Positions 1 to 64,000 of a stretch of DNA of 64,000 nucleotides are shown here, one piece after another (the stretch's first letter is position 1; the number at the start of each line of letters is the position of its first letter). The stretch covers positions 186,001 through 250,000 of the forward strand of contig CAJFRT010000002.1 in NCBI GenBank assembly GCA_904419525.1, in the 5' to 3' direction. This DNA comes from Candidatus Gallimonas merdae. GTDB lineage: Bacteria; Bacillota; Clostridia; Christensenellales; Borkfalkiaceae. The notes under the pieces are model-generated. The model saw nothing but the letters and a program-made list of their open reading frames with translations, was not told the DNA's origin and did not search any database. The position numbers and the translations under genes were made by a program.

Positions 1-6
1 GGACCG

Positions 7-810
7 TCAGGCCTCCATGATATCTTCATACGGTTTCCCGAGCACATAGCGCGCGACGGTGAGCCGGTTGCCGTCGCGGTCGGTCGCCGCGTATGTTTCA
101 AACCATTCGGGATGCCGCAGGACCTTTACGGCCATATCGTCCCAGATATAACACCCCTTTTCGCCCGAAACAAAGGTCATTTCCCGCGCCCGACGCACGA
201 TTTTTGCAAGAAAACCCGTACCTGCAGGCGGATTTTTCTGAATATTGAGCGCAGGCACGCGGCAGGTGTCCATCGTCACGGCGACGTGCGGCCAGGTGCG
301 CACGGCAATCGAAAACGCCTCCCTGTCCAGCGCATGATTGAATTCGTAGCCATGGAAATTTGGCTCTTCGGCAATATTCCCGCCCATAAAAACGAACCTG
401 CGGGCATTTTTATGCGCGAGAATGCGGGGCACGAGCGTCATGGGGCCCAGACTCAGAAGGTCAAATTCCCCGCTCAGCTCCTCCAGCCACTGTGCAAAGG
501 GAACGACCGGGGCGCAGAACCCCGCGGCATCGGAAAACAGATCCCCCATGCCGTCCTCGCCGTGAATGGTCTTGAGGAATTCATAGGGCTGCGCCTCCCC
601 CGTCGTGTCCACGACGGTGAGCGGCACCGTTCCGAACGGAAGGTGCGCCACGAGTTTTTTCGCGTTTTCCAGCGAAACTTCGGGCGGGACATTTCCGCCC
701 GCCGCAACCAGCACCGCCTCCGAATAGCCGTCCTGCGCGGCGTGCGCAAGGGCATCGGCCGTCGCGGCGGCGTCGTCCAGGCCGTAATCACAGCAAAGAA
801 TGAGTTTCAT
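7..810 (-). CDS. Nucleoside hydrolase-like protein (inosine-uridine preferring family)
   Basis: ORF with internal start MKLILCCDYGLDDAAAT; N-terminal Asp-rich motif and GPMTLVPRIL / FMGGN motifs resemble IU-nucleoside hydrolases. Confidence 0.75.
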   Translation of the reverse strand: MKLILCCDYGLDDAAATADALAHAAQDGYSEAVLVAAGGNVPPEVSLENAKKLVAHLPFGTVPLTVVDTTGEAQPYEFLKTIHGEDGMGDLFSDAAGFCAPVVPFAQWLEELSGEFDLLSLGPMTLVPRILAHKNARRFVFMGGNIAEEPNFHGYEFNHALDREAFSIAVRTWPHVAVTMDTCRVPALNIQKNPPAGTGFLAKIVRRAREMTFVSGEKGCYIWDDMAVKVLRHPEWFETYAATDRDGNRLTVARYVLGKPYEDIMEA

Positions 811-866
811 ACCCACATTATAGCACGGCGCGCCCCTTTTTACAAGGGGCGCGCCGAAATTCATCT

Positions 867-2240
867 TTACATAATGTTTTTGACCGTACGCGGGAAGAGC
901 ACGACGTCGCGGATGTTCTCCATGCCCGTCACGTACATGACGAAGCGGTCAAATCCCAATCCGAATCCGCCGTGCGGCGCCGTTCCGAATTTTCTGAGAT
1001 CGAGATACTGCTCGTAGGAGGCCAGATCCATGCCCCTTGCCTGCATCGCGGCAAGCAGTTTGTCGGGATCGGCCTCGCGTTCGCTTCCGCCGATGATCTC
1101 GCCGATGCCGGGAACAAGCAGATCGGTCGCCGCGACCGTCTTCCCGTCCGCGTTCTGCTTCATATAGAACGACTTGATCTCCTTGGGGTAGTTGACGACG
1201 AACACGGGCTTCCGATAGACCTGTTCCGTGATATATTTTTCATGCTCCGTCTGCAGATCGCAGCCCCATTCCACGGGGAACTGGAACTTCACGTCCGCCT
1301 TTTTCAAAAGCTCGATGGCGTCCGTATAGTCGAGCACCGCAAAGCTGCTCTCCACGATGTTGGAAAGTTTCGCTTTCAGGCCGTTTTCCACAAACCTTTC
1401 AAAGAAGTCCATTTCGGCGGGGCATTCCTCCAGCACGGCGCGCACGACGTACTTGATCATGTCCTCGGCGACCTCCATGACTTCGGGAAGTTCCGCAAAC
1501 GCGATCTCGGGCTCGACGTGCCAGAACTCTGCGAGATGGCGCGTCGTGTTGGAATTCTCCGCACGGAAGGAAGGCCCGAACGTGTAGATCCTGCCCAGCG
1601 CCATGGCCGCGACTTCCCCTTCCAGCTGTCCGGAGACGGAGAGCCCCGCTTTCTGGCCGAAAAAGTCTTCCTTGTAATATGCTTCCTCGCTGTCATATGC
1701 GGCGTTCCAGGGCTGCGTCGTCACACGGAACATCTCCCCCGCGCCCTCGCAGTCGCTGGCAGTGATGAGCGGCGTGTGGATATAGTAAAATCTGTTTTCG
1801 TGGAAATAGCGGTGGATCGCCTGCGCCGCCACGCTGCGCACGCGGAAGACCGCGGAAAACATGTTCGTGCGCAGTCTCAGATGCGGGATCCCGCGGAGGA
1901 ATTCCAGCGTGGTGCGCTTCTTCTGAATGGGATAGTCGTTCGGGCATCTGCCGAGCAGCGTCACGCTCTCGGCGTTCAGCTCCGCCCCGTCCCCCTTAAA
2001 GGCCTTGACGACGACGCCCGTCGCCGCGACCGAGGCGCCGCACTTGGTGCACTCGGGATCGAGCGAAAGGCTTGATTTGTCCACGACGACCTGCAGGCGG
2101 GAAAAACTCGTCCCGTCCGTCAGTTCCAGAAAGGCGACCGCCGCCGAATCGCGCGACGTGCGCACCCAGCCGCAGACGGTCACCTTGCTCCCGAGGAGCG
2201 TCTTATCCTGCAATACCGTTGCAATATCGATGTGTTTCAT
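867..2240 (-). CDS. asnS: Asparaginyl-tRNA synthetase
   Basis: Start at [32 protein letters not shown]; class II motifs [21 protein letters not shown] and [29 protein letters not shown]. Confidence 0.95.
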
Positions 2241-2346
2241 GATCGTTTCCTGAATCCCGTCCGTCTGAAATAATGTGCCGCAGACGATCGGCGCGCCTTC
2301 CGGACCGGACCTTTTGTCCCGTTTCCGGAAAGGACATGCATCGGCA

Positions 2347-3774
2347 TCAGTATGCGCGCGCAAAGATGACGGTATGCTCCGCTTTTTTGCCGCACACGAC
2401 GCACGTGTCCGAAGTTTTCTCCCCGTCAAGAACGCGGGCGGTCGCCTGCGCGAATTCCTTGACCTTGTCCTCGCACTCCCGGCAGCCGCACCAGCCCGCA
2501 CGCACAAAGTTGCCGCCTTCGACGCCCGCCAGAAGCTCGTCGAGGGAGCCGGCCCGGACAATACGGCTGTCCATGCGCGCCTTGGCGCGGTCGTACATGT
2601 TCTCCGAGATCTGCGAAAGGAGCGTCCGAACGGACTGTTCCGCGCCGTCGAGCGCGCATTCCGTCTTTTCCAGCGTGTCGCGGCGGAAAAGCAGGCATTT
2701 GCCCGCCTCCAGATCGCGCGGCCCGAGTTCGATGCGGACGGGCACGCCCTTCATCTCCCATTCGTTGAACTTCCAGCCCGGCGAATTCTCCGAATCGTCC
2801 AGCACGACGCGGATCCCCGCCGCGGCAAGTTTTTCTTTCAGGGCGCGGCACGCCTCCATGACGCCCTCTTTTTTGGACGCAATGGGCACGATGACTGCCT
2901 GCACGGGCGCAACGACGGGCGGCATGACCAGTCCGCGCGCATCGCCGTGCGTCATGATGATCGCACCGATCAGGCGCGTGGAGACGCCGAACGACGTCGT
3001 ATATCCGTATTTCAATGTACCGTCCTTATCGAGGAACCTGATGTCGAACGCTTTGGCAAAGTTCTGCCCGAGATAGTGCGTGGTCCCCGCCTGCAGGCTC
3101 TTGCCGTCATGCATCATCGCCTCCATGCCGAAGGTAGCGACCGCACCGGCGAACTTCTCCTTTTCCGTCTTGCGGCCGGTCAGAACGGGCATGGCAAGGC
3201 AGGTGCGGGCAAATTCCTCATAGACGGCGAGCATTTTCAGCGTCTCGTCCATCGCCTCGTCCTCCGAAGCGTGGACGGTATGCCCTTCCTGCCACAGGAA
3301 TTCGCTTGTCCGCAGGAAGGGACGGGTGGTCTTTTCCCAGCGCATGACGTTTGCCCACTGGTTCATGAGCACGGGCAGGTCGCGGTAGGACTGGATCCAC
3401 TTGCTGTACATGCTGCCGATAATCGTCTCGGACGTGGGACGGATGCAGAGCGGCTCTGCAAGTTTTTCCCCGCCCGCATGCGTGACGACGGCGACTTCGG
3501 GTGCAAACCCTTCCACGTGTTCCGCCTCTTTCGTCATAAAGCTCATGGGGATCAGCAGAGGGAAATAGGCGTTCTCGATCCCCAGCGCCTTGAAGCGGCG
3601 GTCCATTTCTTTCTGAATATTCTCCCAGATCGCATAGCCGTACGGACGAATGACCATCGTCCCCTTGACGGGCCCGTAGTCGACAAGTTTCGTCTTGACG
3701 ACGACGTCGGTGTACCACTGCGGAAAATCCGTTTCGATGTCCGCGATCTGCTCCACAAAATTGTCCTTTGCCAT
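2347..3774 (-). CDS. proS: Prolyl-tRNA synthetase (ProS type 3, eukaryote/archaeal-like)
   Basis: [67 protein letters not shown]. Confidence 0.95.
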
Positions 3775-3830
3775 GTCCGCTCCGAAGCCGCGCGCCTGCC
3801 GGCGCGCGTAAAATTAAAAAAGATAGGGTA

Positions 3831-3860
3831 ATTATACCATATCTTTGTCCATTCGTCCAA
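3831..3860 (-). promoter_or_regulatory. Putative sigma-A promoter of proS
   Basis: Minus strand TTGGAC (3855-3860), 18-bp spacer, TATAAT (3831-3836), upstream of proS start at 3774. Confidence 0.55.
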
Positions 3861-4635
3861 CGTTTGAGGGGGGACTTTTCCGGGCTCCGCCAAAAATTCT
3901 TGCAAGGACGGGAAAGAGAACGAACACGCTCACGGCGGCGCTGACGGTCTGCGGCAGCATTGCCAGGAATCCCGCATAGAAATATCCGAGCGCGGCGTCC
4001 CGCGTATACCCGTAAAAAAGCGGCGTGATCACGTCGTCCAGAAGCGTAAAACACACCGTGAAGAGCGCGGCAAGCGAAGCGAGCGCGGCCGCCTCCATTC
4101 CCTGCCGCAGCACGCCCTTTTGCCTGCCGGCCAGCAGAACAAAATACAGCACGAGCAGCGCGCACATGACAAAAAACAACGCCCAGGCCGCCCCTTTCAG
4201 GCGCGGAACATACAGAGCGCTCACAGGCAGTCCGGCGATTGCGGCAGCCGCCGCACCGCCCGCGAGCACGGCGAGCAGAACGGGACAGACCCACGCCGCG
4301 ATCGGACGCCCCCTTCCGCCCAGCCAGCCGAAAAACAGCGCGAACGCATTGAAGTAAACAAGGTAGAGCACGATGACGTTGGGGTAAAACCCGAAAATGA
4401 AACAGCGCAGCAGCGAAAAAGCCGTTGCCGTCAGCATGCCGCACCGGATCCCGAACAGATAACAGAACGCCAGCAAAAGCGCCGTGACCAGTTCCACGCC
4501 GGGCACAAAGGAGAGCACGAACTGCGCCACCAGCAAAACCGCGCACATGACGGCGCTCGCGGCGGCCGTGTGCGCCGGCCCAGGGCGCCCCGACTTGGTT
4601 CCGTTACGCGTCGATCTCTGTCCAGACGATCGCAT
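3832..4635 (-). CDS. ECF-type transporter S component-like integral membrane protein
   Basis: Multiple hydrophobic segments; AAASAVMCAVLLVAQFVLSFVPGVELVTALLLAFCYLFGIRCGMLTATAFSLLRCF resembles ECF S components; start placed at MRSSGQRST, overlapping the upstream gene by 32 nt. Confidence 0.65.
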   Translation of the reverse strand: MRSSGQRSTRNGTKSGRPGPAHTAAASAVMCAVLLVAQFVLSFVPGVELVTALLLAFCYLFGIRCGMLTATAFSLLRCFIFGFYPNVIVLYLVYFNAFALFFGWLGGRGRPIAAWVCPVLLAVLAGGAAAAAIAGLPVSALYVPRLKGAAWALFFVMCALLVLYFVLLAGRQKGVLRQGMEAAALASLAALFTVCFTLLDDVITPLFYGYTRDAALGYFYAGFLAMLPQTVSAAVSVFVLFPVLARIFGGARKSPPSNVGRMDKDMV

Positions 4636-5071
4636 ACAGTTCGCCTTCGGCAAGAGGAAGCCCGGAGACGCCGTAAGAAGCCAGGGCAAGCGTCTTGTCC
4701 TCATACTCCAACGTTCCGAACGATGCGGAAGAATATACGGTCTCGTCCAACGACTCCAGCGTGGTATAGACCGCCCAATAATATTCGTCCGTCGCCTCGG
4801 TGCCGTTCAGCGACGTAAGATAGAACCCGTACTGCGACTCGCTGCCCCCGAACGTGAGGTTTCCGTCCTTCTGCAGCACGGAAAGCGCATCGTAGAGGCT
4901 CTTCGTATTGTCCCCGGCCAGCACTTCGATGACGACGCACGTCTCGTCGCTCGAACGGATCTCCACCCGTGCGTTCCCGATATCCGCCGACGGTCTGCAT
5001 GCCGCGAGCGGCGCCATGCACAGCAGGGCGGCGGCGCCCGCTCCGATGATCTTCCAAATATTACCCTTCAT
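4604..5071 (-). CDS. DUF4430-domain lipoprotein
   Basis: MKGNIWKIIGAGAAALLCMAPLAAC lipobox; SLYDALSVLQKDGNLTFGGSESQYGFYLTSLNGTEATDEYYWAVYTT resembles DUF4430/transcobalamin-like C-terminal domain. Confidence 0.75.
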   Translation of the reverse strand: MKGNIWKIIGAGAAALLCMAPLAACRPSADIGNARVEIRSSDETCVVIEVLAGDNTKSLYDALSVLQKDGNLTFGGSESQYGFYLTSLNGTEATDEYYWAVYTTLESLDETVYSSASFGTLEYEDKTLALASYGVSGLPLAEGELYAIVWTEIDA

Positions 5072-5166
5072 GCCTGCTCCTTGTTGCGCCGTGTTGCGGC
5101 GCTGAAAATTCCTGCGGCACGATGCCGTGCACCGTGCCGCCGATGATTGCCGAAATACCGGACCTC

Positions 5167-6057
5167 TTAAAATTCGTTTCTCAGCGACTTCGTGAAATAG
5201 CCGAGCGCAAAGGCATTCGGTCCGAGGTGCGATCCGATCACGGGGCCCATGATCTGTACGTGCGGCTGAATGCCGAAGCGTTCCCTGACATACGCTTCCA
5301 GTTCGCGCGCCGCGGGCTCGTTGTCCGTATGGACGATGAACAGGTGTTTGGGCTCTGCGGGGCCCTCCTTCTCCATCTTTGCCTTGATGTATGCGATCGC
5401 CTTTTTCGTCCCCTTCACCTTGTCGATGACGACGAGCTTGCCGCCGTTGTCGAACGTGAGCACGGGTTTGATGTTGAGCATGGTGCCGATCGCCGCGCTC
5501 GCCGCGCCGACCCGTCCGCCGCGTCTGAGATATTTGAGGTCGTCCGCGATCACAAAGTGCTGCAGATGCAGACGAAGACCGTTCACATAGTCGTATGTTT
5601 CCTTTGCCGTCCTGCCGGCATTGCGCCATTCGAGCGCCTGGCGGACAAGCGCCCCCTGTCCCACCGTTGCCGTCAGGGGATCGACGACATAGACTTCAAA
5701 TTTCGGATAGTCCTTTTTGACGTCCGCCGCCGCCTTTGCCGCCACCGTCTTGGTGGGAGAAAGACCGGAAGAGATCGTAAAGTGCACGACTTCTTCCGCG
5801 CCCTCCTGCGCAAGTTTCAGAAAGTGCTCATAGTGCGATTCATAGTTGAGCATGGACGTCCGCGAAAACCCGCCCGCGCGCAGTTCGTTATAGAAATCCA
5901 CATACTGCTGATACTGTGTGAAATTGTCGAGGCGGTCTTCGAGCACGCCCTCCTTTTCCACGGTGAATGTGAGCGGAACAAATTTGATGTCGTTCTCCCT
6001 GATAAAATCCTGATACAGATCGCAGGTCGAATCGGTCGAAAGCGTGAATTTGTACAT
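5167..6057 (-). CDS. DegV family fatty-acid-binding protein
   Basis: MYKFTLSTDSTCDL; TISSGLSPTKTVA; LKYLRRGGRVGAASAAIGTMLNIKPVL. Confidence 0.92.
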   Translation of the reverse strand: MYKFTLSTDSTCDLYQDFIRENDIKFVPLTFTVEKEGVLEDRLDNFTQYQQYVDFYNELRAGGFSRTSMLNYESHYEHFLKLAQEGAEEVVHFTISSGLSPTKTVAAKAAADVKKDYPKFEVYVVDPLTATVGQGALVRQALEWRNAGRTAKETYDYVNGLRLHLQHFVIADDLKYLRRGGRVGAASAAIGTMLNIKPVLTFDNGGKLVVIDKVKGTKKAIAYIKAKMEKEGPAEPKHLFIVHTDNEPAARELEAYVRERFGIQPHVQIMGPVIGSHLGPNAFALGYFTKSLRNEF

Positions 6058-6151
6058 TGTTTACTCTCCGAATATTTTCTTCCATTATATCATAACTTTG
6101 TGACAATCGCAATATTTTTTTGGAAAAAGAATTCTTTTTTGCGAAAAGCCC

Positions 6152-6180
6152 TTGAAAAAAGCGCTCCGAAACGGTATAAT
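6152..6180 (+). promoter_or_regulatory. Sigma-A promoter for the phosphomutase gene
   Basis: TTGAAA (6152-6157), 17-bp spacer, TATAAT (6175-6180). Confidence 0.75.
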
Positions 6181-6227
6181 AAAGCCATGCGGGCAGGCAG
6201 CTGCCAAATTATGCCCGCGGGGGGATT

Positions 6228-7730
6228 ATGACCGAACAGGAATTTTTAAGTTTACGAAACGGCACGGACGTGCGCGGGACGGCTCTGCCCGGCGTTCCGG
6301 GCGATCCCGTGACCCTGACAGACGAAGCAGTCTCCGCCATCGCGAAGGCGTTTTTTGTCTGGGCGGCGGAAAAGACGGGAAAAAAGGCGCCCGTTCTGGC
6401 CGTCGGGTATGACTCGCGCCTGACGGCGGAGCATCTTTGCGGGCTCGTCGCAGAAGGGTATGCTTCCTGCGGCGGGGACGTCATCAGAACGGGGCTCTCC
6501 TCCACGCCGTCCATGTTCATGCTGTTGCAGGAGGATTTCGGCGCGGACGTCTCCGTGATGATCACGGCAAGCCACCTTCCCAGGCAGAAAAACGGGCTCA
6601 AATTTTTCTGCAGGGACGGAGGTCTGGAAGGATCGGACGTCGCCGATATCCTGAAACTTGCGGCGAAGGGCGCTTTCCCCGCGGGGAAGGGCCGCATTAC
6701 GGAAAAAAGCTACATTGAGACGTATGCCGCGGGGCTTGTGGAGAAAGTGCGCTCCGCCTGCGGGGAGGACAGGCCCCTTTCCGGCAAGCGCATCCTTGTG
6801 GACGCCGGCAACGGCGCGGGCGGATTCTATGTCGACCTTGTCCTGAAACCCCTGGGCGCGGACACGACGGGTTCGCAGTTCCTGGATCCCGACGGAAACT
6901 TCCCCAACCACATTCCCAACCCCGAAAACGAGACGGCGATGCAGTCCGTCTGCGCGGCCGTCAAAAAGAACAGGGCCGACTTCGGCATCATCTTCGACAC
7001 CGACGTCGACCGCGCGGGCGCAGTCGCCCCGGACGGCGAGGAGATCAACCGCAACCGCCTGATCGCGCTGATCTCCGCCATTCTTCTGGCAGAAAAGCCG
7101 GGCGTCATCGTCACCGATTCCGTGACGAGCGACGGGCTTGCCGCGTTCATCAGGGCCCACGGCGGGGTGCACCGGCGCTTCAAACGGGGATATAAAAACG
7201 TCATCAACGAGAGCAAGCGCCTGAATGCGGCGGGAGAGTACTCCCCCCTCGCCATCGAGACGAGCGGCCACGCGGCGCTGAAGGAAAACTTCTTCCTTGA
7301 CGACGGAGCCTATCTTGTCACCCGCCTGCTGATCGCGCTCGCGCAGCGCGCAAAGGAGGGAAAAGATCTGATGTCGCTGATCGCCGACCTTCCCGAACCC
7401 GCGGAGGCGGCGGAAGTGCGCCTTTCGTTCGTGCCCGGCTGCAACTTCAAGGCGCTGGGCGCCGGCGTCATCTCCGACTTCACGGCCTATGCGCAGCAGT
7501 CCCCCGCCATGACGCCCGCTCCCGACAACTGCGAGGGCGTGCGCGTCAACTTTGCAAAGGACGAGGGCGACGGCTGGGCGCTGCTGCGGATGAGCCTGCA
7601 CGAACCGATCATGCCGATCAACGTCGAGAGCAACACGCCGGGCGGAAACAGACGCATCATGCGCGCCCTGTACGAGTTCCTCTCCAGATACCCCTTCCTC
7701 GATCTCGAAACTCTGAAAAAACAAATATAA
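6228..7730 (+). CDS. Phosphomannomutase/phosphoglucomutase family protein
   Basis: VGYDSRLTAEHLCGLVAEG; MITASHLP phosphoserine loop; DTDVDRAGAV metal loop. Confidence 0.9.
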   Translation: MTEQEFLSLRNGTDVRGTALPGVPGDPVTLTDEAVSAIAKAFFVWAAEKTGKKAPVLAVGYDSRLTAEHLCGLVAEGYASCGGDVIRTGLSSTPSMFMLLQEDFGADVSVMITASHLPRQKNGLKFFCRDGGLEGSDVADILKLAAKGAFPAGKGRITEKSYIETYAAGLVEKVRSACGEDRPLSGKRILVDAGNGAGGFYVDLVLKPLGADTTGSQFLDPDGNFPNHIPNPENETAMQSVCAAVKKNRADFGIIFDTDVDRAGAVAPDGEEINRNRLIALISAILLAEKPGVIVTDSVTSDGLAAFIRAHGGVHRRFKRGYKNVINESKRLNAAGEYSPLAIETSGHAALKENFFLDDGAYLVTRLLIALAQRAKEGKDLMSLIADLPEPAEAAEVRLSFVPGCNFKALGAGVISDFTAYAQQSPAMTPAPDNCEGVRVNFAKDEGDGWALLRMSLHEPIMPINVESNTPGGNRRIMRALYEFLSRYPFLDLETLKKQI

Positions 7731-7748
7731 TTCAAGGAGAATGAAGCT

Positions 7749-9755
7749 ATGAAAGAAGTCAAACAGACCACCATCAATGCGATCCGCATTCTTTCCGCGG
7801 AGGCCATTCAGAAAGCGAATTCGGGACATCCGGGACTTCCCATCGGTTCCGCCCCCATCGCGTACACGCTGTGGCAGAATTTCCTCAAATTCAACAACAA
7901 GGATCCCAAATGGGACGACCGCGACCGCTTTATCCTTTCGGCGGGACACGGTTCCATGCTCGACTATTCCCTGCTCTATCTGTACGGATTCGGTCTGACC
8001 AAAGAAGATCTGATGAACTTCCGTCAACTCGGTTCCAAGACGCCAGGCCACCCCGAATACGGCCACACCGTCGGGATCGAGACGACGACGGGCCCCCTCG
8101 GACAGGGCATCGCAAACGCCGTCGGCATGGCGGTCGCCGAAGCGCACCTTGCGGCCGTATTCAACCGCGAAGGCTTCCCCGTCGTCGATCACTACACGTA
8201 CGCGCTCTGCGGCGACGGCTGCCTTGAAGAGGGCATCTCCTACGAGGCCTGCTCGTTTGCCGGAACGCACGAACTCGGAAAGCTCATTCTCTTTTACGAC
8301 GACAACGACATCACCATCGAGGGCGATACGGACATCACGTTCAAAGAGGACGTCGCCATGCGCTTCAAGGCGCAGAACTGGCAGGTCATCAAGGTAGACC
8401 TCGTCGAAAATCCCGATAATGTCGCCATGCTCTCGAATGCGATCAAAAAGGCGCAGAAGGAGACGAAAAAGCCCTCCATCATCATCTGCAAGACCAAGAT
8501 CGGCTACGGCACGCCCCTTGAAGGCAGCCACAAGTGCCACGGCGCTCCCCTCGGCGAAGAGAACCTGAAAAAGACCAAGGAGCATTTCGGCTGGACAAGC
8601 GCCCCCTTCGAAGTCCCCGCGGAAGTGCTCGAACACACTGCAAAGGCCGGCAGGCGCGGCGCAAAGAAAGAGCGCGAATGGAAGGCGATGTTCGCGGAAT
8701 ACGAGGCGAAATATCCCGAACTTGCCAAGGCATACAAGGCGGCGATGAGCGGCGAAATGGTCGACCTTGCCAAAGTGGACGACTTGTTCCGCTTTGAAAA
8801 GCCCATGGCGACCCGCCAGACGTCGGCGACCGTCCTCAACAAGATCGCGGCTCTCGTTCCCAACCTGATGGGCGGTTCGGCGGACCTCGCTCCGTCCAAT
8901 CTGTCCGACATGAAGAACACGGACACCATCACGTACGGCGACTTTGCGCCCGGAAGCTACGAGGGCAGAAACATGCACTTCGGGATCCGCGAACATGCCA
9001 TGGCGGCGATCACCAACGGCATGCAGCTGCACGGCGGACTTCGCTGCTACTGCTCCACGTTCTTTATTTTCTCCGACTACTGCAAACACGCGATGCGTCT
9101 CTCCGCGCTCATGAACATTCCCGTCGTCTATATCCTGACGCACGACTCCATCGGCGTCGGAGAAGACGGCCCCACGCATGAACCCGTGGAGCAGCTCATC
9201 GCGCTCCGCTCCATTCCCAACATGAAGGTGTACCGCCCCGCGGACGGCAAAGAGACGGCCGCGGCATGGATCTCCGCGCTCACGGGCACCGCGCCCACCG
9301 CGCTCGTGCTCACCCGGCAGAATCTGCCCCAGTACGCCGGCAGCGGGCTTGCCGCACTCAAAGGCGGTTACGTGCTCGAGGACTGCGAGGGCACTCCCGA
9401 TGTGCTGCTCATCGCGAGCGGCTCGGAAGTCGAACAGTGCGTCGGCGCAAAGGCAAAACTCGCCGAAGAAGGCATCAAAGCGCGCGTGATCTCCATGCCC
9501 TGCTTTGAGGAATACGAAAAACAGAGCGCGGAATACAAGGAGAGCGTCATGCCCTCCGCCGTCAAAGCACGCGTGTGCATGGAAGCAGGCTCTTCCTACA
9601 GCTGGTACAAGTATGCGGGCGATCACGGCGAGATCATCGGCATGAACACGTTCGGCGCCAGCGGCCCCGCCGCACAGCTGTTCAAGCTGTTCGGCTTCAC
9701 CGTTGAAAACGTCGTGGAAAAAGCGAAAGCATCGCTTGCGAGCGTCAGAAAGTAA
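7749..9755 (+). CDS. tkt: Transketolase
   Basis: MKEVKQTTINAIRILSAEAIQKANSGHPGLPIGSAPIAYTLW; GHGSMLDYSLLYLYG; THDSIGVGEDGPTHEPVEQLIALRSIPN. Confidence 0.97.
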   Translation: MKEVKQTTINAIRILSAEAIQKANSGHPGLPIGSAPIAYTLWQNFLKFNNKDPKWDDRDRFILSAGHGSMLDYSLLYLYGFGLTKEDLMNFRQLGSKTPGHPEYGHTVGIETTTGPLGQGIANAVGMAVAEAHLAAVFNREGFPVVDHYTYALCGDGCLEEGISYEACSFAGTHELGKLILFYDDNDITIEGDTDITFKEDVAMRFKAQNWQVIKVDLVENPDNVAMLSNAIKKAQKETKKPSIIICKTKIGYGTPLEGSHKCHGAPLGEENLKKTKEHFGWTSAPFEVPAEVLEHTAKAGRRGAKKEREWKAMFAEYEAKYPELAKAYKAAMSGEMVDLAKVDDLFRFEKPMATRQTSATVLNKIAALVPNLMGGSADLAPSNLSDMKNTDTITYGDFAPGSYEGRNMHFGIREHAMAAITNGMQLHGGLRCYCSTFFIFSDYCKHAMRLSALMNIPVVYILTHDSIGVGEDGPTHEPVEQLIALRSIPNMKVYRPADGKETAAAWISALTGTAPTALVLTRQNLPQYAGSGLAALKGGYVLEDCEGTPDVLLIASGSEVEQCVGAKAKLAEEGIKARVISMPCFEEYEKQSAEYKESVMPSAVKARVCMEAGSSYSWYKYAGDHGEIIGMNTFGASGPAAQLFKLFGFTVENVVEKAKASLASVRK

Positions 9756-9760
9756 TCAAA

Positions 9761-9792
9761 AATCCGGGCGCGGTCTCGCGCCCGGATTTTTC
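9761..9792 (+). terminator. Intrinsic terminator downstream of tkt
   Basis: AATCCGGGCGCG-GTCT-CGCGCCCGGATTTTTC. Confidence 0.85.
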
Positions 9793-9829
9793 TTCTGTCC
9801 TCAGAAAAATCATCGATCGGAAAAGACAC

Positions 9830-10372
9830 ATGGACATTCAGGATATCGAAACCCTCTATCTTCACCGGCAGAGCTGCCGCGCCTTTGACGGACGCGAGGT
9901 TCCCGAAGAACTCGTAAAAAAGGTGTGTTCCCTTGCTCTGCTTGCCCCCTCCGCCTGCAACGCCCAGCCGTGGAAGCTGGTCGCCGTGCTCGGCGAACAG
10001 CGCAAAGAAGTTGCAAAATGTCTGCAAGGCCTCGGCATGAACAAGTTCGCCTCCGACGCAGGCGCGCTGGTCGCAGTCAGTTCGGGAAGAAGCAATCTCA
10101 CGGCAAAACTCGGCGGACGCATGAAGGGCACCGACTTCACGGCAAACGATCTGGGCATTCTCACCGCGCATCTGGTGCTGGCCGCCGACGCCGCCGGGCT
10201 CTCGAGCTGTATCCTCGGCTGGCGGAACGAGGACAGGCTGTGCGAAGTCCTCGGCGTCGGGAAAGAGACGCATATTCCCGTGGTCGTCGCCCTCGGCTAT
10301 GCCAAGGAAGACGACCCGATCCGTCCCAAAAAACGCAAGCCGTGTGAAGAAACTCTGCTCATTCTCAAATAA
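9830..10372 (+). CDS. Nitroreductase family protein
   Basis: RQSCRAFDGREVPEELVKKVCSLALLAPSACNAQPWKLVAV; C-terminal LGYAKEDDPIRPKKRK. Confidence 0.9.
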   Translation: MDIQDIETLYLHRQSCRAFDGREVPEELVKKVCSLALLAPSACNAQPWKLVAVLGEQRKEVAKCLQGLGMNKFASDAGALVAVSSGRSNLTAKLGGRMKGTDFTANDLGILTAHLVLAADAAGLSSCILGWRNEDRLCEVLGVGKETHIPVVVALGYAKEDDPIRPKKRKPCEETLLILK

Positions 10373-10388
10373 GTTTTATTTTGAATAG

Positions 10389-10426
10389 CGGCAGGCGGGA
10401 CTGCTTTTTGCAGTCCCGCCCGCCGC
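10389..10426. terminator. Long hairpin between convergent genes (probable terminator, no clear U-tract)
   Basis: GCGGCAGGCGGGACTGC-TTTTT-GCAGTCCCGCCCGCCGC. Confidence 0.5.
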
Positions 10427-10443
10427 ACATATGTCAGGCCGGT

Positions 10444-10650
10444 TCAGTCTTCCAGACCGGCAAGATAGTCGATGCTCACGCCGAAATAGCGCGACATCGC
10501 AACCAGTTTGGAGAGCGTCGGCTCACACTTGCCGAGTTCCCATAAACTGATGATGGATTTTCCGACATCCAGTTCCCTGGCAAGCTGGACCTGACCGATC
10601 CCCTTTTCCTGACGCAGCTCTTTCAACCGTTCACAGAATACCCCGTTCAT
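10444..10650 (-). CDS. XRE-family HTH transcriptional regulator (68 aa)
   Basis: MNGVFCERLKELRQEKGIGQVQLARELDVGKSIISLWELGKCEPTLSKLVAMSRYFGVSIDYLAG. Confidence 0.92.
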   Translation of the reverse strand: MNGVFCERLKELRQEKGIGQVQLARELDVGKSIISLWELGKCEPTLSKLVAMSRYFGVSIDYLAGLED

Positions 10651-10656
10651 ACCTAT

Positions 10657-10682
10657 ATTTTTCCCACAATATTGGGAAAAAT
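10657..10682. promoter_or_regulatory. Palindromic operator candidate O1
   Basis: ATTTTTCCCA-CAATAT-TGGGAAAAAT, perfect 10-bp arms, just upstream of the XRE gene. Confidence 0.6.
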
Positions 10683-10684
10683 AC

Positions 10685-11073
<389 letters not shown>

Positions 11074-11088
11074 AGTAACCCATCAAAC

Positions 11089-11130
11089 AGCCGCGCCCGC
11101 CGTCAGAACTGACGGCGGGCGCGGCTTTTA
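11089..11130. terminator. Bidirectional-type terminator between convergent genes
   Basis: AGCCGCGCCCGCCGTCAG-AA-CTGACGGCGGGCGCGGCTTTT. Confidence 0.85.
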
Positions 11131-12435
11131 TTCGTCCATACCCTTGTTTTTGCGCACCTGCTTCACGGTCTTTTCAAACCCGTTGTCGGTGGGCCGATAG
11201 TACGTTCTGTCTTTGAGCGAATCGGGAAGGTACTGCTGTCTGACCCAGCCGCCGAAATCGTGCGGATAGAGATATTTTGCGCGCGCATCCTTCATTTCCC
11301 GATTTCCATAAGAGACGTCGCGCAGGTATGCGGGCACCCGGTCGTCGCGGTTCTCACGCGCGTCCTTCTGCGCCGCAAACATGGCGTTTTTCACCGCGCC
11401 GCTCTTTTCCGCTTCGCACACATAGACGATCGCCTCGGAGAGCGGGAGAAGCCCTTCCGGATAGCCGAGATTTTGAAACGCGGTCAGGGCGGACGTCGCC
11501 ACGACGAGCGCGTTGGGATCCGCCATGCCGACATCCTCGGCAGAATGTACCACGAGCCGGCGCAGGACGAGCAGCGGATCACATCCGCCCTCGATCAGCC
11601 GCATCGCATAGTAGAGCGCGGCATCGGCATCGCTTCCGCGCAGAGATTTGCAGAAAGCGGACAGCAGGTCGTAATACAGGTCCTCGTTATAGGAGAGAGC
11701 GCGCCTCTGAATGGACTGTTCGGCGTCGGCGAGCGTCACGTGAATGGAGCCGTCCGCCTGCGGCGGTGTGGTGAGGACGGCGAGTTCCAGCGCATTGTAT
11801 GCCGTGCGCAGATCTCCCCCCGCCGTGCGGGCGATATGACCGAGCGCCGCGTCGTCCACCTGCGCCGCATACCCCCCGAGCCCCTTGCGCCTATCGGCAA
11901 GCGCACGCTCGAGCGCGCCGCGGATGTCCGCTTCGGAGAGCGGCCTGAATTCAAACACGCGACAGCGCGAGACGATGGCGGGCGTCATGGAGGCATAGGG
12001 ATTTTCCGTGGTCGAGCCGATGAACACGATCGTCCCCTGCTCGATGGCGGGGAGCAGGGAATCCGACTGCGTCTTGTTAAAGCGGTGGCATTCGTCCAGC
12101 ATGAGGTAGGTGCGCCTGCCGTACATCTTCAGCCTATCGCGCGCCCCGTCCACCGCCTTTTTGACATCTGCGACGCCCGCGTTGACGGCGTTGAGCTTGA
12201 TGAAATCGGCGTTGGTTTTGGCGGCGATGACGTTTGCGAGCGTCGTCTTGCCGCAGCCCGGAGGCCCCCAGAAGATACAGCTGCCCAGGCGGTCGAGCGC
12301 GATCGCGCGGCGCAGAAGGCTGCCCTCCGCCACGAGATGCTTCTGTCCCACAAACTCGTCCAGCGTGGAGGCACGCATGCGCTCGGCAAGCGGCTTTGCC
12401 TTTTCCTCGTTGTCGTTAAAGTCAAAAAGATCCAT
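11128..12435 (-). CDS. rarA: Replication-associated recombination protein RarA (MgsA) AAA ATPase
   Basis: LAERMRASTLDEFVGQKHLV; FWGPPGCGKTTLANVIA; LDECHRFNKTQSDSLLPAIEQGTIVFIGSTTENPYASM. Confidence 0.95.
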   Translation of the reverse strand: MDLFDFNDNEEKAKPLAERMRASTLDEFVGQKHLVAEGSLLRRAIALDRLGSCIFWGPPGCGKTTLANVIAAKTNADFIKLNAVNAGVADVKKAVDGARDRLKMYGRRTYLMLDECHRFNKTQSDSLLPAIEQGTIVFIGSTTENPYASMTPAIVSRCRVFEFRPLSEADIRGALERALADRRKGLGGYAAQVDDAALGHIARTAGGDLRTAYNALELAVLTTPPQADGSIHVTLADAEQSIQRRALSYNEDLYYDLLSAFCKSLRGSDADAALYYAMRLIEGGCDPLLVLRRLVVHSAEDVGMADPNALVVATSALTAFQNLGYPEGLLPLSEAIVYVCEAEKSGAVKNAMFAAQKDARENRDDRVPAYLRDVSYGNREMKDARAKYLYPHDFGGWVRQQYLPDSLKDRTYYRPTDNGFEKTVKQVRKNKGMDE

Positions 12436-13235
12436 TATTCTCCGATCAGCTCTTTGATCTTCCCGACGTTCGCCCTGCCGAGCTCATAGCCCTTGCGGCA
12501 CGCGAATTCGAGATTTTTCACCTTATACTGGTCCATGTCGCCGAGCTCCGGCTCCAGCCAGAGGTCGATATCCTTCATGCGCGAACGCCGTTTGCTCTGC
12601 GTCACGCGCGTGTCGATAACGTCAATATAGCGCAGGAACGTTTCGATGAGGTTGGCGGGCGGCTTGGAGACTGCCGTGACAAGATTTCCGAGAACGTCCA
12701 CGGCGACGATCGTCTCCGCGCCCATGGATTTGAGTTCCCTGACGGGCACGCGCTCGATGACGCCGCCGTCCACAAGCAGCATGCCATCCCGCTCGACGGG
12801 CGAGAAGGCGCCCGGAACGGAGCTGGACGCGATGATCGCATCGATGACGTTTCCCTCCGAAATGCACACCGTCCTGCCCGATAAAAGATCGGTGGCGACA
12901 CAGCGGAACGGGACGGCGAGGTCTGCAAACGTCGTGTCCGCCCCGATATATTCTTCGAGCAGCTTGCGCGCCTTGTTGAGGCGGAAGAGTCCGCTCGCAC
13001 GAAGAGCGTTCACATTGAGCGAGGCGATCCGCGAAAGTTTGAGTTCCGTCAGAACGGAACGAATGGTCTGCATGGGGACGCCCGCGCAATAGCACGCGCC
13101 CACGATGGAACCCATCGAGCAACCCGTGACGCAGTCCGCACGGATCCCCGCTTCATCGAGCGCGTGCAGAAAACCGACATGCGCAACGCCGCGCGCACCG
13201 CCGGCGCCGAGTGCAAGTCCCAACTTCTTTTTCAT
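12435..13235 (-). CDS. Patatin-like phospholipase (RssA-like)
   Basis: LGLALGAGGARGVAHVGFLHAL; GCSMGSIVGACYC (GxSxG); DGGVIERVPV. Confidence 0.92.
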   Translation of the reverse strand: MKKKLGLALGAGGARGVAHVGFLHALDEAGIRADCVTGCSMGSIVGACYCAGVPMQTIRSVLTELKLSRIASLNVNALRASGLFRLNKARKLLEEYIGADTTFADLAVPFRCVATDLLSGRTVCISEGNVIDAIIASSSVPGAFSPVERDGMLLVDGGVIERVPVRELKSMGAETIVAVDVLGNLVTAVSKPPANLIETFLRYIDVIDTRVTQSKRRSRMKDIDLWLEPELGDMDQYKVKNLEFACRKGYELGRANVGKIKELIGE

Positions 13236-13265
13236 ATTTTTTCCCTCCTTTCCGTATATTTTAAC

Positions 13266-14225
13266 GTGAAAAGCATTGGAAAATCCTCATTCAGGTCTGT
13301 CCCGGCAGCGCTGTTCTCCGCCGTCGTGCTTGCCGCGTTCCTCGCCTTTCTGGTCTTTCCCGCCCGATACCTGCAATGCGTTTCGGACGGCGTTTCGCTC
13401 TGGGCGGCGAGCGTACTCCCGGCGGCCCTGCCCTTTCTGTTTCTGACGGGGCTCCTTGCGGAGACGCCCCTGTTCGCACGCCTTTCGCGGGCGCTCGCGC
13501 CCCTGTTCGCACGCCTGTTCAAAGTTTCGGGCGCGGGCGGCTGCGCCGCGCTCCTGTCCCTTCTTTCCGGATATCCGGCGGGCGCAAAGACGGTGCAGCG
13601 GCTGTACGCGCAGGGCCGCATCGGCAAAGAGGAACGGCTGCGGTGCGCCTGCCTGGCCTCGACGAGCGGGCCCGCCTTTTTGGTGGGTGTCGCCGGTACG
13701 GCCATGACGGGCAGCGCCGCGCTCGGATGGCTGTTGTTTTTTTCACACGTAACGGGGATTCTGGGCGTTTCCTTTCTCCTGGCACGGAACCCGAGAGCGC
13801 AAAGGCCTGCCCGCGCGCCCATGCCCGCAGAGATCAGAAGGCCGTCCGCAGCGATCCCCGAAACGCTCGCCTCCTCCGTTCTGTCCGTTCTGACGGTGGG
13901 CGGCGCCGTTGCGATTTTCTATGCGTTCGGCTGTATGCTGACCGATCTGCTTGCGCCGGGGCTCCCTTCCGATGCAGCGGCGACCCTTGCGGGCCTGCTG
14001 GAAATGACGGCCGGGTGCTCGCGGCTGCTCTCTGCCCCCACTCCCGCGACGCTGGCCGCTGCCGCCTTTCTGACGACGTTCGGCGGACTGTGCGTTCTGA
14101 TCCAGCAATGGAGCTTTCTGTGCGAAACGCAGATCGCGTTCGGCAGATTTATCCTCGTCAAGTTCGCGCAGGGACTGCTCGCCGCGGCCGTATGCTTCGG
14201 CCTTGCCTGCGCTGCCGGCGTCTAA
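13266..14225 (+). CDS. YlbJ-like sporulation integral membrane protein
   Basis: GTG start VKSIGKSSF; LPAALPFLFLTGLLAETP; GYPAGAKTVQRLYAQGRIGKEE; CLASTSGPAFLVGVAGTAM. Confidence 0.75.
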   Translation: MKSIGKSSFRSVPAALFSAVVLAAFLAFLVFPARYLQCVSDGVSLWAASVLPAALPFLFLTGLLAETPLFARLSRALAPLFARLFKVSGAGGCAALLSLLSGYPAGAKTVQRLYAQGRIGKEERLRCACLASTSGPAFLVGVAGTAMTGSAALGWLLFFSHVTGILGVSFLLARNPRAQRPARAPMPAEIRRPSAAIPETLASSVLSVLTVGGAVAIFYAFGCMLTDLLAPGLPSDAAATLAGLLEMTAGCSRLLSAPTPATLAAAAFLTTFGGLCVLIQQWSFLCETQIAFGRFILVKFAQGLLAAAVCFGLACAAGV

Positions 14226-15025
14226 TCGTAGACGCCGAGAATACGGAACATGCGGCAGTTTGCCTGCGCGATGTGAAGCGCTTCCCGCACGGAAGCGGAC
14301 GCGATGTCCCCGTCGATCTCGATGAAGAAACGGTATTCGCCCGGAACGGAGGGAATGGGACGGCTCTCGATGCGCGTCAGGTTGATCCCCCTTGCCGAAA
14401 AGCACTCCAACAGCCGGAGCAGACTTCCGGGACGGTGCTCGCATACGGCGGAAAAGAACACCGTCTTTCCGTGGACGGGGAAGCCCTCCGCACGGCGGCG
14501 CAGGAGAAAGAACTGCGTGAAGTTGTTCTTTTCGTCCGCAATGTTTTCCGCCGAGAGCGTCACGCCCGGCGCGCGGATATGCGCCCCGACGATCCCTGCC
14601 GAATGTTCGTCCAAAAGAGAAAGGCTCTTTGCCGTCGATTGCGTGAAGATGCGCTCCGCCTGCGGAAGGCGGCTGTCGAGGAAGCGCACGCACTGGCCGA
14701 TCGCCTGTTCGTGCGAATAGACGCGCGTGATCTCCTCCGGCCGCACCCCCTCTTTGACGGCAAGGCGGTGATCGATGCGCAGGCGCACCTGCGCGACGGC
14801 GCAGGCGTCCCGCGTCTCCAGAAGGTCGAGATTCTGCAAAACGCCGCCCTGAATGGAATTTTCAATGGGAATGACCGCGCTGTCCGCCCCTCCGCCCTCC
14901 AATGCGTCGAACACGGCGGGAAAGGTGGAGAGGAGTTCTATGCGGTTCCCGGGGCAGAGCGTCTGCGCGGCAAGTTCGGAATAACTTCCCGCCGGGCCGA
15001 GGCAGGCCGTCACACAGCCGTTCAT
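14222..15025 (-). CDS. pheA: Prephenate dehydratase
   Basis: MNGCVTACLGPAGSYSELAAQTL; VIPIENSIQGGV; ACT-domain segment CEHRPGSLLRLLECFSARGINLTRIESRP. Confidence 0.95.
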   Translation of the reverse strand: MNGCVTACLGPAGSYSELAAQTLCPGNRIELLSTFPAVFDALEGGGADSAVIPIENSIQGGVLQNLDLLETRDACAVAQVRLRIDHRLAVKEGVRPEEITRVYSHEQAIGQCVRFLDSRLPQAERIFTQSTAKSLSLLDEHSAGIVGAHIRAPGVTLSAENIADEKNNFTQFFLLRRRAEGFPVHGKTVFFSAVCEHRPGSLLRLLECFSARGINLTRIESRPIPSVPGEYRFFIEIDGDIASASVREALHIAQANCRMFRILGVYD

Positions 15026-15026
15026 C

Positions 15027-16055
15027 TTACGCTTTCTCCGCGATATCGAGAATAAGGCGTTCGCTGTCCTCCCAGCCGAGGCAGGGATCGGTGATCGATT
15101 TTCCGAATACGATGTCATGTTTCTGGTTCCCTTCTTCCAGGAAACTTTCGATCATGAAGCCTTTGACGATGCGCTTGAAGTCCCTGTCGTACAGCCTGTT
15201 CTGAAGCACTTCTTCCACGATGCGGATCTGCTGACGGAACTGTTTTTTGGAATTGGAGTGATTGGAATCGATGACGATGGCGGGATTTTTCAGCTCCCCG
15301 TCCGAGGCGGCATACCCTTCAAAGACCTGCATGACCGTCTCGTAATGATAGTTAGGGATATCGTTGCCGTAATGATCCACTCTGCCGCGGAGGACGACAT
15401 GCGCGTACTCGTTGCCGTGCGTCGCCACCTGCCAGTTGTGATACATGAATACCTGCGGGCTCTGGGCCGCATACACCGAATTGAGCGTGACGGGAATGCT
15501 TCCGCCCGTCGGATTCTTGATGCCGACGGGCAGCTCGATCCCGCTCGAAACCAACCGGTGGAGCTGATTTTCGCTTGACCGCGCCCCGACCGCGACATAG
15601 GTCAGCAGGTCCTCCACATAGGCGTAATTTTCGGGATAGAGCATCTCGTCCGCCGCGGAGAGTCCCGATTCCTCGATGGCGCGGATATGCAGGTCGCGGA
15701 TCGTGAGGATCCCTTTCAGGATATTTTCGCGGTTTTCGGGGTCGGGCTGCGAGAACATGCCCTTATAGCCGACGCCCCGCGTGCGCGGCTTGTTGGTATA
15801 GATGCGCGGCACAAGCACCAGCTTGTCCCGGACGCGCTCGTTGAGCCTTCCCAGCCGCCGCACGTATTCGAGCACGGGCGCGCTCTCATGCGCGGAACAC
15901 GGCCCGACGATGACAAGGAGCTTGTCGCTCCTGCCGGCAATGACGTCCTTGACAAGCTCGTCCCGTTCCGCCTTGATCGCGGCAAGCGCGGCGGGAAGCG
16001 GAGTGCGTTCGCGGATCTCCTCCGCGGAGGGAATTTCGATCTGCCGTTCAAACAT
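15027..16055 (-). CDS. 3-deoxy-7-phosphoheptulonate (DAHP) synthase, class I
   Basis: VIVGPCSAHESAPVLEYVRRL; YTNKPRTRGVGYKGMF; GIKNPTGGSIPVTLNSVYAAQSPQVF; VIDSNHSNSKKQ. Confidence 0.95.
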   Translation of the reverse strand: MFERQIEIPSAEEIRERTPLPAALAAIKAERDELVKDVIAGRSDKLLVIVGPCSAHESAPVLEYVRRLGRLNERVRDKLVLVPRIYTNKPRTRGVGYKGMFSQPDPENRENILKGILTIRDLHIRAIEESGLSAADEMLYPENYAYVEDLLTYVAVGARSSENQLHRLVSSGIELPVGIKNPTGGSIPVTLNSVYAAQSPQVFMYHNWQVATHGNEYAHVVLRGRVDHYGNDIPNYHYETVMQVFEGYAASDGELKNPAIVIDSNHSNSKKQFRQQIRIVEEVLQNRLYDRDFKRIVKGFMIESFLEEGNQKHDIVFGKSITDPCLGWEDSERLILDIAEKA

Positions 16056-16533
16056 GGGGATTTCCTCTCTTCCGGATATAGTCGAGCACCGCCTGCGGGA
16101 CATATCTGCCGATGGGCTTCCCGAATGCGATGCAGTTTTTGACAAGGGTGGAACTCACGTGCAGGTGCCGCTGTTCGGCGGGGATATAGAGCGCGATGAG
16201 CTTGTCGTCAAGATCGCGGCTCGCATAAAAATCGGCCGTCTCGTAGGCGAAGTCCGTTCCGTCGCGCACGCCGCGCACGTAAAACGGCGTGTCCTCCGCA
16301 GCCAGAAGATCGGCGATCACGCCCTCCCACCGCACGACGCGCACCCGCGGCTCGTGCGCAAAGACGGCGCCGATCATCTCTTCCCGCGCCTGCGCGGAGA
16401 AAAAACAGTGCTTCTGCTTGTTTTCGGCGAGCGCCACGACCACTTCGTCAAAGAGCGCGAGACACTTGTTCACGGTATCCTCGTGCCCGACGGTGAAGGG
16501 ATCGAACGTCCCCGCAAATACACACTTTCTCAT
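16048..16533 (-). CDS. coaD: Phosphopantetheine adenylyltransferase
   Basis: MRKCVFAGTFDPFTVGHEDTVNKCLALFDEV; YVRGVRDGTDFAYE; HVSSTLVKN. Confidence 0.96.
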   Translation of the reverse strand: MRKCVFAGTFDPFTVGHEDTVNKCLALFDEVVVALAENKQKHCFFSAQAREEMIGAVFAHEPRVRVVRWEGVIADLLAAEDTPFYVRGVRDGTDFAYETADFYASRDLDDKLIALYIPAEQRHLHVSSTLVKNCIAFGKPIGRYVPQAVLDYIRKRGNPHV

Positions 16534-17072
16534 GCCTGACCTCCGTCAGCTCTGACAAAAAAGAACACTTTCGCCCTTCCGTAACTGCGCCTGTCGGCGA
16601 TCTGCCAGCCTGCGGGCGCGCGCTCTTCCCGCTCGCTCTCCCAGACGACGACGCCCTCCGCATCGAGCAGTCCGCGGCGCGCGATCAGCGCAAGCGTTTC
16701 CGCACAGACGTCCATCGCATAGGGCGGGTCGGCAAAGACGATGTCGAACGTCCCCTCCGCGCGCGCAAGGCAGGCGCGGAAATCGAGATTGTACACGGTG
16801 CCGTGCTCCCCGAGCGCGGCAAGATTTTTTTTGCAGATGGCAAGGCTGTCCCGCGAGATATCGTTGAACACCGCCTCCCGCGCGCCGCGCGAAAGACTTT
16901 CCAGCCCGAGGGCGCCGCTTCCGCAGAACAGATCGAGAACGCGCGCTCCCGGAAGCCTCGCCGAAAGGATCTGAAAAAGGGACTCTTTCGCACGGTCGGA
17001 CGTGGGGCGCACCCCCTCGCCGCGGAACTGTGCGAGCGGCCTGCCGCGGTGTTTTCCGGCGATGATCCTCAT
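16530..17072 (-). CDS. rsmD: 16S rRNA (guanine(966)-N2)-methyltransferase RsmD
   Basis: MRIIAGKHRGRPL; RPTSDRAKESLFQIL; VLDLFCGSGALGLESLSRGA; FADPPY. Confidence 0.95.
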   Translation of the reverse strand: MRIIAGKHRGRPLAQFRGEGVRPTSDRAKESLFQILSARLPGARVLDLFCGSGALGLESLSRGAREAVFNDISRDSLAICKKNLAALGEHGTVYNLDFRACLARAEGTFDIVFADPPYAMDVCAETLALIARRGLLDAEGVVVWESEREERAPAGWQIADRRSYGRAKVFFFVRADGGQA

Positions 17073-17770
17073 GATTTCTTTGCCTTTTTCCCGGCCTCCG
17101 CAACGCGCTCGGCGCGCGCCGCTTCCTCCTCCTTGACGCGCCGCTCCTTCATTGCGCCGACGATGTAGAAGATCCCCGAAACAAGGATGGGCAGAAAGAT
17201 CATGAGCATGCTGTATCCGCCGCTGACGGGAGGATACGCCCAGTCCCCGGCCGGATACAAAAGCGTGCGGATCCATTGGACGGGGAAGATCGCCCAGCCC
17301 GTGAACATGACCATTGCGACCTCCCCGCCCCTCCACGTTCCGGGGAGAGCTGCGAACAGACCGAGGATCAGCACGGGAATGCCGATGTAGAAGCCGATCA
17401 GAAACCCTTTCCAGACGCGGTATTCCTGCTCGGGGCGGTGATCGCCGCCCGACTCGATGCCGAACAGCTTGTTCTTCCGGTGGATACAGCCCGTGATATA
17501 GGCATCGTAGTGCATTTTGCCGTATGTGTAGACCAGGTGCGCATTGAACGCCGCGCCGCCGACAATACAGAGCGCCCCGAGGAGCACTTCATACCATTCG
17601 GTCGTATCGGGTGAGAACGTCTGGCAGGCAAGTCCGATCAGGCTCATGAACAAGTACATCATAAAGGGCGTGATGGCACGAAGCGCGCAGACTTTCTGAA
17701 TGCGCCAGAAGCACCGCCACCGCGTCACGGGTTTGCCGTTTTTTTCCTTTTTGGGAAGATCGTTCAGCAT
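17069..17770 (-). CDS. Uncharacterised multi-pass membrane protein
   Basis: ORF from MLNDLPKKEKNGKPVTRW with several TM segments; family not recognised. Confidence 0.7.
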   Translation of the reverse strand: MLNDLPKKEKNGKPVTRWRCFWRIQKVCALRAITPFMMYLFMSLIGLACQTFSPDTTEWYEVLLGALCIVGGAAFNAHLVYTYGKMHYDAYITGCIHRKNKLFGIESGGDHRPEQEYRVWKGFLIGFYIGIPVLILGLFAALPGTWRGGEVAMVMFTGWAIFPVQWIRTLLYPAGDWAYPPVSGGYSMLMIFLPILVSGIFYIVGAMKERRVKEEEAARAERVAEAGKKAKKS

Positions 17771-17835
17771 CTTTTTTCCTCCGCGGGCGAAGCCCGCCTG
17801 TGTTTTGTTATTATACCCCGTACAGACCGCCGCTG

Positions 17836-18369
17836 TCAAGTGTTCGGAAAGCGCATGAAGCCTTCTTCCGTGACAACGGCCTGCAAAGGCCTGTCCCACG
17901 GCTCGCGCGGAAGAGCCCCGGTCAGCTGCGCCGCATAGGCAAGACCCACGCGCAGGATCTGCGGATTGCGCGCGAAATAGGCATCGTAATATCCGCCGCC
18001 GTATCCGAGCCGGTATCCGTCCGCATCGACCGCCAGCAGGGGCGCAAGCGCGACCTCGCAGGGCGTGTCCTCGCCGCCGGACGGGGCCGGGATCCCGAAC
18101 GCGCCCGCCGCAAGCGGCGCATAGGGCACCGAAAGCATCGCGCCGTGCGCAATGCGGGGCACGCACACCCGCTTTCCCGCCGCAAGCAGTGCGGCGATCA
18201 GCCCGTCTGTCGGGACTTCACTCCGGACGGAACAATATACAAAAAAGCTCTCCGCACAAAACAAGGGAGAGCGCAGAACGTTTTCCGTGATCGCCGCGTC
18301 CTTTTCCGCCGATCCGGCTCCGGCGCGGATCCGCGCAAACTGCGCGCGCAATGTCCGTTTATCGCACAT
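17836..18369 (-). CDS. 5-formyltetrahydrofolate cyclo-ligase
   Basis: MCDKRTLRAQFARIR; LAPLLAVDADGYRLGYGGGYYDAYF; PREPWDRPLQAVVTEEG. Confidence 0.92.
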   Translation of the reverse strand: MCDKRTLRAQFARIRAGAGSAEKDAAITENVLRSPLFCAESFFVYCSVRSEVPTDGLIAALLAAGKRVCVPRIAHGAMLSVPYAPLAAGAFGIPAPSGGEDTPCEVALAPLLAVDADGYRLGYGGGYYDAYFARNPQILRVGLAYAAQLTGALPREPWDRPLQAVVTEEGFMRFPNT

Positions 18370-19348
18370 ACCGCTTTTCCGTCCCCTTCCCCACGGCGAC
18401 GAGCGTCTCGTAAGCCGTCGTGCCGTGCTGCGCCGCATAGGCCGCGGCATCTTCCAGCACGCATACGCGCGTGCCGAACGGAAGTCTTCCTTCCCGCACA
18501 AAGGCGTCCATACACAATTTTCCGACCGATCCGGGCACTCCCGCGCGGAACAGTCCGTTTCCGTAGCCCGCGCTCACCGTATGGAGCGCGGAAAACGCTT
18601 TGGGCGCGGCGGCATATCCCGCTCCCCCGCCGTACGGCCGGGTGTTCTGCGCGACATACGCACAGACCTTCATCGCGGGGCGCAGGCCTGCCGTATCCGC
18701 AAAGAGCGGCGGCGCATAGCCGTACAGCCCCAGACCCGGGCGCACCGCGTCGAACATTTCGCCTCCGGCCAAGATCCCGCCCGTGGCGCACAGATGGCGC
18801 ACGGCTCCCGGAAAGACGCCGCGCACGGCCTGCGCGCACCAGGCAAACGCGCGCGTCTGTTCCTCCCGCGCACGCGGATCGGAAGGCTCATACAGATGCG
18901 AAAACACGCCCTCGACGTGTGCGTTCAGAGACTTTGCCGTCTCCGCCGCACGCCCGATCTCCCGCGGGGAAAAGCCGTAACGGTTCATGCCCGTGTTGAC
19001 GGCGATGTGCGTCCGCAAGCCGCCGCAGAATGCAAGCGACGGAAAAGACGCCGCCGTAACGATGAGACCGTAATGCCTCGCGCGCATCGCCTCCTCACGG
19101 CAGAGAACGGGCGTCAGGACAAGGACGTCGCGGGCTATGCCCGCCGTGACAAGCCTGGCCCCTTCGTCCACTGTGGCGACGGCAAACATGCATACCATGT
19201 CCGCGATCTCATGCGCGGCGATCTCCGCGCCGTGCCCGTAAGCGTCGTCCTTGACGACGGCAATGACCGGACGGGAGGACTTGCGCGCAAGCGCGCGGAC
19301 ATTGTGTCTGAGGGCGGAAAGCGAAACGACGGCGACGGGTCTTTGCAT
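18359..19348 (-). CDS. alr: Alanine racemase
   Basis: VIAVVKDDAYGHGAEIAA (PLP lysine context); AVNTGMNRYGF; VRPGLGLYGYAP; HTVSAGYGNGLFR. Confidence 0.92.
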   Translation of the reverse strand: MQRPVAVVSLSALRHNVRALARKSSRPVIAVVKDDAYGHGAEIAAHEIADMVCMFAVATVDEGARLVTAGIARDVLVLTPVLCREEAMRARHYGLIVTAASFPSLAFCGGLRTHIAVNTGMNRYGFSPREIGRAAETAKSLNAHVEGVFSHLYEPSDPRAREEQTRAFAWCAQAVRGVFPGAVRHLCATGGILAGGEMFDAVRPGLGLYGYAPPLFADTAGLRPAMKVCAYVAQNTRPYGGGAGYAAAPKAFSALHTVSAGYGNGLFRAGVPGSVGKLCMDAFVREGRLPFGTRVCVLEDAAAYAAQHGTTAYETLVAVGKGTEKRYVR

Positions 19349-19381
19349 ACCCTTATTGTATGCGCCGTTCCGCGGCCTGCG

Positions 19382-20080
19382 TCACTTTTTATAGACAAAA
19401 CGGCGGCAGTGTTCGCATTCGACGACGTTCCCGCCCGCGAGCCGCTCCTGCAGGGCGATCGGGAAATCCATGCCGCAGACGCACATGTTGCCGTTGAGCG
19501 GAACAACGATCGGAAAGATGTTTTCCTTGCGTTTCTGCTGATATTTGGCGAGCGTCTCGGCCGGGATCTTTTCCGCGATCGATTTGAGCTGCGCTTTGAG
19601 CCTGTTCACTTCGTCCTTACGGTTGTTCACCAGCTCGTCGCGCTTTGCCTTGTATTCCTTGTACTGCTTCTGCATGGCCGCGCCCTGTTTTTTGAAGCGC
19701 TCGTATTCTTCCACCGTCGCTGCGATGTCCGCATTGAGCTTCTGCATCTCCCCTTTGAGCGCGCGCAGCCTGTCGAGAAGCGTCTGCGCGTTCTTTTTGT
19801 AGAAGGACACATCGCCCCCTTCCTCGACCATCTCGTCCAGCTCGGAATATTCCGCGATCTGTTTTGAAATGTCCTCGGCGCGGCGCACAAGATCTTCGCG
19901 CAGGGCGGCCAGCTCGGCGGCGCGCCTGTCCTGCGCCTCGAACCGCTCGGGCGCGGACTTCATGAACTTGTTCGCCTGTGCGAATTTTTTCTGTTCGTCG
20001 CTGGCGGCGACTTCCTGCTCGATCCTGCGCATCTGCGCATCGACTTTCTGATACTCCAAAAGTTCATTCAAAACCGACAT
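19382..20080 (-). CDS. Coiled-coil C4-type zinc-ribbon domain protein
   Basis: Long coiled-coil then CVCGMDFPIALQERLAGGNVVECEHCRRFVY. Confidence 0.85.
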   Translation of the reverse strand: MSVLNELLEYQKVDAQMRRIEQEVAASDEQKKFAQANKFMKSAPERFEAQDRRAAELAALREDLVRRAEDISKQIAEYSELDEMVEEGGDVSFYKKNAQTLLDRLRALKGEMQKLNADIAATVEEYERFKKQGAAMQKQYKEYKAKRDELVNNRKDEVNRLKAQLKSIAEKIPAETLAKYQQKRKENIFPIVVPLNGNMCVCGMDFPIALQERLAGGNVVECEHCRRFVYKK

Positions 20081-20091
20081 AATCTGACTCC

Positions 20092-20850
20092 TTACAACAG
20101 ACGCTCGTCCGTAAACGTGCGGACAGGCGTCCCCTTTAATTGATTTTTTAAGATCTCCGCAAAGCGGATAAATCCGTAATTTTCCGCCGCATAGTGCGTG
20201 AGAAGCACGACGTTGACGCCGTGCTGCACGAGCTGCGCGATCAGATGGTGTTTTCCGTCCGAGGAAACGAACGTGTCAGCCCCCTCCGCGAGCGCAAACG
20301 CCACGGAATCCTCGTCCATGCCCGCGCCGCAGAAACTTGCGACTTTTCCGACGGGGCGGTCCCCGTAGACGGCGAGACGCTCCGTTGAAAAGCGCGCCCT
20401 GACCCGTTCGGAGAAGGCGGCAAGCGTTTCCTCATGCACCCGGAACACGCGGCCGTAGCCCCCGTCCGTCAGCCGGTGCATGAGCTTTCCGCCGCTTCCG
20501 CCGAGGCCGAACATCAGCTCTTCGTCGATGCCGCCCTGCGCGCAGTCGAGATTGAGATGCGCCGAAAGCACCGAAATACCCGCCCTTGCGCACTCGGTGA
20601 GCGGTTCCCCCGCGCGCAATGCGCTGACCGGACGGAAGATGGCGGGGTGGTGCGTAAACACGACGTTGGAACCCGTGCGCTTCGCCTCGGCGACGGCGGC
20701 ATGCGAAAGGTCGAGCGAGCACAGGACGCCCGTCACCTCTTCGCCGCAGTCGAGCATGATGCCGCTGTTGTCGTATGCTCCGTATGTATCGCAGTATTCA
20801 CGGCTCAGCGCAAAGGGCGCGAGCGCGTCGACCGCATCATAGACATTCAT
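20092..20850 (-). CDS. Nif3-like dinuclear metal centre protein
   Basis: MNVYDAVDALAPFAL; DNSGIMLD; VVFTHHPAIFRPV; C-terminal VLLTHYAAENYG. Confidence 0.9.
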   Translation of the reverse strand: MNVYDAVDALAPFALSREYCDTYGAYDNSGIMLDCGEEVTGVLCSLDLSHAAVAEAKRTGSNVVFTHHPAIFRPVSALRAGEPLTECARAGISVLSAHLNLDCAQGGIDEELMFGLGGSGGKLMHRLTDGGYGRVFRVHEETLAAFSERVRARFSTERLAVYGDRPVGKVASFCGAGMDEDSVAFALAEGADTFVSSDGKHHLIAQLVQHGVNVVLLTHYAAENYGFIRFAEILKNQLKGTPVRTFTDERLL

Positions 20851-21499
20851 CAATCGCATCGGCGATCCCCTCCAGTTCATGCAGGCGCGCGAGCAGGTCC
20901 TCCCGCTGCGGCCCCGCGGCGACGCCTTTCAGGGCGCCGCGCACCGTTTCGATGTCCTTTTCCACCTTGGCAAAAAAGGCGCGCCCGGGGGCTTTCAGAT
21001 TGCCGCGCCCGTAGCGGAATTCAAACTCCGAATACGCGTCGCCGCCCGTTCCGCTCCCCGCGAGCAGATCGTAAAATTTCCCGCCGTCCGAAAAGGTAAA
21101 ATCTTCGTCCAGATGCGCGCCCCGCGCAAGCAGAAAGCGGCGCAGTTTTTCCGTATTCTTCATGGGCTGAAACACAAACCGCCCGGGCAGCGCGCGTCCC
21201 GAAAAAATGCGTACGATCTCCTCACCGCCGAGCCCCGCGCACAGGACGCAGCCGGGCTCTTCCCGAAGGCCCTCCAGCCCGTCTGTACAGACGGGAATAC
21301 ATCTGCCGGAGGAAATCTCTTCGCAAAGCAGCGCCCTTGCCTTTTCCAGACACGCCGCGCTCACGTCGCACGCATAGGCCCGCTCGCACAGGCCGTGATC
21401 GAGCGCGTATTTCGTGCAGTAGCCGTGGTCGCAGCCGATGTCCGCAAACACCTCTGCGTGCGGAAGATGCGCGCAGATGATCTCCAGCCGCGCGGTCAT
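20837..21499 (-). CDS. trmK: tRNA (adenine(22)-N1)-methyltransferase TrmK
   Basis: FADIGCDHGYCTKYAL; AGLGGEEIVRI; FQPMKNTEKLRRFL. Confidence 0.9.
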   Translation of the reverse strand: MTARLEIICAHLPHAEVFADIGCDHGYCTKYALDHGLCERAYACDVSAACLEKARALLCEEISSGRCIPVCTDGLEGLREEPGCVLCAGLGGEEIVRIFSGRALPGRFVFQPMKNTEKLRRFLLARGAHLDEDFTFSDGGKFYDLLAGSGTGGDAYSEFEFRYGRGNLKAPGRAFFAKVEKDIETVRGALKGVAAGPQREDLLARLHELEGIADAIDECL

Positions 21500-22554
21500 C
21501 AGTCAAGAAAATCCTTGAGCTTTTTGCTGCGGCTGGGATGGCGGAGCTTCCGGAGCGCCTTGGCCTCGATCTGGCGGATACGTTCACGCGTGACGTTGAA
21601 CTCCCTGCCCACTTCTTCCAGCGTGCGGGGCTTTCCGTCGTCGATGCCGTATCTCAGACGCAGCACCTTCTCCTCGCGCGGCGTGAGCGTGTCCAGAACG
21701 CCCAGAAGCTGTTCCTTGAGCATGATGAACGCGACCGAATCGCCGGGCGTCTGCGTCTTGTCGTCCTCGATGAAGTCGCCCAGGTGGGAGTCCTCCTCCT
21801 CGCCGATGGGCGTCTCCAGGGAGACGGGATCCTGCGCGATCTTCTGGATCTCGCGCACCTTGACGACGTCCACGTCCATTGCCTCGGCGATCTCTTCGGG
21901 GGTAGGTTCCCTGCCGTTTTCCTGCAGCAGCATGCGCGACACGCGCGTGAGCTTGTTGATGGTCTCCACCATGTGCACGGGGATCCGGATCGTGCGCGCC
22001 TGGTCGGCGATCGCACGGGTAATGGACTGCCTGATCCACCATGTGGCGTATGTGGAAAATTTGAACCCCTTCTGATAGTCGAATTTTTCCACAGCCTTCA
22101 TGAGGCCGAGATTGCCCTCCTGAATGAGGTCGAGAAAGAGCATGCCCCGCCCCACATAGCGCTTTGCGATGGACACGACAAGGCGGAGGTTTGCCTCCGA
22201 GAGGCGGCGCTTGGCCTCCTCGTCCCCCTCCTGCATCTTGCGCGCCAGCTCGATCTCGTCGTCGCTCGACAAAAGAGGGACCCTGCCGATATCTTTCAGA
22301 TACATCTTGACGGGATCGTCCAGCCCGATATCGGAGAGCGCCTGCTCGAAGAGTTCCTTTTCCCGTTCCTCTTCATCGAAGATCGACACCCCCATTTCGG
22401 GCAGCGTCTTATAGACCAGTTCGATCTGCTGGGGATTCAGATCATATTTTTCCAGCGCATCGTAGAGGTCGTTCGTGGAGATGCTCCCTTTCATCTTATA
22501 ATCGGAAGCGATCTTTGCGATCAGTTCATTCAGCTTTTCTTCGGTTATGCTCAT
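21499..22554 (-). CDS. rpoD: RNA polymerase primary sigma factor RpoD/SigA
   Basis: [107 protein letters not shown]. Confidence 0.98.
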
Positions 22555-24341
22555 ACCTTTCCTCCTGCCGACAGGTTTTTCAGCTCTTTTGTATATTCGT
22601 TGATGCGGACGAGCGCCGCCCGCCTTTCTTCCGCGGTCGAAGCGTTTTCATAGTCCCTGCGCGCCGCGGCGATCTTTTCGGACAGGGGCCGGCGCAGAAG
22701 CGCCGCCACGCAGTCTGCAAAATACTTTTCGGCGGCGGGGGAATCGAGGTTGTCCCCGTAGTCGAGGTCGAAGATCTCCGCAAGCTCGCCGTCTGCGGGG
22801 AGCAGATCGAAGATCCCGCTCGCGCGCACCGATCCGCTGCGCCGCTCTTTGAGGACGTATCCCGCGATCGTTCTGTGGGCGGGATCGTCGAACGGGAGCG
22901 CCGCAAGGTCGCACCCGCGCGCATAGGGCTTGTCCAGCAGCGCCGCGGCAAGCACAAAGCGCGCCGCCTTTTTTTCAAGTCCTGCGTCGTCGTCGCGGAC
23001 GGGCGCCGGCTCCGGGGCCTCCGGAACGGAGAGACGGGGAAGATCTTCCAGGTCGCGCGCAAGGGAGGCCATGCTCACGCCCGTCTCCGCGGAAATGCGC
23101 TTTAAAAGCTCCTCGCGCTCGGTCGCGCTCTCCGCGTCCCGGACGACGCCGAGCGCCTCGGCGACATATTCGCGCTTTTCGTCCGTTTTGCTCAGGTCAT
23201 ACTTGCGCCCGGCGGCCAGCAGGCGGAAGTCGATGAGCGGCATCGCCTGATCGAGGCAGGCGCGGTATCCGTCCGCGCCCTGCTTCTGAATGACGTCGTC
23301 GGGATCGAACCCCTCCGGAAGGGGCACCACGCGCACTTTCAACCCCTCCTGTTTGAGGATATCCAGCCCGCGCAGGTTGGCTTTCTGCCCGGCGAAATCG
23401 CCGTCGTAACTGATGAACACGTTCTCGGTATACCGCCTGAGAAGGCGCGCCTGTTCCTTGGTCAGGGAGGTCCCCATGCTCGCCGCGACGCCGTGGAAAC
23501 CGGCTTCGTAGAGGGAGATGGCGTCCATATACCCCTCGACCAGAATGATGGACGAGAGCCCGCCCGCGCGCTTTTCCTTTTTGACAAGGTTGAGGTTGTA
23601 GAGCGTACGGCTCTTGTTGAACAGCATCGTCTCGCGCGTGTTCTTATACTTGGCGCGGTCGCTCTTTTTGAGCAGCCTGCCGCCGAACGCGACCACCTCG
23701 TCCATGTGGTTGATGATGGGAATGATGAGCCGCTCCCCCTCCGCGTCGATGAGGCGCCCTTCGTCGGTGCGCGAACATGCGCCGCTCTCGACGCATTCCT
23801 CCGGGGTGTAGCCCTGTGCGAGAAGATGAGAGGGAAGCGAAACATAGTCAAGCGACGCGCCGATGCCGAATCTGCGCGCCGTGGAGGGCGACACCCCCCT
23901 CTTCTGCAAGTAGGCAAGATGCTCGTCCGCCCTGCCCGAATACAGGTTTCCGAGATAGAACCGCGCCGCGTCCTTCATGAGCGCGGCAAGCCTGTCGTGC
24001 TTTTTTTTCTTTGCCGCCGCCTCTTCCGCCGTACGGTCGTCATAGGCGGGCACTTCCATTTTCACGCGTGCGGCAAGGATCTGCACCGCCTGCATGAAAT
24101 CGACGTTCTCGTAGTTCTTGACGAACCCGATGACGTCCCCCGACGCCCCGCAGCCGAAGCAGTGATAGTACCTGTCCGCCGCGTTGATGGAAAAAGAGGG
24201 TGACTTGTCCGGATGAAACGGGCAGCATGCCCAATAGTTATAGCCACGACGCTCAAGTTTTATATAACTTCCGATCACTTCCACGATATCGTTTTTTTCT
24301 TTGAGTTCGCGGACGAAATCGGTAAAGTTTTCTTTGTTCAT
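22551..24341 (-). CDS. dnaG: DNA primase
   Basis: [81 protein letters not shown]. Confidence 0.97.
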
Positions 24342-25342
24342 ACGCTCCCCTCCCTGGGCACGAACAGCTTTTTGAAGAGGCCGATCGCATAGCGGTCCGT
24401 CATGGAGGAGAGATAGTCGCAGATCGCGCGGGGGACGTCGCTGCGCGCCGTCTCGCGGTAGAGTGCGGGAAGCTCCTCGGGCCGGTCGGCAAAATAGCCG
24501 TAGAGCGCGCGCAGAAGGCGTTCGGCACTCTCCTGGATCAGACGGTTGGCGTGCTCGTAGACGTGCTCGAACATGAACGCTCGGAGGTCGTCCAGCGCCC
24601 TGCCCTTTTCCTCCGACATTCTGACGAAGGGCTTGCCCGCGGACGTCTCGTAGATATCCATGACGCAGGTGTTGATACGCGCCGACGTATCCCGCCCGAA
24701 GATGCGTACGCAGTCAGCCGGAAGCTCCTCCTCCGTGATGATGCCCGCGCGAATCGCATCGTCGATGTCATGGTTGATGTAGGCGATCCTGTCCGCCAGC
24801 GAGACCGCCGCCCCTTCCAGCGTGGCGGGCCGCCCGCTCTTGGTATGGTTGACAATGCCGTCGCGCACTTCAAAGGTGAGATTGAGCCCTTTCCCGTCCT
24901 TTTCCAGCACGTCCACGACGCGCAGTGACTGCTCGCTGTGGCGGAACCCCGCAGGATTGAGCGCGGCGAGCACCCGCTCGCCCACGTGCCCGAAGGGCGT
25001 GTGCCCGAGGTCGTGCCCCAGGGCGATCGCCTCGGCAAGATCTTCGTTGAGCGAAAGGCAGCGCGCGACCGAACGTGCGATCTGCGAGACGTCCAGCGTA
25101 TGCGTCAGCCGCGACATGTAGTGGTCGCCGTCGGGCGCAAAAAAGACCTGCGTCTTGTTTTTCAGGCGCAGGAACGCCTTGGAATAAATGATGCGGTCCC
25201 TGTCGCGCTGAAAGTCGGTGCGCATGGGACAGGCGGGCTCTGCCCTCTCCCTTCCCCTGCTCTCGTACGACCGCGTTGCATAGGGCGAGAGAAAGGCTCG
25301 CTCCTTTTCATAGGTCTTTTCTTTCAACGTAGGTTCTTTCAT
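24338..25342 (-). CDS. dgt: Deoxyguanosinetriphosphate triphosphohydrolase
   Basis: MKEPTLKEKTYEKERAFLSPYATRSYESRGRER; DRDRIIYSKAFLRLKNKTQVF; HD motif ALGHDLGHTPFGHVGE; YINHDIDDAIRAG. Confidence 0.95.
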   Translation of the reverse strand: MKEPTLKEKTYEKERAFLSPYATRSYESRGRERAEPACPMRTDFQRDRDRIIYSKAFLRLKNKTQVFFAPDGDHYMSRLTHTLDVSQIARSVARCLSLNEDLAEAIALGHDLGHTPFGHVGERVLAALNPAGFRHSEQSLRVVDVLEKDGKGLNLTFEVRDGIVNHTKSGRPATLEGAAVSLADRIAYINHDIDDAIRAGIITEEELPADCVRIFGRDTSARINTCVMDIYETSAGKPFVRMSEEKGRALDDLRAFMFEHVYEHANRLIQESAERLLRALYGYFADRPEELPALYRETARSDVPRAICDYLSSMTDRYAIGLFKKLFVPREGSV

Positions 25343-25482
25343 CACTTGGTTATTTCGCGGAAAAATAAAAAACTCCTTTTTTTCGGAGAAAAAATTTTTG
25401 AAATATATCGTATGCCCCGCCCAGACGCCGAAAACGGACAAAAGACTTCCTTGTAGATTATTATACCCCGGAAACGGAGAGG

Positions 25483-26172
25483 CTAAATCCCCCCGCCGTC
25501 CACGCCGAGCACCTGCCCCGTGACATAAGAAGCCGTTGCAAGAAAGTACACCGCCTGCGCGCACTCATCGGGCGTGCCGAACCGCCCGAGCGGGATCCTG
25601 TTTTCGATCTCCCGCCGCTCTTCGAGGGCATAGCCCGCATTCATGTCCGTATCGATCGCCCCGGGCGCGATGCAGTTCACGCGGACCGCGGGCGCAAGTT
25701 CCCTGGCAAGTGCGCGGGTGAAGGAGATCATGGCCCCCTTGGAGGCGGAATAAGCGCTCTCGCAGCTGCCGCCCGTCACCCCCCACACGGAGGACACGTT
25801 GACGATCGCGCCCCCGCGGGAGAGCATACCGGGGACGGCGTGCTTGGTCAGAAGAAACATGCCCCCCGCGTTGACGTCCATCACGCGCTTCCAGTCGGAA
25901 TAGCGGGTGTCCTGCACCTGCGCAAAGAGGTCGATCCCCGCGTTGTTGACAAGCACGTCGGGCGTGCCTGTCTGCGAAAACACCCCTTTCACGGCCTCCT
26001 CGTCCGACACGTCGGCCCGCAGGAAGCGCACGCCGGGGAGCTCCCGCCGCGCCCTGTCCGCCGCCTCCCCGTCGCGGGAATAGAGTGCCGTCACTTGATA
26101 TCCCATGCGGCAAAAAAGGCGGCAGCAGGCAAGCCCGATGCCGCGCGTTCCGCCGCTGATAAGCGCCTTCAT
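25483..26172 (-). CDS. Short-chain dehydrogenase/reductase; candidate EF-P 5-aminopentanone reductase (YmfI-like)
   Basis: MKALISGGTRGIGLA; VNNAGIDLF; VSSVWGVTGGSCESAYSASKGAMISFTRALARELAP; GQVLGVDGGGI. Confidence 0.9.
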   Translation of the reverse strand: MKALISGGTRGIGLACCRLFCRMGYQVTALYSRDGEAADRARRELPGVRFLRADVSDEEAVKGVFSQTGTPDVLVNNAGIDLFAQVQDTRYSDWKRVMDVNAGGMFLLTKHAVPGMLSRGGAIVNVSSVWGVTGGSCESAYSASKGAMISFTRALARELAPAVRVNCIAPGAIDTDMNAGYALEERREIENRIPLGRFGTPDECAQAVYFLATASYVTGQVLGVDGGGI

Positions 26173-26681
26173 GCGTTCTCCTTCTGCAGCAGTGCGATAA
26201 TTTCGTCCGCCACTTCATCGACGGACTTTCCGTCCGTATCCACGATATAGTCCGCCACATGCTCATAGACGGGCGTGCGCATTTCCAGCAGTTTTCCGAG
26301 CGTCTCGGCCGTCTTGCCCGTATTTTTGAGCAGAGGACGCGACTCGTCGGCACGCACGCGTTTGAGCAGCGTTTCAAAACCCGCGCGCATGAAAAAGATG
26401 CGCCCGTTCTTTTTGAGCATCTCGTTGTTTTCGGGCTTGAGCACCAGTCCGCCGCCCGTGGAAATGACCAGATCGTCCCGCTCGGAGAGTTCGCGCACGA
26501 TCTCCGTTTCCAGCGAACGGAAGTGCGCCTCGCCGTAAAATTCAAAGATGTCCGAGATGCGGCCGTAGCGGTCCGTGATGACGACGTCGGTGTCGTACCA
26601 CATTCTGCCCGTGCGTTCGGCGATCCGGATCCCGACGCTCGACTTGCCGACCCCCATCATTCCGCAGAGCACGATATTCAT
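26169..26681 (-). CDS. aroK: Shikimate kinase
   Basis: MNIVLCGMMGVGKSSVGIRIAERTGRMWYDTDVVI; FRSLETEIVREL; STGGGLVL. Confidence 0.94.
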   Translation of the reverse strand: MNIVLCGMMGVGKSSVGIRIAERTGRMWYDTDVVITDRYGRISDIFEFYGEAHFRSLETEIVRELSERDDLVISTGGGLVLKPENNEMLKKNGRIFFMRAGFETLLKRVRADESRPLLKNTGKTAETLGKLLEMRTPVYEHVADYIVDTDGKSVDEVADEIIALLQKENA

Positions 26682-27100
26682 AACAGGAAACTCTCCAGTG
26701 CAAGAATATAGCTGTCTGCGCCGAATCCGAGGATCTCGCCCCGGCAAACGGGCGTGAGCACCGAATTGCGGCGGAACTCTTCGCGCGCGTGCACATTGCT
26801 CATATGCACTTCCACGACGGGAACGGTGACGGCGGCAATGGCGTCGCGGATGGCATACGAATAGTGGGTGAACGCGCCCGCGTTCAGAATGATGCCGTCG
26901 TATCTGCCCTGCGCGCTCTGAATGGCCGTGCACAGTTCGCCCTCATTGTTGTTCTGAAAGAACTTGACTTCCACGCCGCGTTCCGCAGCATACGCCGCGA
27001 TCCGCTCGTTGATCTCGCGCAGCGTCTGCACCCCGTACACGCCGCGCTCCCGCCTGCCCGTCATGTTCAGATTGACTCCGTTCAAAACAAGAATGTTCAT
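26678..27100 (-). CDS. aroQ: 3-dehydroquinate dehydratase, type II
   Basis: MNILVLNGVNLNMTGRRERGVYG; QNNNEGEL; LNAGAFTHYSYAIRDAI; VEVHMSNVHAREEFR. Confidence 0.96.
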   Translation of the reverse strand: MNILVLNGVNLNMTGRRERGVYGVQTLREINERIAAYAAERGVEVKFFQNNNEGELCTAIQSAQGRYDGIILNAGAFTHYSYAIRDAIAAVTVPVVEVHMSNVHAREEFRRNSVLTPVCRGEILGFGADSYILALESFLL

Positions 27101-27927
27101 TGGATCCCTCCCCGATACTGTTCATAAAATTTCTTCGCCTCCGCCGCGGAAGGCGTACGTTCCAGATAGATGCAGTCGGAAAAATATGCCTGATAAAAGA
27201 GCATGGCGTCGCCGTTCACCGTCCGCTTCCCGAGCGACGCCGCAATGCGCAGGAATTCCGACTGCGCAGGCTCGTAGATGAGATCGACTGCCGCGCCGCA
27301 CTGCGAAAGAAGCTCTTCGCCGACGGGCTCTTCCCCCCGTTCGGTGCGCACGGAGGGCGTCTTTCCCACCGTATCGTGCATTCCGATCCCCGTGCAATTC
27401 AAAACAATGTCGTATTGTTCGGGCGCGACCTGCGCGAGCGGCGTGAAACTGCCGAGTTCGCGATGCACTTCCGCAAGCCGTTCGGCGCTGCGCTCATAGA
27501 CAGAGACTTGCGCGCCGCGCTCCGCAAGTTTATAGATGCAGCTTCTGCCCGCGCCGCCCGCGCCGAGCACCAGGACGCGTTTTCCGCGCGGTTCCAGGCC
27601 GGCGTTTTCCAGCATGAGCATAAAGCCGTTTCCGTCCGTGTTGTATCCCGCCCTCGTGCGCGACACAACGGTATTCACCGCCCCGAATGCTTTTGCGTCT
27701 CCGCAGATCTGCGCGAGACAGGGCATGATGTCCGCCTTGAACGGAATGGTCACGTTGAAACAGTCGAAGCGGGAGAACAGCTCCTCCGCGCGGGAAGAAA
27801 ACTTTTCGGGGGGAATGCTGACCTTTTCATAGGAACACGCCGCCCCCATTTTTCCGAGAAGAAAGGTATGCATGGCGGGACTGAGCGAACCCGACACGTC
27901 CTTTCCGATCACCGCAAGTTTCAGCAC
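27097..27927 (-). CDS. aroE: Shikimate dehydrogenase
   Basis: VIGKDVSGSLSPAMHTFL; FNVTIPFKADIMPCL; GAVNTVV; VLVLGAGGAGRSCIY. Confidence 0.95.
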   Translation of the reverse strand: MLKLAVIGKDVSGSLSPAMHTFLLGKMGAACSYEKVSIPPEKFSSRAEELFSRFDCFNVTIPFKADIMPCLAQICGDAKAFGAVNTVVSRTRAGYNTDGNGFMLMLENAGLEPRGKRVLVLGAGGAGRSCIYKLAERGAQVSVYERSAERLAEVHRELGSFTPLAQVAPEQYDIVLNCTGIGMHDTVGKTPSVRTERGEEPVGEELLSQCGAAVDLIYEPAQSEFLRIAASLGKRTVNGDAMLFYQAYFSDCIYLERTPSAAEAKKFYEQYRGGIQ

Positions 27928-28973
27928 AGTTCCCTCCCGATGCGCGCAAGTTCGCGCTCATATTCCCCGCGTTCCAGTTCCAGAAGGCGGTACTCTCCTC
28001 TCTGCACGGGCACGGTGAGCACAACGCTCCCGCGCCCGGTATTCTTCTTGTCGAGGCAGGCATTGCGCGCCGCCTCCTGTGCGTCGGGCAGAGCGGGCAT
28101 TTCCCCGAGCGCCGCCATGCAGAGCTTCTGCAGGCGGGTGAGATAGGCTCCGTCGCCGCCGTGCGCCCTGGAGATCTCCGCCTCCATCAGGGTGCCCACA
28201 AGCACATATTCCCCGTGCGAAAGTTTTCCGTCCGAGAGCTCATAGGCGTGCGCCGTCGTATGGCCGAGGTTGAGGCACTTTCTGAGCCCCTTTTCTTCGG
28301 GGTCCCTTCTTACGACGTCCGCCTTGAACGCAATGTTGGCGGGCACGATCCCGGAAAGAAAGTCAAGATCAAACAATTTGTCCGTATTTTCTTCCAGCGT
28401 ATCGAAAATTTCCGGACAGAGCGCGCCGTGTTTGACGATCTCGCCCAGTCCGCAGCGGATCTCCCGCAAGGGAAGCGTGCGCAGGAATCCGCCGTCCACC
28501 AGCACGCGGCGCGGCTGACGGAACGCGCCCACAAGGTTTTTGATCCCGTGGAAATCGACGGCGGTCTTTCCGCCGACGGAGGAATCCACCTGCGCGAGGA
28601 GCGTGGTGGGCACCTGAATGCAGGAGACGCCGCGCATATACAGCGCCGCCGCAAGTCCGCCCACATCACCCACGACGCCGCCGCCCAGGCACACGAGCGT
28701 ATCCGTGCGGTGCATCTCCGCCTCCGCCATGGCGGAGAGCAGTGCAAACAGCGTTTCGGGCGTCTTGTTTTCCTCGCCCGCCGGCATCACGTGCACGGGC
28801 GTTCCCGGAAAATAAGCCCCGATCGTTTCGCGATACAGCGAATCTACGTTGGAGTCGGTAAAGACCATTGCCGGAGGCGCGGACGCAAGCTCTTCAAGCG
28901 CATTGTCCCTGCAGACGATGACGCTCTCCTCCACCCTCTCCCGTGTTCTGATGCGGATCGTTTTCGTTCTCAT
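27921..28973 (-). CDS. aroB: 3-dehydroquinate synthase
   Basis: LGGGVVGDVGGLAAALYMRGVSCIQVPTTLLAQVDSSVGGKTAVDFHGIKNLVGAFRQP; LNLGHTTAHAYE. Confidence 0.97.
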   Translation of the reverse strand: MRTKTIRIRTRERVEESVIVCRDNALEELASAPPAMVFTDSNVDSLYRETIGAYFPGTPVHVMPAGEENKTPETLFALLSAMAEAEMHRTDTLVCLGGGVVGDVGGLAAALYMRGVSCIQVPTTLLAQVDSSVGGKTAVDFHGIKNLVGAFRQPRRVLVDGGFLRTLPLREIRCGLGEIVKHGALCPEIFDTLEENTDKLFDLDFLSGIVPANIAFKADVVRRDPEEKGLRKCLNLGHTTAHAYELSDGKLSHGEYVLVGTLMEAEISRAHGGDGAYLTRLQKLCMAALGEMPALPDAQEAARNACLDKKNTGRGSVVLTVPVQRGEYRLLELERGEYERELARIGRELC

Positions 28974-30100
28974 TGAGGCAGCCTCCCGTAGCGGTCTTTC
29001 ACATCGTCAAGGCGGTCGGCCCCCAGCCGTTCCAGCACGACGCCGGCAAGCTCGGCGCACAGGGCGCTTTCGAGCACGACTTCGCAGGCGAGGATCGCGC
29101 ACACGTCGCTGCGCTCGGTCGCCGCCCGCACCGCCTCGTGCGAGACGCAGTCCACGGTCGCAAGGCCGCGCATCAGGGTGGGAATGGGCTTCATGGCTGC
29201 GCGCAGCACGATCTCTTCCCCGTTCGACATGCCGCCCTCGATGCCACCTGCGCGGTTCGTCTTTCTGAAATATCCGCCGTCGCCGCCCGGAAAGATCTCG
29301 TCATGCACTTCGCTCCCCCGCCGCGACGCGGCCGCAAAGCCGAGCCCGACCTCGACCCCCTTGACCGCCTGCACGCTCATGAGCGCCGAGGCAAGGCGGG
29401 CATCGAGTTTTTCCGGATAGGTCATGCAGCTGCCGAAGCCGCTCTTCAGCCCGCGGACGCGAAGCTCCGCAACGCCGCCGCAGGTATCGCCTGCTTCCCT
29501 GCACGCATCGATGAGGCGCATTGCCTCCGCCTGTTTTCCGGCGTCCATCATGAACAGTTCCCCAAGCCGCCCCGAAAGCGCGTCGAACGTATATTCCCCT
29601 TCATCGGAGACGTTCCCGACGGAACGCACGTAGCCGGAGACCTCCACGCCGAGAGCGCGCAAAAGCTGACGGCAGACCGTGCCCGCCGCCACGCGGACGG
29701 CGGTCTCCCGCGCCGAAGCGCGTTCCAAAATATTGCGCGCGTCCGTACCCCCGAACTTTTTCAGCCCCGTAAGGTCGGCATGGCCGGGGCGCACCTTCGT
29801 CAGTGTGCGCGCAGACGTATCGCACCCTTCGGGCGCCATACAGAATTTCCAGTTCTCATAGTCGCGGTTCCAGACCGCAAGCGTCACGGGGCTCCCCAGC
29901 GTGACGCGGTCGCGCACGCCGGACAGGATCTCCACGCGGTCATGTTCGATCTTCTGCCGCGCGCCCCTGCCATAGCCGGACTGCCGCAGGGCAAGATATC
30001 CGTCGATCTCGTCCATATCGATCTTCAGCCCTGCGGGAAGCCCTTCGATCATACCGAACAGCCCCTTTCCGTGCGATTCGCCTGCCGTTGAGATCTTCAT
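28970..30100 (-). CDS. aroC: Chorismate synthase
   Basis: MKISTAGESHGKGLFGMIEGLPAGLKIDMDEIDGYLALRQSGYGRGARQKIE; RPGHADLTGLKKF; RASARETAVRVAAGT. Confidence 0.97.
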   Translation of the reverse strand: MKISTAGESHGKGLFGMIEGLPAGLKIDMDEIDGYLALRQSGYGRGARQKIEHDRVEILSGVRDRVTLGSPVTLAVWNRDYENWKFCMAPEGCDTSARTLTKVRPGHADLTGLKKFGGTDARNILERASARETAVRVAAGTVCRQLLRALGVEVSGYVRSVGNVSDEGEYTFDALSGRLGELFMMDAGKQAEAMRLIDACREAGDTCGGVAELRVRGLKSGFGSCMTYPEKLDARLASALMSVQAVKGVEVGLGFAAASRRGSEVHDEIFPGGDGGYFRKTNRAGGIEGGMSNGEEIVLRAAMKPIPTLMRGLATVDCVSHEAVRAATERSDVCAILACEVVLESALCAELAGVVLERLGADRLDDVKDRYGRLPQ

Positions 30101-31062
30101 AAGCCTCCTCCCTGTGGTTCGACCGTATACCCGCCGTCCCCGATGTGTACAATGATGTGTCCGAGCTCGTCCGTCCTGTAAATCTGCGCACCGGCCTGCG
30201 CAAGCCGCGCAAGCGTTTCGCCCGCGGGGTGACGGTATGCATTGCCCGCCCCGCATGAGAGAATCGCCGTCTCCGGCGAGAGACATGAAAGCCACTCCTC
30301 GCCCGAAGCGCCCGCCGATCCGTGATGCGCGACTTTGAGGATATCCGTCTCCCGCAGGCGCACCGCATATTCCCCGCTGTCGAAGATGTCTTCGCCGAGC
30401 GCCAGCTCGCCGAGCAGATCGTTCTCCCGCGCCGTGCTCATGTCCGAACAGAGCAGCGCCTCCACGCCGCCATAGCTGAAAAAGAGCGTGGCGGAAGATT
30501 CGTTCTCGTCCGTCTCGCCCGAAGCATGCGGCGAGATGCAGACGAAATATGCCCCGGAAGGGCGCGCGATCACGTCGTAACGGACGAGCGTGTCCGTTTC
30601 GCAGCCCTCCCGCTCCACCGCCGCCAGAAAGCGCGCATAGGCGTCCGTCTGCGCGCCGAGCACGGGGAGCCAGACCTTTTCCACCTCAAAGAGGCGGAGA
30701 ATTTCAGAAAATCCGCCGAAATGATCGACGTCCGCATGGGTGGCAACGAGTGTCAGAGCGGACACGTCCAGCCCCTTGAGATAGCGCACGAGTTCATTGT
30801 TCGACGCAAAGGAGCCGTCGCCCGCGTCGATCACGAGCGCGTCCCCGTCCGGAAATTCCGCAATGGTGCAGTCGCCCTGCCCGACGGACAAAAAATGCAG
30901 ACGCATCTCCCCCTCCTCCCTGGAAGGGAGCGCAGCCGCGGGCAGCAAGGCGCGGAAGGGAACGAGATAAAAGAACAGGGACACGGCTGCCGCCGTAAAC
31001 GCAATGCACGCCGTGCGCAGAATGCGCATGACGGCGGCGTGCGCTCTGTCGGCGCGGCTCAT
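30097..31062 (-). CDS. ComEC-type MBL-fold hydrolase with an N-terminal TM segment
   Basis: MRLHFLSVGQGDCTIAEFPDGDALVIDAGDG; VATHADVDHFGGFSEIL; DILKVAHHGSAGASGEEWL. Confidence 0.88.
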   Translation of the reverse strand: MSRADRAHAAVMRILRTACIAFTAAAVSLFFYLVPFRALLPAAALPSREEGEMRLHFLSVGQGDCTIAEFPDGDALVIDAGDGSFASNNELVRYLKGLDVSALTLVATHADVDHFGGFSEILRLFEVEKVWLPVLGAQTDAYARFLAAVEREGCETDTLVRYDVIARPSGAYFVCISPHASGETDENESSATLFFSYGGVEALLCSDMSTARENDLLGELALGEDIFDSGEYAVRLRETDILKVAHHGSAGASGEEWLSCLSPETAILSCGAGNAYRHPAGETLARLAQAGAQIYRTDELGHIIVHIGDGGYTVEPQGGGL

Positions 31063-31907
31063 CTGCCCGCCTTTTTCCTGCGTGCCGCCGCGATCGCCGC
31101 TTCGATCTCGGGCAGATGTTCCTTTGCCTCGCGGTAGCCGATCTCGAACATGGCGTCGGTCGCCGCACGGGAGATGTCCGTCGCCTTGAAATCATACAGA
31201 TTGGGCCGGAGCATGACGTCCGACGCCTCGTAGCCGCGCGTCTTGGCGTCGGGAAGCGTAACAACGGGGGTGAATGCCCCGATCGCCGACCCGACCAGGC
31301 GCTCGATGCGCCCCTTGTCCTCGTCGGCCTTGGCGTATGCCGAAAGGTCGATGCCGACGACGACCTGCGCGCCGAGTTCCCGGCACACGTCCGCGGGAAT
31401 GGCGTTGGAAAAGGCCCCGTCGTAGAGCTTTCTGCCGCCGATGTCCACGCCGCGGAAAAAGGGCGGAATGGCGGCGGACGCCGTGAGTGCTCTGGCCGTC
31501 TTGCCATCGCGCAAAACGACGCACTCATTGGTCGAAGCGTCCGTCGCGCACGCGGCAAACGGAAGCGGGAGCGAGGGGATATCCCCCTCGACATACTCTT
31601 CCAGAAACGCTTCGATGGGCGCCATGTCCGCAAAGGGCCGCAGATTTTTCGCAAATTCCTTCTTGTTGATACCGTCGACGATCCCCGTCATATCCGCCCA
31701 GGAATAGCCCTTGCAGTAGAGCGCGCCGACGATGGAGCCGATCGAAGTGCCCGTCACGACGGAAAAGGAGAGGCCGGCCTCGGAAAACGCCTTGAGCGCG
31801 CCCAGATGCGCCATGCCCTTTGCCCCGCCCGACCCGAGCGCCAGCCCCAATACGACGGGTCTTTTTCCGCGCGTAAAGAACGCCTTGAATCTTGCAAGCA
31901 ATCCCAT
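31059..31907 (-). CDS. Patatin-like phospholipase (second paralogue in window)
   Basis: LGLALGSGGAKGMAHLGALKAF; GTSIGSIVGALYCKG; DGAFSNAIPADVCRELGAQVVVGID. Confidence 0.92.
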   Translation of the reverse strand: MGLLARFKAFFTRGKRPVVLGLALGSGGAKGMAHLGALKAFSEAGLSFSVVTGTSIGSIVGALYCKGYSWADMTGIVDGINKKEFAKNLRPFADMAPIEAFLEEYVEGDIPSLPLPFAACATDASTNECVVLRDGKTARALTASAAIPPFFRGVDIGGRKLYDGAFSNAIPADVCRELGAQVVVGIDLSAYAKADEDKGRIERLVGSAIGAFTPVVTLPDAKTRGYEASDVMLRPNLYDFKATDISRAATDAMFEIGYREAKEHLPEIEAAIAAARRKKAGR

Positions 31908-32113
31908 GTTCTGCGCCTCCCGTCATTTTTGACTATTGTACACTTTTTTTTGAAAAAAGTAAACTGCTTTGCGCAGTTTTCAGCCTTTTCACGCCGTTTT
32001 CGCCCCACAGAAGAGGAAATTCCCCTTCTGCCGCGATGCACGCGGGCGGCTTCGTCTTGACAAGGAACAGATAATCTGCTATCCTAATGCACAGATTGAC
32101 CATGAGGTGACCT

Positions 32114-32935
32114 ATGGAACAGACAAAAAAACGCCCCCTGACCGGACGCGGGATCCTGCTTTTGTGCGTATGGGCCGTGCTCATCGCGCTCGACTTTGCA
32201 GGCCTGATCCGGAATATCGTGCAGCTTCAGACGGGGACAATGGAATGGAGCAAATTTTCATACAGCCTTCTGCACTTCTTCGTCAGCATCGGAACGATCT
32301 CGGCGATCTACATTGCGGAATTTTTGTTCCGCTTCCGCGCAGGCGCACCGCTCGTCATCTGCTGCGCGCTGTTTGCATTTTTCGGCAATACCGTCTCCAA
32401 CGTGTACAATATGTACGACTACTTCCCTGACTGGGACATGGTGCTCCACTCCCTTTCCGGCGTCCTGTTCGCCGCGCTGGGGCTGGGGCTTGCCTCCGTG
32501 GTGCTGCGCAATCAGCCCGAGGGAAAGCGCAAGATCATTGCCGTCATTCTCTTTACGCTGTTCTTTTCGCTCACCGTGGGATACCTTTGGGAGATCTTTG
32601 AATTCACGGTGGACAGCATCGACCCCTCGATGACCACGCAGGGCTGGGCGGACGGCATTCTCGAACGCTATCCCGACGGCACCTATCTTGTAAACAGCCG
32701 CCGCGGGACCGCGATCCTGGACACCATGGGCGACATGATCCTGCACCTGATCGGTTCGCTTGTGATCCTTGTACCGCTTCTGATCGCGTTCTGGAAAAAG
32801 CCGTCGCGCATGAATGCCTTTGCCTTCACCCCCGTCCCCCGCAAAAAGAGCGCGGACAAAACGCCCAACACGCCCGAAACGCCGGCCGCGGAACAGACAG
32901 ACGAACCGAACAGCCCTGAAAATCAGGATACGTAA
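32114..32935 (+). CDS. Multi-pass membrane protein, DUF2238-like
   Basis: YDYFPDWDMVLHSLSGVLFAALGLGLA and VGYLWEIFEFTVDSI resemble DUF2238/YjdF-type proteins; family assignment tentative. Confidence 0.55.
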   Translation: MEQTKKRPLTGRGILLLCVWAVLIALDFAGLIRNIVQLQTGTMEWSKFSYSLLHFFVSIGTISAIYIAEFLFRFRAGAPLVICCALFAFFGNTVSNVYNMYDYFPDWDMVLHSLSGVLFAALGLGLASVVLRNQPEGKRKIIAVILFTLFFSLTVGYLWEIFEFTVDSIDPSMTTQGWADGILERYPDGTYLVNSRRGTAILDTMGDMILHLIGSLVILVPLLIAFWKKPSRMNAFAFTPVPRKKSADKTPNTPETPAAEQTDEPNSPENQDT

Positions 32936-32946
32936 CGATAAAATAT

Positions 32947-32978
32947 GCGCCCCGCAAATTCTGCGGGGCGCTTTTTTA
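32947..32978 (+). terminator. Intrinsic terminator downstream of the 32114-32935 gene
   Basis: GCGCCCCGCA-AATTC-TGCGGGGCGC-TTTTTTATT. Confidence 0.88.
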
Positions 32979-32983
32979 TTCTT

Positions 32984-33829
32984 CTATTTCTGTTCAAAGA
33001 GGCACGCAAACCTGTTTTCCAGCCACGCGGCCACCGCGTCATCGTCGTTCGCGCCGATCACCGCGGTCGCAAGTTTTTTGAGTTCGGGCGCGGCATTGGC
33101 AACGGCATACTTTTCGTCCGCGGCTTCAAACATCGGAAGATCGTTCACCGCATCGCCGAAACAGACGATGCGCTTGCAGCCGAGCAGATCCCTGAGCTTT
33201 TCTGCGGCGGTCGCCTTGGACACCCCCTGCGGGAGGATCTCCAGCCAGGGCGCGTCCGTGTAGATATCGCGCGAAAAGATGCAGCGGAAACGGTCTTTCA
33301 GCCTCTCATAGACGGGGGAAAGCTGGCGTTCGCTGTCTCCGATGCAGGCAAAGTAATACACGTCGCCGTCCAGCGCCCCGTCGGGAGAGAAAATTTCCCT
33401 TGCGCGGCGGTCGTCCTCGTACCCCATGCGGGTGAGCACAAACTCCCATTGCGCCTTTCCGCACTTTTCGCGGATATAGGAAAAGCGGTTCTTGCCGTCG
33501 ATCACGGCATAGGTGAGCGGAAACAGCCCGCGCTCCAGAAACGCCGAATATACCGCCTCTTCCTCTTCCGGCGTGAATTTTGCAGACCACAGCGGGCGGC
33601 GGGTCACGCTGTCAACGATGAACGCACCGTTGTGCACGATGACGGGAATGTCCACCCCGATCCCCCTGGTCACGCGCGCGGCCGTGTCGATCGAACGCGC
33701 CGTCGCATAAGAAAAATGTACGCCCGCACGGACAAGGCGGTCAACCGTCGCGCAGGTACGCGCGCTCAGCGTCTGATCGGACCGCAGCAGTGTGCCGTCC
33801 AGATCGCTCAGATACAGGGTCTCTTCCAT
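32984..33829 (-). CDS. Cof-type HAD-IIB hydrolase
   Basis: LYLSDLDGTLLRSDQTLS; SYATARS; GVSKATAAEKLRDLLG; CFGDAVNDLPMFEAA. Confidence 0.93.
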   Translation of the reverse strand: MEETLYLSDLDGTLLRSDQTLSARTCATVDRLVRAGVHFSYATARSIDTAARVTRGIGVDIPVIVHNGAFIVDSVTRRPLWSAKFTPEEEEAVYSAFLERGLFPLTYAVIDGKNRFSYIREKCGKAQWEFVLTRMGYEDDRRAREIFSPDGALDGDVYYFACIGDSERQLSPVYERLKDRFRCIFSRDIYTDAPWLEILPQGVSKATAAEKLRDLLGCKRIVCFGDAVNDLPMFEAADEKYAVANAAPELKKLATAVIGANDDDAVAAWLENRFACLFEQK

Positions 33830-33885
33830 AACGACAGTATCGCTCCTCCTTCCGAAAACTTGCAGACGACGGCAGATCTCCGCGA

Positions 33886-34737
33886 TCAGATCTCCAGCGT
33901 CAGCCCGTCATATGCGGCGATCACGCCGTATTCCTTCTGCGCACGCGCGAGCGCCTCCTCCGAGGGCGCGCTGTTGTGCGAAAAGTGCGTGATGACTTTT
34001 TTTGTCGTACTGTCCGCGACGCCGCAGGCCGCAAGGCGCCCGAACGTGCGCATATCCTCTGCAAGATTCATGTGCCGCGCCCCGGGATCGGCCGCTTCCC
34101 ACAAAAACGTACAGTCGAACGTGATGAGATCGATGTGCTTCTGCAAAGACGCCAGAAAAGAAAGGCTCTCTTCGGGGAGCACGCCCGTATCGGTGAGGTG
34201 CAGAACGCGCTTCCCGTCCTTTTCCACCAGATACAAAAGCGGCTCGCGGGAGGTATGGTGCGCCGGGAACGAATAAGCCTTCCAGCCGCCGAACGCGATC
34301 TCTTCAAATGCGCCCACTTTCCGCAGCGAGATCGTTCCGGCCACTTCCGGCTTCATCTCGCGCCGGGTGCACTCCGCAAAGACTTCGCACACTTCCGCGT
34401 TTCCGAACACGGTGAGCTGCGGCGCAGTCATTTCATGGGCATATTTATATCCGCGCAGGATAAAATCGTGCGCATAAAAATGATCCATGTGCGAATGGGT
34501 GACGAGCAGGTATTTCACCGCCGAAAAATCGACGCCGAACCGCGCCATGTGCGCAAACGCGTCGGGCGGAAAATCGATGGAAAGTTCCCCGTCGAGCAAG
34601 ATCTGCGCGCGCGTGCGGACTTCCTTTCCGCCCTCGCCGCGCCCGATCCGTTCGCGGAGCCGCTTGCAGTATGTGCAGTTACAGAACAGCGCGGGGACGC
34701 CTTCCGCCGCCCCCGTACCGAGATATTGTATTTTCAT
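33886..34737 (-). CDS. MBL-fold metallo-hydrolase (PhnP-like)
   Basis: MKIQYLGTGAAEGVPALFCNCTYCKRLRE; LLVTHSHMDHFYAHDF; HHTSREPLLYLVE. Confidence 0.88.
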   Translation of the reverse strand: MKIQYLGTGAAEGVPALFCNCTYCKRLRERIGRGEGGKEVRTRAQILLDGELSIDFPPDAFAHMARFGVDFSAVKYLLVTHSHMDHFYAHDFILRGYKYAHEMTAPQLTVFGNAEVCEVFAECTRREMKPEVAGTISLRKVGAFEEIAFGGWKAYSFPAHHTSREPLLYLVEKDGKRVLHLTDTGVLPEESLSFLASLQKHIDLITFDCTFLWEAADPGARHMNLAEDMRTFGRLAACGVADSTTKKVITHFSHNSAPSEEALARAQKEYGVIAAYDGLTLEI

Positions 34738-34809
34738 AAGTGTGTCCGTTGGATCCTGTCCGCGGTTCCGCCCGCAAAGATCCTGACTTGCGCAGGCCCC
34801 GGCCTGCGC

Positions 34810-35250
34810 TCAGGTGGCCTCGTAAATGATCGTGACAGGCCCGTCGTTGACCTGTTCGATGACCATATGCGCGCCGAATACGCCGAGCTTTACGGGGATC
34901 CCGAGCGCCCGCAGCCGTTCCGCGGCATACAGGTAGAGCGCATCGGCGCGTTCGGGTCGCTCCGCCTCGGTAAACGAGGGCCGGTTCCCCTTCCGCGCGT
35001 CGCCGTACAGGGTGAACTGGGAAACAAACAGCACTTCCCCGCCCACATCTGCCACCGACAGATTCATCTTTCCGGCATCGTCCTCGAACACACGCAGACG
35101 CGCGATCTTTTCGGCGCATTTTTCCGCCTGCCGTTCGACGTCTCCCGCCTTGACCCCGAAATAGACGACAAGCCCGCGTCCGATCTCGGATACGGGCTCA
35201 GCATCCACCGTGAGCCTTGCCCGGCTCACGCGCTGTGCGACAAATTTCAT
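34810..35250 (-). CDS. dtd: D-aminoacyl-tRNA deacylase
   Basis: [75 protein letters not shown]. Confidence 0.96.
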   Translation of the reverse strand: MKFVAQRVSRARLTVDAEPVSEIGRGLVVYFGVKAGDVERQAEKCAEKIARLRVFEDDAGKMNLSVADVGGEVLFVSQFTLYGDARKGNRPSFTEAERPERADALYLYAAERLRALGIPVKLGVFGAHMVIEQVNDGPVTIIYEAT

Positions 35251-35813
35251 TACACGCGGCTCATATACTCGCCCGTGCGGGTGTCGATGCGGATCGTGTC
35301 GCCCTCTTCCACGAACATGGGGACCTGGAACGTCGCGCCCGTTTCCACCTTTGCCGCCTTGGTGACGTTGGTCGCGGTGTTTCCGCGCACGCCGGGTTCC
35401 GCTTCGACGACTTTGAGCTCGACGAAGTTTTCCGGCTCAACGCTGAAAGCGTTGCCATAGAGGAATTTCACGGTAACGACGTCGTTTTCACGGATATAGC
35501 GGAGCGCGTCCTCGACCTGGGAATAGTTGAGGGGCGTCAGGTTGAATTCGTCGTCCATGAAGTAGTAGAACTCGCCGTCCGTGTAGGAATAGGTCATCTT
35601 CTTGGTCTCGACCTGCGCCGTCTCAAGCTTTGCGGTGGGGTTGAACGTCTCGTCCGAAAGGACCTGTCCCGTCACCACGTTCTTCAGCGTGCAGCGGACG
35701 AACGCCGCGCCCTTGCCGGGTTTGACGTGCTGGAACTCCGTGACCGTATAGACGCCGCTCTTGTACTCAAACGTGGTGCCCTTGCGGATATCGCCTGCCA
35801 TGATCTGTGCCAT
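35250..35813 (-). CDS. efp: Elongation factor P (lysine-type, PGKGA loop)
   Basis: [59 protein letters not shown]. Confidence 0.97.
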
Positions 35814-35845
35814 AAATCTATCTCCTTGTCATTCAACGATTTTAT

Positions 35846-36901
35846 TTACAAAATGATCAGTTCGTGCGGGGTCTTCTTCATGAACGAGACGACCCTGCCG
35901 TCCTGTAAGGTTACGCTGTCCTCGATGCGGATCCCGTATTCGCCCGCAAAGTACAGTCCGGGCTCGTCCGAAAACACCATGCCGTCCGCAAGGATCTCCT
36001 CGCTGCGCGGCGCGAGCACGGGGTATTCGTGGATCTGAAGCCCGATCCCGTGTCCCAGAGAGTGCGTGAAGAAGGAATCCAGCCCCTGTTCGCGGAAGCA
36101 GGCGCGGGCGACCTCGTCCGCCTCCCGTCCCGTCATGCCGGAGACGACTTTCTCCTTGACGAGTTCGTGCGCTTTCAGCACGAGCGCATAGTGCTCTTTG
36201 AAAGCGCCGTGCTTTTTGTCGTCGCCGAAGAGGAAAGTGCGCGTGCAGTCCGAACAATACCCCTCCACCTTACAGCCGTAATCGATGAGCACGACGTCGC
36301 CGAACTTCAGCTTTGTGTCGCCCGTCTCGTGGTGCGGGACACTGGACCCCGCGCCGAACGCAACGATCGTTTCAAAGGACGTGCCGTCCGCTCCCCGCAT
36401 GCGCATTTCGTATTCGAGCGTTGCCGCAGCCTCGCGCTCCGTCATGCCCTCTTTCAGGCGGGGAAGCGTTGCAAGCAGCCCCTCCTCCGCAATGTCGCAG
36501 GCACGGGCGATCCGGCCGATCTCTTCGGCGGTCTTGACCTTCATCGCCTCTTTCAGCGCAGGCATGCAGTCTTTGAGCACGAACCCGCGTTCTTCCAGAC
36601 GCGCGCATGCGGCGCGGCTGATGAACGGGAACGGAACTCCGAGCGTTTTGCTGCCCGAAGCGCGGGCCACGGCGGCTTCAAACGCGCCTGCCTCCACTTT
36701 GACGAAACTGCCGGCAAGCTGAGCGTACGCCGCCTCATAATAGCGCGGATCGGCAAACAGGGAACAGCCCGCCCTGTCGCACACGGCATAGCCGTCCGTC
36801 GAATAAAAGCCCGTTACATAGCGGCGCAGAAAATCCTGCTCGAGAAAGAGTGCGTCTGCCCCGCTCTCCGCAAGAATATGCTGCAATTTTGCTTCTTCCA
36901 T
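35846..36901 (-). CDS. Xaa-Pro peptidase (M24 family)
   Basis: VAFGAGSSVPHHETGDTKLKFGDVVLIDYGCKVEGYCSDCTRTF; THSLGHGIGLQIHEYPVL. Confidence 0.92.
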   Translation of the reverse strand: MEEAKLQHILAESGADALFLEQDFLRRYVTGFYSTDGYAVCDRAGCSLFADPRYYEAAYAQLAGSFVKVEAGAFEAAVARASGSKTLGVPFPFISRAACARLEERGFVLKDCMPALKEAMKVKTAEEIGRIARACDIAEEGLLATLPRLKEGMTEREAAATLEYEMRMRGADGTSFETIVAFGAGSSVPHHETGDTKLKFGDVVLIDYGCKVEGYCSDCTRTFLFGDDKKHGAFKEHYALVLKAHELVKEKVVSGMTGREADEVARACFREQGLDSFFTHSLGHGIGLQIHEYPVLAPRSEEILADGMVFSDEPGLYFAGEYGIRIEDSVTLQDGRVVSFMKKTPHELIIL

Positions 36902-36936
36902 GACTTTATTATAACAAAAGGGGGCAGTCAAGTCAA

Positions 36937-37809
36937 TCATTTCGCACAAGAAGCGGCCGCTTTTTCCGCCGCCTGATACATGCGTTTCATGGCGAGCGCG
37001 TCCTCTGCCTGCGTTCCGTTGGACTCGCTGACGATGTACGGTTCCAGCGCAAGATCGCGGAGCACCTCGGCGAGCGGCCCGAATTCCGGCCCGTACACCT
37101 CGTCCGCGAACGTGAGATGTCTGATCTCCCCCTTCGCCCCGTACATGATCTTGGAAAAATGCACGTGGAAGTGCTTCATTCTGTCATAGCCGAGCCGGTC
37201 AATGAGAAACTCCAGAAGACGGCGATAGTCCTCCTTGGATCTCAGGCTGCCCTGTTCCCGCGCGTTGACGTGCCCGAAATCCACGCAGGGGGTGAACACC
37301 TCGTCCACAAGGCAGAAACGCGCGATCTCCTCCACCGTCCCGATCTGCGCAAGTTTCCCCATGGTCTCGGGGCAGAACATACAGTCCTGCAGGCCGTTGA
37401 GGTAGATGTAATCGCGCAGCGTTTTCAGGCGGTCTTCCGTGCGCATCACGGCGACTTCACGGGCGTCCTTGCCCTGGGCCGCGGGGTGAAACACAACGCG
37501 CTTTCCGCCCATCTCCCTGACCATTTTTGCGCTGTCCAGCACATAGCCGAAGGACTTTGCCGCCATCTCGTCATCGGGATTGGCGAAGTTGATAAAGTAG
37601 GGCGCGTGGACGGAGATCTCGATCCCCTCTTTGCCGAACGCCGCCCCGATCGAATGCGCCTTCTCCGTGCTCATGCGCACGCCGCGCCCGAAGGAATACT
37701 CGAAGCAGTCCAGCCCCAGCTCCCTGACGTACGCGGCGGCCTCCTCCGTGTGCTCGTAGCCGGCCGCATAGAAACTTTCCGAATTTCCGCTCGGTCCGAA
37801 TTTGATCAT
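36937..37809 (-). CDS. Endonuclease IV-like / xylose isomerase-like TIM-barrel protein
   Basis: IKFGPSGNSESFYAAGYEHTEEAAAYVRELGLDCFEYSFGRG; FCPETMGKLAQIGTVEEI; CVDFGHVNAREQG; FHVHFSKIMYGAKGEIRH. Confidence 0.82.
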   Translation of the reverse strand: MIKFGPSGNSESFYAAGYEHTEEAAAYVRELGLDCFEYSFGRGVRMSTEKAHSIGAAFGKEGIEISVHAPYFINFANPDDEMAAKSFGYVLDSAKMVREMGGKRVVFHPAAQGKDAREVAVMRTEDRLKTLRDYIYLNGLQDCMFCPETMGKLAQIGTVEEIARFCLVDEVFTPCVDFGHVNAREQGSLRSKEDYRRLLEFLIDRLGYDRMKHFHVHFSKIMYGAKGEIRHLTFADEVYGPEFGPLAEVLRDLALEPYIVSESNGTQAEDALAMKRMYQAAEKAAASCAK

Positions 37810-37819
37810 ACCGTTCTCC

Positions 37820-38692
37820 TCATTCCGTACTCATACGCAGCCGCGCGATATCCTTTTTGAGCTGCGCCTTCAGTTCTTCCGCCGAGGCAAACGCCTGCGT
37901 CGGACGATAAAACCGCGTCGGCACGACGCGCACCGTCTTTCCGTACAGATCGCCCGAAAAGCCGTCGAGATAGGCTTCGACCTTCTTTTCCGGAACACCG
38001 AACGTGGGCCGCGCCCCGAAATTGATGACGGCGGGGAACGTCCCCGCAGGCGTCTCCGCCGAGCCGCCGTAAACGCCCTCCCCGGGATGCGCTTTTTCGG
38101 GCGGAAGGGTGAGATTCACCGTCGGGAACCCCAGCACGGGTCCCCCGACATGGCGGCCGTGCTCCACCTCTCCCTGCACGAAGTATGGCTGCATCAGAAG
38201 GGCGTCGGCCCCCGCCATGTCCGCGTTCAGAATGCTGCGCTTGATCCGCGACGTGGCGATCTTTTCCCCGCCCGATTCCTCCAGCGGGAGCACGTGAACG
38301 GGACACGGCGCAAGGCTTTGCAGCAGTTCCGGAGTCCCCGCCGCGCCCCTTCCGAAGCGGAAGTCCTCGCCGCAGAAGACGGCCCGCGCATTCACGCGCG
38401 CGAACAGCTCCGCAAGAAACTGTTCGGGCGGCGTCTCACGAAACGCCTCGGAAAAATGATATTCCAGGACAAACCCGATCCCCGCCCGCGCAAAGACGAC
38501 ACGCCGTTCGGGCAGAGTGAACAGTTCGCCGCCCGGCTTTCCGCCCGCGATCGAGGTCAGCCCGACGGGCAGCCCCGTCGCCTTCGCCGCTGCAAGAAGG
38601 GCGGCATGCCCCCTGTGCAGGCCGTCAAAACCGCCCAGTAAAAGCGCGCACGGCTCCGGAAATGTCTCTTTCCCGGTCAGAACGGTCAGCAT
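37820..38692 (-). CDS. ribF: Bifunctional riboflavin kinase/FAD synthetase
   Basis: LLLGGFDGLHRGHAALL; FCGEDFRFGRGAAGT; GFPTVNLTLPPEKAHPGEGVYGG; NFGARPTFG. Confidence 0.95.
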   Translation of the reverse strand: MLTVLTGKETFPEPCALLLGGFDGLHRGHAALLAAAKATGLPVGLTSIAGGKPGGELFTLPERRVVFARAGIGFVLEYHFSEAFRETPPEQFLAELFARVNARAVFCGEDFRFGRGAAGTPELLQSLAPCPVHVLPLEESGGEKIATSRIKRSILNADMAGADALLMQPYFVQGEVEHGRHVGGPVLGFPTVNLTLPPEKAHPGEGVYGGSAETPAGTFPAVINFGARPTFGVPEKKVEAYLDGFSGDLYGKTVRVVPTRFYRPTQAFASAEELKAQLKKDIARLRMSTE

Positions 38693-39519
38693 AACTTCTT
38701 CTCCGCGCGCGCGATCCCGTTTTCCACGCGCGCAATGCCGTAAAATGTTCCGTCGCGATAGAGCTTGTACTGCCCGTCCGCACAGTGTACGGGCACGCCG
38801 ACGCCGTGAAAAATGCGTGCGTCCGCCCCTTCCAGCACGGGGAAGGGCAGCACACTGTCCGTCGGGATCACGCAATCCGGAAGATTGCTTGCCGTCAGCG
38901 TCTCGAACGGGACGGCCGTCTCCGCGGTGAATACGCCGCTCGCATCGCGGCGGAGGTAACTCATGTAGCCCTTGGTCCCAAGCGCAGAGGCCAGATCGCG
39001 CGCAAGCGAACGGATATAGGTCCCCCCGCCGCAGACGATCTCAAACGCAAATTCCGACGGCGCCGTCTGTCCGGCCAGCGTAAAAGACAGGATCCTGACC
39101 TTTTTGGCGGGCAGTTCAAAATCCGCTCCGCCGCGCGCGAGGTCGTAGCCGCGGCGGCCGTTGACCGAAACCGCGCTGTACCTGGGCGGGACCTGGTCGA
39201 TCTCGCCGACAAATGCGGGAAGCGCCGCCCCGATCTCTTCCGCGGACGGAATGTGTCCGCCCGGGACAATCACCCCTTCCCGGTCGAGCGTATCCGTCGT
39301 CGCCCCGAACACAAAGCGCGCGAAATAGCGCTTTTCCTTGGCGAGAAAGTAATCGAACAGCCGCGCCGCATTCCCGATGCCCACGGGCAGCACGCCGCAC
39401 GCGAGCGGATCAAGCGTGCCCATGTGTCCGCACGGCGTTTTCAGAAGATACTTGATCCGGTTCACGACCGCCGCCGAGCTCATGCCCTCCGGCTTGAACA
39501 CATTGACGAATCCCGTCAT
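38686..39519 (-). CDS. truB: tRNA pseudouridine(55) synthase
   Basis: GFVNVFKPEGMSSAAVVNRIKYLLKT; GHMGTLDPLACGVLPVGIGNAARLFDYFL; QVPPRYSAVSVNGRRGYDLAR. Confidence 0.96.
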   Translation of the reverse strand: MTGFVNVFKPEGMSSAAVVNRIKYLLKTPCGHMGTLDPLACGVLPVGIGNAARLFDYFLAKEKRYFARFVFGATTDTLDREGVIVPGGHIPSAEEIGAALPAFVGEIDQVPPRYSAVSVNGRRGYDLARGGADFELPAKKVRILSFTLAGQTAPSEFAFEIVCGGGTYIRSLARDLASALGTKGYMSYLRRDASGVFTAETAVPFETLTASNLPDCVIPTDSVLPFPVLEGADARIFHGVGVPVHCADGQYKLYRDGTFYGIARVENGIARAEKKLC

Positions 39520-40487
39520 TGCGGCAGCCTCTGCAAAACGGCATAGCGGAGCTTGTCGTACGCCTCTTCAAACGACCCGAAGAACATGCAGCCCGAAGCG
39601 AGCACGTGTCCGCCGCCGCCGAACGTGCCGGCGACCTCATTGACGTTGACCGTCCCCTTGGAGCGCAGCGAGGCCTTGTACTGGCCCTTCTTTGTCTCCA
39701 GCAGGCAGGCACTCACCTCTACCGGCTCCACGCTCAGCGCGAAATCGACGATCCCCTCCGTCGCGTCCTGTTTCAGGCCGTACTTTTCCAGCTGAGCCCG
39801 CGTGACGAGCGCGACGGCAAAGCGGTCGTCCAGATCGTAGCGCAGCCGGGAGATGACCTCCGCATACAGTTTTGCCCGCGCCTTGGACTGTTTTTTGAAC
39901 ACCTCGTAGGTGATCTTTCCGACGTCGGCGCCCGCATCGGCGGCATATGCCGCCGCACGGAAGGTGTCGCCGTTGACGTCCCCGTGCGAAAACGCGCCCG
40001 AATCGGTGATCATGCCCGTCAGCAGATAGCCCGCCATGACCGCATCGGGCCTGACGCCGAGGAGCGAAATGAGCTCGGCGATGTTTTCGCAGTTGCTTGC
40101 GCGCGGACGGACAAAATTATATCTGCAAAAGCGCGTGTTGGAAACATGATGGTCGATGTTGACGGTCACTTTCCCCTTGCGTGCCCCTGCAAGAAACGCG
40201 GTCTGCGCCGCCCCCAGGCGGGCCTCGTCGCTCGAATCCACGCAGATATAGGCGTCCGCGTCCGTCATGGAAGGTTCGCGGCGGATCCCGCGCATGCCGT
40301 CAAGGAAGAGAAACTTTTCCGGGATCTCCCCCTCGTTGACGACTTCGTTTCTGATCTTCAGCATAAAAAGAGCGCGGGACAGCGCCATCGCGCTCCCGAG
40401 CGTGTCGCCGTCGGGGCGCATATGCGTAAATATCACCGCGCTTTTCTGACGCTTCAGAATTTCTGCAATTTCCGATAACGTGTTCAC
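39516..40487 (-). CDS. DHH/DHHA1 phosphoesterase (NrnA-like)
   Basis: IFTHMRPDGDTLGSAMALSRAL; VNIDHHVSNTRFC; GMITDSGAFSHGDV; GTFGGGGHVLASGC. Confidence 0.93.
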   Translation of the reverse strand: MNTLSEIAEILKRQKSAVIFTHMRPDGDTLGSAMALSRALFMLKIRNEVVNEGEIPEKFLFLDGMRGIRREPSMTDADAYICVDSSDEARLGAAQTAFLAGARKGKVTVNIDHHVSNTRFCRYNFVRPRASNCENIAELISLLGVRPDAVMAGYLLTGMITDSGAFSHGDVNGDTFRAAAYAADAGADVGKITYEVFKKQSKARAKLYAEVISRLRYDLDDRFAVALVTRAQLEKYGLKQDATEGIVDFALSVEPVEVSACLLETKKGQYKASLRSKGTVNVNEVAGTFGGGGHVLASGCMFFGSFEEAYDKLRYAVLQRLPQ

Positions 40488-40852
40488 TTTTCCTGATCCT
40501 TGTCGCTGTGCAGCGAGGCAAACACCTCGTCCATGTGCGAACCGTACGCCATGCTCCTGTCCTCCAGAAAGGTGAGAGCGGGAACGGTGCGCATGCGCAT
40601 GACTCCGGCCAGTTCATGGCGGATGAGTCCCGCGTTTTCCCTGAGGATCGCAAACGAGGCCTTTTTCTGCTCGTCGCTCACAGCATAGATGCTGACATAT
40701 ACTTTTGCCGTTTTGAAATCGGGTGCGGCGTCCACTTCCGTCACGCTGATCAGTCCCTTGAGCCCGGGTTCCCTGTTTTTGAGTTCCCCCGCAATGATCG
40801 CGGCGATCTCGCGCTGAAGTTCTCCGTCCACACGGTCGGTACGTCTTGACAT
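40484..40852 (-). CDS. rbfA: 30S ribosome-binding factor A
   Basis: RTDRVDGELQREIAAIIAGELKN; ISVTEVDAAPDFKTAKVYVSIY; MRTVPALTFLEDRSMAYGSHMDEVF. Confidence 0.94.
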   Translation of the reverse strand: MSRRTDRVDGELQREIAAIIAGELKNREPGLKGLISVTEVDAAPDFKTAKVYVSIYAVSDEQKKASFAILRENAGLIRHELAGVMRMRTVPALTFLEDRSMAYGSHMDEVFASLHSDKDQEK

Positions 40853-40935
40853 AAAAACACCTCCTCACGCAGATTGCTTGGGTGAGATATCCTCTGTGAC
40901 CAAAGAGACAGCGGACGGCAGGGCCGTAACCCGGC

Positions 40936-43530
40936 TCAGTTTCTGATCTCCTCGATCACATAGCACTCGATGAAGTCACCCACCTTGATGTCGTTGAAGT
41001 TTTCGATCGCGCAGCCGCACTCCGTGCCGGCGGCGGCCTCTTTCACGTCGTCCTTATAGTGTTTGAGCTGTTTGACGTTGCCTTCGACGATCATCACGTT
41101 GTCGCGGTAGATGCGCAGTTTTCCGCCGCGCACGAGCCGCCCTTCCGTGACAAGGCAGCCCGCGACCGTGCCGACGCCCGTGATGTTGAACGTCTGGCGC
41201 ACTTCCGCCTTGCCCATGTAATTTTCCTTGTACTTGGGGGAGAGCATGCCCTTGAGCGCCGCTTCCATGTCGTCGAGAAGCTCATAGATGATGCGGTACA
41301 TGCGCACGTCCACATGGCTGCGCTCGGCAAGCGTCTTGGCCTTGGTGTCCGGGCGCACGTTGAAGCCGATGATGACGGCATTCGCGGAATCCGCAAGCGA
41401 GACGTCGCTTTCCGTGATGGCGCCGGCCGCGGCATGAATGACTTTGACGCGCACTTCCTCGTTGGACAGCTTTTCGAGCGAGCTTTTGACCGCCTCCACG
41501 CTGCCCTGCACGTCCGCCTTGACGATCACTTTGAGATCTTTGAGGCTGCCCTCCTCCGCCTGGCGGAAGATGTCGTCGAGGGAGACCTTCGTCGTCTCGT
41601 GGATCATGGATTCGCGCTGCTTGTTGCGGCGTTCCTCCTGCACCTGCTTCATCAGGTTTGCCTCGACGGCGAACACCGCGTCGCCCGCGTTGGGCACGTC
41701 CTCAAGGCCGAGCACGGACACCGCCGTGGACGGGCCGGCCTCCTTGACCGTTCTGCCCTTGTCGTCGATCATGGCGCGCACGCGCCCGACCGTCGTGCCG
41801 GAGACGATGTTGTCGCCCGTGTGAAGCGTACCGTTCTGCACGAGCACGCTCGCCATGGGGCCCTTGCCCTTGTCCAGCTTGGCCTCGATGACGACGCCCT
41901 TGGCCCTTCTGTCCGGATTGGCCCGGAGCTCGCGCATCTCGGCAATGAGGTCGATGTCCTCAAGAAGTTTCTCGATCCCCATTCCCGTCTTGGCGGAAAC
42001 GGGCTCGACGATGACGTCGCCGCCCCATTCCTCGGGAACGAGATCGTATTTCATCAGCTCCTGTTTGACCCTGTCGGGTTCGACATGGGGCTTATCCATC
42101 TTGTTGAGCGCCACGATGATGGGCACGTCTGCCGCCTTTGCGTGGTTGATCGCCTCCACCGTCTGCGGCATGATGCCGTCGTCCGCCGCGACGACGAGCA
42201 CGACGATATCGGTCACCTGCGCGCCGCGCGCACGCATTGCCGTAAAGGCCGCATGTCCGGGCGTATCGATGAACGTCACTTTCTTTCCCTCGCCGAACGT
42301 GACGGTATAGGCGCCGATGCTCTGCGTGATCCCGCCCGCTTCGCCCTCCGTGACGTTGGTCTTGCGGATGGCGTCCAGAAGAGAGGTCTTGCCGTGGTCG
42401 ACGTGTCCCATGACCGTGACGACGGGCGCACGGGGAATAAGATTTTCGTCGGAAGATGCGTCGCCGTGAAGTTTCAGAAGCGCGTCCTCCGCCGTTTCCT
42501 CCGGCTTATATTCGAGGTCGATGCCGAGCTCGAGGGCGATAAAGGCGGCGTTGTCGTAGTCCACCGATTCGTTGACCGTCTTCATCACGCCCTCTTTGAA
42601 GAGGCGTTTGGTGATCTCCACCGCCGAAATGCCCAGTTTTTCGGAGAGCACCTTGATGGGGATCTCCTTGCTGGTGACGACGGCATGGTCGATCTTGATG
42701 GTCTGCGTCTCTTTCCGCACGGCCTTTTTGCCGAAGCGCGCCTTGCGGTAACCGCTCTTGTCCTCGTCGAAGTCCCCGATGCTTGCCCCCTGCCGGCGCT
42801 GAAGATCGCGCTTGTTGGCGGGACGGCGCGCCTCGACGTACGTCTTTTCAAACTTCTTGGGCGCGTCGCGGCGGACGGGTGCGGGAGGAGGCGCGACGGG
42901 CCGCGCGGGAGCGGGCCTTGCGCCTGCGGCGGGACGGGGCGTCTGCGGACGGTTCCCCTGATAGGGAGGCCGCTGCTGTGTCCCCTGCGCTCCCTGTGCT
43001 CCGCGCGGGGCGGAAGGCGCATAGGTGGGACGGGGCCCCCTTCCGTCCGCCGCGGGACGGTAAGTGGGCCGCTCGGGCCTTGCGTTGTCCGGGCGCGGCT
43101 GCGCGTTCTGGCGTTCGGGACGCTGAGCGTTTTTCTGCGCCGCGGGTTTTTGTGCGGGCGCGGGCTCCGGTTTTTTCTCCGCCGTCGGCGCGGGAGCCGG
43201 GGCAGGGGCGGGCGCCGGAGCGGGAACGGGCGCCGGCTCGGGCTTTTGCACGGGAGCGGCCTGCGCCGCCTTTTCCGCTTCCTCTTTCGCCTTCTGCGCG
43301 GCACGGGCGGCCTCTTCCGCCGCCGCGGCTTCTGCCGCGGCGCGCGCTTCCTCTTCTTTTCTGCGCGCCTCTTCCTCCGCGCGGCGGGCGGCGGCAGCCG
43401 TCTCCAGCTCGCCGAGCTTTTTCAGAAGCTCGGTAAGCTGTTTTTCGCCCGCGGCAATGGACTTATTCAGTGCTGCGCCGCGCTCATCTTTGAGCAGCGA
43501 ACCCAATTTTTCAATATTTTCGTATGCCAT
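40936..43530 (-). CDS. infB: Translation initiation factor IF-2
   Basis: [77 protein letters not shown]; start [14 protein letters not shown]. Confidence 0.98.
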
Positions 43531-43586
43531 GTCTCCTCCGATGTCGGCACGCAGGCCTTGCGCCGCGTCCGCACTCCGATATTCCC

Positions 43587-43898
43587 TTACTCTTTCAATT
43601 CCCGTTCGAGCGCGGCGGCAAGATGTTCTTCCCGCACCGCCGCGACCTTGCATGCCTCTTTGCCGACGACCGACGCAAGATCATCGATCCGGACAACGGG
43701 GCAGGAAAACTTCCGCGCAAGTTTTTCAACGTCTTTGATACAATTTGCAGACGCCGAACGATCGACGACGAGCAGGTAGACCCGCTCGCGCGTCGCCCGC
43801 GCCGCGTTCACGCCGAGCGTCAGTTTCCCCGCGCGCCTGCAGAACCCGAGATAGGTCTCCGCCTTACTTTGCACGCAGGAATTCCTCCTCGATCGCAT
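43587..43898 (-). CDS. L7Ae-family ribosomal protein (YlxQ-like)
   Basis: YLGFCRRAGKLTLGVNAA; VYLLVVDRSASANCIKDVEKLARKFSCPVV; infB-nusA context. Confidence 0.88.
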   Translation of the reverse strand: MRSRRNSCVQSKAETYLGFCRRAGKLTLGVNAARATRERVYLLVVDRSASANCIKDVEKLARKFSCPVVRIDDLASVVGKEACKVAAVREEHLAAALERELKE

Positions 43899-44136
43899 CG
43901 TACACGTCAGGGGCGACCTCCGAGGAAAACGCCTTGTTCAGAAGACGGTACTTTTTCAGTTTTTTGATGCACGCTTCGCTGCCGCATACATACGCGCCGC
44001 GCCCCGGAAGTTTCCCGGAAAAATCCAGCCTGATTTCACCCGCGGCATTTTTTACGACGCGCAGCATCTCCTTTTTGGGCTTTTCCTCGCGGCATGCGAT
44101 GCACGTACGCATGGGGATCTTTTTCTGTGCGGACAT
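43864..44136 (-). CDS. YlxR family (DUF448) RNA-binding protein
   Basis: KIPMRTCIACREEKPKKEMLRVVKNAAGEIRLDFSGKLPGRGAYVCGSEACIKKLKK. Confidence 0.94.
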   Translation of the reverse strand: MSAQKKIPMRTCIACREEKPKKEMLRVVKNAAGEIRLDFSGKLPGRGAYVCGSEACIKKLKKYRLLNKAFSSEVAPDVYDAIEEEFLRAK

Positions 44137-45225
44137 TTATTCCTCCGTGGACGGAGCCTCCGCGGCCGCTTCCAGATTGAGTTTTGCCGCCGCCGATTCG
44201 CTCTTGACGTCGATCTTCCAGCCCGTGAGGCGCGCTGCAAGGCGCGCGTTCTGACCGTCTCTTCCGATGGCGAGCGAAAGTTTGTCGTCGGGAACGACGG
44301 CAACGGCGGACTTTTCGCCCATCTGCGTGACGGAGAGCACCGTTGCAGGCGAGAGCGCCTTGGCGATGAATTCGAGCGGATTTTCGCTCCAGAGAATGAT
44401 ATCGATCTTTTCGCCGCCGAGCTCGGTGACGACTGCGTTGACGCGCGCGCCCTTGTTGCCGACGCATGCGCCAACTGCATCGATGCGCGGATCTTCGGAC
44501 GCGATCGCCATCTTGGTGCGGTGTCCCGGCTCGCGGGAGATGCCCTTGACGACGACGGTGCCCGCCTTGATCTCGGGGACTTCCTCTTCAAACAGGCGCT
44601 TGACAAGGCCGGGCGCCGCACGGGAGACGAGCACCTGCGCGTTTCTGCCGCCGCTCTTCACCCGCTTGACATAGACCTTGATACGGTCTCCCGCAAGATA
44701 TTTTTCGCCGGGGACCTGATCCTGCGGGAGCATCAGCCCCTCGATCTGGCCCTTCCCCAGCTCCACATACACGTTGCGCGCGTCCACTTTGCGCACGAGG
44801 CCGCTCATGAGCTCGCCCTCTTTGTCCGAAAATTCGGAGAGCGTGTTGTCGCGCTCCGTCTCGTGGATCTTCTGCAGAATGACCTGCTTCGCCGTCTGCG
44901 CCGCGATGCGCGTGAAATCCTTGGGCGTGAACTCATCGGTCAGGACGTCGCCCGGCTTCGCGCTCTTTTTGATCTCCTGCGCCTCTTCCAGAGAGATCTC
45001 GCCGTCGGCAAGCTCTTCCGCATCGGAGACGGTGCGTTTGAGGAAAAAGCGGATCGTTCCCTTTTCGGGATTGAGCTTGACCTCAACATTGCCCCCCTCG
45101 CCGATATACTGCTTTTTATAGGCGGAAGCAAGCGCCGTCTCGAGCGCTTCGACGAACGTCTCTTCGCTGATGCCCTTTTCGCGCTCAAGGTCGGCGAGCG
45201 CCGCAAAGAAATCCTTGTTGATCAT
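44137..45225 (-). CDS. nusA: Transcription termination/antitermination protein NusA
   Basis: ALADLEREKGISEETFVEALETALASAYKKQY; VKVYVKRVKSGGRNAQVLVSRAAPGLVKRLFEEEVPEI; DPRIDAVGACVGNKGARVNAVVTELGGEKIDIILW. Confidence 0.97.
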   Translation of the reverse strand: MINKDFFAALADLEREKGISEETFVEALETALASAYKKQYIGEGGNVEVKLNPEKGTIRFFLKRTVSDAEELADGEISLEEAQEIKKSAKPGDVLTDEFTPKDFTRIAAQTAKQVILQKIHETERDNTLSEFSDKEGELMSGLVRKVDARNVYVELGKGQIEGLMLPQDQVPGEKYLAGDRIKVYVKRVKSGGRNAQVLVSRAAPGLVKRLFEEEVPEIKAGTVVVKGISREPGHRTKMAIASEDPRIDAVGACVGNKGARVNAVVTELGGEKIDIILWSENPLEFIAKALSPATVLSVTQMGEKSAVAVVPDDKLSLAIGRDGQNARLAARLTGWKIDVKSESAAAKLNLEAAAEAPSTEE

Positions 45226-45263
45226 AGTTATCTCCTTCGATTTTATCCTGTCGCCCGCAGGCG

Positions 45264-45719
45264 TTACACTTCAATGAGCAGACAGACCTTGGAAGTCTTG
45301 TCAAACGGGATTCGCAGTTCGCCCTTTGCCGTTTGCAGAACGACAGCGCCGTCTTCAAACGCGGAGAGCGTCCCTTCGTGATACTTCGCCCCCGCAAAGG
45401 GCGCGTAGAGATGCACTTCGATTTTTTCGCCGATATGCCGCGCAAAATCGCGCTCCGTTTTGAAAGGACGGTCAAGCCCCGGCGAAGAACAGTTCAGCGT
45501 ATAGGCCGCGCCGTAAGTCGGATCGAGTTCGTCCAGCGCGACGTCTGCCGCACGGTGGAACTTTTCGCAAAGGTTCAGATCGACGCCGCCGGGCGCGTCG
45601 ATGACCAGCGTCAGAGAGCGGTCGCGATTGTTCCAGACCGCCTCCACAAGCTCCGCCCCCACCGACTGCGCGACGGGCGCAAGGTACTCTTCCACTTCCC
45701 GCATAGGTTTTACATTCAT
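45264..45719 (-). CDS. rimP: Ribosome maturation factor RimP
   Basis: MNVKPMREVEEYLAPVAQSVGAELVEAVWNNRDRSLTLVIDAPGGVDLNLCEKFHRAADVALDE; YTLNCSSPGLDRPFKTERDFARHIGEKIEVHLY. Confidence 0.95.
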   Translation of the reverse strand: MNVKPMREVEEYLAPVAQSVGAELVEAVWNNRDRSLTLVIDAPGGVDLNLCEKFHRAADVALDELDPTYGAAYTLNCSSPGLDRPFKTERDFARHIGEKIEVHLYAPFAGAKYHEGTLSAFEDGAVVLQTAKGELRIPFDKTSKVCLLIEV

Positions 45720-45791
45720 AAACAATCTCCGACAAGTCCGCACAATGGCGACAATGAGATGCGCCGCATATCCTGCCTGAATACAAAGAAT

Positions 45792-45811
45792 GAGAGCGGA
45801 TACCCGCTCTC
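45792..45811 (-). promoter_or_regulatory. Leader hairpin upstream of the rimP-nusA-infB operon
   Basis: Minus strand GAGAGCGG-GTAT-CCGCTCTC followed by ATTCTTTG, about 70 nt before the rimP ATG. Confidence 0.55.
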
Positions 45812-45894
45812 AATCCATACTTCAGATTAAGATCATACTTAGTTTACCACGTTGCACGGAAAAATGCAAGCATTTCCGCGGAAAATTTTTCCGT

Positions 45895-47406
45895 TTAATC
45901 GAGCTTCTGCGCGAGCCGCGCCAGTTCGAGGAACACTTTGGCCGTGACGAACGCATCGTCGAAAGCGCGGTGGTGGTGAAAGGTAAAGCCGAAATAGTCC
46001 GCAACGTCGTTCAGACGGTTGTGCGGCAGCCGGAGGGTACGCTGCGACATCACCATCGTATCGTATTGTTTCTGATCAAAGAGAAACCCCTCTTTTTCGC
46101 CGTAATAGCGGATAAACTTGTAGTCGAACTGCACGTTGTGCCCCACGAGCGAGCACCCCGCCGCAAACTTGTAAAAGTCCGCAAGCACGTCCCCCACTTC
46201 GGGCGCGCCGACGAGCATATCGTCGGTGATCCCCGTAATTTTGACGATCTCTTCTGAAAGCCGCACGGGGCAGGCGACGAATGTGGAGAACTTTTCGACG
46301 ATGTTCCCGCCGCGGATCTTGACCGCGCCCAACTCGATGATGCGGTCCATGGAACCCGTCGCGGGCGTGTTGTTGAGTCCCGTCGTCTCAAGGTCGAACA
46401 CGACGAAGTCCTGTTTGCAGACGACTTCGGGAAGCGGCTTTCCGGTGAACAGGGTGCCCTGCACAAAATCGGTGACCGGCGCGGGGAACACGGTGCGGTA
46501 CTGCGCGGGAACGGGGCGCGAGGGGCGCTCCTCCGGTACGAATCCATCCGGCGCATGCCCCAGATCGATCTGCTTGGCGCGGAAGGACAGCCCGCCGTTA
46601 TACAGCTCGTGGTCACCCGTCAGACAAACGCTGTCCCCCTGTCTGAGGCCGCGCACCTTTTCCACCGTCGCCTTTTTGGAAAAATAGGAACATCTGAGCT
46701 GGCCCGTGGCGTCGGCGATCGTCAGCGAAAAATAGGGTTTTCCGGTCTTGGTCGCACGCTCCTCGATGTACGAGATCGCGCCGCACACGGTAATGTTTTG
46801 CATTTCCTTGACGAGATCGGCCAGGTAGACGGCAACGGACGGCTTGGCTCCGTCGATGGGCTCATATCCCTCGATCGCAAAGACGCGCGGCGCGGCAACG
46901 TACTCCGCTTCCGGCGGCGCGGCGTGTTCGATCTCGCCGCGCTCCTTTTCGACAAAACGGACTTCGCCGAACCACGTCCCGCAGAACGTGCGCGAAAGTT
47001 CCGCACTCACGGCGTCCAGGATCCCGTCGCCGAGCATGCGCTCCCGCTCCAGCTGTCCGACCCCGATAAAGAACCTGCCGCCGCCCTCGTCCACGGCGAC
47101 GGCGATGTCGTCGGGGTCGACGAACGCCGCGACCGCAGGGAAACGGTTCTTCAGAATATCCGCGACCGCGCGGCGGATCCCCGCCTCGTCCGGCACCGAT
47201 TTGAGCGTGCGCACCTGCGCGGTAAATCCGGCGGGGACATACTTTTGCGAAACGCCGCGGGCATATTCGACGTCCTCGGGCGAATAAGTCACATCCGTCA
47301 CAAGAAAAAACGTCGCCGTCTTTCCGGCAACTTCGATCTTACGGAGCACGGCGCGCTTCAGCCCCGGGGCCTTCCGTATCTCTTCCAGGTATTGTTTGCT
47401 CTTCAT
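45895..47406 (-). CDS. PolC-like N-terminal + OB-fold + DEDDh 3'-5' exonuclease protein lacking PHP and polymerase domains (503 aa)
   Basis: MKSKQYLEEIRKAPGLKRAV; OB segment ITVCGAISYIEERATKTGKPYFSLTIADATGQLRCSYF; exonuclease FVVFDLETTGLN / LVGHNVQFDYKFIRYY / HHHRAFDDAFVTA; sits between ispG and rimP. Confidence 0.85.
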   Translation of the reverse strand: MKSKQYLEEIRKAPGLKRAVLRKIEVAGKTATFFLVTDVTYSPEDVEYARGVSQKYVPAGFTAQVRTLKSVPDEAGIRRAVADILKNRFPAVAAFVDPDDIAVAVDEGGGRFFIGVGQLERERMLGDGILDAVSAELSRTFCGTWFGEVRFVEKERGEIEHAAPPEAEYVAAPRVFAIEGYEPIDGAKPSVAVYLADLVKEMQNITVCGAISYIEERATKTGKPYFSLTIADATGQLRCSYFSKKATVEKVRGLRQGDSVCLTGDHELYNGGLSFRAKQIDLGHAPDGFVPEERPSRPVPAQYRTVFPAPVTDFVQGTLFTGKPLPEVVCKQDFVVFDLETTGLNNTPATGSMDRIIELGAVKIRGGNIVEKFSTFVACPVRLSEEIVKITGITDDMLVGAPEVGDVLADFYKFAAGCSLVGHNVQFDYKFIRYYGEKEGFLFDQKQYDTMVMSQRTLRLPHNRLNDVADYFGFTFHHHRAFDDAFVTAKVFLELARLAQKLD

Positions 47407-48440
47407 CCGATCAGTTCTCCGAGCCGCTCGAAAAAGACGCGCTCCGCGTCCTCCGTGTTCACGCGCTCGTCCGCTCTTCCTTTCTGCATGATAATACAAT
47501 ACTTTTCGCCGCCCGCAATGCCCAGGTCGCACCCGCGGGCTTCGCCGGGCCCGTTGACGACACAGCCCATGACGGCGACTTTGAGTTTCTTCTTCACCGT
47601 GCGCACGCGCGCTTCGACGCGCGCGGCGAGCCCCACGCAGTCATAGCGGCACCGGCCGCAGGTGGGACAGGCGACGACCTCCACATAGTCGTGTTCCAGT
47701 CCGCAGGCGCGCAGAATGGCATGCCCGGCGTACACCTCTTCAACGGGATCCGCCGAGAGGGAGACACGGATGGTTTCGCCGATCCCCGCGAGCAGCAGGG
47801 CGCCGATCCCGACGCTGCTCTTGACGATGCCCGCATCTTTGGTCCCCGCCTCGGTCACGCCGAGATGGAGCGGATAGTCGCACTGCCTGCGCAGGAACGT
47901 GTATGCTTCCACCGTGAGCGGAACATCGGAGGCCTTGACGGAGATGACGATATCGCCGACCCCGTGCCGTTCCAGCACGGCGACGTTTCCGAGCGCGCTC
48001 CCGACGAGGGCTTCAGCGCTTCTTCCGTACCGCGCAAGATGTTCCTTTTCGATGCTTCCCGTGTTTGCGCCCACCCGCACGGGGATCCCGTGCGCCTTCA
48101 CGCAGTCCGCGACATATGCGATCTCCCGGTCGCCGCCGATGTTTCCGGGGTTGATGCGCAGTTTGTCCGCGCCGTTTTCCACGGCAAGCACGGCAAGTTT
48201 CGCCGAAAAATGGACGTCCGCCACGATGGGCACGTCCGTCCGCGCGCGGATCGCGCGGAGCGCGCGCGCGTCCTCTTCGTCAGCAACGGCCACCCGCACG
48301 ATGTCGCATCCCGCATTGCGCAGGGAAAGAATTTGAGCGACGCTGGATTCCACGTCGCTCGTCTTAGTTGTTGTCATACTCTGCACGGGGATCTCCCCTC
48401 CGCCGAGGAGCACCCCGCCGACGCGGACGTTCCGGATCAT
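47403..48440 (-). CDS. ispG: 4-hydroxy-3-methylbut-2-en-1-yl diphosphate synthase
   Basis: PVQSMTTTKTSDVESSVAQI; IVADVHFSAKLAVLA; LRINPGNIGGDREI; ACPTCGRCRYDCVGL; VMGCVVNGPGEARGCDLGIAGG. Confidence 0.97.
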   Translation of the reverse strand: MIRNVRVGGVLLGGGEIPVQSMTTTKTSDVESSVAQILSLRNAGCDIVRVAVADEEDARALRAIRARTDVPIVADVHFSAKLAVLAVENGADKLRINPGNIGGDREIAYVADCVKAHGIPVRVGANTGSIEKEHLARYGRSAEALVGSALGNVAVLERHGVGDIVISVKASDVPLTVEAYTFLRRQCDYPLHLGVTEAGTKDAGIVKSSVGIGALLLAGIGETIRVSLSADPVEEVYAGHAILRACGLEHDYVEVVACPTCGRCRYDCVGLAARVEARVRTVKKKLKVAVMGCVVNGPGEARGCDLGIAGGEKYCIIMQKGRADERVNTEDAERVFFERLGELIG

Positions 48441-48913
48441 TTGCTCCCGTCGTCCTCTTCTTTCTTTTCGATCATCTTCTGCAATTCGCTCATGAACGAG
48501 GAGATGTCTTTGAACGAGCGGTACACGGAGGCATAGCGCACATAGGCCACCTCGTCCAGCTTCTGAAGCCCCTCCATGACCATTTCGCCGATCTTTTTGG
48601 AGGAGATCTCCTGTTCCATAGAATTATAGATGCGTTTGGCGATGTCCTCGGCGAGCGCATCGATCTTTTCAATGGGGACCGGGCGCTTTTCGCATGCCTT
48701 GATGACGCCGCGCTTGATCTTGCCCAGGTCGAACGCCTGGCGGGTGCCGTCATTCTTGACGACGAGAATGGGCGCGACTTCGATCGTCTCGTACGTTGTG
48801 AAACGCCGCCCGCAGCCCATGCATTCACGGCGGCGGCGGATGGTGCGCTCGTCGTCAGCCGAGCGCGAGTCGATGACCTTACTCTCCGTACAGTTGCAAT
48901 ACAGGCAGCGCAT
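48437..48913 (-). CDS. nrdR: Transcriptional repressor NrdR
   Basis: MRCLYCNCTESKVIDSRSADDERTIRRRRECMGCGRRFTTYETIE. Confidence 0.97.
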   Translation of the reverse strand: MRCLYCNCTESKVIDSRSADDERTIRRRRECMGCGRRFTTYETIEVAPILVVKNDGTRQAFDLGKIKRGVIKACEKRPVPIEKIDALAEDIAKRIYNSMEQEISSKKIGEMVMEGLQKLDEVAYVRYASVYRSFKDISSFMSELQKMIEKKEEDDGSK

Positions 48914-49047
48914 AGAGACCCCCTTCCTTTCAAACGGTATGATCTTTCACAAATTTGTTCCTTTGTAGTATACCATATTTCTCCGGATTTGTAAAGGGTT
49001 TGGGAAGAATTGCGGAAAAACTGCCATTTTGCGCAGGTAAGACGCTC

Positions 49048-50205
49048 TTATTTCCCGAACATGACCCTCTCGCTGGAGAGCAGCCGGGCAATGACGAACA
49101 CGAGCAGCGCCGTATAGACGAGATTGAGCCCGAACGAAACAAGGCACTTCCAGATTTCCATGGCGCCCGTCAGCACGCCCTGCATGGCCGCAACGGCGTT
49201 GAGGACGGGAACGGCGACCACCCAGCCGCCGATGCCCTGCACAAAGGCAGAGACAAGCGAAAAGACCATCATCAGGATCATGAGCATGCCCGTATAGCCC
49301 GAAGCCTCCTTGACCGTCCGCGAGAGCGTGGAGACCGCAGCGATCGCCGAGACGATGAGCGGAACGACCGAGACGATGAGCAGGAAGAGGAAGAAATATC
49401 CGAGCGCGCCGACCCCCGCAACGGCCACGTCCAGAGACATTCCCATGAGCGTGGGAAGGGACAGCACCACCCCCAGGAAGCTGGACGCCGCGCCGATGAG
49501 CGACACGCAGGAGAGCGGGAGCACCTTGCCGAGCGCAATGTCCGACCGCCGCGCACTGGTGACGAGAATGGTCGCAAGCGTGCCGCGCTCCTTCTCCCCC
49601 GCCACCGATTCGAGCGTGACGGACATGCACGAGGAAAAGATAAAGACGACGATCAGGAAGGGAAGCAGCCCCGCCATGACGCCGCGTGCGATGTCCGCGG
49701 CCTCGGCGAAATCGCTCATCGTGAACGAGAACGTCCTGCCGTAGGCATCGAGGATCCCGCCCGCAAGCGAAGCAAACGCAGCGCTTGCGTCGCTTTCCGA
49801 ATTGTAGTAAAGATCGGCCGTCGGCACGGGGCCGCCCGCCGCAGCGCCCGCGAGAGCGTCATCAAAGCCCTCGCTGAACGTGAGCAGGGCATCTGCCTCC
49901 CCATTGCGTACCTTCTCCTGCGCCTGCCCGACCGTTTCGGCGTCCTCGGCGGGCAGGTAGACGAACTCCGCCGTCCAGCCCTCCTGCTTGCCGACCGCAT
50001 CGTCGATGAGCTGCACGGCCTGCGATTCGCCGGAGACGTACACTTTGAAATCATACTGCGCCGTTTCGCTGCCGCCGAAGATCGCAGATCCCATAATGGT
50101 ATAGATCAGATAGATGAGCACGCCGGGCAAAATCATCGTGATCAGCAGTTTCGGGTCGCCGAAGAAACGCGAAAATTCCTTCTTCATGAGCGCAAGCAAT
50201 TTCAT
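49048..50205 (-). CDS. ABC-2 type transporter permease (NatB-like)
   Basis: MKLLALMKKEFSRFFGDPKLLITMILPGVLIYLIYTIMG; SVTLESVAGEKERGTLATILVTSARRSDIALGKVL. Confidence 0.9.
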   Translation of the reverse strand: MKLLALMKKEFSRFFGDPKLLITMILPGVLIYLIYTIMGSAIFGGSETAQYDFKVYVSGESQAVQLIDDAVGKQEGWTAEFVYLPAEDAETVGQAQEKVRNGEADALLTFSEGFDDALAGAAAGGPVPTADLYYNSESDASAAFASLAGGILDAYGRTFSFTMSDFAEAADIARGVMAGLLPFLIVVFIFSSCMSVTLESVAGEKERGTLATILVTSARRSDIALGKVLPLSCVSLIGAASSFLGVVLSLPTLMGMSLDVAVAGVGALGYFFLFLLIVSVVPLIVSAIAAVSTLSRTVKEASGYTGMLMILMMVFSLVSAFVQGIGGWVVAVPVLNAVAAMQGVLTGAMEIWKCLVSFGLNLVYTALLVFVIARLLSSERVMFGK

Positions 50206-51011
50206 ACCGTTTCCCCCTTGACGCCGCGGTAGATCTCAAAGAATTTTTCCTCAATGGACATTCCGCCGCAGACGTCCGCAAGCGTTCCGTCCGCCGCCAT
50301 TTTGCCGTCGATGATGATCCCGACGCGGTCGCACAGCTTTTCGACAAGCGAAAAAATATGCGTGGAGAGCAGAATGCTCTTGCCCATGGCCTTGAGTTCC
50401 AGCAAAAAGTCCGTCACGACCTTTGCGGTGAGCACGTCCAGCCCGTTGGTTGGCTCGTCAAAGATGACGACGGACGGGTCGTGAACGATGGAGATGACCA
50501 GCGACACCTTCTGCAGCATGCCCGTGGAGAGATCGCGCACCCGTACTTCGGCAAAGCGATCGATCCCGAAGCGCGCAAACAGTTCCTTTTTCCGCTCCGC
50601 AAGCGCGCCCTTTTCCACGCCGTGCATCGCGCCGAAAAAGTCAAAGAGATAGGACGGCGTGAAAAAACTTTCAAGTTTGAGTTCGCTCGTCATGAACCCG
50701 ATCGTGTCGCGTACCTTCTGCGGTTCGCGCGTGACGGAATGCCCGCACACGGCCGCATCGCCCGAATCGGGCCTGATCAGCGTTGAAAGAATGCGCAGCG
50801 TCGTGGTTTTTCCCGCCCCGTTGGGGCCGAGCAGCCCGTAAATTTCTCCGCGGTATGCGGAAAAAGACAATCCGTCCACCGCAACTTTGCGGGGAAAATC
50901 CGTGTGTTCCAGCCGCTGCTGCTTGCGCGACAGCGTGAACGTCTTGCGCAGGTTTTCCGCCCGCACGACCTCTTCCCCGAAATCGGAGAACGGCGTTTCC
51001 GTTGACAACAT
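50202..51011 (-). CDS. ABC transporter ATP-binding protein (NatA-like)
   Basis: IYGLLGPNGAGKTTTLRILSTLIRPDSGDAAVCG; LSTGMLQKVSLVISIVHDPSVVIFDEPTNGLD. Confidence 0.95.
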   Translation of the reverse strand: MLSTETPFSDFGEEVVRAENLRKTFTLSRKQQRLEHTDFPRKVAVDGLSFSAYRGEIYGLLGPNGAGKTTTLRILSTLIRPDSGDAAVCGHSVTREPQKVRDTIGFMTSELKLESFFTPSYLFDFFGAMHGVEKGALAERKKELFARFGIDRFAEVRVRDLSTGMLQKVSLVISIVHDPSVVIFDEPTNGLDVLTAKVVTDFLLELKAMGKSILLSTHIFSLVEKLCDRVGIIIDGKMAADGTLADVCGGMSIEEKFFEIYRGVKGETV

Positions 51012-51023
51012 ATATGAACTCCT

Positions 51024-51932
51024 TTATCCTTTTCGTCTGCCGCGCAGAAACGCGGCAAGCACATTCAGTCCTGCAAACAAAACAGCGACGCATGCCAGCA
51101 CGATGAACATGGCGTCCACCCCCACTTCCGCCCCGAAGAAATCAAACGTGAGCGAAAATTCCGTCCTCAGACCCTCGGCAAAGACGGGAGACAGCCCGGT
51201 CGAGATGGCTTCGAGCGCGCCGCGCATCATAAAATTCCGGAACAACCCCGCCGTGTAGCTTCCGGGAATAAAATACGTGAATGTCTGCACGGGATCGGGG
51301 AAATAGGTGATGGGCATATAGGCACCGATCAAAAATCCGACGACCGTGCCCAAAATGATATTCAGCGCCGTAAACGCCCCCTGCGAGCGGAAAAAGCCGA
51401 CGATGAACACGAGCAGCGCGGAGGACGTGACGACGGAGAGCGCCAGCGCGCCGATACAGCCGAACACGTCGGCAACGGACAGAAGCCACATTCCCGATGC
51501 CGCAAGCCAGATAAAACAGACACCGAGCACAATGGCGCCGATGGCGAGCCCGGCCGCAACCACGGAACAACAATACGACGCAGGCGTCACCCATCCGGCG
51601 ACGGGAGAGACCCTGAGGTCCGCCGAAATTCCGCGCGAACGATCCTGGATCATGATCCCGCAGGCACACAGCGGCACCGTGATGCAGGCGCACGACATGG
51701 AGCCCGCCAGCATCCAGCTGTTGCAAAAAGCCGAGATCTCCGCCTCGCCGCCCGCAACGCCCATCTCTTCAAGCGCGGCAAGCAGCCCGTCCTCCTGAAT
51801 GCGGCCGAGAAAGAGCACATAGAGCACGAGCACGATCAAAGGCGCAAGCAGTGAAAAAAAGACGTTGGCCTTGTCTTTGAGAAAGATCTTCAGATTGCGG
51901 CGGGTGAGCAGCCAGAGCGCATAACCGTTCAT
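51024..51932 (-). CDS. ABC-2 type transporter permease
   Basis: MNGYALWLLTRRNLKIFLKDKANVFFSLLAPLIVLVLYVLFLG; QDRSRGISADLRVSPV. Confidence 0.9.
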   Translation of the reverse strand: MNGYALWLLTRRNLKIFLKDKANVFFSLLAPLIVLVLYVLFLGRIQEDGLLAALEEMGVAGGEAEISAFCNSWMLAGSMSCACITVPLCACGIMIQDRSRGISADLRVSPVAGWVTPASYCCSVVAAGLAIGAIVLGVCFIWLAASGMWLLSVADVFGCIGALALSVVTSSALLVFIVGFFRSQGAFTALNIILGTVVGFLIGAYMPITYFPDPVQTFTYFIPGSYTAGLFRNFMMRGALEAISTGLSPVFAEGLRTEFSLTFDFFGAEVGVDAMFIVLACVAVLFAGLNVLAAFLRGRRKG

Positions 51933-52846
51933 TCCGCACCGCCTTCCGTCAGTTTTTTCCCCGTAACGGCAAGAAACACGTCGTCCATGTCCCCCTTGAC
52001 AAATTCAAAATCGGAAACAAGCTGCGGATAGCGCGAAAGGAATGCCTGCGCCTCCTGCGCGCTCATCGACGCCCGAAGGCCGCCGCCCGCCTCCTCAAAC
52101 ATGATCCCCGTCCCTTCAAGCGCCTGCCTGTCCGCATGTCCGTACAGGTAGAGATAATTGCGCGAATATCTGTTTTTGAGCTGTGCAGGCGTACCGTCGG
52201 CGACCAGTTTTCCCCCGTCGATCATGACCACGCGGTCGGAAGCGTTTGCCTCCTCCATGTAGTGCGTGGTGAGAAAGACGGTCATGCCCGTCTCGCGGCG
52301 CAGACGCTCCACGGTTTCCCAGACCGCCCTGCGCGTCTGAGGGTCAAGGCCCGTCGTCGGCTCGTCCAGAAAAAGCAGCTCCGGCTCGTTCACAAGTCCC
52401 CTTGCGATATCCGCGCGCCGACGCTGGCCGCCGGAGAGCTTTCCGAAAGGTCTGTCCAGCAGATCTTTCAGGCAGAGCAGCTCGTCCAGCCGGGCAAGGC
52501 GCTCCTTCCATTGCTTCCCCCGAATCCCGTAACACGCTGCCCGGACGGTGAGATTTTCCCGCACCGTGAGCAGATCGTCCAGAAGGCTCCCCTGAAAGAC
52601 GACCCCCAGAAGGGGCCTGATATGGTTCGGCTGCGCATCGAGATCATATCCCCCCACGCGCACACTGCCGGCGTCTTTTTGCAGAAGCGTACAAAGAATG
52701 TTGACCGTTGTACTCTTCCCGGCGCCGTTCACGCCGAGGAAAGAGAACATCTTTCCCTTTTCCACGGCAAAGGAGACATCGCACACCGCCCGGATCCCGG
52801 CGTATGATTTTTCAAGGTGCTCCACTTCTATGATGTTGTCCGCCAT
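51929..52846 (-). CDS. ABC transporter ATP-binding protein (multidrug/export type)
   Basis: MADNIIEVEHLEKSYAGIRAVCDVSF; FSFLGVNGAGKSTTVNIL; LSGGQRRRADIARGLVNEPELLFLDEPTTGLDPQTRR. Confidence 0.95.
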   Translation of the reverse strand: MADNIIEVEHLEKSYAGIRAVCDVSFAVEKGKMFSFLGVNGAGKSTTVNILCTLLQKDAGSVRVGGYDLDAQPNHIRPLLGVVFQGSLLDDLLTVRENLTVRAACYGIRGKQWKERLARLDELLCLKDLLDRPFGKLSGGQRRRADIARGLVNEPELLFLDEPTTGLDPQTRRAVWETVERLRRETGMTVFLTTHYMEEANASDRVVMIDGGKLVADGTPAQLKNRYSRNYLYLYGHADRQALEGTGIMFEEAGGGLRASMSAQEAQAFLSRYPQLVSDFEFVKGDMDDVFLAVTGKKLTEGGAE

Positions 52847-52903
52847 CGTCTGCCCTCCGCCGGATCCGGCAAAATGCCGTGTACCGACACATCTTTCCAA
52901 AAC

Positions 52904-52934
52904 AGTATATCACCCCCCCCCACCGGTTTGTCAA
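52904..52934 (-). promoter_or_regulatory. Promoter of the ABC export operon with poly-G(9) tract in the spacer
   Basis: Minus strand TTGACA (52929-52934), 19-bp spacer AACCGGTGGGGGGGGGTGA, TATACT (52904-52909) with TGn extended -10. Confidence 0.7.
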
Positions 52935-52985
52935 GCAACTGAAACGAAATTGTCCGTCGCCCGCGGCGAAATGATTTGTTTCGCC

Positions 52986-53018
52986 AAAAAAATGCCCTGA
53001 ACAAAGTCTGTTCAGAGC
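52986..53018 (-). terminator. Intrinsic terminator overlapping the 3' end of the yjjG-like gene
   Basis: Minus strand GCTCTGAACA-GACTT-TGTTCAGGGC-ATTTTTTT; overlaps the stop codon. Confidence 0.8.
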
Positions 53019-53686
53019 GTTCCGATGACGGAAAGGATCTTCTGATAGTTCTCTGCGAAAAGTCCCGTGTATTCCGCAGGGCGCTCCGCGCGGCAGAGAA
53101 TGAACGCAACGTTCAGCCTCTCGGCACATACCATGTCCGAAGTCAGGCTGTCGCCGACATACACGGCACGTTCAGGCGCAAACTCCGGAATGTGTTGTTT
53201 CACATAGTCCACATACCCCTGCGACGGCTTGGTGTGGCCGATCTCATCCGAAATGAACAGATCGGTAAAATAAGAGGACAGTCCGGCCGCCGCAATGCGT
53301 CTGCGCTGCAGCGCCCTGGCCCCGTTGGTCACGGCGTATGTCCTTCCGCGCGCACACAACGTCCGCAGAAAGTCGGCCGCGCCCTCTATGGCATATGCCC
53401 GCTGCGGCATTCCCGCAAAAAAGTCCTGCGATAGAGCGCGCGCATCTCCCTCTGCGCCCAGCTGGGCAAGCAGGATCTCAAACCGCTCGACCACCAGCCG
53501 TTCACGCGTCGTCTCGCCCCGTTCGAGCGCCTTCCAGAGCCCGTCGTTGATGACGTGAAAACGCGCCGCCGTGTCCGCGTCCGCCGCGATCCCGTGGGCG
53601 CGGAGGGTGGCGACGACCTGTTCCCGCTCCGCACGATGAAAGTCCAGCAGAGTGTCGTCCACGTCAAGCAAAAAGATGTCCTTCAC
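53012..53686 (-). CDS. YjjG-family HAD hydrolase (noncanonical pyrimidine nucleotidase-like)
   Basis: IFLLDVDDTLLDFHRAEREQV; YAVTNGARALQRRRI; VYVGDSLTSDMVCAERL. Confidence 0.9.
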   Translation of the reverse strand: MKDIFLLDVDDTLLDFHRAEREQVVATLRAHGIAADADTAARFHVINDGLWKALERGETTRERLVVERFEILLAQLGAEGDARALSQDFFAGMPQRAYAIEGAADFLRTLCARGRTYAVTNGARALQRRRIAAAGLSSYFTDLFISDEIGHTKPSQGYVDYVKQHIPEFAPERAVYVGDSLTSDMVCAERLNVAFILCRAERPAEYTGLFAENYQKILSVIGTL

Positions 53687-56052
53687 GATTCTTCCTCCAC
53701 GATGGCGAGCTCGCGCAGCGCGCGCGTGCAGGCGATATATTTTTCGTTTTCCGTCATGTCCCTGTCATAGACGGCAACGGCGGAAAACTCCAGCCCCTTG
53801 CTTTCAAACACGCTCATGACATTGACCGACGTGCGGCTGAACGAGCCGTCCGCAGCGAGCCTCCGGAATCCCCTGCGCTCGAACAGCGGAAGGTATTCCT
53901 CCCTGGCGATCACCGCTTTCAGTCCCTGTTTTTCGCGGAAGAATGCGGCGAGCTGACGCATGCGCAGCCGTTCCACGGGCGCGCCCTCCAGTCCGATGGG
54001 CTTCATGTCCGCGTCGAGCACTTCGGAGACATATGCCACGATCTCATTGGTGTTGCGGTAGTTCTGGTCGAGGGTATAGATGTTTTCGCCGAGGGGCTGC
54101 CAGCTCTTCATGCCGCGCCAGGGCGTGATGTTCTGTTTGAGGTCGCCGAACACATTGAACGCGGCGCCCGAATGAATGGTTTTCAGCAGCGCGTACTCTC
54201 CCTCCGAAATATCCTGCCCTTCGTCCACAAACACAAGTCCGTAGCGGGGAAGCAGCCGCCGCCCGGCCGCCGTCAGCACGCTGCACAGCGCGTAGCCGTC
54301 CGAGGCATACACCCCCTTCATATCGTACTTGGCCTTGTCCTTTCTGACCGTCTCGCGGTACAACCAGCGCGCAATGTCCGCACCGTTTGTGCATTTTCCG
54401 AGTTCCGCGCAGCTGTGCGACTGCCGCAGGACCTGGAAAAATTCGCCGAACAGCTCCAGTCCCGAAGCCATTTCCGCGATCACGGAACGGATCTTCCGCG
54501 TCTCTTCCAGAAGCTCCTCGCGCCGGGCAATGCGGTCGGCATAGGTGAGCACCTCCACCGTTCCGCGCTTCTGACGGTACCGCCTGAGATCGGCGATCTC
54601 CTTGTCGATCGTCTCCGTCAGGGAGACGAGATCCTCGTCCGCACGGCGGAAGATCTTCTCCCCGCCCGCCGCGATCATGTGGGCGCAGTGATAGAATTCG
54701 CAGAACTGACGGAAGAAGTAATCGGGCGTGCGCTCCGGTTCGTCCAGCACGAAGCGAAGGAAATCCTCCGCCTGCACAAAGGCGTTCATCATGGTGCGGA
54801 AAGGCTTTGTGAAATAGAATCCGCCCTCTTTGTTCTCCTTCAGCTCCCCGAGCACGGCGCGGCGCACGCGCACGGACGCATTCTTGACGCGCACGAACTT
54901 TTCCTGCCGCTTTTTGCAGTCGTCGAGGACCGTCCGCGAAACTTCGCGGCACTCCTCGCCCGCGAACAGGCCGTAAATTTCCCGATAGAGTTTGCCGACC
55001 CGTGCGGCGGTCGTTTCGGTAAAGCGCGGCGAATACAGATAGGAGAGATATTCCGCCTTTTCCCGCTCGGAGACAAGATGCGATTTCAGGTCGATCCCTT
55101 CGCCCGAGAGCGCACGGAAATAATACTCCGTCAGCGTCGTCGTCCGCACCCGTTCGAGCTCCAGCATCTGCGAAAGTTCATCGATAAACGCGTTGAAGCT
55201 GGCGGAGGGCGTGATGACGAGCACGTCCCCGGGGCGGAGGCTCTCATTGTTGTACATGAGATAGCTCAGCCGGTGCAGCATGATCATCGTCTTGCCGCTG
55301 CCTGCGCACCCCTGCAGGACGAAACTTTCCCGTTCGGGGCGGGTGATGATATCGAACTGCTTTTCCTGAATGGTGCGGATAATGTCGCGCACCTTCACAT
55401 CGTCCTTGCGGCTGCGGATAATGTCGCGCAGATAGGGATCGAACAAGATCTCTTCGTCCCGTCCCCCGATCTCCTCCGGCGTGAGCACATCCCCCACGGA
55501 CAGATACTCGTTGCGGAAATCCAGAAGTTTTCCGTTTCTGACCGAAAGCGCCCTGCGGAGCACTGTCCGGTATTCATATTCATTGATCGTAAACGTCACG
55601 CGGCTCTTCTGGTAATACCGGACCGCGAGCGGCGCGCGCCAGTCCACGATCTCGAGATTGACGTCGCCGTGTTTGCCGATGTAGTAGCTGTTATATCCCT
55701 CCCGGTCGTCCACGACGTCCATGCGGGCGAAATAGGGCTCTGAAAAGAAGGGCCGGTATTCGTCGATCTTTTTGCGGAGCGATGCGATCTCGGCGTTCTT
55801 TTCCTGAATGGCGCGGAAATCCTCCGCGCCGTAATTTTCGCTGGCACGAATTTGGGCAATCTCCTCTTTCGCGGCGGCGATCCGCCTGCGGTAGCGCAGG
55901 ATATGGACCAGCTTGAGCATTCTGAGCACCGCGCCGAGGTGTTCCTCCTCATAGGCGCGCTGCGCGTCCGCGTCGAGGAGCGCAAGATACCACGCCTTGT
56001 CGGCGTCGATCCTGGGGCAGAGCAATTCTTTGCAAGTCTTGCGCTTGTCCAT
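53683..56052 (-). CDS. helD: HelD-like UvrD/Rep-family ATPase (RNA polymerase recycling factor)
   Basis: N-terminal coiled-coil; GDVNLEIVDWRAPLAVRYYQ; FVLQGCAGSGKTMIMLHRLSYLMYN; LVFVDEGQDISEGEYALL. Confidence 0.88.
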   Translation of the reverse strand: MDKRKTCKELLCPRIDADKAWYLALLDADAQRAYEEEHLGAVLRMLKLVHILRYRRRIAAAKEEIAQIRASENYGAEDFRAIQEKNAEIASLRKKIDEYRPFFSEPYFARMDVVDDREGYNSYYIGKHGDVNLEIVDWRAPLAVRYYQKSRVTFTINEYEYRTVLRRALSVRNGKLLDFRNEYLSVGDVLTPEEIGGRDEEILFDPYLRDIIRSRKDDVKVRDIIRTIQEKQFDIITRPERESFVLQGCAGSGKTMIMLHRLSYLMYNNESLRPGDVLVITPSASFNAFIDELSQMLELERVRTTTLTEYYFRALSGEGIDLKSHLVSEREKAEYLSYLYSPRFTETTAARVGKLYREIYGLFAGEECREVSRTVLDDCKKRQEKFVRVKNASVRVRRAVLGELKENKEGGFYFTKPFRTMMNAFVQAEDFLRFVLDEPERTPDYFFRQFCEFYHCAHMIAAGGEKIFRRADEDLVSLTETIDKEIADLRRYRQKRGTVEVLTYADRIARREELLEETRKIRSVIAEMASGLELFGEFFQVLRQSHSCAELGKCTNGADIARWLYRETVRKDKAKYDMKGVYASDGYALCSVLTAAGRRLLPRYGLVFVDEGQDISEGEYALLKTIHSGAAFNVFGDLKQNITPWRGMKSWQPLGENIYTLDQNYRNTNEIVAYVSEVLDADMKPIGLEGAPVERLRMRQLAAFFREKQGLKAVIAREEYLPLFERRGFRRLAADGSFSRTSVNVMSVFESKGLEFSAVAVYDRDMTENEKYIACTRALRELAIVEEES

Positions 56053-56202
56053 TTTTCCCTCCTCGGCATAGCGATACTACATCATACCATATTTTCAGCC
56101 GTCTGTGTACCCTTTTGCAAAAAAAATTTCCGGAAATTACTATTTTCCGGAAAAGAAAGACCCCGCGGCCTCTTTTTGGGCGTATCCACAGGGTTTTTGC
56201 AT

Positions 56203-56229
56203 AAAAAATCCCGGGCCGATGCCCGGGAT
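56203..56229 (-). terminator. Intrinsic terminator downstream of rpsB-tsf
   Basis: Minus strand ATCCCGGGC-ATCG-GCCCGGGAT-TTTTTAT. Confidence 0.88.
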
Positions 56230-56241
56230 TTTCAGCGTCTG

Positions 56242-57138
56242 TTACTTTTTCATTGCCTCGACCTGCTTGGCGACTTCCTCGGAGAGATCTTCGCTCTTCT
56301 TTTCGAGGCCTTCGCCGCGCACGAAGAAGCAGAAGCGCTTCAGGCTTGCGCCGCCGGCGGTTGCAAGCAGCTGTGCGATCGTCATCTTGTCGTCCTTGAC
56401 GAATTTCTGATCCATGAGGCAGTTCTCTTCATAGAACTTCTTGATCTTACCCATGACGATCTTTTCGGCGATATTTGCAGGCTTGCCCTCGTTCATGACT
56501 TCCTGCGTGAGGATCGCCTTTTCCTTGTCGAGCGTATCCTGCGAAACTTCGGCCGCCGTCATATACTGGGGCTTTGCGAACGCAACGTGCAGCGCGACGT
56601 CGTGCGCGACCGCCTTTGCCTGCTCGGTCGCCTCGCCCGCGAAGTCGAGCATGACGCCCATCGTGCCGCCCATGTGAATGTACGTCTCGACGAAACCTTC
56701 CGACTCATACACCGTGAAGCGGCGCACGGAGATCTTTTCGCCGATGACGGCGATCTGCTCCTGCACGTACGTTTCGACGGTCTTGCCGCCCATATCGCTT
56801 GCAAGCAGCTCTTCCACCGTTGCGGGCTTGATCGCCGCGATCTGCTTTGCGACCGCGTTCACGAGTTCCTTGAATTTGTCGCCCTTGGCAACGAAGTCGG
56901 ACTCGCAGTTGACTTCCACCAGAACGCCGACCTTGCCTTCGACAAGGGCATAGACGATGCCCTCGGCCGCGATCTTGGAGGCGCGCTTTGCCGCCTTTGC
57001 GATGCCGCGCTCGCGGAGAAGATCCGCCGCCTTTTCCATGTCGCCGTCCGCGTCGACCAGCGCGCGCTTGCAGTCCATCATGCCGGCGCCCGTCTGCTCA
57101 CGCAGTTTCATAACGTCTTTTGCCGTGAATTCTGCCAT
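56242..57138 (-). CDS. tsf: Translation elongation factor Ts
   Basis: MAEFTAKDVMKLREQTGAGMMDCKRALVDADGDMEKAADLLRERGIAKAAKRASKIAAEG. Confidence 0.97.
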   Translation of the reverse strand: MAEFTAKDVMKLREQTGAGMMDCKRALVDADGDMEKAADLLRERGIAKAAKRASKIAAEGIVYALVEGKVGVLVEVNCESDFVAKGDKFKELVNAVAKQIAAIKPATVEELLASDMGGKTVETYVQEQIAVIGEKISVRRFTVYESEGFVETYIHMGGTMGVMLDFAGEATEQAKAVAHDVALHVAFAKPQYMTAAEVSQDTLDKEKAILTQEVMNEGKPANIAEKIVMGKIKKFYEENCLMDQKFVKDDKMTIAQLLATAGGASLKRFCFFVRGEGLEKKSEDLSEEVAKQVEAMKK

Positions 57139-57161
57139 ACTCTTTATGCTCCTTTCCCGGA

Positions 57162-57938
57162 TTACTCCGCCGCGGGCGCTTCCGCCGCAACGACTTCTTC
57201 GATGTCCTTGGGCTCAGCGGGAACTTCCGCCGCAGCCTGCTCCATCACGGGCGTCTCGCCCTGGTTTGCCTCGATCACCGCGTTTGCAATGACGGACGAG
57301 ATGAGCTTGATCGCACGGATCGCGTCGTCGTTGCCGGGGATCACATAGTCGATCAGATCGGGATCGCAGTTGGTATCCGTGATCGCGATGATCGGGATAT
57401 GCAGTTTGCGCGCTTCGGCGACCGCAATGTCCTCGTTGTGGGGATCGACGATGAAGAGCGCGCCGGGCATGCCGCGCATGCTCTTGATGCCGCCCAGATT
57501 CTCCTGCAGTTTGTCCATCTCCTTCTTCAGGCCGAGGACTTCCTTCTTGGGAAGCAGCTCGAACTCGCCGGAAGCCTCCATGCGCTCGAGCTTTTCAAGA
57601 TAGTCGATCCTGGAGCGGATGGTCTTGAAGTTGGTGAGCGTGCCGCCCAGCCAGCGGGAGTTGACATAGAACTGTCCGCAGCGTTCAGCCTCTTCCTTGA
57701 TGGCGTCCTGCGCCTGGCGCTTGGTGCCGACGAACAGGATGCTCTTGCCCGACTTCACGAGATCGACGACGAATGCATACGCCTCTTCGATGAGCTTCGC
57801 CGTCATTTCAAGGTCGATGATGTGAATGTCGTGACGGGCTGCGAAGATGTACTTCTTCATCTTCGGGTTCCACTTTCTCGTCTGGTGTCCGAAATGGACG
57901 CCCGCTTCGAGAAGCTGTTTCATGGTGATGACTGCCAT
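57162..57938 (-). CDS. rpsB: 30S ribosomal protein S2
   Basis: [90 protein letters not shown]. Confidence 0.98.
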
Positions 57939-58195
57939 AATTTCCTCCGTTTTCCCTCCCCGCTTCGTGTTGGATCCGCCCGTTATCCGCATGAAAAGAA
58001 TTTACGGACACGGAGGGCGGCACATCCGCGGGTGCGTACTTACAGCTCTGCTATTTTACCACAGAACGGCACGCGAGCGCAAGCGATTTTACACCGAATT
58101 TGACACAATTTTTGATGGATCGGCGTTCTAACCCCCTCTTTGCAAAATGAGTAATCTTTTACGATTTCATCTACGGAACATAGGATCGGGAACGG

Positions 58196-58237
58196 CATGC
58201 GCGGCGGCACCGGACGGTGCCGCCGCGCATGTTTTAT
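58196..58237 (+). terminator. Orphan plus-strand intrinsic terminator (16-bp perfect stem)
   Basis: CATGCGCGGCGGCACC-GGAC-GGTGCCGCCGCGCATG-TTTTATT; T-tract only on plus strand, yet both flanking genes are minus. Confidence 0.7.
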
Positions 58238-58310
58238 TCCGTATATCCGTCCCCTACATGTAAGAAAGAATTCCGACAAATAAAAGAATTCTTTGCGCCC
58301 CGGTCAGACG

Positions 58311-58931
58311 TCAGTCCGGCCGCAAGTCGTCTTCTTCGATCGGGACGGCATCTGCCGAAACGATCTGCCCGATGCGGGAAAGGAGCGCATCTTTCCCCGC
58401 GCCCGTTGTTCCGGAGACGGCGATCACGTTGTCCGCCCCCAGTCCGAACGCATTGGAGACGGCGCGCACGCGCTCTTTGACCTTCATGCGCGAAAGTTTG
58501 TCGCTCTTGGTCGCGATCACGGTGAACGGAATGCCGTGATAGACAAGAAAGGTCACCATCTGCACGTCGTCCGCAGACGGATCGCGGCGGATATCGGACA
58601 GCAGAAAGACGTGGCGCACGTCCTCCTTTCTGGCAAAGAAGGCTTCCAGCGTCTTGGCCCACTTTGCCTGTTCCGCCTTGGATACGGCGGCATAGCCGTA
58701 TCCCGGAAGATCGGCAAGCCAGAACTCCCCGAAATCAAAGTAGTTGACAAGGCGCGTCCTGCCGGGCGCGGCGCTCGTCTTGGCGAGGTTCTTTTGCCCT
58801 GCAAGCAGATTGATGAGCGTGCTCTTTCCCGCGTTCGACTTGCCGCATACGGCGATCATGGGCTTTTGCGGGCGGAGAAACTGCTCCACCCGCGCCGCGC
58901 TCGTCAGAAATTTTGCGTTTTTAACCTGCAT
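58311..58931 (-). CDS. engB: Ribosome biogenesis GTP-binding protein YihA/YsxC/EngB
   Basis: IAVCGKSNAGKSTLINLLAGQKNLAKTSAAPGRTRLVNYFDF; DLPGYGYAAVSK; TKSDKLSR. Confidence 0.96.
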   Translation of the reverse strand: MQVKNAKFLTSAARVEQFLRPQKPMIAVCGKSNAGKSTLINLLAGQKNLAKTSAAPGRTRLVNYFDFGEFWLADLPGYGYAAVSKAEQAKWAKTLEAFFARKEDVRHVFLLSDIRRDPSADDVQMVTFLVYHGIPFTVIATKSDKLSRMKVKERVRAVSNAFGLGADNVIAVSGTTGAGKDALLSRIGQIVSADAVPIEEDDLRPD

Positions 58932-61245
58932 AGTGAATCCCCGTGACGGCATTCCGGAACACCTGATCGACGTCGCTCACGCAGATGAAGTTGAGATGTC
59001 TGCGCACGTTCTCCGGGATCTCCTCCACGTCCTTTTTATTCTCTTCGGGAATGATGATGTCGTGAATGCCGATGCGGTTCGCCGCAAGCGCCTTTTCTTT
59101 GAGTCCGCCGATGGGCAGCACCTTGCCGCGCAGCGTGATCTCGCCCGTCATGGCGACGTCGCGCCGGACGGGCTGACCCGTGAACGCCGACAGAATCGCC
59201 GTTGCCATTGTGATGCCGGCCGACGGCCCGTCCTTGGGCGTTGCGCCCTCGGGAACGTGAATGTGGATATCCTTGTGCTCGAACGCTTCGTCCGAGATCC
59301 CGTATTTTTCCGCATGCGCGCGGATATAGCTGATGGCCGCGCGTGCAGATTCCTTCATGACGTCGCCCAGTTTTCCGGTCAGGAGGATATCGCCCTTGCC
59401 CTGCATGGCGGAAACTTCGATGGTGAGCGGCATGCCGCCGACCGCCGTCCATGCAAGTCCCGTCGCCGCGCCGACCTCGTCCTCCTCGCGCATCTCATCC
59501 TCGTGCAGAAAGCGCTTCGCGCCGAGGAATTTTTCAAGATTGAGCTTTGTGACGGTGATATTTTCCGACTCGCCCTTGGCGATGCGCACCGCCGCCTTTC
59601 TGCAAACCGTGCCGATGGCGCGCTCCAGCGAACGCACGCCCGCCTCCATCGTGTACCCGTCGATGATCGCCGCAAGCGCGCCGTCCGTAACGCGGAGCTG
59701 CTCTTCCCTGAGCCCGTTTTCCCTGCGCTTTTTGGGCACGAGATAGCGCTTAGCGATCTCCTCCTTTTCATCGGGCGTATAGCCGGAGAGTTCGATGATC
59801 TCCATTCGGTCGCGCAGGGGGCCGGGAATGGTGTCCAGCGTGTTTGCCGTGGCAATGAACATGACCTTGGAGAGATCGTATGGAACTTCCAGATAGCGGT
59901 CGCGGAAGGTGGCGTTCTGTTCGGGATCGAGCACTTCCAGAAGCGCGCTTGCGGGATCGCCGCGCAGATCGGAGGAGATCTTGTCCACCTCGTCCAGCAG
60001 GAACACGGGATTGACCGCGCCCGCATTCTTCATCTCATAGATGATGCGCCCCGGCATTGCGCCGATATAGGTGCGGCGGTGTCCGCGGATCTCCGCCTCG
60101 TCCTTGACGCCGCCCAGGCTCATGCGGACGAACTTTCTGCCGAGCGCGCGGGCGATGGACATGGCGACGCTCGTCTTGCCCACGCCGGGCGGCCCCACAA
60201 GGCAGAGAATGGGCGCTTTGAGTTCGCCCGTCAGCTTGAGGACCGCAAGATATTCGACGACGCGCTCCTTGATCTTTTCCAGCCCGTAGTGATCGGCATT
60301 GAGCACCTTTTCCACGTCGGAGAGCTGCTCCGTGTCCTCCGTCGCCTCCCGCCAGGGCAGATCGATGATCCAGTCGGCATAGTTGCGCAGGACGGTGTAT
60401 TCGGGCGAGGAGGGCGGCATCTTGTCCATGCGCTTGAGTTCCGCAAGCGCCTTTTCCTCCACCTCCTTGGGCAGTCCCTTGGCAAGGATCTGTTCACGGA
60501 GGCGTTCATTCTCCTCCACGTCGTCGCCGAGCTCCGCATGAATGGCTTTGAGCTGTTCGCGCAGGAAATATTCCTTCTGCGATTTTTCGATGTTGCGGCG
60601 GACGTCCTGCGCGATCTTGCGCTCGAGCTTGCCGATCTCCACCTCCGTGTTCAGGCACTGCTCAAACAGGCGCAGCCTGCGCACGAGTACAGTCTCTTCC
60701 AGCAGTTCCTGTTTGACCGCATCGCGCAGATGCAGATGATGGGCGCAGATGTTGATATAGGCATCGGGATCGGCGACGCCCGTCAGCGCCGCTTCCAGTT
60801 CCTTTGCCGCCTTCGTCTCGCTGCCGAGGATCTCCTTGACCAGCTCCTTGGCCGTGCGGAAATACGCCTCTTCCAGCGTGGGATCGCCGTGAACGGGCAA
60901 AAGCTCCTCCGTGACGGCGTAGATATATCCGTTTTCCAGACGGAACCCGCGCGCCGCGGCGCGGTACTGTCCCGCGACGAACACGCGCACGCGCTCGCCC
61001 GGCAGACGGGTCGCCTGACGGATCACGCACACGGTGCCCACCGTGCACAGATCCTCCCCTTCCGGGAATTCCTTCTGTGCGTCCGTCTGTCTTGTCACAA
61101 AGACGTATTTATCGTTGCCGTCGGCACGCTCGACCGCGGCGAGCGAGAGCCCCCGCCCGACGTCGAACGCCACCGTCGTATCGGGAAACACGACCTGCGT
61201 CCGCATGGGAATGACGGACAATATTTTGACTCTGTTCGTGTCCAT
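58921..61245 (-). CDS. lon: ATP-dependent endopeptidase Lon
   Basis: [56 protein letters not shown]; protease motif [38 protein letters not shown]. Confidence 0.98.
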
Positions 61246-61359
61246 GCTGTCACCTCGCTGAAAAAATGCGGACAATCTGTCCGATATGTTTATCACACAC
61301 GGCGCGCCTTTTCAATCATCCGGCGGAAATTTTCGCACGTTTTTCACGCAAATAGCGGA

Positions 61360-61386
61360 ATGCCCCCGCTCAACGGGCGGGGGCAT
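61360..61386 (-). terminator. Hairpin downstream of rubredoxin (possible terminator, weak U-tract)
   Basis: ATGCCCCCGC / GCGGGGGCAT arms with a 7-nt loop. Confidence 0.45.
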
Positions 61387-61396
61387 CTGCCGGACG

Positions 61397-61558
61397 TTAC
61401 TCCTCTGGTGCGAAGTCTTCCTTCCCTACGCCGCACAGCGGGCAGGTGAAGTCATCGGGAATGTCCTCCCACTTGGTGCCGGGTGCGATCCCGTTGTCGG
61501 GGTCGCCCGCCGCTTCATCATACACATAGCCGCACACCGTGCATACATACTTTGCCAT
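61397..61558 (-). CDS. Rubredoxin (53 aa, absent from supplied ORF track)
   Basis: Hand translation: [53 protein letters not shown]; two CxxC(G) metal-binding knuckles. Confidence 0.95.
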
Positions 61559-61594
61559 CTTGATACCTCCATATTCGCCCCGCGGGGCCTGATT

Positions 61595-62794
61595 TCAATT
61601 TGCTTTTACGTCCCCGGCGATCTGTCTGCCGAGTGCACGCAGAGCCGCCGCGCTGTCCGCGCTGACGGCGGAAAGCACCGTCGTTTTTTCGCCGATGCGG
61701 CGCATATTTTTGAGCGGCGACAGCACGCCGTCCATCAGGGCGCCCGCCTGCGGCGCCCAGGAACCGTTTTCGATGACAGCGTATGCACGGTTCTGGAAAT
61801 TATGCGCCTTCAGATCGTTCAGGAAATTTTCCATGCTGACAAAGATCCCGTTGTTGTAGGTCGTCGAAGCGAACACCGCGTGCGAAGCGCGGAATGCCTC
61901 GGCAAGGAGCTCGCTCACATGCGTGACGGAGACGTCATACACCCGGACGCGGACGCCCTCCGCCGCGATCGCGGAAGCGACGATCTCCGCGGCGTTCTGC
62001 GTATGGCCGTAGACGGACGCATAGAACACGGCAACGCTCTTTTCCTCCGGCTCGTAGGCGCTCCAGGTCAGATATTTGTCCAGATACCAGCCGAAGCCTT
62101 CGCCCCAGACCGGCCCGTGCAGCGGGCAGACGAGCGAGATCTTTAGCCCCGCCGCCTTTTTGAGCACATTCTGCACCTGTACGCCGTATTTCCCGACGAT
62201 GTTGAAGTAGTACCTTCTTGCGTCGTCCAGGTAGTCGCGTTCAAAGATCTCTCTGTCCGCCATGACGCTTCCGGAAAGCGCGCCGAACGTGCCGAACGCA
62301 TCGGCGGAAAACAGGATCCCGTCCTCCGGAACATAGGTGAAGAGCACCTCCGGCCAGTGCACCATGGGTGCGGCGACGAATTTGAGCGTGCGCTTCCCGA
62401 TCGGGAGCGCGTCCCCTTCCTTGACGAGATGCACCTTTCCCGCAAAGCCGAAGTAATTTTTCAGCATTGCGGCGGCCTTCTGCGATGTGATGACCGTGAC
62501 GTCGGGATACCGTTCGACAAGCCGCGCAAACGTCGCCGAATGATCGGGCTCCATATGGTGCACGACGACATAGTCGAGCTTGTCCTCCCCGAGCGCGCAG
62601 GCAAGGTTCTCAAAGAACTGTTCGCCGATCGCGTTGTCCACGGTGTCGAACAGAACGTTTTTTTCGTCTTTCAGCAGATAGGAATTATACGACACGCCGC
62701 GGGGAATGGGATAGGCGCTCTCAAAGAGCGCAAGCCGCCTGTCATTCCCACCCAGGTAGTACAGATCCGCGGCGATCTGCGTGCAGTTTTGCAT
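61595..62794 (-). CDS. FprA-family A-type flavoprotein (flavodiiron protein)
   Basis: VVHHMEPDHSATFARLVERYPDVTVI; SADAFGTFGAL; CPLHGPVW; flavodoxin segment VAVFYASVYGHTQNAAEIVASAI. Confidence 0.94.
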   Translation of the reverse strand: MQNCTQIAADLYYLGGNDRRLALFESAYPIPRGVSYNSYLLKDEKNVLFDTVDNAIGEQFFENLACALGEDKLDYVVVHHMEPDHSATFARLVERYPDVTVITSQKAAAMLKNYFGFAGKVHLVKEGDALPIGKRTLKFVAAPMVHWPEVLFTYVPEDGILFSADAFGTFGALSGSVMADREIFERDYLDDARRYYFNIVGKYGVQVQNVLKKAAGLKISLVCPLHGPVWGEGFGWYLDKYLTWSAYEPEEKSVAVFYASVYGHTQNAAEIVASAIAAEGVRVRVYDVSVTHVSELLAEAFRASHAVFASTTYNNGIFVSMENFLNDLKAHNFQNRAYAVIENGSWAPQAGALMDGVLSPLKNMRRIGEKTTVLSAVSADSAAALRALGRQIAGDVKAN

Positions 62795-62826
62795 AACTTT
62801 CTCCGTGTTTGTTTTTTCGCAAGCAG

Positions 62827-62855
62827 TATATCACATTTCCCCGGAAAAAGCAAGT
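62827..62855 (-). promoter_or_regulatory. Promoter of the fprA-rubredoxin unit with spacer palindrome
   Basis: Minus strand TTGCTT, 17-bp spacer, TGATATACT (extended -10); TTTCC-GG-GGAAA palindrome at 62836-62847. Confidence 0.55.
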
Positions 62856-62966
62856 CAAACGCATGTGCTTTCATGCGGCGATTGCGGCAGGCTTTCCTCA
62901 TCGGAACAGACCGCGGAGGGTCATCCGCCCCTCCCGTATAAACGGTCCGATGTACAGGCACGGCGT

Positions 62967-63542
62967 TCACAGCAGGCACCGCACCCCCTTGGTGATGAAT
63001 TCGCTCATCTCGTCGGCAAACTGTTCGATGGGCGGGCGGACTTCCGAACGAAGGCGCTCCTTCAGGCAGGCAATGCACCCGGACGAGACGAAGCGATAAA
63101 AATCTTCGAGTTTTTTGGACGGCACGCTCCCGAAAATTTTGCGGTAATATTCCGTGCAGAGTTCTCCGCCCAGCTCCACAAAGCGCATTGCCCCGCAGGC
63201 ATTATCGGACGAGAGCATGAGCTGACAGAGCGGCTCGTTTTCTTCCAGCAGCGCGAACACCGTGCGGCAGACCCGACGCGCCGACTGCACGTTCTGCTCG
63301 TTTTCGAGCGCATCGCGCAGGGCAACGGAAAATTCCTCCAGAAACCGCGTTTCCAGCTTTTCGTTGAGATCGTAGACGTCCTGATAGTGCGCATAGAACG
63401 TCCCCCGTCCGACGCCCGCACGCGCACAGAGCTCACTCACCGTGATCCTGCGCAGCGGCTTTTCCCGGCGAAGCTGCAAAAACGCATCGATCAGCATTCT
63501 TTTTGTCATTCTGACCCTGAGATCGCTGCCTTCAATCTTCAT
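62967..63542 (-). CDS. TetR/AcrR-family transcriptional regulator
   Basis: RMTKRMLIDAFLQLRREKPLRRITVSELCARAGVGRGTFYAHYQDVYDLNEKL. Confidence 0.92.
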   Translation of the reverse strand: MKIEGSDLRVRMTKRMLIDAFLQLRREKPLRRITVSELCARAGVGRGTFYAHYQDVYDLNEKLETRFLEEFSVALRDALENEQNVQSARRVCRTVFALLEENEPLCQLMLSSDNACGAMRFVELGGELCTEYYRKIFGSVPSKKLEDFYRFVSSGCIACLKERLRSEVRPPIEQFADEMSEFITKGVRCLL

Positions 63543-63707
63543 AACCCTGTCTCCTTCCGGACGATTTCACACACACTGTCCGATATCACGCACCCGTGCA
63601 AAAACTGACTGAACGCTCTTCCCTCTTTCCGTGGTATACTGTAAGTGAGATAAGAGCTGTTTCCATTATAACACAAACCCGAACACATTGCAACAGGAGG
63701 TGAAACG

Positions 63708-64000
63708 ATGAAAAAGATATGGCTTGTCACGGGAGCCGCCGGGCATCTGGGCAGCGCGCTCTGCGCCCGCCTGCATGCGTGCGGCGAACAGGTCCGCGCG
63801 CTCGTGATGCGCGGCGAAGACACCTCTTTTCTCAGGCGCATGCGCGCGGAGATCTTTTTCGGCGACGTCACAAAGCCCGAAACGCTCGAAGCATTCTTCG
63901 ACGCCCCTGCCGATACCCGGCTGATCATGCTCCACTGTGCGGGCGTGGTGGACATTGCGAGCAGGGACAATCCCGCCGTCGACGCCGTCAACGTGGGCGG
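63708..64000 (+). CDS. NAD-dependent epimerase/dehydratase (partial, runs off window)
   Basis: MKKIWLVTGAAGHLGSALCARLHACGEQVRALVMRGEDTSFLRRMRAEIFFGDVTKPETLEAFF; AGGAGG ribosome-binding site upstream. Confidence 0.88.
   Translation, partial: MKKIWLVTGAAGHLGSALCARLHACGEQVRALVMRGEDTSFLRRMRAEIFFGDVTKPETLEAFFDAPADTRLIMLHCAGVVDIASRDNPAVDAVNVG

Follow-up and report, generated by a model that had tools for sequence, protein, structure and literature searches.

In-place reduction of the DNA polymerase PolC to an N-terminal region, an OB fold and an exonuclease in a PolC-less clade of Clostridia, with a proposed role as helper of DnaE

Domain order, gene neighbourhood and phylogeny support the reading of a 503-aa protein of Candidatus Gallimonas merdae (order Christensenellales) as a DNA polymerase PolC that has been reduced in place, at its own locus, and the analysis suggests that the large PolC-less clade of gut-type Clostridia to which this organism belongs copies its chromosome with DnaE alone and has reused the old polymerase as a helper. 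The gene lies in a stretch of 64,000 nucleotides of contig CAJFRT010000002.1, referred to below as the window.

The reading frame, on the minus strand at positions 45895-47406, comprises 503 codons and a stop with zero internal stops, and its ATG shares 4 bases with the stop of ispG. Downstream follow rimP, nusA, rnpM and infB; the gap to rimP, given as a 175-bp leader in the initial annotation, measures 151 nt with the GTG start as listed. Comparison with a near relative (L003) gives 62, 37 and 206 differences at codon positions 1, 2 and 3 respectively and, as the differences are mostly at third positions and homologues stand at the corresponding locus of dozens of genomes, this is a conserved gene and not a chance reading frame. 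The features of the locus and of the protein are as follows.

45895..47406, minus strand: reduced polC gene (NTD - OB - linker - DEDDh exonuclease), 503 aa; ORF reading, Pfam, profile alignment
47403..48440, minus strand: ispG (gcpE), upstream neighbour, 4-nt overlap with reduced polC
45264..45743, minus strand: rimP, downstream neighbour of reduced polC
44137..45225, minus strand: nusA, past rimP
46942..47406, minus strand: N-terminal region (residues 1-155), a pair of KH-like subdomains equivalent to PolC NI/NII; AlphaFold2, fold search, hhalign
46555..46806, minus strand: OB fold, residues 201-284; Pfam PF01336, AlphaFold2
46411..46554, minus strand: linker, residues 285-332, at the place of the first PHP half of PolC; profile alignment, AlphaFold2
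46447..46461, minus strand: QGTLF, residues 316-320, clamp-binding-type peptide QxxLF; motif conservation
45907..46410, minus strand: DEDDh 3'-5' exonuclease domain, residues 333-500; Pfam, active-site residues, tree, fold match

Elsewhere in the window, positions 53683-56052 (minus strand) encode a UvrD-like helicase, a relative of the RNA polymerase recycling motor HelD that scores far under the curated cut-off.

In the 503-aa protein, Pfam assigns residues 335-492 to the exonuclease family RNase_T (112 bits) and 205-280 to an OB fold (34 bits), and finds neither a PHP nor a polymerase domain. With the complete DEDDh active site (D338, E340, D428, H479, D484) and the neighbouring genes, this bears out the initial annotation, which had described an open reading frame between ispG and rimP with an OB-like segment and a DEDDh exonuclease, devoid of PHP and polymerase sequence. 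The top NCBIfam matches are PolC equivalogs aligned over their exonuclease part only (147 and 138 bits, where the cut-offs are 873 and 1043), the nearest solved structure is the exonuclease of Thermotoga PolC and a fold search with the complete model has E. faecium PolC as its top hit. The AlphaFold2 models are confident, with a pLDDT of 89 over the full protein and 91 over residues 1-160, and in them the N-terminal region forms two beta-beta-alpha-beta units; its best folds include tandem-KH NusA proteins, returned by the fold search in place of a direct match to tau. This fold agrees with the published prediction for the PolC N-terminus of two KH-like subdomains related to tau domain V (PMC3919608, PMC12926913). 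The PHP domain split by an exonuclease is not seen: a linker of about 48 residues replaces PHP-N, and the stop codon comes directly after the exonuclease.

Descent from PolC was examined by profile comparison, phylogeny and synteny. A profile of 24 short relatives aligned over its whole length with a profile built from 16 full PolCs found in this order (E 5e-73), matching the N-terminal region, the OB fold and the exonuclease and skipping the PHP part, and the N-terminal region alone matched the PolC N-termini of wider Clostridia (hhalign, Prob 97, E 3e-11). In the exonuclease phylogeny, an analysis that the initial annotation had called for, short and PolC exonucleases stand together and a branch with 100% SH-aLRT separates them from most solo DnaQ-like proteins, inner branches having weak support; the exonuclease thus sides with PolC and the gene is not an orthologue of dnaQ. 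The order ispG-short gene-rimP-nusA in the short loci corresponds to ispG-polC-rimP in the full ones, as far as the fetched stretches extend. Since PHP-N is gone between the OB fold and the exonuclease, a simple 3' truncation is insufficient; the skipped PHP part and the stop after the exonuclease imply two deletions, one of PHP-N and one of everything past the exonuclease. Together with the loss of the polymerase core across the clade, synteny, profiles and tree uphold the earlier proposal that polC was reduced at its own locus to accessory and proofreading modules.

The polymerase content of the genomes was then considered. A genome-wide search for PolC and DnaE catalytic domains, also proposed with the initial annotation, returned a single C-family core in the organism's own genome (92.6% complete), that of a 1194-aa DnaE whose PHP proofreading site is intact, and PolC above cut-off was found in none of the same-genus genomes searched. 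Across the order (395 genomes, completeness at least 90%), full PolC exceeds the cut-off in 118 genomes; of the 395, the PolC-bearing families account for 126 and 15 families that have no PolC at all for 269. A profile of the N-terminal and OB parts, the exonuclease being left out, detects the reduced protein in 266 of these 269 genomes at E <=1e-27 (the exceptions are G319, G326 and G424) and matches PolC-bearing genomes weakly. Neither this genome nor the families lacking PolC yielded a second C-family core; these families have one C-family polymerase, of DnaE type and with its catalytic residues, as in a DnaE1-only system. Conversely, no separate short gene was present in the 10 PolC genomes checked, so that the two are mutually exclusive where tested. 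Loss of PolC is unusual, as 223 of 243 genomes in a sample of the class carry full PolC above cut-off. In trees of RpoB and DnaE, built from reading frames picked by similarity, the 27 PolC-less genomes included form a single clade (100/100 support) and in both its sister is family f13, where full PolC is still present; one reduction in situ is the simplest account of this topology, and such an event likely took place in the ancestor of the clade. We regard the origin and the distribution of the reduced PolC as established to the extent that sequence permits.

Some apparent exceptions were set aside. Family f16 appeared to lack both PolC and the short gene, and the profile search revealed a short protein with a decayed exonuclease there and likewise in genus g78 of f32. 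PolC seems absent from G098, G422, G527 and G636; ispG is missing too, so assembly gaps look likely. At the other extreme, genomes of family f28 (for example G087 and G111), of 0.8-0.9 Mb and rated 100% complete, retain the reduced PolC gene, which thus survives strong genome reduction.

The linker before the exonuclease, on which the initial annotation was silent, holds a peptide of the form QxxLF, the beta-clamp-type binding consensus. The linker is otherwise variable, and among 35 divergent sequences Q is kept in 89% and F in 80%. In a set of 43 sequences below 50% identity, which includes one PolC cut by a contig end (L102), the strict motif Q..[LM]F occurs in 23 linkers, against a mean of 0.36 and a maximum of 3 in 1000 shufflings, and the 20,296 residues outside the linker contain it just twice; a relaxed motif is missing in 11 of the 43 linkers, that of the cut PolC among them. 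The stretch has no secondary structure in the AlphaFold2 model, so that the short protein shows a conserved QxxLF in an exposed segment, as expected of a clamp-type peptide, and from this we infer that it may bind the beta clamp DnaN. Full PolCs of the same order carry a Q.SLF motif at their C-terminus, which makes the linker peptide of the short protein either new or moved.

From these observations we propose, as a probable if far from certain reading, that in-place reduction turned PolC into a replication protein without polymerase activity that acts as a clamp-bound, epsilon-like helper of DnaE. In the ancestor of the clade DnaE1 would have become the sole replicative polymerase, and PolC would have shed its PHP and polymerase parts, the KH-like pair, the OB fold and the exonuclease staying behind. 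The KH-like pair and the OB fold may hold contacts with the replisome and with single-stranded DNA, the linker QxxLF would dock on the beta clamp also used by DnaE, and the exonuclease could clear mispaired 3' ends in trans, in the manner of E. coli epsilon, alongside proofreading by the DnaE PHP domain. We infer contact with DnaE or with the clamp loader, and proofreading in the cell, from the same features; the mechanism with most support is that of a clamp-anchored helper and proofreader of DnaE1, and it rests on the anatomy of the protein.

The initial annotation had proposed that the exonuclease may act in trans with a DnaE or with a PolC catalytic part, and it needs one correction, as the exonuclease is not constant. 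All DEDDh residues are present in the window protein and in most relatives, and the active site is gone, with the N-terminal and OB parts kept, in at least three sublineages (f19 genera g19 and g50, f16, and f32 g78), while f19 g89 and f32 g32 have it intact. The sublineages with a dead exonuclease mostly retain a QxxLF-like peptide. A short protein without recognisable OB fold that keeps the N-terminus and the exonuclease was observed in G089 (L068) and, given these losses of either module, the N-terminus is the sole universal one. DnaE keeps its catalytic aspartates, usually has a QxSLF-type motif and, wherever its N-terminus was read, shows a complete PHP motif HHDHEHCDH; as this site is seemingly active everywhere, there is no obvious need for a second proofreader, and loss of the exonuclease in sublineages fits a scaffold with a dispensable nuclease and a DnaE PHP domain able to proofread. 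What stays constant resembles a scaffold anchored at the fork, to which a proofreading module is optional. It is conceivable, but we think it unlikely, that the protein is a scaffold first, with the N-terminal pair, the OB fold and the clamp peptide holding DnaE, clamp or loader together (compare the non-catalytic role of epsilon) and its exonuclease being secondary or replaceable. The decayed active sites, the intact DnaE motif and the unrelated family f63, which retains a PolC with every active site lost, speak for this, and the intact DEDDh of most members and the fact that the most conserved columns of the short protein are those of the exonuclease, a sign that nuclease activity is under selection in most lineages, speak against it.

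Clamp peptides are found in many repair proteins, and an OB fold joined to a DEDDh domain would be plausible in a clamp-recruited nuclease devoted to repair or Okazaki-fragment work with no DnaE partnership during synthesis; PolC ancestry, the polC locus and retention exactly where the PolC polymerase was lost nevertheless favour a replisome role, and we hold this possibility to be improbable. An unrelated DnaQ-like gene, or a PolC N-terminus fused to a foreign exonuclease, might account for the missing PHP between OB fold and exonuclease and for some weak branches in the exonuclease tree, but is very improbable, as the top family and PDB matches are PolC exonucleases, the tree unites these with the short ones apart from most solo ones, and the full-length and N-terminal profile matches rule out an unrelated gene. 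A split PolC with its catalytic half elsewhere, a frameshift or an assembly error, which the initial annotation had entertained together with a full polC elsewhere, has next to no probability, and nothing was found in its favour; the split is excluded in practice, because no second C-family core beside DnaE was found in this genome or across the PolC-less families, and the same short gene recurs at the same locus in independent assemblies. A functionless decaying remnant, as exonuclease decay in some sublineages might suggest, is hardly credible for a gene that shows the third-position bias of purifying selection, is present in 266 of 269 genomes of 15 families and keeps its frame in genomes of 0.8-0.9 Mb.

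PolC has lost activities in other lineages as well. In family f63 (G506, L305:1561-4824) a PolC homologue of 1088 aa, in which PHP, exonuclease and palm motifs are all lost, lies in the order ispG, PolC homologue, rimP, nusA; this pseudoenzyme is whole in one genome only, its 5' part being found in a second (L306, 63% identity), and f63 is a separate Clostridia lineage that retains a catalytically dead PolC at its own locus. In genus g13 of the sister family f13 (L044, L046) a full-length PolC has intact polymerase aspartates and has lost DEDDh (SRTFE, SRSTE), while in a second f13 genus the PolC exonuclease still matches well; a separate short gene that could offset this decay was searched for and none was found. 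In family f11 (G451, L308) rimP follows ispG after about 220 nt and polC is gone, by clean loss or through contamination, and the ispG locus of f97 (G660, L309) has neither polC nor a remnant, possibly as another independent PolC-less Clostridia lineage. The cases of f63, f13 and f11 indicate that PolC activities were lost separately and repeatedly, the protein being sometimes retained. The whole scenario, in which a clade of Clostridia passed from a PolC plus DnaE1 replisome to a DnaE1-only one, turned its former polymerase into a clamp-anchored, epsilon-like accessory and proofreading factor and was paralleled by a similar dead PolC arising separately in another lineage, we judge to be slightly better than an even proposition.

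For the passage between PolC plus DnaE and DnaE-only replication, loss of PolC had only been proposed (PMC3919608), and here the change is caught on one branch with its remnant in place and a sister family that keeps full PolC. The reduced protein is also a natural case in which the N-terminal, OB and exonuclease modules, about whose roles little is known, stand apart from the polymerase of PolC, and it adds a candidate to the proofreading subunits of DnaE1. Ibezapolstat acts on PolC (PMC11963600, PMC12592400), described as its target in Bacillota (PMC11963600); the polymerase target of such inhibitors should be missing in the PolC-less clade, which would bear on their microbiome effects.

The typical system of Clostridia consists of PolC and DnaE1, some Clostridia having DnaE1 only (PMC3919608; 2026 survey PMC12926913), and loss of PolC has been proposed as a route to DnaE1-only replication (PMC3919608). 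The clade resembles these DnaE1-only Clostridia in that DnaE1 is the sole C-family replicative polymerase; a leftover PolC protein is not described in either survey (PMC3919608, PMC12926913), and no published description of a polymerase-less or truncated PolC was found in the open-access literature. The 2014 survey counted only proteins with an intact polymerase active-site region (PMC3919608), and surveys demanding an intact polymerase core would miss a reduced PolC. Variants of PolC without exonuclease have been described in Clostridia and in Negativicutes (Timinskas et al. 2014, PMC3919608), and these likewise represent the loss of one PolC activity in Clostridia, in the opposite direction, as there the polymerase is retained. 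Full-length PolC shares with the short protein the locus ispG-polC-rimP-nusA and the succession of KH-like pair, OB fold and DEDDh exonuclease, whereas the short protein lacks the PHP domain and polymerase core, has about 500 residues against 1,400 and carries its QxxLF before the exonuclease, the clamp-type motif of same-order PolC being C-terminal. The epsilon subunit of E. coli Pol III (DnaQ) is similarly a separate DEDDh exonuclease beside DnaE, and its clamp-type peptide too lies outside the nuclease core, but the short protein is not its orthologue, since its exonuclease derives from PolC, it has N-terminal and OB domains in addition, and its peptide precedes the nuclease where that of epsilon follows it.
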